This document shows positions 1 through 64,000 of a DNA stretch of 64,000 nucleotides, piece after piece. The position numbers and the translations under genes were made by a program. The notes beneath the pieces are model-generated. The model saw nothing but the letters and a program-made list of their open reading frames with translations, did no database searches and was not told where the DNA came from. Position 1 is the stretch's first letter; the number at the start of each line of letters is the position of its first letter. This DNA is from Gammaproteobacteria bacterium (GTDB lineage: Bacteria > Pseudomonadota > Gammaproteobacteria > Pseudomonadales > Pseudohongiellaceae), in NCBI GenBank assembly GCA_947457195.1, contig CANGUU010000009.1, positions 1-64,000 on the forward strand, written 5' to 3'.

Positions 1-376
1 ACTCCAGCAGGCCATCGGCCCAGGCCGGCGGCTTGTAGTCGCGGGCACGGGCCAGCGGCACCGCCAGCAGGCGCAGCGGGGGTGGCTGGGCACCGGTATC
101 TGTACCGGCCTCCTTGCTCCCTGGCTGCAGGGCCGCCGGTAACCCTCCGGCGGGTTCGTCCAGCAGCAACCAGGCGGCGGGTTGCTGCTCGGCGGTGGCC
201 TCCGGGTCGAGATACAGAGCCAGCATGCCGTCACGCTCGAGTATGCGCAGATTGAAAAAGCGCAGCACGCTGGCCAACTCGGCCACGACATCCGCGTGGC
301 GCATCAGCGACAGCTGCTCCATCTCACCGGCCTCGGCGGGCGGCTTGCGCTCGTCTGTCTTGCCCGGCTGAGTCAC
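1..376 (-). CDS. Unrecognised protein, N-terminal part only (runs off left edge)
   Basis: An open frame runs from a GTG at 376-374 off the left end of the window without a stop (125 codons seen). The visible part has a charged start, then a leucine-rich stretch that may be helical (about residues 20-55, including an LRFFNLRILERDGMLALYL-like segment), then a proline-rich segment and a hydrophobic LRLLAVPLARARDY stretch. I do not recognise the family. No convincing ribosome-binding site precedes the GTG, and an ATG 18 codons further in is an alternative start. It is divergent from the flagellar operon, so a flagellar role is possible but unsupported. Confidence 0.55.
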   Translation of the reverse strand, partial: MTQPGKTDERKPPAEAGEMEQLSLMRHADVVAELASVLRFFNLRILERDGMLALYLDPEATAEQQPAAWLLLDEPAGGLPAALQPGSKEAGTDTGAQPPPLRLLAVPLARARDYKPPAWADGLLE

Positions 377-590
377 TGGAGGGCCCTGTGGGGTTATTGT
401 GGGTAGATCCGGTTGCCGCGGCGCCGGCCGCCTCCAAGCGTCAAGAAAGTTTCGGGCAGGCGCCAATCGGCGTCGGGAGTATGGCGCTGCCGGCGGGTTG
501 ATTCAACCGGTGTTTGACATCGAAATGCCATCAGTGGCGGGCAGATAGCGCCAATAATTCGGCAAAGGGTCATCTCCTGTTGTGGGGAGG

Positions 591-607
591 CTGGCACAGA
601 CCTTGCT
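591..607 (+). promoter_or_regulatory. Sigma-54 (RpoN) -24/-12 promoter for fliG operon
   Basis: CTGGCACAGACCTTGCT matches the RpoN consensus (TGGCAC, 5 nt, TTGC), with GG (593-594) and GC (605-606) separated by exactly 10 nt. Transcription would start near 618, about 78 nt before fliG. RpoN control through FleQ-type activators is established for polar flagellar class II/III genes. The rest of the 319-nt gap 377-695 shows no other gene; a short reverse frame at 394-597 is not convincing. Confidence 0.88.
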
Positions 608-695
608 TCAACCCCGCTGACCCTGTTTTTTTGCTAGCGATTAGTCGGAACTTTGACGTTTCTGTCTGTCGCGGCACCCGGAATCCAACCAATCC

Positions 696-1733
696 ATGCC
701 AAAAGCAAATACCCGTCAGCAAGCCGAACCCGTGGTCAGAGGCCAGGAGGGAGCACTCAACGCTGCCAAACTGTTGACGGCCATTGGCGAAAAGCATGCG
801 GCGGAAATTCTCAAACGGTTGCCAGGCGACATCGTGCAGCGCATTGGCTTCCACATGATGACCATGCCGACCATGTCGACCGCCGAGGTCAACAGCCTCA
901 TGCTCAACTTCATGCAGGAGTGTGCGACCACCAAGGCGCCGCCCGTCTCGCGCGATGAATACACCAAGAGCGTGCTCACCAATGCACTGGGTGCCGAGGC
1001 CGCCGAGAGCGTCATTGAGAAAATCCTCCTGGGCTCCGAGAACCGCGGGCTGGATTCGCTGCGCTGGCTGGATCCCACCCTCATCGCTGGCATCATCCAA
1101 AGCGAACATCCGCAGATCCAGTCCATCGTGGTGGCCTACCTGCCACACGACCTGGCCGGCCAGGTCATCAAGGCGCTGCCCGACGACATCGCTCTCGATG
1201 TCGTGCTGCGCATGGCCAACATGGAGTCGATCGACCCGCAGGCCCTGCTGGAACTCAATGTGTCGCTGGAAAAGAAGATCCAAGGGGTTTCCACGAAGCA
1301 GACCTCCAACATCGGCGGCGTCAAGAACGTGGCGCAGATCTTCAATACCCTGGAGCGTGGCTATGACAAGGACCTGCTGGCCAAGGTCGGTTCGGCCGAT
1401 AGCGTGTTGCAGCAGCGCATCGCCGATCTGATGTTCGTGTTCGACGACCTCATCAACATGCCCGATCGTGACTTCCAGCGCCTGATGCGCGACGTACCGA
1501 ACGACAAACTGGCCCTCGCGCTCAAGGGCAACGACAACGGCCTCAAGGAAAAGGCGGTCGCCAACATGTCGACGCGTGCTGCCGAGATCTTCCTCGACGA
1601 CATGGAGGCCATCGGCCCGGTCAAGATCAAGGACGTCGAGGTTGCCCAGAGGGAAATCCTCACCACCGCCAAGAACCTCGCCGACGCCGGCGAGATCATC
1701 CTTTCCCAGAACAGCGACGAGATAATCTCGTAA
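696..1733 (+). CDS. fliG: Flagellar motor switch protein FliG
   Basis: 345 residues. FliG is the rotor protein of the C-ring that contacts the MotA stator and sits on the FliF ring. The family's EHPQ motif lies at residues 137-140 and the C-terminal torque-domain segment MFVFDDL at about 246-252, followed by charged residues. Length is normal (about 330-345). The ATG at 696 has no strong Shine-Dalgarno, but no better start is visible. It is the first gene of the operon behind the sigma-54 promoter. Only 4 nt separate its stop from fliM, whereas fliG is normally followed by fliH-fliI. Confidence 0.96.
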   Translation: MPKANTRQQAEPVVRGQEGALNAAKLLTAIGEKHAAEILKRLPGDIVQRIGFHMMTMPTMSTAEVNSLMLNFMQECATTKAPPVSRDEYTKSVLTNALGAEAAESVIEKILLGSENRGLDSLRWLDPTLIAGIIQSEHPQIQSIVVAYLPHDLAGQVIKALPDDIALDVVLRMANMESIDPQALLELNVSLEKKIQGVSTKQTSNIGGVKNVAQIFNTLERGYDKDLLAKVGSADSVLQQRIADLMFVFDDLINMPDRDFQRLMRDVPNDKLALALKGNDNGLKEKAVANMSTRAAEIFLDDMEAIGPVKIKDVEVAQREILTTAKNLADAGEIILSQNSDEIIS

Positions 1734-1737
1734 TCCC

Positions 1738-2667
1738 ATGGCTGACATACTGAGCGACAAAGAACTCGATGCCCTGATGGAGAAGGTCGATGATGACCCG
1801 GCCGGTCAGGAAAGCGGTATTGGCAGCGGAGAAGACTATGAGCGCTACGACCTTACCAGTGGCATCCACCGCATCAAACAGCTGGCCGACACCATCACCC
1901 AGCTCGACGATCGCATCCAGACCAGCTTCGGCAACGCCATGCTGAACGTTCTGCAGAAGAACATCACGGCCACGCGCAACATGCTGCGCATCGAAAAGTT
2001 CGAAAGCTACTGTGAAACCCTGTCGATCCCATCCAGCATCAATGCATTCACCCTGAAGGGTTTGGCAGGTCGCATGGCCATCGTGCTGGAGTACGGCCTC
2101 ATCAATGAGACCGTCAACCTGTTCTTCGGCGGCGCTTCCCGTAGCCACCCGATCCCCAAGAAAGAGTTCACCCTCATCGAAGAGCGCATCATCGGCATTC
2201 TGCTGAAGGCCATCGTGGAGTCCATGCGTGATGCATGGAAAGCCTTCGCCGAGTATGAATTGGAGCAGGAAGACTCGGAAACCAACCCCACTTCGGCCAA
2301 GACTTTCCGGCCGGTAGAAGTGCTGCTCATCCGGCCGTTCCGCGTGGAAATCAATGGCATGTTCGCCGAATTCCACCTGCTGATGCCCGGCAGCATGGTC
2401 GAGGCCATCCTGTCCGGACGGCGAGAACTGGCGCCGGAAGACAAACTGTCCGCCATCGCCCACAAGCGCCTGCTGCAGTATGACCTGCAGGTGACGGGAA
2501 TTTTCCGGGATGCCGAACTCACGCTGGACGAGATCTTTCGCCTGGAAGTCGGCAGCGTGATCCCGGTCGGCTCGCCCGATGATCTGGAGGTCAGGCTGAA
2601 TGGCACGCCGAAGCTGCGGGCCCGTCTGGGTGAACTCAACAACAAGTACGCACTGCTGCTCCACTGA
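1738..2667 (+). CDS. fliM: Flagellar motor switch protein FliM
   Basis: 309 residues. FliM is the middle C-ring protein that binds phospho-CheY and couples FliG to FliN. The N-terminal CheY-binding peptide is present (LSDKELDAL, residues 5-13), followed by YDLTSG and the CheC/X-like middle domain. The C-terminal FliN-like domain ends in NNKYAL. The middle-domain loop that is usually GGxGxF reads GGAS (131-134). A start 4 nt after fliG implies translational coupling. Confidence 0.95.
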   Translation: MADILSDKELDALMEKVDDDPAGQESGIGSGEDYERYDLTSGIHRIKQLADTITQLDDRIQTSFGNAMLNVLQKNITATRNMLRIEKFESYCETLSIPSSINAFTLKGLAGRMAIVLEYGLINETVNLFFGGASRSHPIPKKEFTLIEERIIGILLKAIVESMRDAWKAFAEYELEQEDSETNPTSAKTFRPVEVLLIRPFRVEINGMFAEFHLLMPGSMVEAILSGRRELAPEDKLSAIAHKRLLQYDLQVTGIFRDAELTLDEIFRLEVGSVIPVGSPDDLEVRLNGTPKLRARLGELNNKYALLLH

Positions 2668-2696
2668 GCCGCGCTGCCAAGCCGCTGGAGCCACCT

Positions 2697-3056
2697 GTGA
2701 GCCAGGACAACGAACGACTCAAACCCGCCAGCGTGGCCATGATGGCAAGGACCGCCGCCCCGGTGGCCACTGCCGGCAAGGGCAAACCGCTACCCACCAT
2801 TGCCAGCGTGCGAGGCTTTCACGACATCAACATGGAGGTGCGCTTCGAAGTGGGCTGCGTCGACATCACTATCGGCCAACTGTTGAAGATGCATCGCGGG
2901 TCATTTATCGACCTGTCCTCCGAAGTCGTGGACGAAATCGAAGTGATCGTCAACGGCCGGGTGATCGCCTACGGGGAACCCATCTCGGCGCGGACCAACT
3001 ATGCGGTAAAACTCAGCAGCCTCGAGCTGCGGCCAGAGATCGAGGACGAGGCTTGA
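2697..3056 (+). CDS. fliN: Flagellar motor switch protein FliN
   Basis: 119 residues with a GTG start at 2697 preceded by GGAG. The C-terminal half is the SpoA/FliN fold: a VDITIGQLLKMHRGSFIDL segment, then VNGRVIAYGEP, and an ending resembling the family's xNYGVRI (here TNYAVKL). The N-terminal 40 residues are a variable linker. FliN forms the base of the C-ring and docks the FliH/FliI export complex. Its stop directly abuts the ATG of fliO. Confidence 0.94.
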   Translation: MSQDNERLKPASVAMMARTAAPVATAGKGKPLPTIASVRGFHDINMEVRFEVGCVDITIGQLLKMHRGSFIDLSSEVVDEIEVIVNGRVIAYGEPISARTNYAVKLSSLELRPEIEDEA

Positions 3057-3323
3057 ATGGGCATCGAGAATTACTGGCAGGTGCTGCTGTCGCTGGTGGT
3101 GACGCTGGTGCTGGCCGTCATCAGCATCATGGTCATCAAGAAGCTGCGGGTCGGCCTGCTGCCGCAGAGCAAGGCCCTGAAAGTGATGGACTACACGCGA
3201 CTCGATCAGCGCAGCAGTCTGTTCCTGGTGGATGTGGAAGGTACGCGCTATCTCGTGGGCACGCAGCAGTCGGGCGGCAGTCTTGCGATCACCCGGCTCG
3301 ATCGGCCGGAGCAGACGGTATGA
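3057..3323 (+). CDS. fliO: Flagellar export protein FliO
   Basis: 88 residues, a short FliO. One transmembrane segment (about residues 8-26) is followed by a cytoplasmic stretch with the typical RLDQRSSLFLVDVEGTRYLVG pattern. FliO helps assemble the FliP ring of the flagellar type III export gate. The start abuts the fliN stop and the stop overlaps the fliP ATG. Confidence 0.88.
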   Translation: MGIENYWQVLLSLVVTLVLAVISIMVIKKLRVGLLPQSKALKVMDYTRLDQRSSLFLVDVEGTRYLVGTQQSGGSLAITRLDRPEQTV

Positions 3324-4105
3324 CGATCCACGCCTGCTTGTCCGGCGCGAGGCGCTGGCTCCGCCATGCGCCCGCTCTGCTGATGGCTCTGCTGCTGGGC
3401 TTCACCGGCGCGGCCGAAGCAGCCAACGACGAACTCACCTTGGTAACGAGCGCCGCCAACGAACTGGGGGGGCAGAGCTACAGTCTCAGCCTGCAAGTGC
3501 TGCTGGCAATGACGGCACTCACCGTAATCCCGGCGCTGCTGATCTCGATCACGTCGTTCACCCGTATCGTGGTGGTGCTCGCCATTCTGCGCCAGGCGCT
3601 CGGGCTGATGCAGACACCATCCAACCAGACCATCCTCGGTCTGGCGCTGTTTCTGAGCTTCTTCATCATGTCGCCGGCGCTCGAGCAGGCCTGGGCCAAT
3701 GGGGTACGCCCCTATCTCGACGACCAGCTGGCCTTCGAACCCGCCTTTGAGCAGTCAGTGGCCCCATTTCGCGATTTCATGCTCAAGCAGACGCGGGCGG
3801 CCGACATCCAGCTGTTCGCTGAGATGCATGGCGACACGGCCTACGCCTCCGAGGCGGAAATTCCGCTGGTAGTGCTGGTGCCCGCCTTCATGACCAGTGA
3901 GCTCAAGACCGCGTTCCAGATCGGCTTCATGATCTTCATTCCCTTCCTGATCATCGATCTTGTGGTGGCGAGCGTGCTGATGGCGATGGGCATGATGATG
4001 TTGTCGCCCATGCTCATCTCGCTGCCGTTCAAGATCATGCTGTTCGTGATGGCGGACGGCTGGTCGCTGGTGCTCGGCACCCTTACCAGCAGTTTCATGG
4101 TCTAG
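3320..4105 (+). CDS. fliP: Flagellar export gate protein FliP
   Basis: About 261 residues from the ATG at 3320, which overlaps the fliO stop (ATGA). An open frame extends much further upstream but overlaps fliN/fliO and is not coding. A cleavable N-terminal signal (about residues 1-34) is followed by the FliP core with RIVVVLAILRQALG, PALEQAW and IGFMIFIPFLIIDLVVASVLMAMGMMMLSP. FliP with FliQ and FliR forms the helical core of the export gate. Confidence 0.95.
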   Translation: MTIHACLSGARRWLRHAPALLMALLLGFTGAAEAANDELTLVTSAANELGGQSYSLSLQVLLAMTALTVIPALLISITSFTRIVVVLAILRQALGLMQTPSNQTILGLALFLSFFIMSPALEQAWANGVRPYLDDQLAFEPAFEQSVAPFRDFMLKQTRAADIQLFAEMHGDTAYASEAEIPLVVLVPAFMTSELKTAFQIGFMIFIPFLIIDLVVASVLMAMGMMMLSPMLISLPFKIMLFVMADGWSLVLGTLTSSFMV

Positions 4106-4118
4106 GCAGGGCATTACG

Positions 4119-4388
4119 ATGGAACAGGCCACCCTCATCGATCTCGGCAACCAGGCCATGCTGCTGATCATCTATCTCGCCGCCCCGCTGCTGCTGGCCG
4201 CGCTGGCCGTGGGGCTGTTGATCAGCATCTTCCAGGCTGCCACGCAGATCCAGGAACAGACGCTCAGTTTTATACCCAAGCTCATTGCACTGGTGGTGGC
4301 GCTGGTGGTGTTCGGGCCGTGGATGCTGCAGCTGTGGATCAACTACACGCAGGATCTCTACATCAGCATCCCGGACTACATCGACTGA
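4119..4388 (+). CDS. fliQ: Flagellar export gate protein FliQ
   Basis: 89 residues with two transmembrane helices (about 15-40 and 53-75) and the family core segment QAATQIQEQTLSFIPK. Length and position between fliP and fliR are standard. Four copies of FliQ pack around FliP/FliR in the export gate. Confidence 0.95.
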   Translation: MEQATLIDLGNQAMLLIIYLAAPLLLAALAVGLLISIFQAATQIQEQTLSFIPKLIALVVALVVFGPWMLQLWINYTQDLYISIPDYID

Positions 4389-4391
4389 GCC

Positions 4392-5174
4392 ATGGAGATC
4401 CTGCTTGACGACCTGTACGAGCTGATGGCGAGGATCTTGCTCCCCTTTGTGCGTCTGAGCGCGCTGTTCCTGGCCTCGCCGTTCTTCGGGGCCAGGACCA
4501 TTCCTGTGCGTCTGCGCGTGGCGCTGGCCGTGCTGGTCACGCTGGTGCTGCTGCCGGGGCTACCGCAGGCAGAGCCAGCGCAGGTGTTCGGTACCGACTG
4601 GTGGCTACTGACCGCTCAGCAGGCCCTGATTGGCTTCGGCATGGGCATGATCCTGCAGATCGCCATGTCGGCCATTGTGCTGGCCGGGCAGAACGTCGCC
4701 ACGGCGATGGGGCTCAGCTTTGCGTCCAGTGTGGACCCGCAGAACGGAGTACAGGCTGCGGTGGTGGGCCAGATCTACCTCATCTTCGGTACGCTGATCT
4801 TCCTCGCCACCGACTCGCACCTGATGCTGCTGAAAGCGCTACAGGAGAGCTTCAGCGTCTACCCGCTGGATACCGCCGGCGGCTTCAGTGTCGACTTCAT
4901 GGCGGACGTGCTGGAGTTTTCCGGCCAGATGTTCGAAACCGGGCTGCTGATTTCGATGCCCGTGCTGATCGGTGTGCTGCTCATCAACATCGGCTTCGGC
5001 GTGATGACCAAGGCGGCGCCGCAGCTGAACCTGTTTTCCATCGGTTTTCCGATGTCGATGCTGGGTGGATTCCTGCTGATCCTCGTGAGTCTGCCGAGTG
5101 CGTTTGTGGCCATGGAAGAGCTGTTCGCCGTGGTGATGGGTGTAGTGTTTGACACCTTCGGGGCGAGGATCTGA
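4392..5174 (+). CDS. fliR: Flagellar export gate protein FliR
   Basis: 260 residues, polytopic, with about six hydrophobic helices. The opening LVRLSALFLASPFFGARTIPVRLR-like segment and a later G-F-G-M-G-containing segment are typical. FliR is the single-copy component completing the FliP5-FliQ4-FliR gate. Its stop overlaps the flhB ATG by one base, so the two are translationally coupled. Confidence 0.95.
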   Translation: MEILLDDLYELMARILLPFVRLSALFLASPFFGARTIPVRLRVALAVLVTLVLLPGLPQAEPAQVFGTDWWLLTAQQALIGFGMGMILQIAMSAIVLAGQNVATAMGLSFASSVDPQNGVQAAVVGQIYLIFGTLIFLATDSHLMLLKALQESFSVYPLDTAGGFSVDFMADVLEFSGQMFETGLLISMPVLIGVLLINIGFGVMTKAAPQLNLFSIGFPMSMLGGFLLILVSLPSAFVAMEELFAVVMGVVFDTFGARI

Positions 5175-6313
5175 TGGCCGACGACAGCAGTCAGGAACGC
5201 ACAGAACTCCCCACCGCCAAGCGTCTCGAGGACGCGCGCAAACGGGGGCAGGTGCCACGCTCGACCGAGTTGCAGACCTTCCTGCTGCTGATCGTGTCGA
5301 GCGCGTCGCTAGCCATGACCGGCGGCAACATGGTCACCGGCATACGCGCTGCCATGCAGAACGATCTGTCGTTTGGCTACGCCGACCTGCTCGATACCAC
5401 CGAGTTGCCCGCGCTACTCGCCACCAGTTTCCTTGCCATGCTAAGCCCGGTCGTACCGGTGATTGCGGTGCTGGTGGCCACCGTACTGATCGGCTCGGGT
5501 TTGCTGGGTGGCTGGGTATTCAGCTCCGACCTCATCCGGCCGAAATTCGAGCGCATCGATCCGCTCAAGGGCTTCGGACGCATCTTCTCTTCGCGCGGGT
5601 TGGTGGAACTGCTGAAGGCGATGGCGAAATTCTGCGTCGTCGCCAGTGTGATGGCGGTACTCGTGTACGGCATGGTGCGGGAACTGCGTGTTCTGCCCGG
5701 GCTAGACATCAACAGTGCGCTGTCGCGCGGAGCCGGCATGATGCTGGACATGTTCCTCTATCTCAGCCTCACGCTGATCGTGGTGGTGGTGCTGGACGTG
5801 CCCTACCAGCTGTGGAAGCACCGCAGCGAACTGATGATGACGCGCCAGGAAATCCGCGACGAGATCAAGCAGACCGAGGGCAAACCGGAAGTGAAGGCCG
5901 CCATTCGTGCCCGCCAGCGTGAAGTCGCCGAGCGCAAAATGATGCAGGCGGTGCCCACCGCCGACGTGATCATCACCAACCCGACCCACTATGCGGTGGC
6001 GCTCAAGTACGACGCCGCCAAGGGGCATGCTCCGATCGTGGTGGCGAAGGGCAGGGACCTGATCGCCGCCACCATCCGTGAAACGGCCCAGGAGGCTGCC
6101 GTCCCCCTGTTCTCGGCACCGCCGCTGGCGCGTGCCATCTATTTTTCCACGGAGATCGACAAGCAGATTCCGGAAACCCTGTTCGTCGCGGTTGCTCAGG
6201 TGCTGGCCTATGTCTACCAGCTGAAGAAGCTGGCTCCGGCGTTGCGGCACACGGTGCCGGCACCACGCGAGCTGCCGGTGCCGCCCGAACTCGACCCTGA
6301 AGGAGCTGCCTGA
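5174..6313 (+). CDS. flhB: Flagellar export switch protein FlhB
   Basis: 379 residues: four transmembrane helices in the first 215 residues, a linker helix, then the cytoplasmic domain with the autocleavage motif NPTH at 269-272, which is needed for the switch from hook to filament substrates. The N-terminal ERTELPTAKRLEDARKRGQ segment is diagnostic. The C-terminus has a short extension (about 365-379) rich in proline. It overlaps fliR and flhA by one base each. Confidence 0.96.
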   Translation: MADDSSQERTELPTAKRLEDARKRGQVPRSTELQTFLLLIVSSASLAMTGGNMVTGIRAAMQNDLSFGYADLLDTTELPALLATSFLAMLSPVVPVIAVLVATVLIGSGLLGGWVFSSDLIRPKFERIDPLKGFGRIFSSRGLVELLKAMAKFCVVASVMAVLVYGMVRELRVLPGLDINSALSRGAGMMLDMFLYLSLTLIVVVVLDVPYQLWKHRSELMMTRQEIRDEIKQTEGKPEVKAAIRARQREVAERKMMQAVPTADVIITNPTHYAVALKYDAAKGHAPIVVAKGRDLIAATIRETAQEAAVPLFSAPPLARAIYFSTEIDKQIPETLFVAVAQVLAYVYQLKKLAPALRHTVPAPRELPVPPELDPEGAA

Positions 6314-8412
6314 TGGCGCTGCCCAGTACCACGGTGGACACGGCCCGCGTAGGGTCGGTGATGACGGCGCTGGCGGCCCCGTTCCTCGTCATCATGCTGC
6401 TGCTGATGATGGTGGTCCCGCTGCCGCCGTTCCTGTTGGACTTCTTCTTCACCTTCAACATTGCCATGTCGATCATCATCATGATGTCGGCCGTGTATGT
6501 GCGCAAACCGCTGGATTTTTCGGTGTTCCCTACCATCCTGCTGGTGATGACGCTGCTGCGGCTGGCACTGAACGTGGCCTCCACGCGTGTAGTACTGATG
6601 GAGGGCCACACCGGCACCGGAGCGGCCGGCAAGATCATCGAAGCCTTCGGCCAGTTCGTGGTGGGTGGCAACTACAGCGTGGGTCTCGTGGTGTTCCTGA
6701 TCCTGGTCATCATCAACTTCATCGTGGTGACCAAGGGTGCCGAACGTATTTCCGAGGTCACGGCCCGCTTCACCCTCGACGCCATGCCCGGCAAGCAGAT
6801 GGCCATCGACGCCGAACTGAACGCCGGCATGATCAACCAGGAGGCAGCCCGCAGCCGGCGCAAGGAGATCGCCACCGAGTCCAGCTTCTACGGGGCCATG
6901 GACGGTGCCAGCAAGTTCGTGAAGGGGGACGCCATCGCCGGCATCCTCATCCTGCTCATCAACATCATCGGCGGTTTCGCCATCGGCATGCTGCAGCACG
7001 ACCTTGACGTGTCGACCGCAGCACAGAACTACATCCTGCTCATGATCGGCGATGGACTCGCGGCGCAGATTCCTGCCCTGTTGCTGTCGACCTCGGCCGC
7101 CCTGATCGTGACCCGCGCCGGGGAGTCCAGCGACATGGGCAACGACATGACCCGCCAGTTGCTCGACAATCCGCGGGTGTTCACCGTGGCCGCCGTCATC
7201 ATCGGCATGCTGGGCCTGGTGCCGGGAATGCCCAATTTCCTGCTGCTGCTGATCGCCGCCATCCTGGCCATTGCCAGCTACAACAAGGTGAGCGCTGCCA
7301 ACGTGGCGAAGACCGAGGAGACGGCGACTGCGTTGGCGGCGCCGGCCATCGAGCCACCGCGCGAGCTGGGCTGGGAAGATGTGGTCAACAACGAGGTGCT
7401 CGGCCTCGATCTGGGCTACCGCTTGATTCCGCTGGTCGACGCCGCCGGCGAAGCCTCGCTGCTGGGACGCATCAAGGGATTGCGCAAGAAGATTTCCCAG
7501 GAGTGCGGCTTCCTCATTCCGCAGATCCATATCCGCGACAACCTCATGCTGGCACCCAACGCCTACAACATCACGCTACACGACGTACCGCTGGCCTCCG
7601 GCGTCATCGAGCCGGGCCTGGCCATGGCCATCAATCCGGGCGAGGCGCGCGGTACCCTCGAGGGCATCCCCGGCAAGGACCCGGCCTTTGGACTCGACGC
7701 CATCTGGATCCAGCCGGCCGACCGTGACAATGCCCAACTGCTCGGCTACACGGTGGTGGACGCCAGTTCGGTGATCGCCACCCACATGACCCAGGTACTC
7801 AAGCAGCACCTGCATGAACTGCTCGGCCACGACGACGTCCAGCAGCTGCTGGATTCGCTGGCCAAGTCGGCCCCGCGCCTGATCGAAAATCTGGTGCCCA
7901 AGGCGCTGCCGCTCAGCGCGGTATTGAAGGTGCTGCAGAACCTGCTGGAGGAGGGTGTGCCGATCCGGGATCTGCGGACTGTCGCCGAAGCTTTGGCGGG
8001 AGCGGCGACGAAGAGTCAAATTCCCGACGAACTGACCGGCCATGCCCGCAGTGCCCTGGGCCGGGTTATCTGCCAAAACATCGCCGGATTGACGGGAGAT
8101 CTGCATGTTTTGACCCTCGACCCCGGGTTGGAACAGTTATTGCTTGGTCTAGTGACCGGCAACCGGGCCATGGCTCCGGCGGCCATCGAGCCCGGCCTGG
8201 CGGGGCGGCTGCTGGACAATCTGCAGCGCGCCGCACGCGAAATGGAATACGCCGGTCGCCAGCCCGCGCTGCTTGCCAGCGATGAGCTGCGCTTGTGGTT
8301 GTACAGGTTTGCGAGATCGACGATCCCGGCCCTCAAGGTGCTTGCCTACAGGGAGGTTCCGGCCAATCGCCGCATCAACGTAGTGGGGACGGTAGGTCAG
8401 GAGGTCCGGTAG
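6313..8412 (+). CDS. flhA: Flagellar export protein FlhA
   Basis: 699 residues, the normal length. The N-terminal half has about eight transmembrane helices with the FHIPEP-family region (LMTLLRLALNVASTRVVLMEGHTG, GAERISEVTARFTLDAMPGKQM). The C-terminal half is the cytoplasmic nonameric ring that receives chaperone-substrate complexes. It is coupled to flhB by a one-base overlap. Confidence 0.97.
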   Translation: MALPSTTVDTARVGSVMTALAAPFLVIMLLLMMVVPLPPFLLDFFFTFNIAMSIIIMMSAVYVRKPLDFSVFPTILLVMTLLRLALNVASTRVVLMEGHTGTGAAGKIIEAFGQFVVGGNYSVGLVVFLILVIINFIVVTKGAERISEVTARFTLDAMPGKQMAIDAELNAGMINQEAARSRRKEIATESSFYGAMDGASKFVKGDAIAGILILLINIIGGFAIGMLQHDLDVSTAAQNYILLMIGDGLAAQIPALLLSTSAALIVTRAGESSDMGNDMTRQLLDNPRVFTVAAVIIGMLGLVPGMPNFLLLLIAAILAIASYNKVSAANVAKTEETATALAAPAIEPPRELGWEDVVNNEVLGLDLGYRLIPLVDAAGEASLLGRIKGLRKKISQECGFLIPQIHIRDNLMLAPNAYNITLHDVPLASGVIEPGLAMAINPGEARGTLEGIPGKDPAFGLDAIWIQPADRDNAQLLGYTVVDASSVIATHMTQVLKQHLHELLGHDDVQQLLDSLAKSAPRLIENLVPKALPLSAVLKVLQNLLEEGVPIRDLRTVAEALAGAATKSQIPDELTGHARSALGRVICQNIAGLTGDLHVLTLDPGLEQLLLGLVTGNRAMAPAAIEPGLAGRLLDNLQRAAREMEYAGRQPALLASDELRLWLYRFARSTIPALKVLAYREVPANRRINVVGTVGQEVR

Positions 8413-8431
8413 CGGACACAGAGGAACAGCA

Positions 8432-9556
8432 ATGAAGACCCAGACTTTCATAGCGAACGACATCCGGCAGGCTCTGGCCATGGCACGCGAAGCCATGGGC
8501 AGCGATGCCATCGTGGTTTCCACCCGCCGCATCGCCGACAAGACCGAAGTGGTCGCCAGCAGCGAATCGGCCGCTGATCGCAGTCGCAGCGAGGCAGCGC
8601 CGCGGGAAGCCCGGGCACCCATCAAGGACGAGCAGGTGTCCTCGATCATTCGCGTGATCCAGGACGAAGTGAACCGTTTGCGCGACATGTTCCAGTCGGA
8701 ACTGCAGCATCTCGGCTGGCGCGAAATGGCGAGCAAGCAGCCCGCCAAGTTCGAACTGATCCGCCGCCTGCTCAGCTGTGGCTTCACCCGCCAGGCCGCC
8801 GGTGTGCTGGTCGAGCGCGTGATGCCCTGCAAGGACGTCGAGCAGGGCTGGGCTGCGATCAAGGACTGCCTGCGCAAGCACATCCCCATCGCAGCCAACG
8901 ACCTCATCAACGAAGGCGGCATTTTTGCGCTGGTGGGCTGCACGGGCGTGGGCAAGACCACCACCGCTGCCAAGCTGGCCGGTCAATTCGCCAAGAAGCA
9001 TGGCTTCCGCCAGGTCGCCTTCATCAGCACCGACAAGTACAAGATTGGCGGCCATGAGCAACTGGTGTCGCTGGGCAGTCTGTTCGGCATTCCGGTTCAG
9101 GCCGTCAACAATGCCGACGAAATGGAGCGCACCATCTATTCCCTGTCTTCCAAGCGGCTGATCATCATCGACACCGCCGGCTTCAGTCAGCGTGACAACA
9201 ACCTCAACAACCAGTTCGGCCTGCTGCGTACCAGCATTCCGATCAAGCCCTTGCTGGTGCTGCCTGCCACCTCGCGCAGCGGCATCATCAAAGAGACCAT
9301 CGACTCCTTCAAGGACATCAAGCCGGCTGGCACCATCCTTACCAAGATCGACGAAGCGGACTGCATCGGGCCCATCCTGGCCAACCTGATCGCTTCGCGC
9401 CTGCCGCTGGCCTACGTGTCGAACGGCCAGAACGTACCGGAAGACCTGCTGTGTGCCACCACCGACATGGTCATCGACGAAATCGAGAAGACCTACCGCT
9501 TCACGGCGCGCAAGGAAGAAAAAACCCCTGCAGTCGCCTATGGCGGCGTGATGTAA
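8432..9556 (+). CDS. flhF: Flagellar SRP-type GTPase FlhF
   Basis: 374 residues. The N-terminal basic/variable part is followed by an NG GTPase domain with G1 GCTGVGKTT (about 169-177), the DTAGFSQRD G3 box and TKIDEA G4 box. FlhF places the flagellum at the cell pole in polarly flagellated bacteria and works with FlhG, the next gene. GAGGA precedes the ATG. Confidence 0.95.
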   Translation: MKTQTFIANDIRQALAMAREAMGSDAIVVSTRRIADKTEVVASSESAADRSRSEAAPREARAPIKDEQVSSIIRVIQDEVNRLRDMFQSELQHLGWREMASKQPAKFELIRRLLSCGFTRQAAGVLVERVMPCKDVEQGWAAIKDCLRKHIPIAANDLINEGGIFALVGCTGVGKTTTAAKLAGQFAKKHGFRQVAFISTDKYKIGGHEQLVSLGSLFGIPVQAVNNADEMERTIYSLSSKRLIIIDTAGFSQRDNNLNNQFGLLRTSIPIKPLLVLPATSRSGIIKETIDSFKDIKPAGTILTKIDEADCIGPILANLIASRLPLAYVSNGQNVPEDLLCATTDMVIDEIEKTYRFTARKEEKTPAVAYGGVM

Positions 9557-9574
9557 CGCTGCCCAAGGACAACC

Positions 9575-10423
9575 GTGATCGAATTCGACATGTCCAAGAA
9601 TCGCCAGGTCAGGGTCCTCGCCGTTGCCAGTGGCAAGGGCGGGGTTGGCAAGACCAACTCGTCCCTGAATCTCTCCATCGCGCTGGCGATGCAGGAGCGC
9701 AAGGTACTGTTGATGGATGCCGACCTCGGCATGGCAAACATCGACATCCTGCTCAATCTGCGGCCGCGCTACGACCTGCTGCACGTGATCAATGGCGAAA
9801 AGACCCTCGAGGACATCATCATCGAAGGCCCGCTGGGCATCGGCGTCATCCCGGCATCGTCGGGCGTCAGCCGCATGGCCAATCTTGATTTCAAGGCGCA
9901 TGCGGGCCTGATCGCCGCTTTCGAGCAGGTGGAGCGCCACACGGATTTCCTGGTGATCGACACGGCGGCCGGCATTTCCGACAGCGTCATCCGTTTCAGC
10001 AGCGCAGCCAGTGAAGTAATCGTGGTTGTCTGCGACGAGCCGGCCTCGCTGGCCGATGCCTATGCGCTGATCAAGGTGCTGAGCCAGGAGCATGGCATTA
10101 CCCGCTTCCAGATTCTCGCCAACATGGTGACCTCCGCGCTGCATGGCCGGAAGATCTACGCCAAGATGGCCGGCGTCGCCGACAAGTTCCTGACGGTTTC
10201 GCTCGGCTTTCTGGGCAGCATCCCCTACGACAACGCGCTCAAGCGTGCCGTGCAGAACCAGCGCTCGGTCATGCTGGAAGCGCCGCACAGCCCCTCCGCC
10301 ATCGCCTTCCACGGCATTGCCAAGAAGCTCATCGAACTGCCGGCCCGCTCCACGGGCGGCACCCTGTCCTTTTTCGTCGAACGCAGTGCCCGCGAGATCC
10401 GCCGCGGGGAGGTTGGTGCGTGA
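9575..10423 (+). CDS. flhG: Flagellar number regulator FlhG (FleN), MinD-like ATPase
   Basis: 282 residues with a deviant Walker A SGKGGVGKT (about 19-27), switch II DTAAG and MinD-like DADLGMANIDILL. FlhG/FleN limits flagellar number by stimulating FlhF GTPase and restraining the FleQ activator. The GTG at 9575 is chosen because AAGGA sits at the right distance; an in-frame ATG at 9590 is the alternative. The last four bases overlap fliA. Confidence 0.94.
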   Translation: MIEFDMSKNRQVRVLAVASGKGGVGKTNSSLNLSIALAMQERKVLLMDADLGMANIDILLNLRPRYDLLHVINGEKTLEDIIIEGPLGIGVIPASSGVSRMANLDFKAHAGLIAAFEQVERHTDFLVIDTAAGISDSVIRFSSAASEVIVVVCDEPASLADAYALIKVLSQEHGITRFQILANMVTSALHGRKIYAKMAGVADKFLTVSLGFLGSIPYDNALKRAVQNQRSVMLEAPHSPSAIAFHGIAKKLIELPARSTGGTLSFFVERSAREIRRGEVGA

Positions 10424-11148
10424 AAGCGCGCAGTCTCCAGGAGTACGGGGACCATGCGCTCGATCGCAAGGCCCTCTTTGATGACAACGTTGCCCTGGTC
10501 AAGCGCATCGCCTGTCACCTCTGCATGGGACTGCCCGCTGCCGTCCAGCAGGATGACATGGTGCAAGTCGGCCTGATTGCCCTCTATGAAGCCTCCCAGA
10601 ATTTCGTGGACCTGGGCTCGGCCACGTTTCTTACCTACGCTACTACCCGCATCCGCGGCGCCATGATCGACGAACTGCGCCGTACGAGCCCGGTACCGCG
10701 CCAGTTACAGCAGCAGCAGAAGCGGATTGCCGCCGCCGTCAATTCCATCGAGCAGCGCAGCGGCAGGCCCGCCCAAGAGCGCGAAGTTGCCGAGGAACTG
10801 GGTATGCCGCTCGACGAGTACCTGGGTGTCCTGCAGGACATGGCCGGCAGCTCGCTGCTGTGCCTCGACGATGTGGCCGAGGCGCTGGAAGTGTCCTGCG
10901 GCAGCGAGGCCCAGGACGATGTGCTGCAGCGCGAGGAAATGCTGCGGCTACTCACCGAGCTCATCGAAAACCTGCCGGAGCGCGAAAAGATGGTGGTCGC
11001 CCTCTACTTTCAGGAAGAACTGAACCTCAAGGAAATCGGCGCCGTACTCGAGGTCAGCGAGGCGCGGGCCAGCCAGATTCTGAGTCAGGGTCTGGGGCGC
11101 ATGCGCTCGCGCCTGGCGCTGCGGCTGAATCCCCTGCAGCGTGCATGA
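10420..11148 (+). CDS. fliA: Flagellar sigma factor FliA (sigma-28)
   Basis: 242 residues with a GTG start overlapping flhG. Sigma regions 2 (DDMVQVGLIALYEA; FLTYATTRIRGAMIDELRR), 3 (REVAEELGMPLDEYL) and 4 (LPEREKMVVALYFQEELNLKEIGAVLEVSEARASQI) are all recognisable. It directs transcription of late flagellar genes such as flagellin and is held by FlgM until the hook is finished. In Pseudomonas che genes follow; here motA does. Confidence 0.95.
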   Translation: MKARSLQEYGDHALDRKALFDDNVALVKRIACHLCMGLPAAVQQDDMVQVGLIALYEASQNFVDLGSATFLTYATTRIRGAMIDELRRTSPVPRQLQQQQKRIAAAVNSIEQRSGRPAQEREVAEELGMPLDEYLGVLQDMAGSSLLCLDDVAEALEVSCGSEAQDDVLQREEMLRLLTELIENLPEREKMVVALYFQEELNLKEIGAVLEVSEARASQILSQGLGRMRSRLALRLNPLQRA

Positions 11149-11175
11149 AGCGGCATTCTTTGAGACCATGAGCCT

Positions 11176-11919
11176 ATGAAACTGGACTTCATGACCATTG
11201 GTGGCATCGTCACCGGCCTCGTAGCCATCCTCGGCGGCAACATCCTTGAGGGCGGTCATACGGAATCGCTGCTGATTTCCACCGCATTTTTCATCGTGTT
11301 CGGGGGAACGCTCGGTGCCATGCTCGTGCAGACTCCCCTGCCCATATTCATGCTGTCCATGAAGCGCGTGAAGTGGCTGTTCCAGACCCCCGACTTCGAC
11401 AAGAAGAACCTGGTCGAAAAGGTGGTGAACTGGAGCAAGCTGTCGCGCAAGGACGGGCTGCTGGCCCTGCAAGGGCTGGTGGATGCCGAGCCCGATCCTT
11501 TCTGCGCCAAGTCGCTGCAAATGCTCGCTGATGGCGGCGAGCCCGAGGTAATCCGCAGCATCCTCGAAATCGAAAGCGGAACCCGCGAATCCCGCGAACT
11601 GGCGGCGGCCAAGGTCTGGGAAGGGGCCGGAGGTTATTCCCCTACGGTCGGCATCATTGGTGCCGTCATGGGTCTCATCCACGTAATGAACAACTTGGCA
11701 GATCCCTCCAGCCTCGGGGGCGGTATCGCCGTGGCCTTCGTGGCCACCATTTACGGAGTGGGGTTGGCCAACATGCTGTTCCTGCCCTTTGCCAACAAGC
11801 TGAAGTCCCATATAGGCAACCAGACCCAGTATTACGAGATGGTAATCGAGGGCATCTTGGCGATCGCGGAGGGCGAGAACCCCCGCAACATCGAAAGCAA
11901 ACTGCAGGGCTACCTCTAG
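11176..11919 (+). CDS. motA: Flagellar motor stator protein MotA (MotC/PomA-type)
   Basis: 247 residues with four transmembrane helices (two near the N-terminus, two at about 150-200) and the family segments GGTLGAMLVQTPLP and GGYSPTVGIIGAVMGLIHVM. The length fits the shorter PomA/MotC group rather than E. coli MotA (295). It forms the ion channel of the stator with MotB. Which ion it uses cannot be decided by eye. Confidence 0.93.
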   Translation: MKLDFMTIGGIVTGLVAILGGNILEGGHTESLLISTAFFIVFGGTLGAMLVQTPLPIFMLSMKRVKWLFQTPDFDKKNLVEKVVNWSKLSRKDGLLALQGLVDAEPDPFCAKSLQMLADGGEPEVIRSILEIESGTRESRELAAAKVWEGAGGYSPTVGIIGAVMGLIHVMNNLADPSSLGGGIAVAFVATIYGVGLANMLFLPFANKLKSHIGNQTQYYEMVIEGILAIAEGENPRNIESKLQGYL

Positions 11920-11941
11920 CGCCTGCGACAGAGGGCTCAAC

Positions 11942-12868
11942 ATGTCCGGCAAGAAGCACAAGCATCCAGAACACGAAAACCACGAACGCTGGCTGGTGTC
12001 CTACGCCGACTTCATCACCCTGCTGTTTGCCTTTTTCGTGGTGATGTACGCCATCTCGTCCATCAACGAAGGCAAGTACCGCGTGCTCTCCGACTCATTG
12101 GTGGCGGCCTTCCGCTCGTCGTCGCGCTCGATGGCGCCGATCCAGTCCGGTGAACTGGCACGCTCCCCGCTGACTCCGCTCAGCGACCAGTTGCTGGATC
12201 GCCCGATTCCAGCCTTGCAGCAGCCTATTCTGGTCGATGTTCCGGCCAACGTGATCACCGAGGTGGTGTTGCCGGAGGAGTTCTTCGATGAGGACGAGGA
12301 GGCCCCGACATCAGGTGGCGAGGAGGCCCCGACATCAGGTGGCGTGGAGGCCCTGGTGGCTGAGGTCGAGAATGCCATGGCCCGGATGATCACGCAGAAC
12401 CTGGTGACCATCCGTCGTAATCAGTTCTACCTCGAAATCGAGCTGAACTCTACGTTCCTGTTCAGTTCGGGCAGCGCCGAGCTTTCGATTGATGCCGAAC
12501 TCGTGTTGCAGCAGATTGCGGCCATCCTCGCCAAGCAACCCAACCGCATCCACGTCGAGGGCTATACCGACAACGTGCCTGTGCAAAGTGCGATCTATCC
12601 CTCCAACTGGGAGCTGTCTTCGGCGCGCGCGGCAGCGGTGGTCCGTTTGTTTGCCGATCGTGGCGTGAACCCTGCCCGCATGGCGGCAGTGGGTCACGGT
12701 GAACAGCGCCCGGCGGAAAGCAATGCCACCGAGGCTGGCCGCAACAAGAACCGGCGTGTGGTTCTGGTGGTGCTGAATCACCTCGATGACAGCGTCAACG
12801 TCTCCGAAACGGCCTCGTTCGAGGTCATGAAAGACATGCTGGAACGGCTGCCGTTCTGGGTGAACTGA
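11942..12868 (+). CDS. motB: Flagellar motor stator protein MotB
   Basis: 308 residues. A single transmembrane helix (about 18-40) carries the essential ion-binding aspartate D23 in SYADFITLLFAFFVVMYA. The periplasmic OmpA-like peptidoglycan-binding domain includes VEGYTDNVP and NWELSSARAAAVVR. Between them, residues about 119-134 contain a perfect double copy of EEAPTSGG encoded by a 24-nt tandem duplication. It is the last gene of the flagellar operon. Confidence 0.94.
   Translation: MSGKKHKHPEHENHERWLVSYADFITLLFAFFVVMYAISSINEGKYRVLSDSLVAAFRSSSRSMAPIQSGELARSPLTPLSDQLLDRPIPALQQPILVDVPANVITEVVLPEEFFDEDEEAPTSGGEEAPTSGGVEALVAEVENAMARMITQNLVTIRRNQFYLEIELNSTFLFSSGSAELSIDAELVLQQIAAILAKQPNRIHVEGYTDNVPVQSAIYPSNWELSSARAAAVVRLFADRGVNPARMAAVGHGEQRPAESNATEAGRNKNRRVVLVVLNHLDDSVNVSETASFEVMKDMLERLPFWVN
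12296..12343 (+). repeat. 24-nt perfect tandem duplication inside motB
   Basis: Two identical 24-nt units (12296-12319 and 12320-12343) followed by a degenerate partial third copy beginning GTGGAGGCC. In frame they encode EEAPTSGG twice in the linker between the MotB membrane helix and its peptidoglycan-binding domain. Such a repeat can change copy number by replication slippage without a frameshift. Confidence 0.9.
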
Positions 12869-12894
12869 CCCCCTACGCGTCCGGATTGCCGGCC

Positions 12895-12962
12895 GCCGCT
12901 GGTTCACCAGGCCTGCCGCTGGTTCAAAAGCGCGGATCTCCCGGGCGGGCGGCGCGTACAGT
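12895..12962 (+). promoter_or_regulatory. Direct repeats plus -10 box upstream of the 13037 barrel gene; candidate LytTR site
   Basis: GCCGCTGGTTCA occurs at 12895-12906 and again at 12915-12926, a period of 20 nt. Exactly 30 nt later lies TACAGT (12957-12962), a plausible -10 element with no good -35, which suggests activator dependence. The same arrangement precedes the gene at 14988. LytTR proteins bind pairs of direct repeats about two helical turns apart with a GTT core, and two LytTR genes are adjacent. Binding is inferred. Confidence 0.6.
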
Positions 12963-13036
12963 CCCTGCGCCGTTCATGCCTGCCTCTTGGGGCGGGCGGG
13001 GCGCGATCCCCACTCCCCATACTCTGGAGCATTCAC

Positions 13037-13717
13037 ATGACCTCACTACGCAGCCTCTGCGCGACCGCCCTGTTCGGCGGGATGGCAGCCTTGGCCTCTT
13101 CCGCTCAGGCCCAGACGGATGACAGCGGCTTTTACGCCACCGTTTACGCCCAGGCCTCGCGGCTCGGATCGACCACCTTCGACGAGATCGGTACGGCCCG
13201 CTTCGGTACCGGCCTGAAGGCGGATTTCGATACCGGCCTCGGTCTCGGCGGCGATTTCGGCTACCTCTACGGCAACGGATGGGCCGCCGAGGTGGAGTGG
13301 AACTGGCGTCGGCACGATCTGTCTTCGCTGCGGCGTAGCGGCACGGCCGTGGCCGGGGTCACCGAAGGCGACTTCGCCTCCAATATCATTTTCGTCAATG
13401 GCTTGCGGCGCTTCACGCTGGCCTCCACCCGCATCGTGCCCTACGTCGGCGTGGGTCTCGGCTGGGTGCAGGAGATCGATTTCGACCTCAATTCAGCCAC
13501 CCTCGAGCGGGCCTGGTCCGACCAGGGTGAGTTCGGGGTACAGCTCATGGGCGGCGCCGAGTTCCCGCTCGGAGATGCCTGGCGCCTGACCACCGACCTG
13601 CGTCTGCTGCGCGTGGGCGAAGTCGAGTTGTCTGCCGAAGAAGGGGTGACCGGACGGCTCGCTGACCCGGAGTACAACCCGCTGTCAGTGCAGGTCGGTC
13701 TGCGTCGCCGCTTCTGA
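13037..13717 (+). CDS. Outer-membrane beta-barrel protein
   Basis: 226 residues. A signal peptide (cleavage after about residue 25, ASSAQA) is followed by alternating amphipathic strands typical of a small 8-stranded opacity/OmpA-like barrel. The C-terminal residue is phenylalanine (VGLRRRF), the BAM recognition signature. CTGGAG lies ahead of the ATG. The last 33 nt overlap the 3' end of the convergent LytTR gene. Function is unknown; transport or surface sensing is possible. Confidence 0.8.
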   Translation: MTSLRSLCATALFGGMAALASSAQAQTDDSGFYATVYAQASRLGSTTFDEIGTARFGTGLKADFDTGLGLGGDFGYLYGNGWAAEVEWNWRRHDLSSLRRSGTAVAGVTEGDFASNIIFVNGLRRFTLASTRIVPYVGVGLGWVQEIDFDLNSATLERAWSDQGEFGVQLMGGAEFPLGDAWRLTTDLRLLRVGEVELSAEEGVTGRLADPEYNPLSVQVGLRRRF

Positions 13718-14668
13718 GGCGCTACGCCCGGCGGGAAACGACGCGGGGGCGGCGGCTACCTCATAGCTGGCGCCGTCCCCGAACCGGGCCAAGGCCTCGG
13801 CTTTGCGCCGCCGGCTGACAGGCACTTCGCGGCCGTCACTCAGGGTGCACACGGCACTCTCACCCCGGCGACGCACGCGACGAACGTGGCGCGCGTTCAC
13901 CCACCAGGAGCGATGCAGGCGAAGACCGGCATCGCCCTCCTGTTGTTCCACCTCTTGCAAGGACCCCAGAACCAGCGCCGAGCCCCGCGTAGTCCACACG
14001 CGCAGATACTGCAGTTCCGAACTGACGGCGATCAGGTCCTGCCCCAGTTCGTGCGGTAGCGATTCACGCCAGCGCGGCGTCGTCCCTGCCGCCGCGTCGA
14101 GTGCCGGCGCCTTGTTTCCGGAGGGTGGGGGCACCGCCCGCGATGGAGCCTCCCGCAGCAGTGGCGGCAGCAGGCCGGGTAGCCGTGGCCAGGAAATCAG
14201 CACCCAGGCCGCCGTCACTTGGCCAACGATGTCGACGAACTCCTGCAGCAGGGTCGCAAGCCCGAAAACCTCGGCCGGGTCGGGTATGCCGTCTTCCTCG
14301 GCGCTGCGCGGAAAGCGCAGCAGCGTTTCCATCAGCCCCTCGCCGATCAGCCAGTAGAGCGGTGCCAGCAGCGCTGAGCCCAGCACACCGCTACCGAGCA
14401 CCAGCGACCAGAGTGGCAGGCGAACCGCCCAGCGTTGCCGGCTGAGCGCATAGAGCAGCCCCTGCAACACGGCCAGCCCCACCGCGATCTGTAGCAGCCA
14501 GAACAGCGCCATCCACGGCCAGGGCGCCACGAAGCCCACGTCGGGTTGCAGGGCCAACACCAAGGCCAGCAGTGCCGTGCCGGTGGCGCCGAGGTAGCGC
14601 AGGATGGCCATGGCCGGGGCCAGGGCCTCGCCAGGGGGGGTGCCTGAGTCGGACGGAGGGAGGTGCAT
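13685..14668 (-). CDS. Membrane-anchored LytTR-type transcriptional regulator (copy 1)
   Basis: About 327 residues from the ATG at 14668; the frame stays open upstream to 14752 but the extra residues are not like a protein start. The N-terminal half is hydrophobic with about four transmembrane helices (LQPDVGFVAPWPWMALFW onward). The C-terminal hundred residues are a LytTR DNA-binding domain with ISSELQYLRVWTTRG-like, LHRSWWVNARHV and LSDGREVPVSRR segments. It is a clear paralogue of the gene at 15788. With no receiver domain it should act as a one-component membrane sensor-regulator. Convergent overlap with the barrel gene suggests coordinated control. Confidence 0.85.
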   Translation of the reverse strand: MHLPPSDSGTPPGEALAPAMAILRYLGATGTALLALVLALQPDVGFVAPWPWMALFWLLQIAVGLAVLQGLLYALSRQRWAVRLPLWSLVLGSGVLGSALLAPLYWLIGEGLMETLLRFPRSAEEDGIPDPAEVFGLATLLQEFVDIVGQVTAAWVLISWPRLPGLLPPLLREAPSRAVPPPSGNKAPALDAAAGTTPRWRESLPHELGQDLIAVSSELQYLRVWTTRGSALVLGSLQEVEQQEGDAGLRLHRSWWVNARHVRRVRRRGESAVCTLSDGREVPVSRRRKAEALARFGDGASYEVAAAPASFPAGRSASEAATQTDLH

Positions 14669-14987
14669 GCGTCGATCGCTCGATACGGCCAGAGCAAGGC
14701 GGGCAGGATAACGCTGCCCGCCGCAGGCGACCAGCCGGCCGCCCGGGCGCAATGGCTGGCGCCCAACGGTAACCCGGGCCCCGCCAGCCTGGCGGGTGCC
14801 GGACCACTATCCCGCCCTACCGGACCGGCCAGCTGAGCCGCGGTGGGCAGTCGCTCGTTCAGGAATTCGGCCACTGGTTCAATACTGCGGGTGACACCGG
14901 GGCTCTTTCCCTACAGTGCCGGGCACCCGCTTGCCAGGCCTTGTCTGGCGTTGGGGACCCCTTCCACACCACCGGAGTCACCGTCCC
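14669..14987. other. 319-nt divergent intergenic region
   Basis: This gap lies between the divergent LytTR copy 1 and the MipA-like gene. Besides the direct repeats and TACAGT box at 14850-14917, and a GGAG ahead of the 14988 ATG, it contains only GC-rich sequence with short inverted repeats. I see no further gene. Confidence 0.6.
14850..14917 (+). promoter_or_regulatory. Direct repeats plus -10 box upstream of mipA-like gene; candidate LytTR site
   Basis: GTCGCTCGTTCA (14850-14861) and GCCACTGGTTCA (14870-14881) repeat at a 20-nt period and match the repeats at 12895-12926 in 10 and 11 of 12 positions. TACAGT at 14912-14917 follows after exactly 30 nt, as in the other promoter. The distance from the second repeat to the start codon is 107 nt here and 111 nt there. 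Conservation between two otherwise unlike intergenic regions argues for function. Confidence 0.6.
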
Positions 14988-15830
14988 ATGACCATCTGCC
15001 GATCCAGCTCTGCCCCCGCGACCTGCGCGATTGCGCTCGCTCTGGCCACCCTTGCCACTCCCGTGCTGGCGCAAAATCCGCCGGCTCTGGTGCCGCTGCC
15101 CTCCGTGTTCGATTTCACCCGTGGCGACAAGGTGGGTGTGGCGCTGGGTGTCGGTCTCGAATACGAAAATGCTTACGACGGCGCTGACGAAACCGAATTC
15201 GAGGCAGAACCGGCTGGTGCAGTGCAATACCGCACCGGAGATCACCTGTTCTTCTGGGAGGGCATGGAACTCGGCTGGCGCGGGCTGCTCGCCGACAACT
15301 GGCTGGCCTCGGCCGGCATCCGCAATGAGGGCGGCCTCGAGCCCGACGATTCCGCAGACGGTAACCTGGCTGGCATTGCCGAGCGTGACTCGCACGTCGT
15401 GGGTTTTCTCGAGGTACGGCGCGGTCTCGGCGACAACTGGCGCAACTGGGTTGCGGCCCGGCTCATGGGCGGGCCCAGCGATTTCGGGACGCTGGGCGTG
15501 CTGGCGGCCGGCCATCGCTTCGGCGACCAGGTCGACGGCACGGGTACCGAGATCTATGCCTTCATGACCTTCGGTGACAGTCAGTTCCTCGACAAGGACT
15601 TCGGCGTGACGGCGGCTGATGCGCGTACGTCGCGGCTGCCACGCTACGAGCTTGACGGCGGTTATCGCTCTACCGGTGTGCAGTTGGTGCACCGGCGCGA
15701 CCTCACCGACAACATCCAGGCCATCGCACAGGCGGGCCTGGAGCGCTATTCCAGTGACATCGCCGACAGCCCGATCGCTCGCGAGGACTACGAATTCGAG
15801 CTGTCGCTGGCGCTGGTGTGGGCGTTCTGA
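14988..15830 (+). CDS. MipA/OmpV family outer-membrane protein
   Basis: 280 residues from the ATG at 14988 (GGAG just upstream; the frame is open further up but lacks a signal peptide there). The signal peptide ends near ATPVLAQ. The mature part resembles MipA/OmpV: DKVGVALGVGLEYENAYDG near the start, GMELGWRG, repeated strands and a terminal ALVWAF with C-terminal Phe. MipA scaffolds murein enzymes in E. coli, but many family members are only predicted porin-like barrels. The 3' end overlaps the convergent LytTR copy 2 by 43 nt. Confidence 0.85.
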   Translation: MTICRSSSAPATCAIALALATLATPVLAQNPPALVPLPSVFDFTRGDKVGVALGVGLEYENAYDGADETEFEAEPAGAVQYRTGDHLFFWEGMELGWRGLLADNWLASAGIRNEGGLEPDDSADGNLAGIAERDSHVVGFLEVRRGLGDNWRNWVAARLMGGPSDFGTLGVLAAGHRFGDQVDGTGTEIYAFMTFGDSQFLDKDFGVTAADARTSRLPRYELDGGYRSTGVQLVHRRDLTDNIQAIAQAGLERYSSDIADSPIAREDYEFELSLALVWAF

Positions 15831-16777
15831 GCGGGGGGCGTCTGGTAGCGGGCGGCGTCGCCGAAGCGAGCCAGCACCTCGGCCCGGCGGCGCCGGCTGA
15901 CCGGAATTTCCCGGCCATCGCTGAGCTGGCAGAACAGACCATCGGCCCGGCGACGCACGCTGCGCACATGCCGGGCATGGACCCACCACGAACGGTGAAT
16001 CCGCATGCCGGCCGCCGCCTCGGATTCTTCCACCTCCTGCAGCGACCCCAGAATCAGCGTGGAACCGCGGGTGGTCCACACCCGCAAGTACTGCAGCTCG
16101 GAGGCGACGGCGATCAGATCGTCGCCCAGCTCGCGGGGCAGCGCGACCCGCCAGCGCGGCCCGGTACGGCTGTCTGTCGGGTGCAGGGCCGGCGGCATGG
16201 CGCTGACCGTGGCGTCCGCCAGGGCGGCGGGCACGGGGCTGTCCGCGGCCGGTGGGGTGACTTGCGTACCCCGTCGGGCCAGCGGCGGCGGCAGCAGCCC
16301 CAGCAGGCGGGGCCAGGAAATCAACAGCCAGGCCGCGGTCACCGGACCCACGATGTCCAGAAACTCATCCACCAGGGCGGCGAGACCGGCCACCGGGGTC
16401 GCGCCGACGTCATCCGCGTCGAGGCTGGCTTCAAAGCCAAGCACGCCGCGCATGAGTCCTTCGCCGATCAACCAGTACAGCGGCGCCAACAACACCGAGC
16501 CAGTCACGCCGCTCGCGGTGACCAGTGCCCACGGTGGCCACTGACGCAGCGGCTGCAGGCGACCGAGCAGGGACAGCAGCGACTGCAGTACGGCCAGACC
16601 GCAGCTGATCTGCAGCCCCCAGAAAACACCCAGCCACGGCAACGGCGCGCTGAACCCCGTGTCGGGCTGCAGGCCAAGCACCAGCAGCCAGAGGGCAAAG
16701 CCGCTGCCGACGAGGTAGTGATGCACGCTGGACAGGGAGGGGGTGTTCACGAAGACGGCGGTGTCCGGGAAAAACAA
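15788..16777 (-). CDS. Membrane-anchored LytTR-type transcriptional regulator (copy 2)
   Basis: 329 residues if the TTG at 16777 is used; GTG at 16750 or 16726 are alternatives and none has a good ribosome-binding site. Four or so transmembrane helices (LQPDTGFSAPLPWLGVFW onward) are followed by a LytTR domain (ELQYLRVWTTRGSTLILGS, IHRSWWVHARHV, LSDGREIPVSRRRRAEVLARFGD). It is strongly similar along its whole length to copy 1, so the two come from a duplication. It overlaps the 3' end of the MipA-like gene and is divergent from the two-component genes. Confidence 0.83.
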   Translation of the reverse strand: MFFPDTAVFVNTPSLSSVHHYLVGSGFALWLLVLGLQPDTGFSAPLPWLGVFWGLQISCGLAVLQSLLSLLGRLQPLRQWPPWALVTASGVTGSVLLAPLYWLIGEGLMRGVLGFEASLDADDVGATPVAGLAALVDEFLDIVGPVTAAWLLISWPRLLGLLPPPLARRGTQVTPPAADSPVPAALADATVSAMPPALHPTDSRTGPRWRVALPRELGDDLIAVASELQYLRVWTTRGSTLILGSLQEVEESEAAAGMRIHRSWWVHARHVRSVRRRADGLFCQLSDGREIPVSRRRRAEVLARFGDAARYQTPPAQNAHTSASDSSNS

Positions 16778-16940
16778 AGCGCCAGCATCGGCGTTGGCGC
16801 GTTGCAGGCCCTTTTCCCGGGCATTACGGATTTGTCATTCTGGCGGGGGTTGCCCGGCAGCGGGCAGTCCCGCTCCGCGGTTCGCCGGTCACGGGGGCAG
16901 AGGTAAACTAGCCGGCCCAGGGCTGGAGGAGAGGGACGAG

Positions 16941-17621
16941 ATGCGGTGTCTGGTCATCGAAGACGACGCTCAGCTGCGAGCCTACATCGAAAAGGGCCTG
17001 CGCGAGGCCGGGCATACGGTCGACACGGCCAGCAACGGCCGGGATGGTTTGTTCCTGGCCACCACCGAGCGCTACGACGCCATGGTGATCGACTGGATGC
17101 TGCCGGAGGTGGATGGCATGCGGGTTCTGCACGCCTTGCGCGCCGGGGACAACACGACGCCGGTGCTGATGCTGTCGGCCCGTAGCCAGGTTGATGACCG
17201 CGTCCGTGGGCTGCGCTCCGGTGCCAGTGACTATCTGGTCAAGCCCTTTGCCTTCGAAGAACTGCTGGCCAGGCTGGAAATCCTCGCCGGACGCGGCGCA
17301 GGACCCGCCGCCGAGGCAACCACCCTGGCTTGCCATGATCTGCACATGGATCTGCTGGCGCGGCGAGTGACGCGCGCCGGGCGACTGCTCGATCTCAATC
17401 CCCGGGAGTTTTCGCTGCTCGAATACCTGCTGCGGCACCAGGGGCAGGTGGTGACGCGCACGCTGCTGCTGGAAAGTCTCTGGCACTACCACTTCGATCC
17501 ACAGACCAACGTCATCGACGTGCACATCAGCCGGCTGCGGCAGAAGGTCGATCGTGACTTCGACCGTGCCCTCATCCACACCGTGCGCGGCGCGGGCTAC
17601 CGCCTGTCGGCCGACGACTGA
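16941..17621 (+). CDS. OmpR/PhoP-family response regulator
   Basis: 226 residues from the ATG at 16941, chosen because GGAGGAGAGG precedes it. The receiver domain has the acidic pocket (E7-D9), phospho-acceptor D51 (VIDWMLPEVDG) and K101 (YLVKPF). A winged-helix DNA-binding domain follows with LNPREFSLLEYLLRHQGQVVTR-type and NVIDVHISRLRQKV segments. The stop overlaps the histidine kinase start, so they form one pair. The target is unknown; neighbouring barrel genes are candidates. Confidence 0.94.
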   Translation: MRCLVIEDDAQLRAYIEKGLREAGHTVDTASNGRDGLFLATTERYDAMVIDWMLPEVDGMRVLHALRAGDNTTPVLMLSARSQVDDRVRGLRSGASDYLVKPFAFEELLARLEILAGRGAGPAAEATTLACHDLHMDLLARRVTRAGRLLDLNPREFSLLEYLLRHQGQVVTRTLLLESLWHYHFDPQTNVIDVHISRLRQKVDRDFDRALIHTVRGAGYRLSADD

Positions 17622-19018
17622 TGAGCCTGCGCCAGAATCTGCTGCACAGTTCGAGCTATCAGCTCGGCACACTGCTGGCCGTGTTGGTGCTGCTGGGCGT
17701 GTTTTTCGTGTCTTACTGGTTGGTGATCGCCAGCGACAACGCGCTGCTGCGTGAGTCCGAGGAAGCGATTCGTGCCGAGATCCGCGCCTTTCAGACGGCC
17801 GATCGCCTCGCGGGCCGCGCCGGCGTGGAAGACCTGCTGCAGAGCGGCATGACCGGCAACAACGGCTACTTCTACGGGCACCGTGACGCCGCAGGCAACT
17901 GGCTCGGCGGCAACATGCCGGGATGGCCCGCCAGCGTGGAGCGGTTTGACGAGGGCACGTTGCTGTTCGAGATCAGCCACTCCCTGTTGCCCGGGCAGCG
18001 GGCCAGCATCCGCCTCGGCAGCGAGCACTTCGACGTGATGGCCAAGGTGCATACCCTCAGCGACGGCACTCAGCTGCTGGTGGGCCGCGATGTCGACGAT
18101 CTTGAGATCGCCCAATGGGTCGCCGAAGCATTTGGTTGGGCCATGATCGTGATCCTGCTGGCCATCTGTGCCGTGAGTTTCGGTGTGGCTTACTACGTTG
18201 CCAGTCGCTTCACCCGCATCGCTGCCACCACCGAGCGCATCATTGCCACCGGCAATCTGGGCGAGCGTCTGCTGGTCGACAGCAACTGGGACGACCTGTC
18301 CAAGCTCTCGCGCATGCTGAACCGCCTGCTGGCGGAACTGGAGGCGCGCGTCGATGGCATCCAGTCGGTCAGCGACAGCATCGCCCATGACCTGCGCACG
18401 CCACTGACCCGTCTGCGCGTGAATGTCAGCTCGCTGGTGGCGGGCCCGGCCCGCGAGGTGCTGCTCGAGGAAATCGATGGACTACTGCGCATCTTCAGCA
18501 GCCTGCTGCGCATCAGTGCCATCGAGGCGGGCAAGGCGCCGATGGCGAGTGACGACATCAGCCTGGCCACCCTGGCTGGCGACGTGGTGGATCTGTACGA
18601 GCCGTTGGCGCGGGAAAACGGCGTCGAACTCCACCTGGTCAACGGCCCGACTGCGGCCAGCAGTCTCGTGCAGGGTGACGCCGACCTCCTCTGTCAGGCG
18701 GTCGCGAATCTGGTCGACAATGCCGTCAAGTTCACGCCGGCCGGGGGCAGCGTGACAGTGGAGACGCGGGTACAGGGCACGGTGGCAGAACTGATGGTGC
18801 TCGACAGCGGTCCGGGCATTCCGCCGGAGCAGCATGAGCGCGCCCTGCAGCGCTTCGGTCGACTGGATGCCAGCCGGTCGCGGCCGGGCAACGGGCTCGG
18901 CCTGCCGTTGGCCGCCGCCATCGTCCGCCGCCACGGTGGCAGCCTGAACCTGGACTCTGCCGTACCCGCTGCACCGGGTCTGAAGGTGACACTGAGACTG
19001 CCCTGTCGTGCTGTCTGA
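17621..19018 (+). CDS. Sensor histidine kinase
   Basis: 465 residues. Transmembrane helices at about 15-36 and 172-194 flank a periplasmic sensor of about 135 residues. A HAMP domain follows, then the dimerisation/phospho-acceptor H256 (SIAHDLRTPLTRLR), the N-box LVDNAVKF, the G1 DSGPGIP and the G2 GNGLGLPLA of the ATPase domain. It is translationally coupled to the response regulator. The sensed signal is unknown. Confidence 0.94.
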   Translation: MSLRQNLLHSSSYQLGTLLAVLVLLGVFFVSYWLVIASDNALLRESEEAIRAEIRAFQTADRLAGRAGVEDLLQSGMTGNNGYFYGHRDAAGNWLGGNMPGWPASVERFDEGTLLFEISHSLLPGQRASIRLGSEHFDVMAKVHTLSDGTQLLVGRDVDDLEIAQWVAEAFGWAMIVILLAICAVSFGVAYYVASRFTRIAATTERIIATGNLGERLLVDSNWDDLSKLSRMLNRLLAELEARVDGIQSVSDSIAHDLRTPLTRLRVNVSSLVAGPAREVLLEEIDGLLRIFSSLLRISAIEAGKAPMASDDISLATLAGDVVDLYEPLARENGVELHLVNGPTAASSLVQGDADLLCQAVANLVDNAVKFTPAGGSVTVETRVQGTVAELMVLDSGPGIPPEQHERALQRFGRLDASRSRPGNGLGLPLAAAIVRRHGGSLNLDSAVPAAPGLKVTLRLPCRAV

Positions 19019-19027
19019 CCGGGTCGC

Positions 19028-19558
19028 TTACCGACGCTGCATGAACAACGTGACCTCTGCCACGTCGAGGCCGAATTTCTGGATGTAGGAGCGGTTGAGA
19101 ATGTGCGCGTCGTCCAGTGCCCAGATCCAGTCGTTGAACCGCACCCTCACTTCGCCGTCACCCACCGGCAGATCCATCTGGTATTCCCACTGAAAGGCGG
19201 AGCCGAAGGTGCGCCCGCTCGCCGAGCCGAGCACGTCGCCTGCCTGCCCCCGGTAGGTCCCATCGGCGCCCTTCTCGATGGTCCAGACCCGCTCGCGAAG
19301 ACCGTCGCCCAGCGTATAGGTGAAGCGTTCGTCGAGCGTGAGCCGGTTGCCGGAAACACTGCCGCGGATGTCGACGGTGAATTGCTGCACCACGTCGCCA
19401 CTGCGGTTTTGCACCAGCCCGTAGGCAACGACATCGCCGTCAAAAAACCGGAACAGGTCGAATTCCGGTTGCAGCGCCAGGTAGTCCTGGCCGTTCGGCC
19501 GCGTGGCGCAGCCCGTCCCGAGCAACAGCAGGGCAAGCACAAGAGACAGCCTCTTCAT
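19028..19558 (-). CDS. DUF3833 family lipoprotein
   Basis: 176 residues. The lipobox LGTGCA (cysteine about residue 17) marks a lipoprotein. The rest matches the DUF3833 pattern: FDLFRFFDGDVVAYGLVQNRSG, VWTIEKGADGTYRGQAGDVLG, and a W-E-Y-Q segment. It is the last gene of a five-gene operon and its ATG overlaps the preceding stop. The biochemical role is unknown; the family repeatedly co-occurs with the other members of this operon. Confidence 0.82.
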   Translation of the reverse strand: MKRLSLVLALLLLGTGCATRPNGQDYLALQPEFDLFRFFDGDVVAYGLVQNRSGDVVQQFTVDIRGSVSGNRLTLDERFTYTLGDGLRERVWTIEKGADGTYRGQAGDVLGSASGRTFGSAFQWEYQMDLPVGDGEVRVRFNDWIWALDDAHILNRSYIQKFGLDVAEVTLFMQRR

Positions 19559-20094
19559 GGGCGACCTCCGAGCAGCGCTACCCGCATGTCCTGCTGCGAC
19601 GAGCGCTCGCCGAGCCAGATGGCAAAGAAGCGCTCGGTGAATGCCGGCTCGTCGATACGACCGAGCGGTTGGCCATTGAAGTAGAACTGGGTGGCCCCGC
19701 TGGCCTCTGCGACGCCGATGATTTCATCGTCGGCACCCACGTCCGGAATCACCGAGCGCAGCAGCTCGTACCAGCGGGCCAGCGTGAGCTCATCCGTGAA
19801 GCCCTGCTCGCGCATTTCGCGCACCGAGCGTTCGGCAATGCGCTCACCGCGCAGATTGCGCAGATAGGTCAGTGCAAGGGCATAAGGGGGGCGCCCCTGC
19901 CAAGCACCGGCGGGACTGTATAACTGCGCATCGAAGACTTTCCAGAACAGCACCTGCAGCCTGGCTTGCCCGACCAGCTCCAGGCCTGCCAGCGGTGCCG
20001 GTGTCACGGTCTCCGCCCGTAACGGGTCGGCACAAATCAGCAGTAGCGGCAGCAGCAGGGTGCCGAGACGGGATCGCAGTACAGCAACGGTCAT
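19555..20094 (-). CDS. Chalcone isomerase-like periplasmic protein
   Basis: 179 residues from the ATG at 20094, which begins a good signal peptide (ending near ADPLRAE). The frame is open upstream but that part lacks a protein-like start. The mature segment shows the bacterial chalcone-isomerase-like fold pattern: LVGQARLQVLFWKVFDAQLYSPAG, then LTYLRNLRGERIAERSVREM. Most bacterial members lack chalcone isomerase activity and probably bind fatty-acid-like ligands. Confidence 0.8.
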   Translation of the reverse strand: MTVAVLRSRLGTLLLPLLLICADPLRAETVTPAPLAGLELVGQARLQVLFWKVFDAQLYSPAGAWQGRPPYALALTYLRNLRGERIAERSVREMREQGFTDELTLARWYELLRSVIPDVGADDEIIGVAEASGATQFYFNGQPLGRIDEPAFTERFFAIWLGERSSQQDMRVALLGGRP

Positions 20095-20096
20095 GG

Positions 20097-20654
20097 TCAA
20101 TCTCCTCGAGTGAGTGGGTGGATAGGGGATACCGGTGGGTCGGTCTGCCAGGTCGTGGCCCGCTGGGTCAGCCAGCAAAGCCAGGGGGCAAGGACCGTCC
20201 ACACCGCACCGACCAACAGGCCGGTGATCAGCGCTCCCTGCGGAAAATCGACGGCTCCCAGGCGGGCGGCCCCCAGGTAAGTGAGGGGCGCACCAACACC
20301 GGCGAGTACCGCCATGAGTGCGGGGCGCGAGCTCAGCCAGCGCAGGCTGTGGCGCAGCGTGCCGGCAAAACCCAGCCAGATCGTGACCAGCCACAGCGGA
20401 ATGGGTGCGTAGGCCGGCGCGGGCTCGAACACAAAGACACCGACATGGGCCAGCAGACTGTCGGCGGCGCAGCCCGGCAGGGCGCAGCCGAGCATCAGGA
20501 TGACTTCACTGCGCCAGCAGTCCACCCACAGCAGGTGCACCACCAGCAACAGCAGCAGGGCTCCGGTGAGCGGCGGACCGCCCGCGATGGCGGTCAACCA
20601 CAGGGCCTGGTACCAGACAAAGTTGAACCACTGACGTCTGCCGGTCTGCGTCAT
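20097..20654 (-). CDS. DUF2878 family membrane protein
   Basis: 185 residues with about five hydrophobic helices. The opening NFVWYQALWLTAI segment and the later PLWLVTIWLGFAGTLRHSL are typical of DUF2878. Its start overlaps the SDR stop and its own stop lies 2 nt from the chalcone-isomerase-like ATG. Function unknown. Confidence 0.8.
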   Translation of the reverse strand: MTQTGRRQWFNFVWYQALWLTAIAGGPPLTGALLLLLVVHLLWVDCWRSEVILMLGCALPGCAADSLLAHVGVFVFEPAPAYAPIPLWLVTIWLGFAGTLRHSLRWLSSRPALMAVLAGVGAPLTYLGAARLGAVDFPQGALITGLLVGAVWTVLAPWLCWLTQRATTWQTDPPVSPIHPLTRGD

Positions 20655-21421
20655 GCTCCACTCCTTTCGCGGCGGGCGAGAGCGCGGCAGATTGCCGCTT
20701 GCCAGCCCTGGGGCAGAGCAGACAGCAACCGGATCAGGCTGGCGAATACGAAGGGAAAGTAGCCATTCCGCTTGCCGCCCTGGACCTGCGCCAGGATCGC
20801 CTGAGCGGCCTCCTCCGGCTCGATGCGCAGTGGCATGCTGAAGCGGTTGCGGTCGGTCAGAGGCGTCCGCACGAAGCCCGGTGACACCGTCTGCACCACC
20901 ACGCCGCGCGGGTGCAGATCCACCTCCAGGCTCTTGGCGAAATAGAACAGGGCGGCCTTGCTGGCACCGTAGGCTTCACTGCGGGTGAAGGGCAGCAGAC
21001 GGGCCAGGCTGTCGACCAGCAAAAGGCGAGCGCCGGGGCGCAGCCCGGGCAGCAGGGCCGCCACGGTATTCACGGCAGAAAAGAAGTTTGCCTCGAAGAC
21101 CCGGTGGAACAGGGCAGGATCGAATGCGTCCATATCGACGTACTCGCAGTGGCCGGCATTGAGGATGGCCACATCGACGACCGTGGCGTCGAGTGCTGCG
21201 TGGCAGGCCGCCAGATCGGTCAGGTCGAAGGCGCGCGTTTCGATGCCTGCCTGTGTGGCGGCCAGCTCGGCCAGCCTCGCCGGGTCGCGACCACAGGCGA
21301 TGACCCTCCAGCCAGCGGCGGCGGCGGCCAGTGCCGTGGCTCGACCAATCCCCGAGCTGGCGCCGGTGATCAACATGGACTTTTCTGGTGTCGCTGCGGT
21401 GTGCGCGGAGACGGTGCTCAT
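20651..21421 (-). CDS. Short-chain dehydrogenase/reductase
   Basis: 256 residues, a classical SDR. It has the cofactor motif TGASSGIG (about 19-26), NAG (88-90), the active-site S138 and YGASK (Y151, K155). An arginine after the second beta strand (CGRDP) favours NADP(H). Substrate unknown; the operon context suggests a lipid-derived carbonyl or alcohol. ATGA overlaps on both sides tie it into the operon. Confidence 0.9.
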   Translation of the reverse strand: MSTVSAHTAATPEKSMLITGASSGIGRATALAAAAAGWRVIACGRDPARLAELAATQAGIETRAFDLTDLAACHAALDATVVDVAILNAGHCEYVDMDAFDPALFHRVFEANFFSAVNTVAALLPGLRPGARLLLVDSLARLLPFTRSEAYGASKAALFYFAKSLEVDLHPRGVVVQTVSPGFVRTPLTDRNRFSMPLRIEPEEAAQAILAQVQGGKRNGYFPFVFASLIRLLSALPQGWQAAICRALARRERSGA

Positions 21422-21843
21422 GCGGCCAACCTCCGGCGCAGGAAGCGGACGACCGGACCAATCACCGGCAGCTGCTCGTAGAGCATGGCGCCGAGGTCGT
21501 AGAAGTCCTCCTGCTCGGTGATGCGGTCATCGGTGAAGCGCAGCAGGCTCACGCCACTCACCGCCACCAGGCGACCGCGGTTCAGTCGCGGATGGCAGAA
21601 GGTCATGGTCCAGCGTACCCAGGCCGAGGCGCTGCCGAAGTCCTGCTCATGGATCACGAAACGGCAGTCACTGCCGCCGGACAGCAACCGGCGGAAGTAG
21701 GACTCCAGTGCGGCAAGGCCCTCATGCGCCGCCACCGGGTCCCGAAATGTCACCGCGTCGTGGTAGAGCTGGCCGATGCGGCCGAGCGACTCCTGACCCA
21801 GTGTTCCGTAGAAGGTGGTGAAGCGTTCCTGCAGCGACTGCAT
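21418..21843 (-). CDS. NTF2-like (SnoaL-type) protein, first gene of operon
   Basis: 141 residues with the cone-shaped NTF2 pattern: an N-terminal helix, YHDAVTFRDPVAAHEGLAAL, and a C-terminal sheet with WVRWTMTF and VSGVSLLRFTDDRITEQEDFYDLGAMLYEQLP. Such proteins are small-molecule enzymes or binding proteins. It leads the operon with SDR, DUF2878, chalcone-isomerase-like and DUF3833 genes. A direct repeat spans its start codon (21840-21896). Confidence 0.82.
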   Translation of the reverse strand: MQSLQERFTTFYGTLGQESLGRIGQLYHDAVTFRDPVAAHEGLAALESYFRRLLSGGSDCRFVIHEQDFGSASAWVRWTMTFCHPRLNRGRLVAVSGVSLLRFTDDRITEQEDFYDLGAMLYEQLPVIGPVVRFLRRRLAA

Positions 21844-21896
21844 GGCGGATTCCTCATGAGGGATTTACGACTCCCAGCATGGCGGACTCCGCATGA
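21840..21896. repeat. 20-nt direct repeat at the start of the NTF2/SDR operon
   Basis: The 20-nt sequence GCATGGCGGATTCCTCATGA (21840-21859) recurs at 21877-21896 with two mismatches (18/20), a period of 37 nt. The first copy covers the start codon of the NTF2-like gene, the second its leader. It may be a pair of operators or simply a local duplication; 37 is not a multiple of three, so it does not extend the protein. Confidence 0.6.
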
Positions 21897-21972
21897 CCCG
21901 AGGCTTGCGGTCGCATGACAGATTGTTAATGTCGGGATGCTTCCGTCGCCCAGCGCCCGTCGGCCGCGGGGA

Positions 21973-24348
21973 TCACTCTCCCCGGCGGCTGGCGGCGGCA
22001 GCCTCCACCACGGCGGTCTCCCAGGTCACCTGCGTCTGCGTCTGCGGATTGAAGCGGCTGCCTTCGTAGCGGGCGGCCCGGGCGGCAGCGATCTCCGCCT
22101 CGCTCAGGTGCTCGCTCGGCGCGAGCGCAAACATGTCGATGCCGCGACTGATTTCCGTGCCGTAGAGGAAGCCGTTGTACCAGTAGACCGACCAGTAGCC
22201 GCCCAGCACCAGTTGCTTGGCGTCGATCGGGCCACGATCGAAGTAGGCGATCTCGCGGGGATTGGCACTGTCGCTGAAGTCCATGACCGAGAGCCCGCCC
22301 TGGTACCAGGCCTGTGCGAACAGATCACGTCCGGGCACGGGAATGATCGAGCCGTTGTGCGCCACGCAGTTTTCCTTGTCGGTCTGCGGCGCCGGCAGCT
22401 TGTGGTGCGCACGAAACACCAGCTTGCCGTCGACGATGTCGTAGATCGCATTGGCGCCCCAGGTCCTGGGGTCGGATGCCCTGCAGCGCGGCCGACCGCC
22501 GCCACCCCACTCGTCGGTGAAGATCACCTTGGTGCCATCGTTGTTGAAGGTGGCCGAGTGCCAGTAGGCAAACGTGGTGTCGGTCACCACGTCGATGCGG
22601 GTGGGATTGAGGGGGTCGGCGATGTCGAACAGGATGCCGTTGCCCGAGCAGGCCCCCGCCGCGATCTTCAGCGCCGGGAACACGGTGATGTCATGGCATT
22701 GATCGGTCGCCGCGGTGCGCTGCGTGCCTTCTCCGTGGTCGCCGCCGGTCCACAGGCCTGCGATGGAGCCGGTCGCGTCGTCGGCAAACACACGCGGGCT
22801 CTTGACGATGCGCGCCCTCGAGGGGTCGGCCAGCGGGATTTCGATGACGTCGATGGAGAACAGCGCCGTGCGACTGTCACCGGCGATATCACCGATGCAC
22901 CCCGGCAGCTCCTCCGCCTCGCGTACGCCGGCGGTGCCCGAGTTGTAGACGATCAGGCGCTCGTCATCGGCGCTCACCACCGAATGGGTGTGGCTGCCGC
23001 GGCAGGTCTGTACAACGCCTACCTGGCGCGGCTGACTGAGGTCGGAAATGTCGAAGATGCGCAGGCCGCGGAAGCGGTCGCTGCTGATCTTGCCGGGCAC
23101 GCCCTGCAACCCGCAGTCGAGCCGGCCGCGGGTCTGCTCCACGCTCATCACCAGGAGGTTGCCGACCACCGAGACATCGCCCTGCCCGCCGGGGCAGACC
23201 ACCGAGCTCAGCAGCGCCGGCACGCCGTCCGCACCGAGGCGGTAGAGGTTGAAGCCGTGGTAGGAGCCTGCGACCAGCACGTCGCCAAAGAACGCCATGT
23301 CGGTGTTGGCAAAATTGAGCAGCGGGGAACGTTCGGCGAACTCGGTGAGATCTTCCTCCTCGCGGGCGGCAGTCGCCGTGTCTGCTGCCGGGGCGGTGGA
23401 CGTGGCTGCCACCGGCGCCGCCGCGTCGCTCGCTGCCGGTCCGGCGGGCTCGGCGTTCTCTGCGGTGTTGCTTGCTGCCGGCCCGGTAGCTCCAGCCAAC
23501 GGCCCGGCCTCGGTGGGCTCGGCGCTTTCTGCGGTGTCGGCAGCGTTCTTGTCCTTCTTGGGCACGGCCGGCGGGCGCAGGCTGGCGGGATTGGCCGGGT
23601 TGAAGAACCCGGCCGGCTTGGGGAGGCTGGCCACCTTGGTCAGGTTGAGGATCGCTTCCCCGGCATTGTCGAAGCCCGCCGCCAGCCCCGAGCGCGGATC
23701 GGCAGAAAGCCCGGCCAGCAGTTTGTCCATCCGCTCCATCTCGCTTTCCTGCTCGCTCTTGATGTCGCTGACAAAACGGTAGAGCACGGGATCGGCGGCG
23801 GTGCCTTCCTCGTCGAGGAGGTCGGTCACCATGTCAACCGCCCCGTCGTGATGGGCGATCATCAGCGCAAGGAACTGGCGGTCGAAGTCGGTGGCGGTGG
23901 CCGCCGCCAGCGCGGCAATCTGGTCGGCGCTGGCCATGCCTTTCATGGTGTGCTGCGCGTGCTGCAGAAGCGCCGCGTCCTCGGTCGGCTCGCCACGCTC
24001 AGCCAGCCACTCCTCCATGAACGCCCTTTCATCGGCCTGGCCGGCTTCGATGCGGCCAGCGATTTCGAGCAGATCCTGGGTATTGGTGCTGTCCTTGACC
24101 AGCGCCGCCATGTCCACGGCTTGCTGGTGGTGCACGATCATCGCCTGCAGGAAGGCGACATCGGCAGGCGTGTAAGTGGTCGTGGCGAGGTTGCTCGCCT
24201 CCTCGGCCGACAAGGTGCGACTCGCCTGGCCCGGCGCACCGGGCTGCACGATCGGTACGCTCTGCGCCACGGCGAGCCCCGCCGCCGACAGCAGCAAGGC
24301 GGAAAGTGCGGCGCGCAGGTCCATTACGACGGGATTTACCATTGGCAT
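21973..24348 (-). CDS. Exported DUF305 - LVIVD-repeat protein
   Basis: About 791 residues from the ATG at 24348, which follows AAAGGA; the frame stays open further upstream but runs toward the tmRNA terminator. The signal peptide ends near GLAVAQS. Residues about 40-220 are a DUF305 ferritin-like domain with two IVHHQQAVDMA / IAHHDGAVDMV histidine helices. A long Ala/Pro/Glu-rich linker (about 260-350) follows. The C-terminal 430 residues carry LVIVD-type beta-propeller repeats (NLYRLG, GLRIFDISDLSQPRQVG, DIADPLNPTRID, VMDFSDSANPREIAYFDRG). Possibly a metal-binding periplasmic or surface protein; substrate unknown. Confidence 0.8.
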   Translation of the reverse strand: MPMVNPVVMDLRAALSALLLSAAGLAVAQSVPIVQPGAPGQASRTLSAEEASNLATTTYTPADVAFLQAMIVHHQQAVDMAALVKDSTNTQDLLEIAGRIEAGQADERAFMEEWLAERGEPTEDAALLQHAQHTMKGMASADQIAALAAATATDFDRQFLALMIAHHDGAVDMVTDLLDEEGTAADPVLYRFVSDIKSEQESEMERMDKLLAGLSADPRSGLAAGFDNAGEAILNLTKVASLPKPAGFFNPANPASLRPPAVPKKDKNAADTAESAEPTEAGPLAGATGPAASNTAENAEPAGPAASDAAAPVAATSTAPAADTATAAREEEDLTEFAERSPLLNFANTDMAFFGDVLVAGSYHGFNLYRLGADGVPALLSSVVCPGGQGDVSVVGNLLVMSVEQTRGRLDCGLQGVPGKISSDRFRGLRIFDISDLSQPRQVGVVQTCRGSHTHSVVSADDERLIVYNSGTAGVREAEELPGCIGDIAGDSRTALFSIDVIEIPLADPSRARIVKSPRVFADDATGSIAGLWTGGDHGEGTQRTAATDQCHDITVFPALKIAAGACSGNGILFDIADPLNPTRIDVVTDTTFAYWHSATFNNDGTKVIFTDEWGGGGRPRCRASDPRTWGANAIYDIVDGKLVFRAHHKLPAPQTDKENCVAHNGSIIPVPGRDLFAQAWYQGGLSVMDFSDSANPREIAYFDRGPIDAKQLVLGGYWSVYWYNGFLYGTEISRGIDMFALAPSEHLSEAEIAAARAARYEGSRFNPQTQTQVTWETAVVEAAAASRRGE

Positions 24349-24520
24349 GGGGATTTTCCTTTTGTTGTGGCCGCCCTGAGGCTGCTCGCGGGGAAGCAGG
24401 GAATGCTGCAAGCGCCGTGCAACAGCCGCTTGTACGTTGGCTTCCTGCTGCTTGGGTTCCCCCGGGCGCGGCGCACTGGCGGAAGACGGCACCGATTCGG
24501 TGCCAAGACGGGTAACAGGC

Positions 24521-24553
24521 AAAAAAAATCCCAACCGGGTAAGGGTTGGGATT
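24521..24553 (-). terminator. Intrinsic terminator of tmRNA gene
   Basis: Read on the minus strand, AATCCCAACC (24553-24544) pairs perfectly with GGTTGGGATT (24536-24527) across a 7-nt loop, followed by a run of eight T (24528-24521, the first two of them shared with the end of the stem). It starts 8 nt after the tmRNA CCA end. Confidence 0.93.
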
Positions 24554-24561
24554 TTGGGTAT

Positions 24562-24924
24562 TGGTGGAGGCGGGGGGATTTGAACCCCCGTCCGTCAGTC
24601 CGCACCCCTTGGCTCTACATGTGTAGCGTCGTCTATTGAGTTAGCCAGTGACCACCCGACGGGCAGGGCTGCCATTGGCGATTCCGGATAGTTTTAGCGG
24701 CTTGGCCCCGGACGTGCCTCCCCGCGATCCTGTTCTATATGACGATTGCGATCACTGGTTTACAGGCATCCCGGTGGCAATCGCTCGCTGCGCCTAATTA
24801 GGCAGCGAGAGCGTACGTTTCGTCGTTGGCAACTATTAAGTTGCATGAATTGATTTACGAGAGTCCATACCCTCTCGACATGCACCGCAGGCCTTGTAAC
24901 CGGCGTCGAATCCAGAACGCCCCC
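24562..24924 (-). ncRNA. ssrA: tmRNA (SsrA)
   Basis: 363 nt. The 5' end GGGGGCG (24924-24918) pairs with CGCCTCC before the encoded CCA (24564-24562), including one G-U pair. TTCTGGATTCGACG after the 5' stem and the T-arm GGGTTCAAATCCC are diagnostic. The tag frame at 24830-24798 reads ANDETYALAA then TAA, so stalled proteins get (A)ANDETYALAA. Upstream (24942-24937) an extended -10 TGCTAGCAT is possible, without a good -35. SmpB, its partner, is encoded at 36049. Confidence 0.96.
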
Positions 24925-25107
24925 GTTGGTGAAGCCATGCTAGCACGCCGGGTCGCCACCCGGCTGCTGCAAACGCGGGCCTCGGGCAGGGATCTGCGGC
25001 CTTTGCAGAGGGTTTTCAACTGGCGTTCAGGTTGCCGAGGTATTCGCGGGCGGCAGCGCAGCGCAGCCCGGCACGCTGCGTGCCGCGGGCTAGCGGCAGG
25101 AGTGGAG

Positions 25108-25494
25108 TCAGGCGCCGCCCTGGCGGACCAGCGTGAGGCGACCCTGTTTGCCGCCGGCCTGCCAGTCGGCGTTCAGCACGCGCAGCGGGGAGCCGATGTT
25201 GTCCAGCACGCCGCTGGCGCGGAAACGGAAGGGCTGGCCGTTGTCGTCCTTGAGTTCGGTGTCGACGGTCACTGTCCAGTCGCTGGAGTCCAGCTGCACG
25301 CTACCCACGGCGGTCTGCGTGACAGGGCCGGGGTTGGCGATGCCGGAGATCGTCTTGCCGTCCCAACTGAGGATGAGCGTGAGGAAGTGGCCGTCCCACT
25401 CGCCCTGCCAGGTGCCGGACAGGGGGTGCCCCTCCTGGGCCTGCAGCGGCAGGGTACAGACGGCGAATGCGAGCAAGGTGAACAGTGCTTTCAT
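25108..25494 (-). CDS. Small exported protein, unknown function
   Basis: 128 residues. The signal peptide ends near PLQAQEG. The mature 108 residues start with LSGTWQGEWDGHFLTLILSWDG and are predicted mainly beta, with a lipocalin-like small-barrel feel. It is the last gene of a run of five exported proteins on this strand, 18 nt after its neighbour. I do not recognise a named family. Confidence 0.7.
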   Translation of the reverse strand: MKALFTLLAFAVCTLPLQAQEGHPLSGTWQGEWDGHFLTLILSWDGKTISGIANPGPVTQTAVGSVQLDSSDWTVTVDTELKDDNGQPFRFRASGVLDNIGSPLRVLNADWQAGGKQGRLTLVRQGGA

Positions 25495-25512
25495 GGGCGT
25501 ATTCCGCGGGAG

Positions 25513-26343
25513 TCAGGGCACGACGGTGCTGTAGCGGCCTTCACCGATCATGGCGTCGGGCGACAGGTTGTTTTCCTGGCAGACGTATTCGAACAGCTCC
25601 TCGCCCGGCGTCCAGCCGACGGTGTAGCCACTCTCCCAGGGGGCGGTGTAGGCGCCGGGGTCATCGATCAGGACCCGGTAGTCGAGCGTGTCGCGGTCGC
25701 GGCGCGTGAAGCGCTCCACCAGGTGTAACTGCTCGGTAGTGGGCAGGCCGTCGCGGTTCTGCCACGACACTTCGTTGTAGCCCACACTGTCGATCACCAG
25801 CGTGTCGCCCTCCCAGTGGCCCACCGAGTGGCCGAAGTAGCTGGGCGTCAGGTTCTGCGGGTGCTCGCGGCCGTCCATGTAGACGATGCGGTAGGTCATC
25901 GCGTTCGACGTGGTGACGATGTAGAGGCGCTGCAGTTCCGGCAGGTCGATGATCTCGAAGCCGTAGGGCGACATGATCTGGCGCGGCCCGCCGGCGGGCT
26001 TGCAGCGTGTGTAGGGTTCGCTGGCCAGAAACAGGTCGTGACGGAAGTTGGTGAGCTTGAGCGCCCAGTCCTGCAGCGGAATGTCCTTGATGTGCACCGG
26101 AGCGCGCTGCGCACGCTCGGCTTCGTAGGAGTCGGGGTTCACTACCAGATTGGCGGTACGGCGTACCCAGAAGCCGACTTCGCCTTCGGGCGGGCCGAAA
26201 TTGATGCGGCCATCGGCGTGGCGGGGCGCCGGCGGCGCTGGCTCGCTCGGCGCTGCCGGGGGCTGGGCGTGGGCCGTGGCCAAGGCGAGGCCAAAGGCGA
26301 GGGCGCTGGTGACGGCACGGGACAACAGGCGTGGCATGGTCAT
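25513..26343 (-). CDS. Exported protein of the WEGDTLVV family (DUF6152-associated)
   Basis: 276 residues. GAGGAG precedes the ATG and a signal peptide ends near ATAHAQ. Shared family features, also seen in the proteins at 26366 and 27687, are CKPAGGPRQ...PYGFEI, YFG-S-G-WEGDTLVI, ERFTRRD, DDPGAYTAPWE and a terminal E-VCQENN. It lacks the DUF6152-like N-terminal domain of its 26366 neighbour. No enzymatic motif is evident; function unknown. Confidence 0.75.
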   Translation of the reverse strand: MTMPRLLSRAVTSALAFGLALATAHAQPPAAPSEPAPPAPRHADGRINFGPPEGEVGFWVRRTANLVVNPDSYEAERAQRAPVHIKDIPLQDWALKLTNFRHDLFLASEPYTRCKPAGGPRQIMSPYGFEIIDLPELQRLYIVTTSNAMTYRIVYMDGREHPQNLTPSYFGHSVGHWEGDTLVIDSVGYNEVSWQNRDGLPTTEQLHLVERFTRRDRDTLDYRVLIDDPGAYTAPWESGYTVGWTPGEELFEYVCQENNLSPDAMIGEGRYSTVVP

Positions 26344-26365
26344 GGTCTCCTCGTTCAGCGGCGCC

Positions 26366-27496
26366 TTACTGGCGATTGTCCTGGCAGTAGTACTCGGGCA
26401 GCTCCTGGCCCGCGACCCAGTGCAGGTCCCAGCTGCTGGTCCACGGGCGCGTGTAGGCGCCGGGATCGTCGACGGTGACTTCGTAGTGCAGCGTGCCGAG
26501 ATCGCTGCGCGTGAAACGCTCGGTGAGTGTCAGCAGGCGCGTGTGCGGCAGACCGCCGTTGCTGAACCAGAAACCCTCGTTGAAGCCGCTCACCTGCACC
26601 ACCAGCGTGTCGCCTTCCCAGCGCGCCAGCGAGCGGCCGAAGAACAGCGGATTGTCGTCATTGCCGGTGACCTGCCCCACGCTGCGGCGGCCGTCGGCAT
26701 ACAGCAGTCGCCAGTTGCCGTTGCCACCGGCGTGCAGCAGGAAGATGCGGCCGCGCGCCCGCTCTTCCACGAACTGGAAGCCGAAGGGCTGCTGGAACTG
26801 GCGGGGACCGGACGGCGGAATGCAGTTGAGGAACAGCGGGTCGTCCTTCAGGAAGTTGCGCTGGCGCAGCAGGTAGAGGTCGTGCGCCCAGGGCTGCAGC
26901 GGAGCCACCTTGCCGGCGTCGCCGGCATCGGCCAACAAGCCGTGGGCATCCATGGCCACCACCACGCCATCCTCGACCAGTGCAGTGCGCTCCGGCAGGG
27001 CCCAGTAGCCCGTCTCGCCGGGGGGTGGGCCGAGCCGCGGCTGGTTATCGGGCCAGCGCGGTGTTGGCCCGCGCAGGGGCGCGGCGCGGCGAGCAAAAAC
27101 GTCATCGCGTACCGTGAGCACGGCGCTGCCATCGGAGCGCTCGACGCGCGTGCCCCACAGTTGGTGGCTGCCATTGCGGGCGGTGGGGCCCGACACCGAG
27201 ATGAGTTCGCCGGGCTTCAGCGACGACGCCTGCCAGCCGCTCCACTCCAGTTCCACCGCACTGGCCAGTTCCACGGCCCAGTTGGTCTCGGCGCCTTCAG
27301 TGTCGGTCACATTGAAGAAGACGTGCACATGGGGGTTGGCCCAGTCGACGGCGGTGATGCGGCCGCGCAGCGTGGCGGGTTTGCTGTCATCGAACTTGGC
27401 AGCTACCGGGTGGTGCGCGGCAGCGGGGTGAGCGGCCAGCGCCAGCAGGGCGGCCAAGGCCAGGCAGGCGCCGAGGGGCGCAGCGCGGGAGGGCAT
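26366..27496 (-). CDS. Exported fusion of DUF6152-like and WEGDTLVV domains
   Basis: 376 residues. The signal peptide ends at AHPAAA, directly followed by HHPVAAKFDDSKPATLRG and DWANPHVHVFFNV, which parallel HHSFSMFDQTRKVTHSG and QWTNPHVWIFVDV in the DUF6152 protein at 28514. The C-terminal 230 residues match the neighbours' domain: CIPPSGPRQ, FFG-S-ARWEGDTLVV, ERFTRSD, DDPGAYTRPW, E-YCQDN. The fusion suggests that the separately encoded domains act together. Function unknown. Confidence 0.78.
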   Translation of the reverse strand: MPSRAAPLGACLALAALLALAAHPAAAHHPVAAKFDDSKPATLRGRITAVDWANPHVHVFFNVTDTEGAETNWAVELASAVELEWSGWQASSLKPGELISVSGPTARNGSHQLWGTRVERSDGSAVLTVRDDVFARRAAPLRGPTPRWPDNQPRLGPPPGETGYWALPERTALVEDGVVVAMDAHGLLADAGDAGKVAPLQPWAHDLYLLRQRNFLKDDPLFLNCIPPSGPRQFQQPFGFQFVEERARGRIFLLHAGGNGNWRLLYADGRRSVGQVTGNDDNPLFFGRSLARWEGDTLVVQVSGFNEGFWFSNGGLPHTRLLTLTERFTRSDLGTLHYEVTVDDPGAYTRPWTSSWDLHWVAGQELPEYYCQDNRQ

Positions 27497-27686
27497 CGGT
27501 AGGGTTCCACTCTGGATCTGAAGAAGACAGTACTGGTGCAGAAGCTGCCCGCCGCGGCGGTGCTTCTGTCATCGTTGGTGCTGGCAGTATTGCAAGTTCC
27601 GCCGCCGCAGCAAAACTGGTGGCCCGGCTAATTCACATTAGATGCAGAGTCTGCCGCGCCGAGCGACAGCCCCGCCGCCGCGTCGC

Positions 27687-28472
27687 TCAGAAGTCGGCCT
27701 GGGTCTGCCCCTCGGCGTCCAGTGGATGGCGGTTGTTCTCGGCGCAGACGTACTCGAGGATGTCCCAGGTGCGGTCGCGGCGGAATGTGTGGTTCTGATG
27801 CCAGGGCTGCGCCAGCACGTTCGGATCTTCGTAGGTGAAGTCGACGTGCAGCAGATCCTTGTTGGCCGCATCGAGGTAGATGCGCTCGCTGATCTTCAGT
27901 TGGTCGCTGTTGGTGATGCCGGGCGTGCCGAGCCGCTGGCCTGCCTTGGTGCCCACGGTCTCCACCACCAGCGTCTCGCCTTCCCAGCGCCCTACCGAGT
28001 AACCGAAATAATTCGGGTCCACGTCGTCGGCGCTCGGCAGTGGTCGGCCATCGGTGAAGATGCGCCGCACCATCATCAGCGCTTCCTGATTCACCACGAT
28101 CTTGCCCGGGGTGAAGAGGAATTCGAGGCTGTAGGGCATGGTCATCATGCTGGGCATGCCGTCGGGTTCGCAGTTGTCGAGCGTTTCCGGCACCTCGTAG
28201 TTGGGGTCTGCCTTGAGCTTGGCCTGCTCGGCTTCGTAGCGTGCCTTGTACTCACCGATCAGCACCGGCTGGTCGCCGGTGATGCGACCGATGTTGGGCT
28301 GCCAGATGCCGCGCCAGTCGGGCAAGCGATCGAGTTCCGCGTAGCTGACCTGCTCGGCACTGGCCGGGAACACCGGGCGGGCAGCCGGCTGGGCTTCGAC
28401 GCTGGACGGCAGCGACAGGTTCGCCGACAGGGCAACAGCCAGAGCGGCAAGCAAGGGGCGACGGGCCAGCAT
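27687..28472 (-). CDS. Exported protein of the WEGDTLVV family
   Basis: 261 residues from the ATG at 28472, which has AGGAGA upstream and begins a signal peptide (ending near SSVEAQ). It starts with LPDWRGIWQPN, a pattern common in large paralogous families of exported proteins. The C-terminal domain shares YFGYSVGRWEGETLVV, ISERIYLD, YEDPNVLAQPW and EYVCAENN with the two proteins downstream. The 190-nt gap after it (27497-27686) contains no gene I can see. Confidence 0.75.
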   Translation of the reverse strand: MLARRPLLAALAVALSANLSLPSSVEAQPAARPVFPASAEQVSYAELDRLPDWRGIWQPNIGRITGDQPVLIGEYKARYEAEQAKLKADPNYEVPETLDNCEPDGMPSMMTMPYSLEFLFTPGKIVVNQEALMMVRRIFTDGRPLPSADDVDPNYFGYSVGRWEGETLVVETVGTKAGQRLGTPGITNSDQLKISERIYLDAANKDLLHVDFTYEDPNVLAQPWHQNHTFRRDRTWDILEYVCAENNRHPLDAEGQTQADF

Positions 28473-28513
28473 GGAAGATTCTCCTGGGAAACGGGGGCAG
28501 GCAGCGCCTGGGC

Positions 28514-28924
28514 TCAGTGGTTGTTCTCGTCGCAGACTTTCTGCGCTGCACCGACGTCGCAGTAGTAGCGGCCGTTGGCCATGCGGATCGTGAAGAAACG
28601 ACCGCCGGGCTTGCCGTTGGCGTAGGGGCTGACCGTGAACTCGACGCTGTCGCCGACCTTGACCATGTCCTGGGTGAAATTGCGACGGGCCAGATGCACC
28701 TTGCTGGTGAACTCCATGCCCCACTTTTCCATGGCGCCGTCGTCACGCTTTACGTCGACGAAGATCCACACGTGCGGATTGGTCCACTGCACTTCCGACA
28801 CCACACCGCTGTGGGTGACTTTCCTGGTCTGGTCGAACATGGAAAAGGAGTGATGGGCGACAGCGAGCGGCGCAAGGGCGCAGAGCGCGGCAGCGGCCAG
28901 CAGATAGGCGAGTAGGGTTTTCAT
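28514..28924 (-). CDS. DUF6152 family periplasmic protein
   Basis: 136 residues from the ATG at 28924. The signal peptide ends near LAVAHH, and mature HHSFSMFD with WTNPHVWIFVDV are DUF6152 hallmarks. The HH at the mature N-terminus could bind metal if processed there; this is inference. It is the first gene of the five-gene run of exported proteins. Confidence 0.82.
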   Translation of the reverse strand: MKTLLAYLLAAAALCALAPLAVAHHSFSMFDQTRKVTHSGVVSEVQWTNPHVWIFVDVKRDDGAMEKWGMEFTSKVHLARRNFTQDMVKVGDSVEFTVSPYANGKPGGRFFTIRMANGRYYCDVGAAQKVCDENNH

Positions 28925-29157
28925 GGCAGGTGCCTCTGAGAAGACGGCGGGAGGATAGCAGCAAGCTCGCGCCAGCGGCAAAGCCCGCGCCACACGGCCG
29001 ATTGCCGCTTGGGACAAGGCGGCTGCGGCCGCGGTTCAACCCTACAACACAGCGGTATTTCGCTGCGGCGGCCTGTGGTTAGAATGCGGCCTCAGCACGG
29101 GCGAGGGCGCTGTTGTCGGTCTGACGGCAGCCTTGCCCGCCACAGGAGTTCCACGGC

Positions 29158-31095
29158 ATGGCGACAGACGGGGGCGGCCCGCACCACGACAAGAACGGCA
29201 GGCTCATCGTGGCACTGGAGCCCCGCGCCGATGGCGCCACCGGCGGTGCAGCCGCCGATTCACCGTACGGTCGCTCCATCCTCAACGACCTGCGCCAGCT
29301 CAACAGCGGCTTCTGGTCCACTCCGCACAGCCGCCCCATCGTCGCGCTCCTGACCGCCATCGTGCTGATCATCGTCGCCAACATGTTTGGCCAGGTCTTC
29401 CTCAATCGCTGGAATGGCGCATTCTTCGATGCCATCGAGGTACGCGACACCGCCGAGATCCGCCGCCAGCTCGGCCGCTTCCTGTTCATCGTCGGCGGGC
29501 TGCTGGTGCTGGTGGTAACGCAGACCTTTCTGCACGAGACCGCCAAGCTGCGGGTGCGGGCCTGGCTCACCGAGCACCTGTTCGACGCCTGGCTGGTCGG
29601 CGGCCGTCCCTACCGCCTCGGTGCCCGTGGCGATACCGGCGTCAACCCCGACCAGCGCATGCAGGAGGATGCGCGCCACCTCAGCGAGCTTTCCACCAAC
29701 CTCGGCATTGGCCTGTTGCACCAGTTCTTGCTGCTCACCACCTTCATCGGCGTGCTGTGGCAATTGTCGCGCGATGTGGTGTTCGACATCGGCGGCGTGC
29801 ACGTGGCGATTCCCGGCTACATGGTGTGGTGCGCCGTGCTGTATGCACTGCTCGGGTCGATGCTGACCTGGCTGGTCGGTCGCCGGCTGGTAGGGCTGAA
29901 CGCCGCCCGCTATGCACGCGAGGCCGAACTGCGCTACCGCCTGGTCCGGGTGAGCGAGCGGGCCGAGGCCGTGGCCCTGTATCGCGGAGAAAGCGGCGAG
30001 CGTCGCAACCTCGATGCCGCCCTCGGCAATGTGCTCGACATCACGCGCCAGCTGATTTTTGCGCTGGCACGGCTGACCTGGATTACATCGGGCTATGGCT
30101 GGCTGGCCATCGTGGTACCGGCGGTGGTGGCCCTGCCCGGTTACCTGCAGGGCCAGCTCACGCTCGGCGGTCTCATGGTGGTGATCGGTGCCTTCAACCA
30201 GGTACAGCAGGCGCTGCGCTGGTTCGTCGACAATACGGCCGGCATCGCCGACTGGCGGGCTACGCTCTACCGGGTCGCCGTATTCGACCACTCGCTGCGC
30301 ACGCTCGATGAGTGCGGTGCCTGCCTCGACCAGATCCGTACCAGCGAGCACCCGCAGGGCTGGCTGGCGTTCGAGAACCTCACCATCCAGACGGCCTTCG
30401 GCAAGGTGGTGATCGTCAATGCCAACGAAGAAATCCGCCGTGGTGAGCGTGTCCTCATCATGGGGGACTCCGGGGCGGGCAAGAGCACGCTGTTCCGCGC
30501 CATCTCCGGCCTCTGGCCCTGGGGCCACGGCCGCATCCTGCTGCCGCCGCGGGAAGCGATGATGTTCATGCCGCAGCACCCATACCTGCCGCTCGGTACC
30601 TTGCGGGCCGCCGTGTGCTACCCGGACCCCCCGGAGCAGTTCGACTCCGCCCGCATCGAGGCCGCCTTTGTGCGCGTGGGGCTGAAGGAGCTGGTGGCCT
30701 CGCTCGATGTGGAGGAGCGCTGGGACCGCGTGCTGTCGCAGGGTCAGCAGCAGTTGGTGGCCTTCGCCCGCCTGTTGCTGCACCGGTCGTCGTGGGTCTT
30801 CCTCGACGAGGCCACCAGCGCGCTCGACCTCGACAGCCAGACCAACGTGATGTCGATGTTCGAGCAGGAGTTCAAGGACGCCACCGTGGTGAGTATCGGC
30901 CATCGGCCGAGCCTGGCGCAGTTCCACCAGCGCCAGCTGCAACTGAAGGTCACACCCGAGGGTGCAGAACTCAGCCGGCGGGAGTCCGCTGACCCGCCCG
31001 CCGGCATCGTTGCCCAGAGCCAGCACTGGTTCCGGGCCCTGCTCGGCAAATTTTCCGGGTTCATCCAGCGCGCAACGAACCGCCAGCCGTCGTGA
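29158..31095 (+). CDS. SbmA/BacA-like ABC transporter with fused ATPase (YddA-type)
   Basis: 645 residues. The N-terminal half is the SbmA/BacA-like membrane domain with about six helices (FLNRWNGAFFDAIEVRD; ...RMQEDARHLSELSTNLG; FNQVQQALRWFVDN). The C-terminal ATPase has Walker A GDSGAGKST (436-444), a signature reading LSQGQQQ (about 525) and Walker B WVFLDEATSALD (about 548). Family members move peptides, cobalamin or very-long-chain acyl groups. The next gene starts within 15 nt. Confidence 0.88.
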   Translation: MATDGGGPHHDKNGRLIVALEPRADGATGGAAADSPYGRSILNDLRQLNSGFWSTPHSRPIVALLTAIVLIIVANMFGQVFLNRWNGAFFDAIEVRDTAEIRRQLGRFLFIVGGLLVLVVTQTFLHETAKLRVRAWLTEHLFDAWLVGGRPYRLGARGDTGVNPDQRMQEDARHLSELSTNLGIGLLHQFLLLTTFIGVLWQLSRDVVFDIGGVHVAIPGYMVWCAVLYALLGSMLTWLVGRRLVGLNAARYAREAELRYRLVRVSERAEAVALYRGESGERRNLDAALGNVLDITRQLIFALARLTWITSGYGWLAIVVPAVVALPGYLQGQLTLGGLMVVIGAFNQVQQALRWFVDNTAGIADWRATLYRVAVFDHSLRTLDECGACLDQIRTSEHPQGWLAFENLTIQTAFGKVVIVNANEEIRRGERVLIMGDSGAGKSTLFRAISGLWPWGHGRILLPPREAMMFMPQHPYLPLGTLRAAVCYPDPPEQFDSARIEAAFVRVGLKELVASLDVEERWDRVLSQGQQQLVAFARLLLHRSSWVFLDEATSALDLDSQTNVMSMFEQEFKDATVVSIGHRPSLAQFHQRQLQLKVTPEGAELSRRESADPPAGIVAQSQHWFRALLGKFSGFIQRATNRQPS

Positions 31096-31106
31096 GAGAG
31101 GTGTCC

Positions 31107-33380
31107 ATGCCGCCCACTGTCGTTCCCTTCGTCGAAGACCTGCTTGCCCGCCTGACGCTGGAGGAGAAAGTCGGCCAGCTCAATCATCCCAATGCCTTCG
31201 GCGGTGACAGCACCGGCGCCGGCGGCGCCGTCGACAACATCGAGCAGCGCATCGCCCGCGGTGAGGTGGGTTTTCTGGCCGCCGGTGCTGCCCCGGAGCA
31301 GCTCCGGACCTGGCAGCAGATCGCCTGTGAGCAGTCACCCCACGGCATCCCGCTGCTGTTCACCATGGACGTGATCCACGGGCACCGCACCATTTTCCCG
31401 CTGCCCATCGCGCTGGCGGGCAGCTTCGATACCGACCTGATCCGCGCCACCGCCGCCGTGGCAGCCCACGAGGCCAGCGCCGAAGGGGTATCGCTCAACT
31501 GGGCGCCCATGCTGGATGTGTCACGCGATGCCCGCTGGGGGCGCTGTGCCGAAAGTCCGGGCGAAGACCCACTGCTCGGCGCAGCCTATGCGCGCGCCAT
31601 GGTGGAGGGCTTCCATGGTAGCGATGCGGCTGCGGCGGGTCGGCTGCTCTGCTGCGCGAAGCACTTTGCCGGCTACGGCTTCGCCGAGGGGGGCAGGGAT
31701 TACAACGCCGTCGACATGACGCCCTACCGTCTCCACAACGTGGTACTGCCGCCCTTCCGCGCGGCGGTGGAGGCCGGTGTGGCCGCCGTCATGGTCGGTT
31801 TCCACGATCTCGGTGGCATCCCGTGCACGGCACACGGTGAACTGCTGGAGGGTGTGCTGCGGCAGGGGCTCGGTTTCGACGGCCTGCTCATTTCCGATTA
31901 CACGGCCATCCTCGAACTCGTCCATCATGGGGTGGCTGCCGATCTCGAAGAGGCGGCCTTGCTCGCCTTCAGCGCCGGCGTTGATGTCGATCTCATCAGT
32001 GACGCCTATCGCCGGTACTTGCCGGGGCTGGTGCAGAGCGGGCGACTCGCCATGTCGGCGATCGATGCGGCCTGCCGTCGGGTGCTGCTGGCCAAATGGA
32101 AACGCGGGCTGTTTGCCGAGCCCCGTCGGGGACTGCAGGGAGGCGTTGCAACGACACTGTTGCCCGAGCATCGGCAGTTGGCCCGCCATGCCGCCGCCAA
32201 CTGCTGCGTGCTGCTGAAAAACGATGGCGTGCTGCCGCTCGCGCCGCAGACCAAGGTGGCGCTGGTGGGACCGTTGGCGGCCAACCGCGAAAATCTGCAG
32301 GGGACCTGGGCCGTGGCTGCCCGCAGCCAGGACAGCGTGACGGTGCTGGAGGGGCTGCAAGCCGCTGGCCGTGACGTGCGGCATGCGCTTGGCGTCAACC
32401 TCGAGGATGATGCCGACCGGGCGGCGCGCGTCAATGTGTTCGGCACGACGTTCACACGCGACCCGCGCACGGCCGCCGAGCTCATCGCTGAGGCCGTGAC
32501 CCTGGCACGCGATGCGGAGGTGATCGTGGCCTGCGTCGGCGAAGCCAAGGAACACACCGGCGAGTCGTCGACGCGGACCGATCTGACCTTGCCGGGTCGC
32601 CAGCGCGAGCTTCTGGCGGCGCTGTTTGCCACGGGCAAGCCACTCGTGCTGGTCACACTGAGCGGGCGACCGCTGGCCCTCGACTGGGAGCACCAGCACG
32701 CGGCGGCCATCCTGCACGCCTGGTTCGGCGGCAGCGAAACAGGTCCTGCCATTGCCGACGTGCTCTACGGGGTGGTGAATCCTTCAGCGCGCCTGGCCAT
32801 GGGGTTTCCCCACGACTCGGGACAGTGTCCGCTCAGCTACGCCGAGCCCCCCACCGGGCGTCCCCGCGAGCGCATCGGCGTGGATGTCGGCGGCGACTCC
32901 GAGGTGGACGCCGCAGGCCAGCGGGTGTTCCGCAAATTCACCACCGCCTGCCGGCTGGAGGGACCGCATACGGCGCTGTATCCCTTCGGCCACGGCCTCA
33001 GCTATACGCGCTTCGAGTACAGCGACCTGCGGCTGCTTGCGGCGCCCCGCGGGGGTGAGCAGGCCACGCTGCAGTTCAGCGTGACGCTGCATAACGTCGG
33101 CACCCGCGCCGGCACCGAAGTGGTTCAGGTCTATGTCAGCGATCCCGTGGCGAGTCGCTCGCGACCGCGGCGCGAACTCAAGGCCTTTCGGCGCGTAACG
33201 CTGCCAGCGGGTCAGCAGAGCACGCTGCACTTCGAGTTGCCGGCAGCGCTGCTCGGTTTCTGCAGGGCGCCGAGCTTGCTGCGGCCCGAGCCGGTGTTCG
33301 AGCCCGGTGCCTTCGTGGTGTACGTGGGTGGCAGCTCCTTGGCGGCGTTGTCGCTCGACGTCGACTGGCAGGCGGGCTAA
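31107..33380 (+). CDS. Glycoside hydrolase family 3 beta-glucosidase, cytoplasmic
   Basis: 757 residues from the ATG at 31107, chosen because GAGAGGTG precedes it; a GTG at 31092 overlapping the transporter stop is the alternative. The GH3 barrel carries SRDARWGRCAESPGEDP, KHFAGYG and the nucleophile D264 in GLLISDY. The second domain has GESSTRTDLTLPGRQ, typical of the acid/base loop, and a C-terminal Fn3-like domain follows. It resembles BglX in layout, but there is no signal peptide, so it should act inside the cell on imported beta-glucosides or beta-oligoglucosides. Confidence 0.92.
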   Translation: MPPTVVPFVEDLLARLTLEEKVGQLNHPNAFGGDSTGAGGAVDNIEQRIARGEVGFLAAGAAPEQLRTWQQIACEQSPHGIPLLFTMDVIHGHRTIFPLPIALAGSFDTDLIRATAAVAAHEASAEGVSLNWAPMLDVSRDARWGRCAESPGEDPLLGAAYARAMVEGFHGSDAAAAGRLLCCAKHFAGYGFAEGGRDYNAVDMTPYRLHNVVLPPFRAAVEAGVAAVMVGFHDLGGIPCTAHGELLEGVLRQGLGFDGLLISDYTAILELVHHGVAADLEEAALLAFSAGVDVDLISDAYRRYLPGLVQSGRLAMSAIDAACRRVLLAKWKRGLFAEPRRGLQGGVATTLLPEHRQLARHAAANCCVLLKNDGVLPLAPQTKVALVGPLAANRENLQGTWAVAARSQDSVTVLEGLQAAGRDVRHALGVNLEDDADRAARVNVFGTTFTRDPRTAAELIAEAVTLARDAEVIVACVGEAKEHTGESSTRTDLTLPGRQRELLAALFATGKPLVLVTLSGRPLALDWEHQHAAAILHAWFGGSETGPAIADVLYGVVNPSARLAMGFPHDSGQCPLSYAEPPTGRPRERIGVDVGGDSEVDAAGQRVFRKFTTACRLEGPHTALYPFGHGLSYTRFEYSDLRLLAAPRGGEQATLQFSVTLHNVGTRAGTEVVQVYVSDPVASRSRPRRELKAFRRVTLPAGQQSTLHFELPAALLGFCRAPSLLRPEPVFEPGAFVVYVGGSSLAALSLDVDWQAG

Positions 33381-33383
33381 GCC

Positions 33384-34676
33384 ATGGCGAGGCAGAGCGG
33401 CTCCGACAGCGTTGCAACCGCCCTGCAGCGGGCCGGGCAGGTGTCTACCGGCGCGCTGCTCGATCTGGTGCAGCGTGGCACGCTGGCTTATTTCCACGAG
33501 TTCGCCCACCCCGTGAGCGGCATGGCGCGTGAGCGCAGCAACCCGGCTGCCTACGACTTCCAGGAGACCGTGACCAGCGGCGGCACCGGGTTCGGCATCA
33601 TGGCCCTGCTGGCGGCCGTCCGACGCGGTTTTCTTGCGCGACACGAGGTGCGAGCGCAGGTGGTGCGCATCGTGGCCTTCCTGGGACGGGCTGAGCGACA
33701 TCACGGCGTGTTCAGCCATTTTCTGCATGGCACGACAGGCGCCACCATCGCCTTCTCGCCTCTCGACGACGGCGGCGATCTCGTGGAAACCGCCTTCCTG
33801 ATGATGGGGCTGCTCTGTGCACGCCAGTTCTTCGATCGCCCGACGGCAGCCGAGGTGCGTCTGCGCAGCGACATCGACGCACTCTGGCGTGGCGTGGAGT
33901 GGGACTGGCATGCGCGTCCGGACCGCGACGCACTGCTCTGGCACTGGAGTCCGCGGCACCAGTTCGCCATGAACCATGCCATTACCGGCTGGAATGAAGC
34001 GCTGATCGTCTATGTGCTGGCCTCTGCCTCACCCACGCACGCAGTGGCCGCAGAGCGTTACCACCAGGGCTGGACAGACAGTCCGCACTTTCGCAACGGC
34101 GAGCGCTATTTCGGCATCGAGTTGCCGCTGGGTCCAGCGGGCGGTGGGCCGCTGTTCTTTTCCCACTACTCGTTTCTGGGTCTCGACCCGCGCGGCCTCG
34201 TGGATCGCTACGCCGACTATTTTGCGCAGAATCGGGCACACACGCTGATCAACCGGGCTCACTGCCTGGCCAATCCCCACGGCTATCCCGGCTACGGGCC
34301 GGAGTGCTGGGGCCTGACCGCCAGCGATGGCGAGGCGGGTTACTCCGCCTTCGCCCCCGACAATGATCAAGGCATCATTACGCCCTCGGCGGCGCTGGCG
34401 GCGCTACCCTATGCGCCGGAGGAGTCGCTGCAGGCAGTACGGCACTTTCTGCTCACGCGGGGTGCTGAACTCTGGACCCCGCTCGGCTTCCGGGATGCCT
34501 TCAGCCCAGTCACGGGCTGGGTGGCTGAAGGCCAGCTGGCCATCGATCAGGGGCCGATCATGGTCATGATCGAGAACCACCGGTCCGGCCTGCTGTGGTC
34601 GCTGTTCATGGCGGTTCCCGAGGTGCAGGTTGCCCTGCGACGCCTCGGTTTCAGCACCCCCCACCTGCGGGATTGA
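33384..34676 (+). CDS. PF10091/GH144-like putative glucanase (glucoamylase family)
   Basis: 430 residues with no signal peptide, starting 3 nt after the GH3 gene. The pattern fits the PF10091 alpha/alpha-barrel: LAYFHEFAHPVSGMARERSN, TSGGTGFGIMALL, GDLVETAFLMMGLL, HYSFLGLDPRG, WGLTASDG and an acidic loop late in the sequence. Characterised members (GH144) cut beta-1,2-glucan. With the GH3 gene this suggests processing of beta-1,2- or related beta-glucan. Its last 26 nt overlap the convergent GH15 gene. Confidence 0.75.
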   Translation: MARQSGSDSVATALQRAGQVSTGALLDLVQRGTLAYFHEFAHPVSGMARERSNPAAYDFQETVTSGGTGFGIMALLAAVRRGFLARHEVRAQVVRIVAFLGRAERHHGVFSHFLHGTTGATIAFSPLDDGGDLVETAFLMMGLLCARQFFDRPTAAEVRLRSDIDALWRGVEWDWHARPDRDALLWHWSPRHQFAMNHAITGWNEALIVYVLASASPTHAVAAERYHQGWTDSPHFRNGERYFGIELPLGPAGGGPLFFSHYSFLGLDPRGLVDRYADYFAQNRAHTLINRAHCLANPHGYPGYGPECWGLTASDGEAGYSAFAPDNDQGIITPSAALAALPYAPEESLQAVRHFLLTRGAELWTPLGFRDAFSPVTGWVAEGQLAIDQGPIMVMIENHRSGLLWSLFMAVPEVQVALRRLGFSTPHLRD

Positions 34677-36021
34677 GTGCGCTTCCGGCTGCCGTGGCCC
34701 GCTGCCGCAGTCGGTCGGTCGAGATGAGGGCGGCATAGCTCCAGCTGAGATGCCGCGCCGAGCGCGGTACCCCGGTGTCGCGGTCGACCTGTTCGCTCAG
34801 CGAGCCGTCGGACGGCGTCAGCCAGCGCACGGTTTCCAGCCAGGCGTCGCCGCGGGCAACCCAGGGTTGCGGCGCGTCCAGACCGGCCAGTGCGCGCCGG
34901 TAACAAAACGCGGCCGCTGCCAGCGTCGTCACGTACCAGGCACCGCCGCCGAAGTAGCGATCGCGCAGCGAGCGCCCGAGGGCTGGCGCAGCGCCTGCCG
35001 GTCGTTGCCGATTGAGTGGCAGCGCCCGATCAAAGGCGGCAGCCAGGGCGTCGAGCGTGGCGAGCGCGCGCGGGTCTCTCACGCTGTGCTCGGCACCGGG
35101 CAGGTCGGCCTCATTGATGGCGAGCAGGCAGGCGCTGTCGAGCGGCTGCGTGGCATGGGAGTCTGCCGTCACCGAGCCCTCGGACAGCCCGCGTACGGCC
35201 CGGAACGCGGCGGTCTCCGGCATCCAGAAACCCTGCAGCTGCCGGTGCAGCGTCCGCTCGGCGCGGCGCCAGCGGGCCGGGTTGTAGGCGCTGAAGACCC
35301 GGCCGTGTACCAGCGCCGCCCACTGGACCAGCGCGACGAAGTAGTGGTGGGCAAGCTCGTCGGCCTCCTCCCAGGGGCCGATGCTGCGTCGACCCGCCTG
35401 CCGCAACGTGAATTGCAGATCGCCCTGCAGCAGTTCCAGCAGGGCCGCGCTCGCCGTGCCGCCTTCGGCAAGCCAGGCAAGGCAGGCCAGCGCCCGCAGT
35501 GCCGGGCCATCGAGCTGCGGCCGCGACCAGCGCAGAAAATCGGCCGTGCCATCCGGGTTGAACCGTGGCTCGGCCAGCAGGCGGTCCCCGGTCAGCCGGC
35601 GCAGTTCGCCGCGCGGCCGCAGAAAACGTCGACAGGAGTCCAGCGTGGTGGCGTGGTGATCCACCGCGGCAGGGCGTAGCCGCGCTGCCCGCGCTATCGT
35701 CAGATTGAAGTCGATCATCTGGTGGAAACGGGACTGCCAGAACGCGCGCTCGTCGCGGTCGCTGCTGAGTGCCACCAGATCGACGACCGCCCGCATGACG
35801 GCGGCGCTGTCGCGCGGCCAGTGGAAGAAGTAGTCGGGTTCCGGATCCCAGTTGGCGATCACCGGTGATGCGAGCACCGAACCCGGCCGTGGTCGCACCC
35901 GCTGGCCGAACTCCGGTCGCACGCGCTGCAGGTCAGTGGCCGAGATCGCCGCTGCCAGCCGTTCTGCGCAAACCCGGCGTTCGGTCTGCAGCCAGGACTC
36001 CAGAGCGACCTTTCCGTGCAT
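34651..36021 (-). CDS. Glycoside hydrolase family 15 (glucoamylase/trehalase-type)
   Basis: 456 residues without a signal peptide. GH15 landmarks: HWPRDS (67-72), FNPDGTADFLRWSRPQLDGPALRAL with the substrate-binding region, WEE at 217-219 (general acid) and LSEQVDRDTG with E410 (general base), followed by LSWSYA. It is shorter than bacterial glucoamylases with an N-terminal beta-sandwich, so it is a bare catalytic barrel. It sits 27 nt downstream of smpB on the same strand. Substrate (starch-type glucan or trehalose) cannot be fixed. Confidence 0.85.
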   Translation of the reverse strand: MHGKVALESWLQTERRVCAERLAAAISATDLQRVRPEFGQRVRPRPGSVLASPVIANWDPEPDYFFHWPRDSAAVMRAVVDLVALSSDRDERAFWQSRFHQMIDFNLTIARAARLRPAAVDHHATTLDSCRRFLRPRGELRRLTGDRLLAEPRFNPDGTADFLRWSRPQLDGPALRALACLAWLAEGGTASAALLELLQGDLQFTLRQAGRRSIGPWEEADELAHHYFVALVQWAALVHGRVFSAYNPARWRRAERTLHRQLQGFWMPETAAFRAVRGLSEGSVTADSHATQPLDSACLLAINEADLPGAEHSVRDPRALATLDALAAAFDRALPLNRQRPAGAAPALGRSLRDRYFGGGAWYVTTLAAAAFCYRRALAGLDAPQPWVARGDAWLETVRWLTPSDGSLSEQVDRDTGVPRSARHLSWSYAALISTDRLRQRATAAGSALNPAGGGC

Positions 36022-36048
36022 GCCAGAGGTCTCCGGTGGGCGCTGCCG

Positions 36049-36534
36049 TCAGTGCTTTACTGCATGCGACATCGCCCGGCGCTTGGTGATGTTCCACTCG
36101 CGCTCCTTGGTGACGTCCCGCTTGTCGTAGGCATGCTTGCCTTTCGCCAGCGCAATCTCGGCCTTGATGAGGTGGCCTTTCCAGTAGAGTTTGGTACACA
36201 CGCAGGTATAGCCCTTCTGCTGCACGCCGGCAAAAAGGCGCGCCAGTTCCCTCTGGTTGAGCAGCAGCTTGCGGGTGCGCGTGGGGTCGGCCACGCTGTG
36301 GGTATTCGTGCTGGCGAGCGGCACGAACTGGGCGCCGAACAAGAAGGCCTCGCCGTTCTTCATCAGCACGTGACTGTCGACCAGCTGCACCTTTTTTTCC
36401 CGCAGACTCTTCACTTCCCAGCCGACCAGCGCCAGTCCGGCTTCGAAGCGGTCCTCCAGGAAGTAGTCGTGAGTGGCCTTCTTGTTGATGACGATGGTGC
36501 TGTCATCGAGCTTGGACTTCTTGGCTTTGCTCAT
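36049..36534 (-). CDS. smpB: SsrA-binding protein SmpB
   Basis: 161 residues, the usual length. [33 protein letters not shown] and GKKAYD-like [17 protein letters not shown] are diagnostic, and the basic C-terminal tail is present. SmpB delivers tmRNA (24562-24924) to stalled ribosomes. It is divergent from ratA, as in Pseudomonas and E. coli. Confidence 0.97.
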
Positions 36535-36563
36535 GGCAGGGCGCGGCTCGGTCGGGGCCGCGC

Positions 36564-36592
36564 ATTATAGACTCGCGGCTGCGGGCTGTCGT
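36564..36592 (-). promoter_or_regulatory. Sigma-70 promoter for smpB
   Basis: On the minus strand ACGACA (36592-36587) and a perfect TATAAT (36569-36564) are separated by 17 nt. Transcription would begin near 36557, about 23 nt before the smpB ATG. Confidence 0.6.
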
Positions 36593-36630
36593 GTTGTCTA
36601 ATGCTGGTCCACCCTGGCTTCCCGTTTCGC

Positions 36631-37101
36631 ATGGCCCGCATCGCCCGCTCAGCCCTGTTGCCCCAGTCTGCAGCCCGCATGTTTGCGTTGGTCGATGACA
36701 TCCCCAGCTATCCGCAGTACCTGCAGGGATGTCTGGCCGCCGAGGTACTCGAGCGTGGAGCGTCACACGTCACGGCACGGCTCACGCTCGGCAAGGCGGG
36801 GCTGCGCCATGCATTCACCACGCGCAACCAACTGGAACCCCCGCGGAGCATGACCCTGCAGTTGGTCGAGGGGCCGTTCCGGAAATTCGCGGCCGTGTGG
36901 CGCTTCGAGCCGCTGTCGGAGGCGGCCTGCAAGGTGAGCCTCGATCTCGACTTCGAATTCGGCACTGGCTTGGTAGATGCGGCACTCGCCGCCCTGTTCG
37001 AAAGCACGGCCAGCGACATGGTGAACGCCATTGCACGCCGTGCCGAGCAGGTCTACGGCTCGGGTACCGACACTGGAGCATCAACTGGAGCATCAACATG
37101 A
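36631..37101 (+). CDS. ratA: Ribosome association/ubiquinone-binding START protein RatA
   Basis: 156 residues from the ATG at 36631, matching the family start MARIARSAL; the ATG at 36601 is less likely. The START/polyketide-cyclase pattern AARMFALVDDIPSYPQYLQGC and FTTRNQL, with LVEGPFRKF, is clear. Homologues inhibit 70S association (RatA, E. coli) or bind ubiquinone (Coq10-like). The C-terminal TGASTGAST is encoded by a 12-nt tandem repeat that also carries the rnfH ribosome-binding site. Confidence 0.9.
   Translation: MARIARSALLPQSAARMFALVDDIPSYPQYLQGCLAAEVLERGASHVTARLTLGKAGLRHAFTTRNQLEPPRSMTLQLVEGPFRKFAAVWRFEPLSEAACKVSLDLDFEFGTGLVDAALAALFESTASDMVNAIARRAEQVYGSGTDTGASTGAST
37072..37095 (+). 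repeat. 12-nt tandem repeat at the ratA/rnfH junction
   Basis: ACTGGAGCATCA occurs twice in direct succession (37072-37083 and 37084-37095). Each copy carries a GGAG, so rnfH is preceded by two Shine-Dalgarno-like elements, the nearer one about 8 nt before its ATG. Confidence 0.85.
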
Positions 37102-37418
37102 CGGATGCAGCGCTGCTGACGGTGGAAGTCGTCTATGCGCTGCCGTGGCAGCAGCGGCTGGCCTCGCTGCAGGTGGAAGCGGGAACGACCGCCCTGCAGG
37201 CCGTGGAGCGCTCGGGCCTTCTGACCGAATTCCCGGAGATAGTGCTGGCCAAGGCCCGGATGGGTATCTTTTCGCGCGTGCTGGATGGAAGCCTGCTGCC
37301 GACGCCGGATCGCTACGTGCTCCAGCAAGGCGATCGTGTGGAAATCTACCGGCCCCTCGTTGCCGATCCGAAGGCGGCACGCCAGCAGCGGGCGGCCAAG
37401 GCGCGGTCGAATCATTAG
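37098..37418 (+). CDS. rnfH: RnfH family protein (RatB)
   Basis: 106 residues from the ATG at 37098, which overlaps the ratA stop. The ubiquitin-like RnfH pattern is clear: LTVEVVYALPWQQRLASLQV, TALQAVERSGL, FPEI, MGIFSRV and GDRVEIYRPL-ADPKAARQQRA. It is conserved next to ratA; a chaperone-like or ribosome-related role is suspected but not established. Confidence 0.92.
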   Translation: MTDAALLTVEVVYALPWQQRLASLQVEAGTTALQAVERSGLLTEFPEIVLAKARMGIFSRVLDGSLLPTPDRYVLQQGDRVEIYRPLVADPKAARQQRAAKARSNH

Positions 37419-37473
37419 AGAAATTCGGCGCGAACGGATCCGGTACGGACGGTGTCGGCGAAGGGCCAGGCGC

Positions 37474-37899
37474 TTACTGTGGTTGGCGCGCCATCGGCAG
37501 CAGGGGGGTCGGCGTCGCCGGAGGAGCCGATGGAGCGGTCGCCGTAGCGGGAAACTGTGCGTTCTCCGGCGTTTGCTCGAAGTCGCCTTCCAGTCGCGTC
37601 AGTTGGTCGTTTTCGAAATAGACGGTCAGGCGCTCCTGAACCCGCTCTCCACCACCCGGCTGATAGCTGTACAGGTAGTCCCAGCGGTCCTGGTCAAAGG
37701 TGTCGCGCAGCAGGGGCGTACCCAGGATGAAGGTGACCTGGCGCTTGGTGAGGCCCGGTCGCAGTTGGTCGATCATCTCCTGGGTCAGGAGGTTTCCCTG
37801 CGGAATGTCGATGCGGTAAACACCGGGGAAGCTGAACGAGGTCACCGAGCCGCAGGCCGTGAGCAGTACACAGAGGCTGGCGATCAGCACGCCTTTCAC
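37474..37899 (-). CDS. bamE: Outer-membrane assembly lipoprotein BamE
   Basis: About 141 residues from a GTG at 37899, chosen because it gives a compact lipoprotein signal ([18 protein letters not shown], cysteine near residue 16). ATG at 38004 or 38052 would add an implausibly long leader. The BamE domain has [22 protein letters not shown] and [29 protein letters not shown]. The C-terminal tail is rich in Pro/Ala. BamE is part of the BAM complex for beta-barrel insertion. It is divergent from fur, as in Pseudomonas. Confidence 0.9.
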
Positions 37900-38027
37900 C
37901 GCGCCGGAAACACCATGCGCACGGCAGACTGGCGGGGCAGCGGCCGCAGGCAGGTGGACCGCTGGGGCGTTGGATCGTGTGGGAATCACTGCAAGGAAGG
38001 GCATGGGAGACTGCGATTCTTGTGCTT

Positions 38028-38055
38028 TTGTGGGCCTGCTATAAGCGGGCATAAT
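38028..38055 (+). promoter_or_regulatory. Candidate sigma-70 promoter for fur
   Basis: TTGTGG (38028-38033), 16 nt, CATAAT (38050-38055). The start would lie near 38062, about 66 nt ahead of the fur ATG. I see no convincing Fur box. Confidence 0.45.
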
Positions 38056-38127
38056 ACAAGAAAGCAGGAAAAGCTGTCAGGGCTGCCATAGCGGCGTTGA
38101 TGGAGTATGCAACTGACGAGGTGCCGC

Positions 38128-38550
38128 ATGCCGGGAGAAAATCAGGAACTGCGCAAGGCCGGCCTCAAGGTCACGTTGCCGCGTGTGAAGATCATGCAGA
38201 TTCTCGAATCTGCACCTTCGCGCCACATGAGCGCGGAGGATGTCTACAAGGCGCTGCGCGATGCCGATGAAGATGTCGGCCTCGCCACGGTGTACCGCGT
38301 ACTGACCCAGTTCGAATCCGCCGGCCTCGTGATGCGGCATCACTTCGAGGGGGGCCATTCCGTCTTCGAAATGAGTTCCGACCACCACCACGACCACATC
38401 GTCTGCACCAAGTGCGGCCACGTGGAGGAATTCATGGACGAGGTCATCGAAGAGCGCCAACGCAAGGTGGCCCGCGAGAAAGGCTTCACGGTCAGTGACC
38501 ATTCGCTCTACATCTACGGCCTGTGCCAGCAGTGCCAGCGCCTTCCCTGA
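38128..38550 (+). CDS. fur: Ferric uptake regulator Fur
   Basis: 140 residues from the ATG at 38128, supported by GAGGTG and by the family start ENQELRKAGLKVTLPR; an upstream ATG at 38107 is less likely. The winged helix (LATVYRVLTQFESAGLV) and the metal-binding HHHDH stretch with CTKCGHVEEF and a C-terminal CQQC are intact. It represses iron-uptake genes when loaded with Fe(II). Confidence 0.96.
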   Translation: MPGENQELRKAGLKVTLPRVKIMQILESAPSRHMSAEDVYKALRDADEDVGLATVYRVLTQFESAGLVMRHHFEGGHSVFEMSSDHHHDHIVCTKCGHVEEFMDEVIEERQRKVAREKGFTVSDHSLYIYGLCQQCQRLP

Positions 38551-38565
38551 AGCCGTCCCGCAGCG

Positions 38566-40233
38566 TCAGTCCAGCATCAATTCACGGGCATGGGCGAGCG
38601 AGCGCTCGCTGTGCTCGTCGCCGCTCAGCATGCGGGCGAGTTCGCGGACGCGTGCCTCGTTGCTGAGGGCGAGCAACGTGGTGAGCGTCTGCTGGCGCAG
38701 GGTGGTCTTGCTGACCAGCAGGTGCTGGTGCGCCTGGGCCGCCACTTGCGCCTGATGCGTCACGCATAGCACCTGACCGCGTTCCCCCAACTGCCGCAGC
38801 AACTCGCCGACGGCCCGCGCGGTGCTGCCGCCGATGCCCACGTCGACTTCGTCGAAGACCAGGGTCGGAATCGCGGAGGTCTGTGCCGTCACGACCTGAA
38901 TGGCGAGGCTCACCCGCGAAAGCTCCCCGCCCGAGGCGATCTTGGCCAGGGGCTTGGGCGGCTGGCCGGGGTTGGTGCTGATCAGGAATTCGATGGCATC
39001 GAAGCCCTGTGGCCCGGGTACCCGGGCTTCATCGCTGTTCAAGGCGATCTCGAGGCGTGCCGCGCCCATGCCCAGCTTGCTGAGCTGGGCATTGACCGCC
39101 TTCTGCAGCCGCGAGGCGACCGCCAGGCGCTTGCTGCTGAGTTCACCCGCCAGTCGGCCGTACTGCAGCAGTTGCTGCTCACACTCCTGCTCCAGCGCCG
39201 CCAGTTTGTCGTCGCTCACGGCGAGGGTGTCCAGTTCCCTGGTGAGCGCCAAGGTATGGGCATAAAGCTCTGCCGGTGGAACCCGGTGCTTGCGTGCCAG
39301 CCGGTGAACGGCGCCCAGTCGCTCGTCGACCTCCTGCAGGCGCTGCGGATTTGCCTCGATGCGGGCGCTGGCCTTTTGCACGGCGCCGCCGGCTTCCTCG
39401 ACCTGGATCAGCGCGTTCTGCAGCAGGCCCAGGGCCTCCTGCAACAGCGGAGTCTGGAAGGGCAGGTTCTCCAGCAGGGCAGTCGCCCGCTGCAGACCCT
39501 GCTCCAGGCAAAAATCTTCGGCTTCCGAGCAGAGACCCAGCACCTGCTGCAGGGTCGCCAGGGCGCTGTCGGCGTGACTCAGCTGACTGTGTTCCGCCTC
39601 CAGGGCGGCCAGTTCGTCGGGGCCGAGGTCGAGCTCACGCAGTTCCTGCACCTGATACCCGAGCAGCTCGACCTGGGCCGCGTCCGCCGAACTGCGGCTG
39701 CGCAGCGCGTCCAGCAGGGTACGCTGCCGGCGCAGTTGCTCGGCTGCAGACTGGACACGGCTGGCCAGCGTCTGCAGCCCGCCGAAGGCATCGAGCAGGC
39801 GCTGGTGCGTGGGGGTTTTCAGCAGCGACTGGTGCTCATGCTGGCTGTGGATGTCGATCAACAGCTCGCCCAGCGCTTTCAGCTCGGCAAGGCTGGTGCT
39901 CTGGCCGTTGACGTAGGCGCGGGAGCGTCCGTCGCGGGTGAGGACTCGCCGCAGGATGCACTCGCCATCTTCCAGGGGGAAATCACGCTCCTGCAGCCAG
40001 TCGAGGGCAGGATTGCCGGGTTCGATCTGAAAACTGGCACTTATGTCGGCGCGCTCGGCTCCTTGCCGGATCACATCCTGATCGGCGCGATCTCCCAGCG
40101 TTAGACCCAGCGCATCCAGCATGATGGACTTGCCGGCACCGGTTTCGCCGGTGATCGCGGTGGTGCCGCGCTGCAGTTCGAGATCGAGTTTTTCGACCAG
40201 CGCGAAATTGTGGATCGTCAGGTGGGTCAGCAT
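38566..40233 (-). CDS. recN: DNA repair protein RecN
   Basis: 555 residues, normal length. SMC-like ATPase: Walker [17 protein letters not shown] (about 31-45), a long coiled-coil middle, signature [10 protein letters not shown] after ASGGE, and Walker [14 protein letters not shown]. It acts in double-strand-break repair. It is convergent with fur and divergent from grpE. Confidence 0.96.
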
Positions 40234-40340
40234 CGTCGAAACAACACAGGGTTCGCCCGGATTGTAGTACAGAACCCGCCCGTCGACCGGCGCCCGCGCC
40301 CCGGGACAAGGCGACCACTGTCCGGCCTTGCGGCACTCCT

Positions 40341-40368
40341 CTTGAATCCCCGGCTTTCAGCCCCATAT
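40341..40368 (+). promoter_or_regulatory. Sigma-32 heat-shock promoter for grpE
   Basis: CTTGAAT (40341-40347), 13 nt, CCCCATAT (40361-40368) matches the RpoH consensus (CTTGAAA-N13-CCCCATnT) almost perfectly. The predicted start near 40375 leaves a leader of about 33 nt before the grpE ATG. Confidence 0.88.
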
Positions 40369-40407
40369 CCGGCGGCATTCCCCAGCAGCCACGGAGCTCC
40401 CTCTTCC

Positions 40408-40983
40408 ATGTCCGGTGATCAATCCCACACCCCGTCGCCCAACGGCGACGGTGATCAGTGCCAGAACCCGTCGGATGACAGCGCTGGTAGGCCGGCAGTC
40501 GAAGCGGAGATCGAAATCGCTGCGCGCATCCAGCAGGCAGTAGCTGCGGCGCTTGCCGAGCAGCGTGAATCGGTACTGCGTGCCCAGGCCGAAGTGCAGA
40601 ACATGCGCCGCCGCTGCGAAGGCGATGTCGAGAAGGCCCACAAGTTCGCCCTCGAGAAGTTCAGCGGCGAACTGTTGCCGGTGCTCGACAACCTGGAGCG
40701 GGCCCTGCGCGCCGTTCCCGATGCCCAGCGCGAGCAGGTGCGTGGTCTCTACGAGGGCGTGGAGCTCACGCTGAAGGGCTTTGCAGAAACGCTGGCACGT
40801 TTCCAGATCAGGCAGGTCAACCCGGTTGGCGAACCGTTCGATCCCCAGTTGCACCAGGCAATTGCCCAGGTGCCAAACCCGTCGGTTGCGCCGAATTCCG
40901 TCCTGGAGGTCATGCAGAAGGGCTACACCCTCAACGGTCGGGTGCTGCGGGCCGCGATGGTCGTGGTGTCGCGAGCCCCCTGA
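40408..40983 (+). CDS. grpE: Nucleotide exchange factor GrpE
   Basis: 191 residues from the ATG at 40408 (GGAG upstream; the frame is open further up but overlaps the heat-shock promoter). A long helix ([35 protein letters not shown]) precedes the beta-domain with [15 protein letters not shown] and [17 protein letters not shown]. GrpE releases ADP from DnaK, the next gene. Confidence 0.96.
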
Positions 40984-40985
40984 GA

Positions 40986-41015
40986 CTTGAATTTCCAAAG
41001 GCCGCACCTACATAG
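40986..41015 (+). promoter_or_regulatory. Candidate second sigma-32 promoter for dnaK
   Basis: CTTGAAT (40986-40992), 15 nt, CTACATAG (41008-41015). The -35 is as good as the grpE one; the -10 matches in five of eight positions. It would allow dnaK expression independent of grpE. Confidence 0.5.
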
Positions 41016-41090
41016 GGGGCATGTGACGCTGCCCGGCAGACCGGGCGGCCCCCAACCAACAGACAATTTGCGGTAAGCGAGGCAGACGAT

Positions 41091-43031
41091 ATGGGCAGAA
41101 TCATTGGCATCGATCTTGGCACCACCAACTCCTGCGTGGCCATTCTCGAAGGCGGCAAGGCGAAGGTCATCGAAAACTCAGAGGGCGATCGGACGACACC
41201 TTCCATCATCGCTTACACCGAAGATGGCGAGATCCTCGTGGGTCAGCCGGCCAAGCGTCAGGCGGTCACTAACCCCAAGAACACCCTGTTTGCGGTCAAG
41301 CGTCTGATCGGCCGGCAGTTCAAGGACGATGTCGTGCAGAAAGACATCAGCATGGTGCCGTACAAGATCGCCAAGGCCGACAACGGCGATGCCTGGGTGG
41401 AAGTGCGCGGAGAAAAAATGGCGCCGCCGCAGATTTCCGCGCAGGTGCTGAAGAAAATGAAGAAAACCGCCGAAGATTACCTCGGCGAGGCAGTCACGGA
41501 AGCCGTCGTGACCGTGCCGGCCTACTTCAATGACGCGCAGCGTCAGGCCACCAAGGATGCCGGGCGCATCGCCGGTCTGGACGTCAAGCGCATCATCAAC
41601 GAGCCCACGGCAGCGGCGCTTGCCTTCGGCATGGACAAGAAGGCCGGCGATACGACCATCGCCGTCTACGACCTCGGTGGTGGCACCTTCGACATTTCCA
41701 TCATCGAAATTGCCGAAACCGACGGTGAGCACAGCTTCGAAGTGCTGTCGACCAATGGTGATACCTTCCTGGGCGGCGAGGATTTCGACCTGCGGGTCAT
41801 CGAGTTTCTGGCGGAGGACTTCAGGAAATCCACTGGCATCGACCTGCACAATGATCCGCTGGCACTGCAGCGACTCAAGGAGGCGGCCGAGAAGGCAAAG
41901 ATCGAGTTGTCCAGTGCACAGCAGACCGAGGTGAACCTGCCATACATCACGGCGGATGCCACGGGTCCCAAGCATCTGGTGGTCAAGGTGACGCGCTCCA
42001 AACTGGAAGCGCTGGTCGAAGATCTCGTTACCCGCACCATCGAGCCCCTGAAAGTGGCCCTGAAGGATGCCGGTCTGTCGGTCGACAAGATCGATGACGT
42101 CATCCTGGTGGGTGGTCAGACCCGCATGCCGCTGGTGCAGAAGAAAGTAGCCGAATTCTTCGGCAAGGAGCCTCGCAAGGACGTCAACCCGGACGAAGCC
42201 GTAGCGCTGGGAGCTTCCATTCAGGCGGCTGTGCTTGCCGGAGAAGTCACCGATGTCCTGCTGCTTGACGTCACGCCGCTGTCGCTCGGCATCGAGACCC
42301 TCGGGGGTGTGGCTACCGTGCTGATCGAGAAGAACACCACGATCCCCTGCAACAAGAAACAGACGTTTTCTACGGCCGAAGACAATCAGCGCGCTGTGAC
42401 CATCCACGTAGTGCAGGGTGAGCGCAAGCAGGCTGCCCAGAACAAGTCGCTGGGCCGCTTCGATCTGTCGGACATTCCGCCGGCGCCGCGAGGCATGCCG
42501 CAGATCGAGGTCAGCTTCGACCTCAATGCCGACGGCATTCTCAATGTGTCTGCCAAGGACGTGGCAACGGGCAAGCAGCAGTCGATCGTCATCAAGGCCT
42601 CCAGTGGCCTGACCGAGGACGAGATCAAGAAAATGGTGCGGGACGCCGAGTCCCATGCCGCCGAGGACAAGAAATTCGAGGAGTTGATCACCGCCCGCAA
42701 TCAGGCAGATGGCTTGATCCATTCCACCAGAAAGACGCTGACCGAGGCCAAGGACAAGGTCGAGGCGGGAGAGAAGGAAAGAATCGAAACGGCGATTGCT
42801 GCGCTTGAAGCCGTTGCCAAGGGCGACGACCTGCAAGCGATCAAGGATCGCACCGAAGACCTGTCGAAGGCAGCGTCCGGTCTGGCGCAGCGCATGTACG
42901 AGGAAGCCGCCAAGAGTGGTGCTGGCGCTCCCGGCGGAGCCACCGATGCCGGTGGTGGTGCCGGGACCGGAAGCAAAGCCAGCGATGACGCTGTCGATGC
43001 CGAGTTCGAGGAAGTCAAAGACGACAAATAG
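41091..43031 (+). CDS. dnaK: Chaperone DnaK (Hsp70)
   Basis: 646 residues. [13 protein letters not shown] at the start, the phosphate-2 motif [26 protein letters not shown], the linker [19 protein letters not shown] and the acidic C-terminal EEVKDDK are all standard. Refolds proteins with DnaJ and GrpE. It is followed by an intrinsic terminator before dnaJ. Confidence 0.98.
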
Positions 43032-43121
43032 CCGGCGCGCCGGGCAGCGGGCGCTGCGGGAGACCCCGCGCGCCGCCGGTTGCAGAAAAAGGCTCGCTGG
43101 CTTCCGGAGAAGTGCCGATGT

Positions 43122-43155
43122 CGGAGCGGGTCACCCGCTCCGGCTTTTTCGTTTT
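43122..43155 (+). terminator. Intrinsic terminator between dnaK and dnaJ
   Basis: CGGAGCGGG (43122-43130) pairs with CCCGCTCCG (43134-43142) over a 3-nt loop, followed by GCTTTTTCGTTTT. It probably reduces dnaJ relative to dnaK, since no separate strong dnaJ promoter is visible. Confidence 0.88.
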
Positions 43156-43173
43156 GCATGCAGTGGATGAGTC

Positions 43174-45145
<1,972 letters not shown>

Positions 45146-45191
45146 TTTCCGCAACAGGGGCTTGCAGCAGACAAAGTCCGGCAATTTCGCG

Positions 45192-45221
45192 TAGACAACG
45201 CCGCGCGGCTTTACCTAAAAT
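45192..45221 (+). promoter_or_regulatory. Candidate sigma-70 promoter in dapB-carA gap
   Basis: TAGACA (5/6 match) and TAAAAT (5/6 match) are separated by 18 nt. Predicted start near 45228. The transcript would meet the terminator at 45279 after about 50 nt unless read through into carA. Confidence 0.5.
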
Positions 45222-45278
45222 GCGCGCTCAGTATGAAAGACACTGAGTCAGCAAAGCCTAGCGGCAAAGTCTCGAGAG

Positions 45279-45313
45279 AAGCGGAATGAGCGCCACGCAT
45301 TCCGCTTTTTTTT
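45279..45313 (+). terminator. Intrinsic terminator or attenuator upstream of carA
   Basis: AAGCGGAATG (45279-45288) pairs with CATTCCGCTT (45298-45307) over a 9-nt loop, with a T run from 45306 to 45313. It lies 134 nt after dapB and about 200 nt before carA, so it may end dapB transcription or attenuate carAB. Confidence 0.88.
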
Positions 45314-45481
45314 GGCTGTAATTCCGGACGATTCCGCTGGGCGGAGCCGCACGCCGACTCCGGGGTCTTCATTCCTTATCTACCCTTGCACCTTTCGACC
45401 CCCTCGCTCACCCGAGGCGGTCTCGCGCGGCCCGGTGGTCTCCCCGTCGCGCCGTCCCGGCAGCAGGGCAACGACAACGAC

Positions 45482-45498
45482 GACGCAGTCACTGCGTC
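45482..45498. promoter_or_regulatory. Perfect 8+1+8 inverted repeat just upstream of carA
   Basis: GACGCAGTCACTGCGTC is a palindrome with a single central base, ending 13 nt before the carA ATG. It could be an operator or an RNA hairpin affecting access to the ribosome-binding site. Confidence 0.5.
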
Positions 45499-45511
45499 AC
45501 TTGAAGAGGAC

Positions 45512-46681
45512 ATGAGCTTGGCAGCCGCAGCCCCCGTACCCGCACTCCTGGTTCTGGCCGATGGGTCGACCTTCGTCGGCAAGGCCATGGGTGCTATCGG
45601 CCTCTCCACCGGTGAGGTGGTCTTCAATACTGCCATCACAGGGTATCAGGAGATCCTCACCGACCCTTCTTATGCAGGCCAGATCGTTACCCTGACCTAT
45701 CCCCACATCGGCAATACCGGTACTACGCCCGAGGACGACGAGTCGCCTCGCGTATGGGCGGCCGGCCTCGTGATCCGCAACCTGCCCATGCTTGCCAGCA
45801 ATTTCCGCAACGTGCAGGACCTCGACGGCTGGATGAAAGCCCGCAATGTGGTCGGCATCCACGATATCGATACGCGTCGCCTGACCAGGATCCTGCGCAA
45901 CAAGGGCGCTGCCAACGGCTGTATCCTGGCCGGTCCGGACATTGCCGCCGACCCGGCAGCCGCAAAGGCGAAGGCACTGGCAGCAGCAAAGGCCTTTCCC
46001 GGGTTGGTCGGAATGGATCTTGCCAAGACCGTTACCTGCGCCAAGGCGTACGAATGGAAGGAGGGCACGTGGCAACTGGGTCGCGGTTTCCCCGAGCCTG
46101 CGGCCGGCAGGTATCACGTGGTTGCCTACGACTTCGGTGTCAAAACCAACATCCTGCGAATGCTGGTCGACCGCTCCTGCCGGATCACCGTGGTGCCCGC
46201 CACCACACCGGCCGCCGACGTGCTGGCCCTGAACCCGGATGGCATCTTCCTGTCGAACGGTCCCGGTGACCCGGAACCCTGCACCTATGCCATCGCCGCC
46301 ATCCGCCGCTTTCTCGACACCGATATCCCGCTCTTCGGCATCTGTCTTGGGCATCAGTTGCTGGGTCTCGCCAGTGGTGCCAAGACGGTCAAGATGCCTA
46401 CAGGTCACCACGGCGCCAATCATCCGGTCCAGGATCTCGCCAGCGGCAAAGTATTCATCACCAGCCAGAACCACGGTTTTGCGGTAGACGAGGCGAGCCT
46501 GCCGCCGACGCTGACGGCCACACACAAGTCGCTGTTCGATGGGTCTCTGCAGGGTATCCACCGCACTGACCGACCTGCCTTTGGCTTTCAGGGCCACCCG
46601 GAAGCCAGTCCCGGGCCCCACGACATCGCTCCGGTGTTCGACCACTTCATCGAACTCATCGAACAGCACAAAGCCCGCTGA
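45512..46681 (+). CDS. carA: Carbamoyl-phosphate synthase small subunit CarA
   Basis: 389 residues from the ATG at 45512 (GAAGAGG upstream). The N-terminal ATP-grasp-associated domain has [13 protein letters not shown] and [29 protein letters not shown]. The C-terminal class I glutaminase has the nucleophile C278 in FGICLGHQL and the late GHPEASPGP. It supplies ammonia to CarB for arginine and pyrimidine synthesis. Confidence 0.97.
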
Positions 46682-46711
46682 GACGACCGCCTACCACGAG
46701 ACTGTGAAGCC

Positions 46712-49700
46712 ATGCCAAAACGCTCAGACATCCAAAGTATTCTCATCATCGGCGCAGGTCCCATCATCATCGGTCAGGCCTGCGAGTTTGATTATTCCGG
46801 CGCTCAGGCCTGCAAGGCGCTGCGTGAAGAGGGTTATCGCATCATCCTCGTGAATTCCAATCCGGCCACCATCATGACCGACCCGGGTATGGCGGATGCG
46901 ACCTATATCGAGGAAGTGAACTGGCAGACCGTTGCCAAAATCATCGAGAAAGAGCGGCCGGATGCCATCCTGCCCACGATGGGAGGGCAAACGGCGCTCA
47001 ACTGTGCGTTGGCGCTCGACCGGGAAGGTGTTCTCGCCAAGTACAACGTCGAGTTGATCGGGGCCAAGAAAGACGCCATCAACAAGGCTGAGGACCGCAT
47101 GCTGTTCGACAAGTGCATGGTCGAGATCGGTCTGGCGACGCCAAGACACGAACTGGCGCACACCATAGAAGAGGCTTTCGCTGTCCAGAAGAAATTGGGA
47201 TTCCCCTGCATCATCCGCCCTTCCTTCACGCTCGGGGGCAGCGGGGGTGGCATCGCCTACAACATGGAAGAGTTCGAGGAAATCTGCCGGCGCGGACTGG
47301 ACCTGTCACCAACCAGCGAAGTGCTGATCGACGAGTCGCTGATCGGCTGGAAGGAATACGAGCTCGAAGTCGTTCGTGACCGGGCCGACAACTGCATCAT
47401 CGTCTGCACCATCGAAAATTTTGACCCGATGGGTGTGCATACCGGGGACTCGATCACGGTCGCCCCTTCGCAGACCCTGACCGACAAGGAGTACCAGATC
47501 ATGCGCAACGCGGCGATCGCGATCCTGCGCAAGATCGGTGTGGAGACCGGTGGCTCAAACGTTCAGTTTGCCGTCAATCCGGCAGACGGTCGCATGGTAG
47601 TCATCGAAATGAACCCTCGCGTCTCGCGCTCTTCTGCGTTGGCGTCCAAGGCAACGGGTTTCCCCATCGCGAGAGTCGCCGCCAAACTGGCGATCGGCTA
47701 CACGCTCGACGAACTACGCAACGAGATCACCGGGGGTGTGACGCCAGCCTCCTTCGAGCCGACCATCGACTACGTGGTCACCAAGATTCCGCGCTTTACC
47801 TTCGAAAAATTTCCGCAGGCCCAGAATCGACTCACCACCCAGATGAAGTCCGTGGGCGAGGTGATGGCGATAGGTCGCACCTTCCAGGAGTCGATGCAAA
47901 AGGCGCTGCGCGGGTTGGAAATCGGCATTTCCGGGTTCGACCCCATTCTCGACTTTGGTGCCAGCGATGCCGATGACCGGCTGCGCTGGGAACTCAAAGA
48001 CCCTGGCGCAGAGCGTATTCGTTACGTGGGCGATGCATTCCGGCGTGGTCTCTCGGTGGCCGACGTGCACGAATTCTCGCGTATCGATCCCTGGTTCCTC
48101 GTGCAGATCGAAGACATCATTCTCGAGGAACAAGCCCTCGCCAAGCTCACTGCCAGTCAGATCACCCGTGACCACATGTGGAGATTGAAGCGCAAAGGCT
48201 TTTCGGACACGCGTCTCGCCAAGGTCCTCGGTGTGCAGGAGCAGGTGGTGCGTGATCTCCGGCACGCCATGGAAATCCGACCGGTCTACAAGAGAGTGGA
48301 TACCTGTGCCGCGGAGTTCAGTTCCACGACCGCTTACATGTATTCCTGCTACGAGGAAGAGTGCGAGGCCGACGTCTCCGATCGCCAGAAGATCATGGTA
48401 CTCGGGGGAGGTCCCAACAGGATCGGGCAGGGCATCGAGTTCGACTACTGCTGCGTCCATGCGGCCATGGCGGTAAGGGAAGAGGGCTATGAGGCAATCA
48501 TGGTCAACTGCAACCCGGAAACCGTATCCACCGACTTCAATGTGTCGGATCGGCTCTACTTCGAACCGGTCACGCTCGAGGACGTACTCGAAATCGTCCA
48601 CCTCGAGAAACCGAAAGGGGTCATCGTGCAGTTCGGCGGACAGACGCCACTGAAGTTGGTCACCAGTCTCGAGCGCCTCGGTGTCCCCATCATCGGCACC
48701 TCGGCGGATGCCATCGACAGGGCAGAGGACCGCGAAAGATTCCAGCATCTGATCCAGAAGTTGGGCCTCAAGCAGCCACCCAACAGCACGGTGCGCAGTC
48801 TGGAGCAGGCACTCACCGAGGCGGCCAAGATCGGTTATCCGCTGGTAGTCCGTCCCTCCTACGTGCTGGGTGGCAGGGCCATGGAGATCGTCTACAACGA
48901 GGTGGAGCTGCGTCGCTACATCAACGAGGCCGTGCAGGTCTCCAACGACAGTCCAGTCTTGCTGGACTACTACCTGAATGCAGCCATCGAGATCGACATC
49001 GATGTCGTCAGCGACGGACAGGATGTCGTGGTCGGTGGCATCATGCAGCACATCGAGCAGGCCGGTGTTCACTCTGGTGACTCCGCCTGCTCCCTGCCGC
49101 CCTACAGTCTGCCCGAGGACGTTCAGGAAAAGATCCGCAGCCAATGCGTCTATCTTGCCAAGGAGCTCGGCGTGATCGGCCTGATGAACACGCAGTTGGC
49201 CTACCAGGATGGTGAGATCTATGTGCTCGAGGTCAACCCGCGTGCCTCGCGTACCGTGCCTTTCGTGTCGAAGTGCATTGGTACTTCACTCGCCAAGGTG
49301 GCTGCCAAGTGCATGGTCGGCATCAGTCTGCGCGAGCAGGGATTCACCCGAGAGATCATCCCCACGTTCTATTCGGTCAAGGAAGCCATCTTCCCGTTCA
49401 ACAAGTTTCCGGGCGTTGACCCTATCCTTGGTCCGGAGATGAAGTCGACCGGAGAGGTCATGGGAACCGGCACCACCTTTGCAGAGGCGTACTACAAGTC
49501 GCAGAGCTTCGGTGACCAGAACATAGATCGCAATGGCACGGTTTTCATCAGTGTTCGCGATGCAGACAAGAAAGCCTTGCCCGAGGTGGCGCGCAGTTTC
49601 CTTGCACTCGGTTTCCGCCTGGTCGCCACCCGGGGCACTGCCAAAGTCATCGCCGACGCCGGCATTCCGGTAACGCCGGTCAACAAGGTGATGGAAGGCA

Positions 49701-49933
49701 GGCCACACATTGTCGATATGTTGAAAAACGACGAGATCGATCTTATCGTCAATACGACGGAAGGGCGTCAGGCCATTGCCGATTCGGCGACGATTCGCAG
49801 CACTGCCTTGCGCCATCGTGTCTACTGCACCACAACCATCGCCAGCGCGCGGGCAGTCTGCGAAGCCATGGCCTTCGGTGGTGCGATCACGGTGAACAGC
49901 CTGCAGGATCTCCACAAGTTGCCTCGCCGCTGA
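46712..49933 (+). CDS. carB: Carbamoyl-phosphate synthase large subunit CarB
   Basis: 1073 residues, full length. Two homologous ATP-grasp halves, each beginning with a [17 protein letters not shown] or [16 protein letters not shown] motif, the oligomerisation domain between them, and the C-terminal MGS-like allosteric domain ([21 protein letters not shown]) that senses UMP/ornithine. Makes carbamoyl phosphate with CarA. Confidence 0.98.
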
Positions 49934-49968
49934 AGTGCAGCGAGTAGTCGAGAGAGGTTGAGCCAATC

Positions 49969-50445
49969 ATGCGTAGGGTGCCGATGACCGTGGGCGGTGA
50001 AACCCGCCTGCGTGAAGAGCTGAGTGATCTGAAACTGGTGCAGCGTCCGCGCATCATCCAGGCCATCGCCGAGGCCCGAGCCCACGGCGACCTGCGCGAG
50101 AACGCCGAGTATCACGCGGCCCGCGAGCAGCAGAGCTTCTGCGAGGGTCGCATCAAGGAAATCGAAGCGAAGCTCTCGGACTGCGAAGTGATTGACGTCA
50201 CGCGGCTGCAGAACAATGGCAAGGTGGTTTTTGGGGCTACTGTCACACTGGCAGATCCCGATCAGGGTAAAACCGTGGTCTACCAGATCGTTGGCGAGGA
50301 CGAAGCTGATGTTAAGTCAGGAAAGATTTCCTACACCTCACCGGTTGCCCGCGCCATGATGGGAAAGCAGGAGGGTGACGAGATCGTGGTCAAGGCGCCA
50401 AGTGGCGATATCGGCTACGAAATCGACAAGGTGGAGTATCGCTGA
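49969..50445 (+). CDS. greA: Transcription elongation factor GreA
   Basis: 158 residues. The N-terminal coiled coil carries the catalytic-tip region [21 protein letters not shown], followed by the FKBP-like domain with FGATVTLAD and [26 protein letters not shown]. It rescues backtracked RNA polymerase. Placed after carB and convergent with yhbY as in Pseudomonas. Confidence 0.97.
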
Positions 50446-50450
50446 TCGGG

Positions 50451-50771
50451 TCAGCTCGACAGCAGTTCGCTGAAACGAACCAGGTTGGACAAGTCACGCT
50501 TCTGTTTGAGTGCCGGTCGGTGTAGCAGCGCAATGTGGCCGGTCAGCTGGATCAGTTCAGCGCCATGGGTCCTGCACAACGTCTCCAGCATGTGCTGCTT
50601 TTCCTCGCGGTCTTCCGCATTGATGCGGATCTTGATCAGTTCGTGATCGGCGAGTGCCCGCTCGAGTTCCGCCGCCACCGTTTCGGTCACGCCATTGCTG
50701 ATGATCAGCACGGGATGCAGTTTGTGGCCGATCGTGCGGTACAGCTTTCGGGTCTGGTTGTCGGTTTTCAT
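50451..50771 (-). CDS. yhbY: CRM-domain RNA-binding protein YhbY
   Basis: 106 residues. A single CRM domain with [39 protein letters not shown]. It associates with pre-50S ribosomes in E. coli. Divergent from rlmE. Confidence 0.93.
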
Positions 50772-50824
50772 GGGCGAATCTTCCGTGCGGGGTCGCGCAT
50801 TCTACTTTATTCCGGGTATCCGTC

Positions 50825-51442
50825 ATGGCGAGATCGAGCAGCAGCGACAAGTGGTTGAAGGAGCATTTCGACGACCTGTGGGTAAAGAAGGCGCGCGATG
50901 CCGGCTACCGTTCGCGGGCCAGCTTCAAGCTGCTGGAGATCCACCAGAAAGACCGCCTGTTCAGACCCGGTCAACGCATCGTCGATCTTGGCGCTGCCCC
51001 CGGCGGCTGGACCCAGGTGGCGGTCAAGCTCGTCCAGCCGGCCGGTGTCGTCATTGCTTCTGACCTGCTCGACATGGAGCCGGTGTCCGGCGCGCAATTC
51101 ATCCGGGGGGACTTCACGGAGGAGGACTGCTTTGCAGCCATCCTGGCGGCCGTCGGTACCACGCAGGTCGACCTTGTAATCTCCGACATGGCACCCAATC
51201 TAAGTGGGATGAGCGATATCGACCAGCCCCGCGCCATGTATCTGGTTGATTTGGCCTTGGATTTTGCAGCTCGCACCCTGCGCACCGGTGGCGATCTGCT
51301 GATGAAGGTGTTTCAGGGCGAAGGCTTCAACGAATTGCTGCAACGACTGCGACAGGACTACACCACGGTGCTGGCGCGCAAGCCTGAGGCCTCGCGTCCG
51401 CGCTCCCGCGAAGTCTACTTGCTGGCGCGTGGCAAAAAGTGA
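50825..51442 (+). CDS. rlmE: 23S rRNA 2'-O-methyltransferase RlmE (FtsJ/RrmJ)
   Basis: 205 residues. Rossmann methyltransferase with the [18 protein letters not shown] start, the SAM-binding [14 protein letters not shown] and the catalytic K-D-K-E residues ([18 protein letters not shown]). It methylates U2552 of 23S rRNA. It precedes ftsH, the conserved heat-shock pair. Confidence 0.96.
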
Positions 51443-51550
51443 CGCAGCGCTCCGGTGTCGCTGGTCTGTTCGGTAGGCAACTTTCGTACGTTCGTGCCAG
51501 AATGACCGGAATTCAGGCCCGAATACGGGCAATGCTGAGAGGTGTAGGCC

Positions 51551-53482
51551 TTGAACGACATGTTTAAAAACCTGCTGCTGTGGGTGATCATCGCCGGCGT
51601 TCTGATGTACGTCTTCCAGAACTTCAACCAGCCTACCCGTTCCGATCAGCTCATCTATTCAGACTTCATCCGCCTTGTGGAAGATGGCCAGATCACCGAG
51701 GTGACCAATACCGGTCTCAACCTGACCGGCACCCGCAGTGACGGGTCGCAGTTCAATACCCTGCTGCCCTACATCGATGACCCGAAATTGATGGACACGC
51801 TGCTGGCCCACAATGTCCGTATCCGGGGCGCAGAGCCCGAGCGCGACAGTGTCTGGGTACAGCTGCTCGTCAGTGCCTTCCCGATCATCATCATTATCGC
51901 GGTGTTCATGTTTTTCATGCGCCAGATGCAAGGGGGGGTCGGTGGCAAGGGCGGTCCCATGGCCTTCGGCAAGAGCAAGGCCAAGATGCTCAGTGAGGAT
52001 CAGGTGAAGGTCACTTTCGCCGACGTTGCCGGCGTGGACGAAGCCAAGGAAGACGTCAAGGAACTGGTGGACTTCCTGCGGGAACCCGACAAGTTCCAGC
52101 GACTCGGCGGGCGTATTCCCCGCGGCGTGCTGATGGTGGGGCAACCGGGTACCGGCAAGACGCTGCTGGCCAAAGCGATTGCCGGTGAAGCTAAAGTGCC
52201 GTTCTTCTCCATTTCCGGCTCGGATTTCGTGGAAATGTTCGTCGGCGTGGGGGCTTCTCGCGTGCGTGACATGTTCGACCAGGCGAAGAAGCAGTCGCCC
52301 TGCATCATCTTCATCGATGAAATCGATGCCGTTGGTCGGCATCGCGGCGCCGGGGTCGGTGGTGGTCACGATGAGCGCGAACAGACGCTCAACCAGTTGC
52401 TGGTGGAGATGGACGGTTTTGAGGGCAATGACGGGGTGATCGTGATCGCAGCAACCAACCGACCCGACGTGCTGGATCCCGCGCTGCTGCGACCGGGACG
52501 CTTCGATCGCCAGGTCGTGGTGGGTCTGCCGGACATTCGCGGTCGCGAGCAGATTCTCAAGGTGCACATGCGCAAGGTGCCAATTTCCGAGGGCGTAAAC
52601 GAGGCCGTCATCGCGCGTGCCACACCGGGATTTTCCGGGGCGGATCTCGCCAACCTGGTGAACGAAGCGGCCTTGTTTGCAGCCCGCGGCAGCAAGCAAC
52701 GCGTGACCATGGAAGAATTCGAAAGGGCCAAGGACAAGATCATGATGGGCGCCGAGCGCAAATCGATGGTGATGTCCGACAAGGAGAAGCTGAATACCGC
52801 CTACCATGAGGCAGGGCATGCCATCGTCGGCCGCTTGGTGCCTGAACATGATCCTGTCTACAAAGTAAGCATCATTCCTCGCGGGCGCGCGCTCGGCGTG
52901 ACGATGTTCCTGCCGGAGGAGGATCGTTACAGTCACAGCAGGCAAAGTATCCTCAGCAAGATTTGCAGCATGTACGGCGGGCGCATTGCCGAAGAGCTCA
53001 CTCTCGGCCCCGACGGCGTGACGACGGGAGCCTCCAACGATATCCAGCGGGCTACGCAGATGTCCCACAACATGGTCAAGAAGTGGGGTCTCTCGGAGCG
53101 TCTCGGTCCCCTGCAGTACGATGACGAACAGGAAGAACTTTTCCTCGGACGCAGTGGGCTTGGAGGTGGCGGCAAGTCGCTATCCGCCGAGACACAGCGC
53201 ATGATCGACGAAGAAGTTCGCCAGATCATCGACATCTGCTACCAGCGTGCCAAGACCATTCTCCAAGACAACCGTGACAAGCTCGAAGCCATGAAGGATG
53301 CCCTGCTCGAGTATGAGACCATCGACGCCGGCCAAATCGACGACATCATGGCAGGGCTCCCGCCGCGCAAGCCCGCTGGCTGGAATGACGATATGCCACG
53401 TCCGGGTCGGCCCAGTGCTCAGGACAATACCTCTGGTCAGGCATCGCAGGCTCCCATTGGTGGTCCTGCCAGCGAACACTGA
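51551..53482 (+). CDS. ftsH: ATP-dependent membrane zinc metalloprotease FtsH
   Basis: 643 residues from a TTG at 51551, preferred because GAGAGGTG lies 6 nt upstream; an ATG at 51560 is the alternative. Two transmembrane helices flank a periplasmic domain. The AAA module has Walker A GQPGTGKT (about 196-203) and the SRH region; the protease has HEAGH at 419-423. It degrades misfolded membrane proteins, LpxC and sigma-32. Confidence 0.97.
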
Positions 53483-53504
53483 CGATTCGACCCTGAATCC
53501 ACAC

Positions 53505-53533
53505 AAGGGAGCTCAGTGAGCTCCCTTTGTTTT
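53505..53533 (+). terminator. Intrinsic terminator after ftsH
   Basis: AAGGGAGCTC (53505-53514) pairs with GAGCTCCCTT (53518-53527) over AGT, followed by TGTTTT. folP begins directly after it. Confidence 0.85.
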
Positions 53534-53561
53534 GATGGCCTCTGCACACCGCGTTGATTGC

Positions 53562-54422
53562 ATGCATTTCGGTTCGCGAATCCTCGATCTGTCCCTGCCC
53601 CATGTCATGGGCATACTGAACGTCACGCCCGACTCCTTCTCGGACGGCGGCGAATTGCTTGAGGCGGGTCGACCCATTCTCGACAGGATCATCGATCGTG
53701 CTGCAGGCATGGTGGCCGCAGGGGCAAGCTTTCTCGACATCGGGGGTGAATCCACTCGACCCGGTGCCCCGGAAGTTGCCGGCGCAGAGGAGTTGGCGCG
53801 CGTCATCCCTGTGGTGTCGGCCTTGTCGGCCCGCTTCGACGTGGTCATCTCGGTCGACACGAGCCGGCCCGAGGTCATGAGCGAGGCTGTATTGGCTGGC
53901 GCAGGGCTCATCAATGACGTGCGGGCGCTTACCAAGCCAGGTGCTGCGGCAGCAGCTGCTGCGACGGGTGTGGCGGTATGCCTCATGCATATGCAGGGTC
54001 AACCGGCGACCATGCAGGCCGCGCCGCAGTATCAGGCCGTGGTGGAGGAGGTGCGCGATTTTCTTCGCGCCAGGATTGCGGTCTGCCTTGCAGCCGGCAT
54101 CCCCTTCGACCGTCTACTGGTAGATCCGGGCTTTGGATTCGGAAAAACCCTTGAGCACAATCTCCAGTTGCTCGCCGGGCTTGCGGAACTTCAGGTGCTT
54201 GACGTGCCATTGCTGATCGGGCTCTCCCGCAAGCGCATGCTCGGCGCCATCACAGGCAAGCCTGAACGTGAACGGGTAGCCGCTGGTGTGGCTGCGGCAG
54301 TATTGGCCATGGAATATGGCGCCCGCATCATTCGTACCCATGACGTGCCGGAAACAGTAGATGCAGCGAGAGTCTGCCGTGCGATCATGCAGACCAAAAA
54401 AGCAACGGGTCGCAGACCATGA
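53562..54422 (+). CDS. folP: Dihydropteroate synthase FolP
   Basis: 286 residues from the ATG at 53562, where alignment with the family begins ([28 protein letters not shown]); ATG at 53535 lies in the terminator tail and is less likely. Neither has a clear ribosome-binding site. Further motifs: [13 protein letters not shown] and the pterin-binding region with [13 protein letters not shown] and GLSRKRMLG. It makes dihydropteroate for folate and is the sulfonamide target. Overlaps glmM by four bases. Confidence 0.95.
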
Positions 54423-55756
54423 CAAGAAAATATTTCGGCACGGACGGGATTCGCGGAACTGTGGGTGAATATCCCATCACGCCTGACTTCGTGCTCAAGC
54501 TGGGCTGGGCGACGGGCAAGGTGTTCTCTGCACGAGGCAAGGGCAAAGTTCTCATCGGCAAAGACACCAGGATCTCAGGCTACATGTTCGAAGCGGCGTT
54601 GGAGGCCGGACTGAGTTCGGCAGGTGTCGACGTCAATTTGCTCGGACCCATGCCAACACCCGCCATCGCTTATCTGACGCGAACGTTCGGTGCGCATGCG
54701 GGGATCGTCATAAGCGCTTCACATAACCCCTACCAAGACAATGGCATCAAGTTTTTCTCCTCCGACGGGACCAAGCTGGATGACGAGGTCGAAGCTGCTA
54801 TCGAGGCTGCACTGGATCTGGAGTTTCAAACTGTCCAGTCCAATCGCATAGGCAAGGCGTCCCGAATTCACGATGCTGCCGGGCGCTACATCGAATTCTG
54901 CAAAAGCACCTACAAGTCCCGCAGTCGCCTGCAGGGTCTCAAGATCGTGCTCGACTGTGCCCATGGAGCGACCTACCACATCGCGCCCAGTGTTTTTCAG
55001 GAACTGGGGGCGTCAGTCACCGTGATCGGTAACGCACCGGATGGGCTCAACATCAACGACCGCTGTGGATCCACCCATCCCGAGCGATTGGCGGCAGAAG
55101 TGTTGATGCAGCGGGCCGATTTGGGCATTGCGTTCGATGGGGATGGGGACCGTGTGATGATGGTCGATCATTCGGGTGCCGTCGTGGATGGCGACGAGTT
55201 GCTGTTCATCATCGCTAGCAGTAAATGGACTCCTCACAGTGGCTGGCGGGGGGTGGTGGGGACGCTCATGAGCAATCTCGGGCTCGAGGTAGCCCTGCAG
55301 GCGAGGGGCATTCACTTTGCCAGAGCGAAAGTTGGTGACCGCTACGTCATGGCGGAGTTGCAGAATCGTGGCTGGATCTATGGGGGTGAATCCTCGGGAC
55401 ACATCATCTGCCTCGATGCAACGAGTACAGGTGACGGGATCATCTCGTCCCTGCAGGTGCTGGCCGCGATGCAGGCGCGTGAGCTCGGTCTTCGTGATCT
55501 GAGGTCAGGGATGTCCAAGTATCCACAGACCATGATCAATGTGAGAGTTGCCGACCGAGACGGGTTGGAGCGAAGCTCTGCGATAAAGGCTGCCCAGACC
55601 GAAGTCGAGCATCTTCTGGGTAATCGAGGACGTGTATTGCTGCGGGCCTCCGGTACCGAGCCCCTCGTACGTGTGATGGTGGAAGGTGAGGACGGTGCTT
55701 TGGTTGCTACGCTGGCGACCCAGCTTGCAGAGAGCGTCAGACGTGCCCTCGTCTGA
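54419..55756 (+). CDS. glmM: Phosphoglucosamine mutase GlmM
   Basis: 445 residues. The active phosphoserine lies in [12 protein letters not shown] (about S101), with the metal loop [12 protein letters not shown], the sugar loop [12 protein letters not shown] and the phosphate-binding [12 protein letters not shown]. Converts glucosamine-6-P to glucosamine-1-P for cell-wall precursors. Confidence 0.97.
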
Positions 55757-55839
55757 GGGGCGGTTCCTTGCTTGTCCCGTCCTTCTTGGCTAGACTTGCC
55801 CGCCTTTTTAGCCGGCCCGAGCAGCAGACTACTAATGCC

Positions 55840-56610
55840 ATGAAGCGCAATGTCTTGGTCGTGGCCAACTGGAAAATGCACGGTCAGCTTTCGTGGATCG
55901 AGAAGTTCGTAAAAGAACTCAATCGTGGTCTTGCGCTGGAGACGGCCGAGCATCTCGTGCTTTGTCCCCCCTTCGTATACATGGAGCACTTGTATCGGTC
56001 GTTGATCGGGACTGGAATCCGGGTTGGCGCGCAAAACATGCATGGCACCTCGCAGGGCGCGTTTACCGGTGAGGTGGCCGCTTCGATGTTGGTGGATGTG
56101 GGCTGCAAGTTCGTGATTCTTGGCCACTCTGAACGTCGAACCCAGTGTGGAGAAGACGATCGGCAGGTAGCGATCAAGTTTGAGTTGGCAAAGCAGTCTG
56201 GTCTTACTCCCATTCTCTGTGTTGGGGAGAATGCAGAGGAACGCGCTGCAGGCCTGACGGAGGTCGTCATCCAGAGACAGTTGGATGCCGTCTTGTTGCA
56301 TGCTGGGCAAGAAGCCTTCAGTGGCGCCGTCATTGCCTATGAGCCCGTGTGGGCCATTGGTACGGGCAACTCGGCAACGCCGGAGCAGGCACAGGCCGTG
56401 CATGCTTTCGTGAGGCGGCATGTGTCACGGCACGACCCGGACGCCGCGGCGGTGATGCCAATTGTCTACGGAGGCAGTGTCAAAGCTGCCAATGCTCGGC
56501 TTCTGGCGGAGCAGTCGGACGTAGACGGGGCGTTGGTTGGCGGTGCATCGCTGGTGGTGTCGGATTTTCTGGCGATCAGCGAAGGTTTCATGTCCGCTGT
56601 GGCTCGTTGA
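55840..56610 (+). CDS. tpiA: Triose-phosphate isomerase TpiA
   Basis: 256 residues from the ATG at 55840, giving the family start VVANWKMHG. The electrophilic histidine (GHSERR, about H95), the catalytic glutamate (AYEPVWAIGTG, about E168) and the C-terminal YGGSVKAAN are present. Position between glmM and secG is as in Pseudomonas, not E. coli. Confidence 0.97.
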   Translation: MKRNVLVVANWKMHGQLSWIEKFVKELNRGLALETAEHLVLCPPFVYMEHLYRSLIGTGIRVGAQNMHGTSQGAFTGEVAASMLVDVGCKFVILGHSERRTQCGEDDRQVAIKFELAKQSGLTPILCVGENAEERAAGLTEVVIQRQLDAVLLHAGQEAFSGAVIAYEPVWAIGTGNSATPEQAQAVHAFVRRHVSRHDPDAAAVMPIVYGGSVKAANARLLAEQSDVDGALVGGASLVVSDFLAISEGFMSAVAR

Positions 56611-56633
56611 GATTTACGTACAGGGTGAGATTT

Positions 56634-57119
56634 ATGGAGTCATTGATCGTTGCCATACATATCGTGGTGGCGTTGGCCATCGTGGGTCTCGTGCTGATTC
56701 AGCAGGGAAAAGGCGCAGATATGGGTGCCTCCTTCGGTAGTGGAGCTTCCCAGACGATTTTTGGCAGTGCGGGCAGCGGGAACGTCCTCACCCGCTCTAC
56801 CACCTGGTTGGCGATTGCCTTCTTCGTCACGAGCTTGAGTTTGGCGGTGCTCGCCAGAAACCGCTCGGCCGCCGGGATAGAGGAGGAAGCCCTGCTGTCG
56901 AATCCCGATGCGGCTGCCGCGGAGGCCGCTCAACCTGTCGCGCTGCCCGATCTGGCCGCAGATGCAGCGGTTGTCCCGGTAGAGGCCCCTGCACCCGCGG
57001 CAGGTGCCGCAGCGAGCACTGACGCCCCTTCGAGCGAAGCGACTGCCGTCGTGGATACGGGAGTGGAGCAATCAGCAACGGAAACAGTTGAGCAAGATCC
57101 GCAAACAACGCAAAATTGA
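56634..57119 (+). CDS. secG: Preprotein translocase subunit SecG
   Basis: 161 residues from the ATG at 56634. Two transmembrane helices (about 3-22 and 52-72) flank GKGADMGASFGSGASQTIFGSAG-type loop residues, the SecG hallmark. The C-terminal 85 residues are an Ala/Pro/Glu/Thr-rich low-complexity tail, so the protein is longer than the usual 75-130. Stabilises SecYEG-SecA translocation. tRNA-Leu starts 7 nt after the stop. Confidence 0.95.
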   Translation: MESLIVAIHIVVALAIVGLVLIQQGKGADMGASFGSGASQTIFGSAGSGNVLTRSTTWLAIAFFVTSLSLAVLARNRSAAGIEEEALLSNPDAAAAEAAQPVALPDLAADAAVVPVEAPAPAAGAAASTDAPSSEATAVVDTGVEQSATETVEQDPQTTQN

Positions 57120-57126
57120 TTGCACG

Positions 57127-57211
57127 GCCCAAGTGGTGAAATTGGTAGACACGCTATCTTGAGGGGGTAGTGACTTCGGTCATGCCGGTTCAAATCCGGC
57201 CTTGGGCACCA
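57127..57211 (+). tRNA. tRNA-Leu (GAG)
   Basis: 85 nt with a class II long variable arm. The acceptor GCCCAAG pairs with CTTGGGC and is followed by encoded ACCA. The anticodon loop TTGAGGG within CTATC/GGTAG gives anticodon GAG. T-arm CCGGTTCAAATCCGG. Equivalent to E. coli leuU, also after secG. Confidence 0.95.
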
Positions 57212-57410
57212 TCTTTTATATCTGCAGGTCTTTACGCACGCGCCGCCTACTTTCCTTGGCGCTACACCTCGTCAGTACAAATTCCATGACTCAAGTTTCA
57301 GGCCTGATTTGGGTTGCCAGAAACCGCAAGCTGCTGTGACCACGTCTTCTTGGGCTGGGGCAGCGAGGGGGCGAAAATGGGGGCCGTTCGCAGGCGCACT
57401 GTATATCGGG

Positions 57411-57439
57411 TTGACCTCTGCAAGTGGCCTCCCTATACT
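57411..57439 (+). promoter_or_regulatory. Sigma-70 promoter for tRNA-fMet/rimP/nusA/infB operon
   Basis: TTGACC (57411-57416), 17 nt, TATACT (57434-57439) is near consensus. The following GC-rich discriminator GCGCAGCC is typical of stable-RNA promoters under stringent control. Predicted start near 57446, about 20 nt before the tRNA. The rest of the 255-nt gap 57212-57466 shows nothing else. Confidence 0.85.
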
Positions 57440-57466
57440 GCGCAGCCTTAGTCAGTGCCATGTTAT

Positions 57467-57543
<77 letters not shown>

Positions 57544-57602
57544 ACTTGACGTCCCCATGAGGGGCGAGAGCTGGTCAAAAGAAGTCGCGAAGTGCGAACC
57601 AG

Positions 57603-57630
57603 AAAGGCCCCTTCAAGGGGCTTTTTATTT
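57603..57630 (+). terminator. Intrinsic terminator after tRNA-fMet
   Basis: AAAGGCCCC (57603-57611 region) pairs with GGGGCTTTT (57617-57625) over TTCAA, with one G-U pair, followed by TTATTT. Located 60 nt after the tRNA. Confidence 0.82.
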
Positions 57631-57718
57631 GGTGGGTTCGCTGCGTACCGGTCACCTTCGGGTGGGTGAACTGAAGGCTGTAGTAAGAAATTCGGTGTCA
57701 TAGCAGAAGTGTTGGAAG

Positions 57719-57739
57719 TGGGCCTGGTGCCCATTTTTT
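57719..57739 (+). terminator. Second terminator/attenuator just before rimP
   Basis: TGGGC (57719-57723) pairs with GCCCA (57729-57733) over a 5-nt loop, then six T. It ends 20 nt before the rimP ATG. The stem is short, so it may be a partial attenuator of the nusA operon. Confidence 0.6.
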
Positions 57740-57759
57740 GTTTGTGCGGAATCAAGGCA

Positions 57760-58254
57760 ATGGCAACTAAAGCCGAGCTGATCAAAAAGATGGTACGGCC
57801 CTTGGTCGAGGCGCTGGGCTATCGAATTTGGGGGATCGAGTATCTTGGTCAGGGTCGCCATACGCTGCTGAGGATTTATCTGGACAAGCCTGGCGGCATA
57901 AACATCGACGATTGCGCCGAAGCCAGTCGACACATCAGCAGCATGCTGGACGTGGAGGACCCCATCAAGGATGAATACACGTTGGAGGTATCCTCGCCTG
58001 GCTTCGATCGACTGCTTTTCGAACCAGAGCAATACCAGCTGTACCTGAATCATGAGGTGCGGGTCAGGCTGTCTCAGGCGCTTTCCGGGCGGAGGAATTT
58101 TTCCGGAACTCTCTTGGGAATCGACCAAATGAATGACGAGTGGATGGTGAAGCTGCAAGTCGGTGCGGAACTCCTGCAACTGCCTTTCACCAACATCGAG
58201 AAAGCCCAATTGGTTGGCGAGAAACCTTTGGTGCCAACGGAATCATTGATGTAA
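57760..58254 (+). CDS. rimP: Ribosome maturation factor RimP
   Basis: 164 residues from the ATG at 57760, preceded by [37 protein letters not shown] and [22 protein letters not shown], then [15 protein letters not shown], are the family signature. Needed for 30S maturation. First protein of the nusA-infB operon. Confidence 0.95.
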
Positions 58255-58273
58255 AGATGCAGGTAAATTGCAT

Positions 58274-59764
58274 ATGAATAACAAAGAAATCTTGCTGGTA
58301 GCCGATGCGGTATCGAACGAGAAAGGTGTCTCGCGCGAAGTCATTTTCAAAGCCTTGGAATCGGCGCTGGCCTCTGCCACCAAGAAGCGCTACCCGGAGG
58401 AGGAAACGATCGATTGTGAAGTCATCATCGATCGCCAAACCGGCAACTACGAAACATTCCGCAAGTGGACCGTCGTTCCCGACGATCAACTTGCTACCCT
58501 GGGTTCCGAGTTCACCATCGAGGAGGCACACGAAGTCGATCCTGGTCTGAAAGCGGGCGATATCCATCGCATCAAGATCGACAATGTGGAATTCGGCCGT
58601 ATTTCTGCCCAAACCGCTAAGCAAGTCATTGTGCAGAAAGTGCGGGAAGCCGAGCGTGAGATCGTGGTCAACGAGTATCTTGGCAAGGTCGGCAAGTTGG
58701 TATCGGGAACAGTCAAGAAGGTGACTCGCGACAACGTGATCGTCGATCTAGGCAACAATGCTGAGGGGCTGCTGCCGAGGGAAAATCTGATCCGAGGTGA
58801 AACCTTCCGCATGAACGACCGGATTCGTGCCCTGCTTCTGGAGGTGCGTTCGGAAGTGCGAGGCCCGCAGTTGTTGCTGAGTCGGACCTCGCCGCAAATG
58901 CTGATCGAACTCTTCAAGATCGAAGTGCCGGAAATTTCCGAGGAAATCATCGAGATCAAAGCCGCCGCGCGTGACCCGGGTTCGCGGGCAAAGATCGCGG
59001 TCAAGACCAATGACAAACGCATTGATCCTGTTGGCGCCTGCGTCGGCATGCGCGGCTCGCGTGTGCAGGTGGTGTCTGGCGAGCTTGCCAATGAACGTAT
59101 CGACATCATTCTCTGGGATGACAACCCCGCACAGCTGGTCATCAATGCCATGTCTCCTGCAGAAGTTGCCTCGATCGTGGTGGATGAAGACACGCACACC
59201 ATGGATGTTGCTGTGGCGGAGGAAAACCTGGCCCAGGCCATCGGTCGCAACGGACAGAATGTGCGTCTGTGCGCCGAGCTCACTGGTTGGGCCATCAACG
59301 TCATGAGCGAGGAGAAGGCGGCAGACAAGCTCCAGCAGGAATCTGCATCGATCATCGATGTTTTCATGAAAGCGCTCGATGTGGATGAGGAAGTGGCGGA
59401 CATCCTGGCGCAGGAAGGATTTACCTCGCTCGAGGAAATTGCCTACGTTCCCATCGAGGAGATCACCCAGATTCCTGATTTCGATGAGGAAATCGCCAAC
59501 GAGCTTCGTAATCGTGCCAAGGATGCCCTGTTGACCAGGGCCATCGCGTCTGAGGAAGACATCAGCAAGGCTGGCGTCGCTGACGACTTGCTGAACATGG
59601 AAGGCATGGATAACAAGCTGGCGCTTGAGCTCGCCAAGCTCGGCATCAAGACCATGGAGGATCTCGCAGAGCAGGCGGTAGATGACTTGCTCGTCATCGA
59701 TGGCATGGATGAGGGGAGAGCCGGCAAGTTGATTCTCACGGCGAGGGCCCCCTGGTTCGCATAA
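58274..59764 (+). CDS. nusA: Transcription termination/antitermination factor NusA
   Basis: 496 residues from the ATG at 58274. N-terminal RNA-polymerase-binding domain, S1 domain ([16 protein letters not shown]), two KH domains ([36 protein letters not shown]) and two C-terminal acidic helix-hairpin repeats, the gammaproteobacterial full-length form. It controls pausing, termination and antitermination. Confidence 0.98.
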
Positions 59765-59838
59765 CGAGTAGTCAAGGGTACAAGGGCAGGGCAGGTTCAG
59801 GGACTAGGCACGAAAATCGCTGGGGCAGGAGTTAGAGA

Positions 59839-62367
59839 ATGGCGGATTTGAGCATACAAGACTTGGCAAAGGTGGTTGGTGTGCCGGTCGAGCGCTTCCT
59901 TGAGCAAATCAAGGAGGCGGGCCTGCCGCAGACGGCTGCTGCCGACAAGATCAACAACGAGCAGAAGTCCAAACTGCTTGCTTTCCTGAAGAGCCGTCAC
60001 GGCGACAACTCCGGTGGTGAAACCGCACCTGGTCGCATCACGCTCAAGCGCAAAACAGTCGAAACGCTCAAGACCTCGGACAATCAGGGGCGCAGCAAAA
60101 CGATCAGTGTAGAGGTTCGCAAAAAGCGCACCTACGTCAAGCGCAGCGTGGAAGAAGCACAGAAGGAAGCGGCAGAGAAGGAGCGGCTGGCAGCAGAACA
60201 AAAGCTGCGCGAAGAGGCCGAGCGCAAGGAGCGCGAGGCAGTAGAGGCCAGGCGTCGACAGGAAGGCGGATCCAAGACGGCTGTGGCCGCGAAGGATCGT
60301 GCGCGACCTGGTGATCCGCGGGCAGAACCGAAAGTCGAACCCGCACGTGGCGACGCGAAGACCGATGGCAAGCTGGAGTTCAAGAAAGGAACCATCAGGA
60401 AGGATGGTAAACCTGGCGAGGATGAGGAAGCCGAAGTCCGCAAGCCGCTGTCACGCAAGAAAGAAAAAGAACAGGCACCCAAGAAGTTCAAGGGTGTCAG
60501 ATCCAGCGATGACTTCGTTCTCGATGACGATGCGGACGGCGGCACTCGCTGGCGCGCCAAGAAAAAGCCCTCGCAGCCCAAACAGCATCAATTCGAGAAG
60601 CCTACCGAGTTCATTGTGAAAGAAATCGAAGTACCCGAGGCCATCACGGTCTCTGAATTAGCGTCCCGGCTGTCCATAAAGGCGGGTGAACTCATCAAGG
60701 CGTTGATGAAGATGGGTGTCATAGCTACCGTGAATCAGGTGCTGGACCAGGACACGTCGGTGCTACTCGTGGAGGAGCTCGGTCACAAGCCCAAACTCAT
60801 CTCCGCCAACGAACTCGAAGACAATCTGGTGAGTTCGATTGCGCATGAAGGTGAGGCTGTTTCAAGAGCACCGGTGGTCACGGTCATGGGCCATGTCGAT
60901 CACGGCAAAACCTCTTTGCTCGACTACATACGCAAGACGTCCGTCGCAGCCGGCGAAGCCGGTGGTATCACGCAGCACATTGGCGCCTATCACGTAACGA
61001 CTGATCGGGGCACAGTGAGCTTTCTCGATACTCCGGGTCACGCGGCCTTCAGTGCCATGCGCTCCCGCGGTGCAAAGGCCACTGACATCGTCATTCTGGT
61101 AGTGGCGGCCGACGATGGGGTCATGCCACAAACGGAGGAGGCCATTCAGCACGCGCGCGCTGCCAATGTTCCCATTGTTGTTGCGGTAAACAAGATCGAC
61201 AAGGAAGCGGCCGATCCCGATCGCGTGAAGAATGAACTGGCGGTCAAAGGCGTCATCCCGGACTCCTGGGGGGGCGACACGCAATTCGTCGAAGTATCGG
61301 CCGTTACCGGGCAGGGCGTCAGCCAGTTGCTGGATGCCGTACTGCTGCAGGCCGAGATGCTCGAATTGAAAGCGATCATCGATTGTCCTGCTCGCGGGGT
61401 CGTGATCGAGTCCAGTCTCGATAAAGGCCGCGGTGCACTTGCTACCGTTCTCGTGCAAAGCGGCACGCTTAAATTGTCCGACATCATCCTGGTTGGTCAC
61501 GAATACGGTCGTGTCCGCGCCATGCTCGACGAAAATGGTCGCCAAATTACCAGCGCAGGCCCTTCCATCCCCGTCGAGATACTTGGCCTCAACGGTACGC
61601 CCGAGGCGGGTGATGAATTCGTGGTTCTGGACAATGAAAAGCAAGCTCGTGAAGTCGCCGAGCACCGTCTGGACCGCTACCGCGAGAAGCACCTGGCCAA
61701 ACAGCAGGCGATCAAGTCCGAAAATCTGTTTGCCACCATGGGCAAGGCCAACAAACAGATTCTCAACATCGTCCTCAAGGCCGACGTCAGAGGATCTCTC
61801 GAGGCCATCATGTCTGCCTTGGCCGGTATCGGCAACGAGGAAGTCGCCATTAACATCGTCGGCTTCGGGGTCGGAGGTATTTCGGAAACGGACGCCCAAC
61901 TGGCGGAAACCTCCAATGCCACGATCGTCGGCTTCAATGTCAGGGCCGACAAAACGGCGAAGACACTCATCGAGTCAGCAGGATTGCAACTGCGTTACTA
62001 CAGCATCATCTACAACTTGCTCGATGACGTGAAGGCTGTCTTGGGCGGTATGTTGGCGCCTGAGTTGAAGGAGGAAATCCTCGGTGTGGCGGAAGTACGA
62101 GGCATCTTCAATTCGCCGAAGTACGGTGCCATCGCGGGCAGCATGGTGGTGGAGGGTACGATCTACCGCAACAAACCTATCCGCGTTCTGCGCGACAATG
62201 TGGTGATCTTCGAAGGCGAACTCGAGTCCCTGCGTCGATTCAAGGACGAAGCCAGCGAGGTACGTAGCGGCATGGAGTGCGGCATCGGCGTCAAGAACTA
62301 CAATGACGTCAGGATCGGTGACAAAATCGAGGTTTACAACCGAACCAAGGTGGCGCGTTCGCTCTGA
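59839..62367 (+). CDS. infB: Translation initiation factor IF-2
   Basis: 842 residues. An N-terminal IF2-N domain (about 1-50), a long charged Lys/Glu-rich linker, then a second IF2-N-like region and the GTPase with [20 protein letters not shown] and NKIDKE, and the C-terminal fMet-tRNA-binding domains. Delivers initiator tRNA to the 30S subunit; the initiator tRNA gene heads the same operon. Confidence 0.98.
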
Positions 62368-62372
62368 TCTCC

Positions 62373-62735
62373 ATGCGCAAAGTATCCAACAGGCTCAGCA
62401 AGATTGGTGATGCCATCAAGCAGGATCTGGCGCGCCTGATACAGATGGAGTTACGCGACCCGCGGCTTGGCATGGTCTCGGTCACCGATGTCGAGGTGAG
62501 CAAGGACCTGGCCCATGCCAATGTCTATGTGACCACACTGGCAGAAGACAAGCGGGCTTCCTTGGCGGCACTCAATGCTGCCGGGGGGGTGCTGCGCAGT
62601 TTGCTGGCCAAGAATCTGCAGTTGCGGGCAACCCCGAAACTTCGCTTCTACTACGATGAATCCGTCGATCGTGGGCGGCAGCTGTCTGCCCTCATCGATC
62701 GGGCCATCGCTGCCGATGGCCAGTTCCAACCCTGA
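62373..62735 (+). CDS. rbfA: 30S ribosome-binding factor RbfA
   Basis: 120 residues. NRLSKIGDAIKQDLARLIQMELRDPRLGMVSVTDVEVSKDLAHANVYVT is the KH-fold signature, with PKLRFYYDESVDRG near the end. Acts in 16S rRNA 5'-end maturation. Starts 5 nt after infB. Confidence 0.96.
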   Translation: MRKVSNRLSKIGDAIKQDLARLIQMELRDPRLGMVSVTDVEVSKDLAHANVYVTTLAEDKRASLAALNAAGGVLRSLLAKNLQLRATPKLRFYYDESVDRGRQLSALIDRAIAADGQFQP

Positions 62736-62792
62736 CATAAATCACCGTCAGCAGCCGACACGGGCTCTCGAAACCCGCTCCCACGCCCTGTC

Positions 62793-63695
62793 ATGCTTCC
62801 CAACGCCTCCACCGACGGCATCCTGATTCTCGACAAGCCACTGGGCTTGACCTCGAACCGCTGCCTGCAGATCGTCAAGCGACTTCTGGGCAGTGACAAG
62901 GCAGGTCACACGGGTGCGCTCGATCCGCTGGCCAGCGGCGTACTACCACTCTGTTTTGGTGAAGCCACCAAGGTATCGCAGTTCCTGCTTGATGCCGACA
63001 AGGGCTACCGCGCGGTCATCGAGCTGGGTATTGCCACCGCATCGGGGGACAAGGACGGCGAGGTGATGCGTCGCGAGGCTGTTCCCGACCTCGCCGTGCC
63101 GGAGTTGGCCGCTGTCCTTACCGGCTTCGTCGGTACGCAGGCTCAGGAAGCACCGGTCTATTCGGCGCTCAAGCAGGGCGGGGTCCCGCTCTACAAGCTG
63201 GCGCGAGCCGGCCAGCCGGTGATCCCCAAGATTCGCGAGATCCACATCCACGCGCTCGACCTGTTGCGCTGGGAAAAGCCGTTCCTTGAACTACGTGTCA
63301 GTTGCAGTAAGGGCACCTACATTCGCAAGCTTGCGGAGGACATCGGGATCGCACTCGGTACGCTAGGCTGCCTCGCGGCCTTGCGCAGGGAAAAGGCCGG
63401 TCCCTTCACGCTCGAGCAGGCACTGACTCTCGAACGGGTGGAGGAACTGGTGAGCGTCGAACCCCGACATCTCATCGATGGATTGCTACCCATGGACCAG
63501 GCCCTCAGTCATCTGCCAGCCCTGCAGGTGTCGGAAGAACAGACGCTGCACTTGCGGCAAGGCAAGCGGGTAACTGCTGGTGCTGGCCCGATTGCCGATG
63601 GCAGCCTGCTGCGCATCTACTGTGAAGGTCTCTTCATCGGACTGGCAGAGAATGAGGCAGGAAAGCTGCAGCCAAAGAGATTGCTGAGTTACTGA
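62793..63695 (+). CDS. truB: tRNA pseudouridine-55 synthase TruB
   Basis: 300 residues. GILILDKPLGLTSN and the catalytic D44 in GHTGALDPLASG are diagnostic, followed by YRAVIELGIATASGD, SKGTYIRKLAEDIG and a C-terminal PUA-like domain. Makes pseudouridine 55 in tRNA. rpsO-pnp do not follow; instead a convergent gene lies 19 nt away, with a GGCTGG/CCAGCC hairpin between (63698-63713). Confidence 0.97.
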   Translation: MLPNASTDGILILDKPLGLTSNRCLQIVKRLLGSDKAGHTGALDPLASGVLPLCFGEATKVSQFLLDADKGYRAVIELGIATASGDKDGEVMRREAVPDLAVPELAAVLTGFVGTQAQEAPVYSALKQGGVPLYKLARAGQPVIPKIREIHIHALDLLRWEKPFLELRVSCSKGTYIRKLAEDIGIALGTLGCLAALRREKAGPFTLEQALTLERVEELVSVEPRHLIDGLLPMDQALSHLPALQVSEEQTLHLRQGKRVTAGAGPIADGSLLRIYCEGLFIGLAENEAGKLQPKRLLSY

Positions 63696-63714
63696 TTGGC
63701 TGGTACCCCAGCCG

Positions 63715-64000
63715 TTACGGCCTGCCGTGGTACTCACGGTACCAGTCGGCAAAGCGGGCTATGCCAGACTCCAGAGGGGTCGCGGGCTTATAGCCAACAT
63801 CCCTGACCAGTGCGCTGACATCTGCCTCTGTCTCGAGGACATCTCCTGGCTGCAAGGGCAGCAGCTTCATGATGGCGCGCTTGCCGAGGCACTCTTCCAG
63901 CAGTTCGATGCAGCGCAGCAAGGTCACCGGATGGCTGTTGCCGATGTTGTATAGGCGATATGGGGCCGTGCTCGAGGCTGGATCGGGCAGTGCAGCGGTC
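63715..64000 (-). CDS. NAD-dependent nucleotide-sugar epimerase, C-terminal part (runs off right edge)
   Basis: The last 95 codons, reaching the right window edge without a start. APYRLYNIGNSHPVTLLRCIELLEE, the LPLQPGDVLETEADVSAL segment and LVRDVGYKPATPLESGIARFADWYREY match the end of UDP-glucuronate 4-epimerase-like SDRs. The exact substrate cannot be decided from the tail. Such genes belong to capsule or O-antigen loci, so a surface polysaccharide region may follow. Confidence 0.85.
   Translation of the reverse strand, partial: TAALPDPASSTAPYRLYNIGNSHPVTLLRCIELLEECLGKRAIMKLLPLQPGDVLETEADVSALVRDVGYKPATPLESGIARFADWYREYHGRP

Follow-up and report, generated by a model that had tools for sequence, protein, structure and literature searches.

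The window analysed here, a stretch of 64,000 nucleotides from a gammaproteobacterial genome, carries between positions 25108 and 28924 a row of five genes (Table 1). All five open reading frames of the preliminary description were found in place, each on the minus strand. The starts of the longest reading frames, 29017 for the frame at 28514 and 28724 for that at 27687, lie too far upstream, and the starts at 28924 (P0004) and 28472 (P0003) are consistent with signal peptides. Export of the locus proteins is predicted from the sequence. A count of signal peptides over all related genes of the genome against background was uninformative, because the gene caller trims starts.

Table 1. Genes and sequence features of the locus, in window coordinates.
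Feature	Positions	Strand	Basis
P0004, stand-alone DUF6152 protein (D), 136 aa, predicted exported	28514..28924	-	PF19649, 100.4 bits; signal peptide ends AVA before HHSF
P0003, stand-alone W-domain protein, 261 aa, predicted exported, divergent subgroup	27687..28472	-	BLASTP to P0001, E 1e-25; tree
P0002, D-W fusion, 376 aa, predicted exported	26366..27496	-	PF19649 at residues 18-111; W homology, E 2e-47; AlphaFold pLDDT 90.0, pTM 0.84
P0001, stand-alone W-domain protein, 276 aa, predicted exported	25513..26343	-	W homology to P0002 and P0003; AlphaFold pLDDT 87.2, pTM 0.82
P0005, small protein (S), 128 aa, predicted exported, third recurrent cassette member	25108..25494	-	recurrence in own and relatives' loci
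P0004, codons of predicted mature N-terminal His-His (H24, H25)	28850..28855	-	invariant in 42-row alignment; signal-peptidase-type site rule
P0004, NPH motif, third conserved histidine (H51)	28772..28780	-	invariant in 42-row alignment
P0002, codons of predicted mature N-terminal His-His (H28, H29)	27410..27415	-	signal-peptidase-type site rule
P0002, D part, NPH motif	27329..27337	-	sequence
P0002, W part, WEGDTLVV core motif	26597..26620	-	sequence, alignment
P0001, WEGDTLVI core motif, residues 177-184	25792..25815	-	sequence, alignment
P0003, WEGETLVV motif	27963..27986	-	sequence

The domain common to P0001, the C-terminal part of P0002 and P0003, herein referred to as W, had been proposed on the basis of motifs and was confirmed by BLASTP. 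Over 233 aligned positions, P0001 and the W part of P0002 were 41% identical (E 2e-47); P0001 and P0003 were 32% identical (E 1e-25), and P0002 matched P0003 with an E value of 5e-17. Of the ordered motif set listed earlier for the three proteins, the homology held, but the motifs of P0003 are degenerate, with PSM for PRQ, WEGETLVV for the core, ERIY for ERF and EDPNVLAQPW for DDPGAYTxPW. The DUF6152 domain (D) was likewise recognised correctly as fused in P0002 and separate in P0004: the PF19649 profile gave 82 bits for the N-terminus of P0002 and 100.4 bits for P0004, both above the curated cut-off of 27.

Residues and predicted folds of the two domains

No Pfam or NCBIfam model matched W at E<=1 in P0001, P0003 or the C-terminal part of P0002, and a 128-row W profile detected nothing in the PDB at E<=10; the single sequence of P0001 gave two PDB matches, both at chance level. 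In the 128-row alignment, C114, G171, D228 and C255 of P0001 are invariant, and the two cysteines, being among the most conserved residues of W, probably form a disulfide. G57 and W59, within the model strand 57-61, are conserved in at least 90% of rows, and there is no invariant or nearly invariant histidine or methionine. The W model was superimposed on barrels of the CRBP/FABP type with Z up to 8.5 (121 residues, 3.0 A), near the noise level of the tool (Z 7-8). The 50 structural matches listed were all barrels of the FABP/retinoid/bile-acid, UnaG, SAHS or NanoLuc types, but Foldseek gave no match at E<=0.001, and its best matches included unrelated proteins. As judged from the model, W is a probable barrel of the lipocalin/fatty-acid-binding type. 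The earlier idea that conserved residues of this domain form a binding site draws support from such a predicted barrel, for a ligand that would be putative. Six long W proteins carry an N-terminal extension, which gave no match with either the D or the W profile.

The D part was aligned with PriB (4apv) at Z 9.8 over 81 residues (2.3 A), and 48 of the 50 structural matches listed paired this part with SSB, PriB and other OB proteins, so that an OB fold is predicted. We collected 193 distinct D domains, all but two of which were scorable at the histidines. A signal-peptidase-type site, defined by a hydrophobic stretch and small residues at -1 and -3, directly precedes the His-His pair (HH) in 184 of the 186 scorable distinct HH-bearing domains. 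HH and the histidine of the NPH motif are coupled: all three histidines are present in 187 of 191 scorable domains, none in four, and a partial set in not one. The four domains lacking histidines represent two independent losses in two lineages, and they keep most of the other conserved columns (Asn, Pro, Trp, Glu and most Gly). The pattern suggests that the HH and NPH histidines form one metal site, as in recently described N-terminal-histidine metalloproteins; a histidine exposed at the N-terminus by signal-peptide cleavage has been argued to mark metalloproteins (PMC12537917). The position of NPH at the distal end of the long first strand of D counts against a single site.

An alternative is that W is a pure ligand-binding barrel resembling a solute receptor, and that the histidines of D are structural or dock a partner without binding metal. 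The modelled fold of W would agree with this, as would an expansion of paralogues reminiscent of solute receptors and the great excess of W over D in some genera (both below). We consider this alternative rather doubtful, since His-His occupies the predicted mature N-terminus in nearly all HH-bearing D domains, and since the joint loss of HH and NPH with other conserved columns kept, though compatible with residues for docking or structure, would not be expected of them.

Pairing, cassette and expansion

Iterated profile searches of the genome, covering the window and the further stretches retrieved, detected 67 W proteins (five of the matches partial) and 55 D proteins, 17 of them carrying both domains. 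These amount to 105 genes, or 2.75% of the 2.81-Mb genome; a profile search with DUF6152 gave 54 matches. The profile-based count of paralogues that had been suggested earlier as a check thus revealed a mass expansion, of which the locus at 25108-28924 is one copy. Identity to P0001 is 19-49% among the 27 paralogues aligned to it, whereas a relative in another genome reaches 76%.

Joint action of D and W had been predicted from the single fusion in P0002, and three further lines of evidence bear this out. First, 33 of the 38 stand-alone D genes of the genome directly adjoin a W or fused D-W gene, as compared with a mean of 1.9 and a maximum of 7 under random placement (2000 draws, 2600 genes assumed). 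D lies within 1.5 kb of W in 35/38, 56/58, 9/10 and 30/30 cases in four sets, the last three of which were mostly retrieved via a W match, with a few loci counted twice. Second, 62 fusion matches (59 distinct) were found, all 62 in the order D-W. Third, the trees of paired D and W are correlated (r 0.62, 45 pairs), a value reached in none of 2000 permutations; the pairs were 28 same-strand adjacent pairs with long matches and 17 fusions, other pairs being dropped. Such a correlation could arise from co-duplication alone. Taken together, a shared function of D and W is well supported by sequence. The C-terminal domains proved similar and DUF6152 was found together with W elsewhere, the reverse of the two outcomes that the preliminary description had named as speaking against it. 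W is not always dependent on D, because 12 of the 50 stand-alone W genes in the genome have no adjoining D, and some genomes of the same bacterial family carry 6-23 W but only 1-2 D.

P0005, far from being a bystander, belongs to a third family that recurs in such loci (S): eight members occur in loci of this genome and a single member in every one of the 13 named relatives' loci; S lies within 1.5 kb of W in seven of the eight and in all 13, respectively. Cassettes in the order S-DW-D-W or DW-W-S were observed in named Gammaproteobacteria and Acidobacteriota, and D-W pairs also in sphingomonads and one Sinorhizobium. The preliminary description was right on the domain and the fusion, but missed the expansion, the third partner, the cassette, the His-His of D and the cysteines of W.

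W was present in all 24 genomes searched from the same bacterial family, this one included, and in none of the 13 searched from other families of the same order. A large number of copies linked to a single bacterial family is what neutral duplication of exported proteins without shared function, a genome-specific inflation of domains, might leave behind. This explanation is very improbable, given the cassette order shared with Acidobacteriota, the occurrence of D-W pairs among sphingomonads and in a Sinorhizobium, the conserved site-like residues, and the 76% identity of a P0001 relative in another genome against 19-49% among paralogues.

As the Pfam lists of neighbours (90 neighbours; 117 background genes) cover only the 25 commonest families, enrichments were recomputed by family searches over the whole genome. 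Genes of the metallo-beta-lactamase fold are modestly enriched near W/D, with 7/26 within 1 kb against 1.6 expected (P 8.7e-4), or 6/25 when the one fused to W is left out (P 0.0039). The hydrolase part of this W fusion is closest to models of quinoprotein relay hydrolases, below their cut-offs. PQQ proteins are only weakly enriched: 9/28 lie within 6 kb, where 4.4 would be expected (P 0.023), and P rises to 0.05-0.08 for distances of 4 and 2 kb.

Three other neighbours were set aside. Linkage to cleavage of lignin-derived aromatic rings was dropped, since only one of six LigB dioxygenase genes of the genome lies near W/D; LigB occurred in 3/63 other neighbours, some of the gene calls in relatives being spurious antisense frames, and a 4-oxalomesaconate tautomerase gene lies near one cassette. 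A DUF6644 membrane protein stands near W-D in Novosphingobium, and was rejected as a partner because its two matches in this genome are sub-threshold and both away from W/D. TonB receptors or related outer-membrane barrels were noted near four named cassettes (L042, L048, L053, L054) in a scan of ten large neighbours; linkage to TonB receptors was demoted, with 8/47 within 4 kb of W/D against 5.9 expected (P 0.23) in this genome.

These receptors bear on the possibility that D and W constitute a system for trafficking or sequestering metal, in which D holds the metal and W is only its docking partner or a storage barrel and binds no organic ligand. The mature N-terminal His-His with its co-conserved third histidine would suit such a system, and so would the gene row D-D-W-TonB receptor of Croceibacterium atlanticum. 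PMC12537917 ascribes roles in transport or sequestration to N-terminal-histidine families, one of which it describes with TonB receptors nearby. We regard this possibility as unlikely: handling of one or two metals hardly accounts for more than 50 divergent paralogues per genome, TonB receptors show no enrichment near W/D in this genome, and W has no invariant or nearly invariant histidine or methionine.

Proposed role and comparison with known systems

The reading we prefer, to which we give a probability of about 45%, is that of an exported two-part unit with a metal on D and a small hydrophobic molecule on W. The locus would then be one cassette of a large family of such units. D would be a small OB-fold protein in which the mature His-His and the third histidine bind a transition metal, most likely Cu or Ni. 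W would be a barrel like those of lipocalins and fatty-acid-binding proteins, probably stapled by a disulfide, with a small organic molecule of hydrophobic character as its ligand. The two would function as one unit, whether encoded by two adjoining genes or as a single D-W chain, with S as a small accessory protein. Paralogues may differ chiefly in which ligand they accept, and this would account for the presence of more than 50 copies per genome. The most likely role would be to capture organic substrates in the periplasm, and possibly to convert them with the help of the metal, a step that may precede periplasmic oxidation of the quinoprotein type or metallo-hydrolases. A bolder and improbable version sees in the D-W units a new class of exported enzymes that depend on a metal, for instance copper oxidases or oxygenases, in which D carries the metal and W presents a small hydrophobic substrate; with some fifty versions of the unit encoded in one small genome, different organic molecules would then be attacked outside the cytoplasm.

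About 3% of this genome, and many loci of Acidobacteriota, encode these exported proteins annotated without function, and the D-W pair may together be an unrecognised system for handling molecules. On the assumption of a metal site in D and a ligand barrel in W, both families are directly testable (D has about 110 residues), and a positive outcome could account for the handling of many small organic molecules by abundant uncultured bacteria.

Among known families, P0004 and the N-terminus of P0002 belong to DUF6152 (PF19649). In the open-access literature searched, no paper was found that names the family, its accession or the motif; new here are the pairing with W, the predicted OB fold, the predicted mature N-terminal His-His and the NPH histidine coupled to it. 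With the calycin superfamily (FABPs, retinol-binding proteins and lipocalins), W as modelled would share a barrel of about nine strands, with helices between strands 1 and 2, and it has a G-x-W near its start; a G-x-W placed where the first strand begins is the lipocalin signature. W differs in its long N-terminal region, its two invariant cysteines and its occurrence in exported bacterial proteins. Because it has no sequence similarity to any known calycin family, or to any other Pfam or NCBIfam family or PDB entry, we call it calycin-like and not a calycin. CusF, itself of OB fold, and other periplasmic OB-fold chaperones of metal or heme resemble D in predicted fold, export and a histidine near the N-terminus; homology of D with CusF was not adopted, the profile comparison with E. 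coli CusF being weak (hhalign probability 5.5%). Large expansions of periplasmic solute receptors, such as Bug/TctC, likewise comprise dozens of divergent exported paralogues per genome, but their fold is unrelated to W or D, and the W/D unit has two parts.

LPMO and CopC are histidine-brace proteins. Like LPMO and the other N-terminal-histidine metalloproteins (DUF4198, DUF6702 and anglerases), D has histidine as its predicted first residue after cleavage and a further conserved histidine. In the passages of PMC12537917 consulted, the new families are described as beta-sandwiches, whereas D is predicted to be an OB fold, and a histidine at position 2, which D has, is rejected as second ligand by the manual pipeline of that work. 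If metal binding by D is true, a new fold would be added to the N-terminal-histidine metalloproteins.

The five-gene locus and its expansion

The five open reading frames that the preliminary description had placed at 25108-28924 were all present in the window, every one on the minus strand. Sequence comparison indicated homology between P0001, P0003 and the C-terminal two thirds of P0002, which share an unnamed domain (here W). By Pfam profile match, DUF6152 (PF19649; here D) was found in P0004 and at the N terminus of P0002, the D-W fusion (DW). No Pfam or NCBIfam model matched W or the P0005 family (S) at E≤1.

Genes and regions discussed (L numbers, loci fetched from the same genome, L016 and L038 among them, or from relatives)
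Feature	Locus	Positions	Strand
P0005, S	window	25108-25494	minus
P0001, W	window	25513-26343	minus
P0002, DW	window	26366-27496	minus
P0003, W	window	27687-28472	minus
P0004, D	window	28514-28924	minus
DUF305 (PF03713) protein	window	21973-24534	
Row adjoining the cassette: SbmA/BacA-like ABC transporter, GH3 glycosidase, putative glucoamylase (PF10091)	window	29158-34676	
Long W protein	L016	1558-2715	
Long W protein	L020	16006-17451	
Long W protein	L023	12866-14239	
Long W protein	L025	4065-5426	
Long W protein	L027	6391-7731	
Long W protein	L029	3208-4398	
Tandem W-W, no D	L018	10306-11778	
Tandem W-W, no D	L109	6001-7563	
Tandem W-W, no D	L114	1329-2897	
W fused to metallo-beta-lactamase fold	L016	4718-6460	
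Match to subclass B3 metallo-beta-lactamase model	L038	473-1294	

The genome (2.81 Mb, 139 contigs, estimated completeness 100%) gave 54 places in the PF19649 profile search, all over the cut-off, and 63 rows with a three-row W profile, P0003 being counted as two. Genes were then called in the fetched stretches and profiles iterated, yielding 67 W proteins (possibly more, since the counts cover the window and those stretches; 5 of the 67 were partial matches), 55 D proteins, and 17 carrying both. These 105 genes make up 2.75% of the genome (77,445 bp). The six long W proteins have a common N-terminal region, around GVEPLPVDLF and DFY.D, which matched neither the D nor the W profile. For the DUF305 protein, no Pfam match was obtained in the long C-terminal part at E≤0.01.

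Among relatives, ten genomes from the same genus carry 18-64 copies of D each; the counts are 45-75 and 18-22 for two further genera and 1-2 for another five; profile search detected none in 13 genomes from other families of the order. The distribution of W splits likewise, yet 6-23 W copies were found in genera with just 1-2 D (a count of 67 per relative's genome stands for at least 67). In an even draw across the phylum, D was present in 17 of 200 genomes. Scanning named genomes with a seven-row W alignment confirmed 576 stretches; titles among the best 80 of them were mostly Acidobacteriota and Gammaproteobacteria, the closest being UppL7s_bin-0873, with a P0001 relative 76% identical. W domains were also seen in metagenome records titled Bordetella parapertussis (L107, L116), a bin that is probably mislabelled.

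Pairing of D with W

A W or DW gene directly adjoins 33 of the 38 stand-alone D genes in this genome, against a chance mean of 1.9 and maximum of 7 (2000 random draws, 2600 genes assumed); 12 of 50 stand-alone W genes adjoin neither D nor DW. D lay within 1.5 kb of W for 35/38 in this genome, and for 56/58 in named loci, 9/10 on plasmids and 30/30 in further relatives' loci, the latter three sets being mostly fetched through a W match, with a few loci included twice, and thus not independent tests of pairing. Six of these further relatives' loci (L162-L167) were chosen by D, three of them for a sole or almost sole D, and W stood alongside in all six. D was found in 50 of the 80 best named loci, and in the same stretch as W in all seven W-carrying plasmid loci from sphingomonads and one Sinorhizobium. 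The fusion order was D then W throughout (62 hits, 59 distinct, all loci). Trees of paired D and W were correlated (r 0.62 for 45 pairs, r 0.71 for 28 unfused pairs; 0 of 2000 permutations as high), a result also expected if pairs were duplicated together but the proteins never touched. A shared function of D and W is considered highly probable.

S proteins, eight in loci of this genome and 13 in named loci, stood beside W in 7/8 and 13/13, and in 28/28 further relatives' loci. The cassette order S-DW-D-W was repeated in L042, L046, L048, L054 and L055, and DW-W-S likewise recurred, the window and L041 being examples. The tree places P0001 and P0002 each in a clade with cassette members from Gammaproteobacteria and Acidobacteriota (supports 0.62-0.95 on the path up to 11-19 tips).

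Neighbouring families and predicted folds

Genome-wide there are 47 TonB plug domains, about 28 PQQ-dehydrogenase proteins (after merging 48 match rows), 6 LigB and 26 metallo-beta-lactamase-fold matches. So many dehydrogenases and plug domains in 2.8 Mb represent many genes for periplasmic oxidation and outer-membrane uptake. Of these four families, metallo-beta-lactamase-fold genes alone were clearly enriched near W/D (7/26 within 1 kb against 1.6 expected, P 8.7e-4; 6/25, P 0.0039, without the W-fused member), these being single-test values with four families and three distances tried. PQQ proteins were weakly enriched, and TonB and LigB not enriched in this genome. The W-fused member represents a second fusion partner of W; quinoprotein relay hydrolase models were most similar to its hydrolase part, scoring under their cut-offs. 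Separately, a gene adjoining D matched the subclass B3 NCBIfam model at 242.9 bits (cut-off 240).

In the AlphaFold2 model of P0002 (115 rows; pLDDT 90.0, pTM 0.84), the D part aligned to OB-fold proteins in 48 of 50 structural matches listed, including PriB 4apv (Z 9.8, 81 residues, 2.3 A); the other two placed residues 150-362 on fatty-acid-binding proteins (Z 8.2). For P0001 alone (128 rows; pLDDT 87.2, pTM 0.82), all 50 matches listed were FABP/retinoid/bile-acid-type, UnaG, SAHS or NanoLuc barrels, 5h9a being the top (Z 8.5, 121 residues, 3.0 A). Foldseek gave no match for P0001 at E≤0.001; its top hits, at E 0.058 or worse, mixed streptavidin-, Tp0751- and UnaG-type barrels with unrelated proteins such as RhiE, OMPLA and neuraminidases. 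The two models concur, helices lie between strands one and two, and a G-x-W motif is present, all of which support an FABP-class barrel for W; this class is likely but not proven, because models with no true match often reach Z 7-8. C114, G171, D228 and C255 (P0001 numbering) were invariant across 128 rows, and from the two cysteines we infer a disulfide. An organic ligand for W is given even odds, the rival being that D-W would serve metal trafficking alone.

Histidines of D and the proposed two-part unit

Among 42 aligned D domains, H24, H25, N49, P50, H51, E71, L78 and G91 (P0004 numbering) were invariant. From 193 distinct D domains over all loci, 191 were scorable at the three histidines: 187 had all, four had none, and no partial set occurred (Fisher 1.9e-8, relatedness ignored). 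The His-less domains (L028, L048, L054, L055) are each the D part of a fusion, belong to two lineages, and in three of four cases have a stand-alone D with its histidines intact elsewhere in their locus. At twelve other conserved columns, Asn, Pro, Trp, Glu and four Gly were kept in all four; one Gly column was gapped in two, another Gly substituted in two, and one sequence had Gly in place of Ala and Glu in place of Asp. In a rule-based test, 184 of the 186 His-His-bearing proteins that could be scored had a hydrophobic stretch and a small-x-small site ending immediately ahead of the first histidine, so that mature D should begin with His-His.

We propose that D and W form an exported two-part unit, D handling a metal and W a small hydrophobic molecule, and that such units diversified via duplication. 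A metal on D is judged somewhat better than even; ligand binding without metal is the rival here, to be weighed against histidines kept or lost together. The shared function, metal and ligand together receive a probability of about 0.45, these claims being correlated. No paper on DUF6152 or the W motif was found in the literature library searched, and the main text of PMC12537917 does not name DUF6152. That paper describes N-terminal His exposed by signal-peptide cleavage as a means of discovering Ni- and Cu-binding proteins; in 2.6% of the proteins in its signal-peptide set, the mature chain starts with His. Judged from sequence, the likeliest reading, though not a shown fact, is that the D histidines would form a metal site, as suggested by the predicted mature His-His, their joint retention or loss, and this precedent of N-terminal-His metalloproteins.
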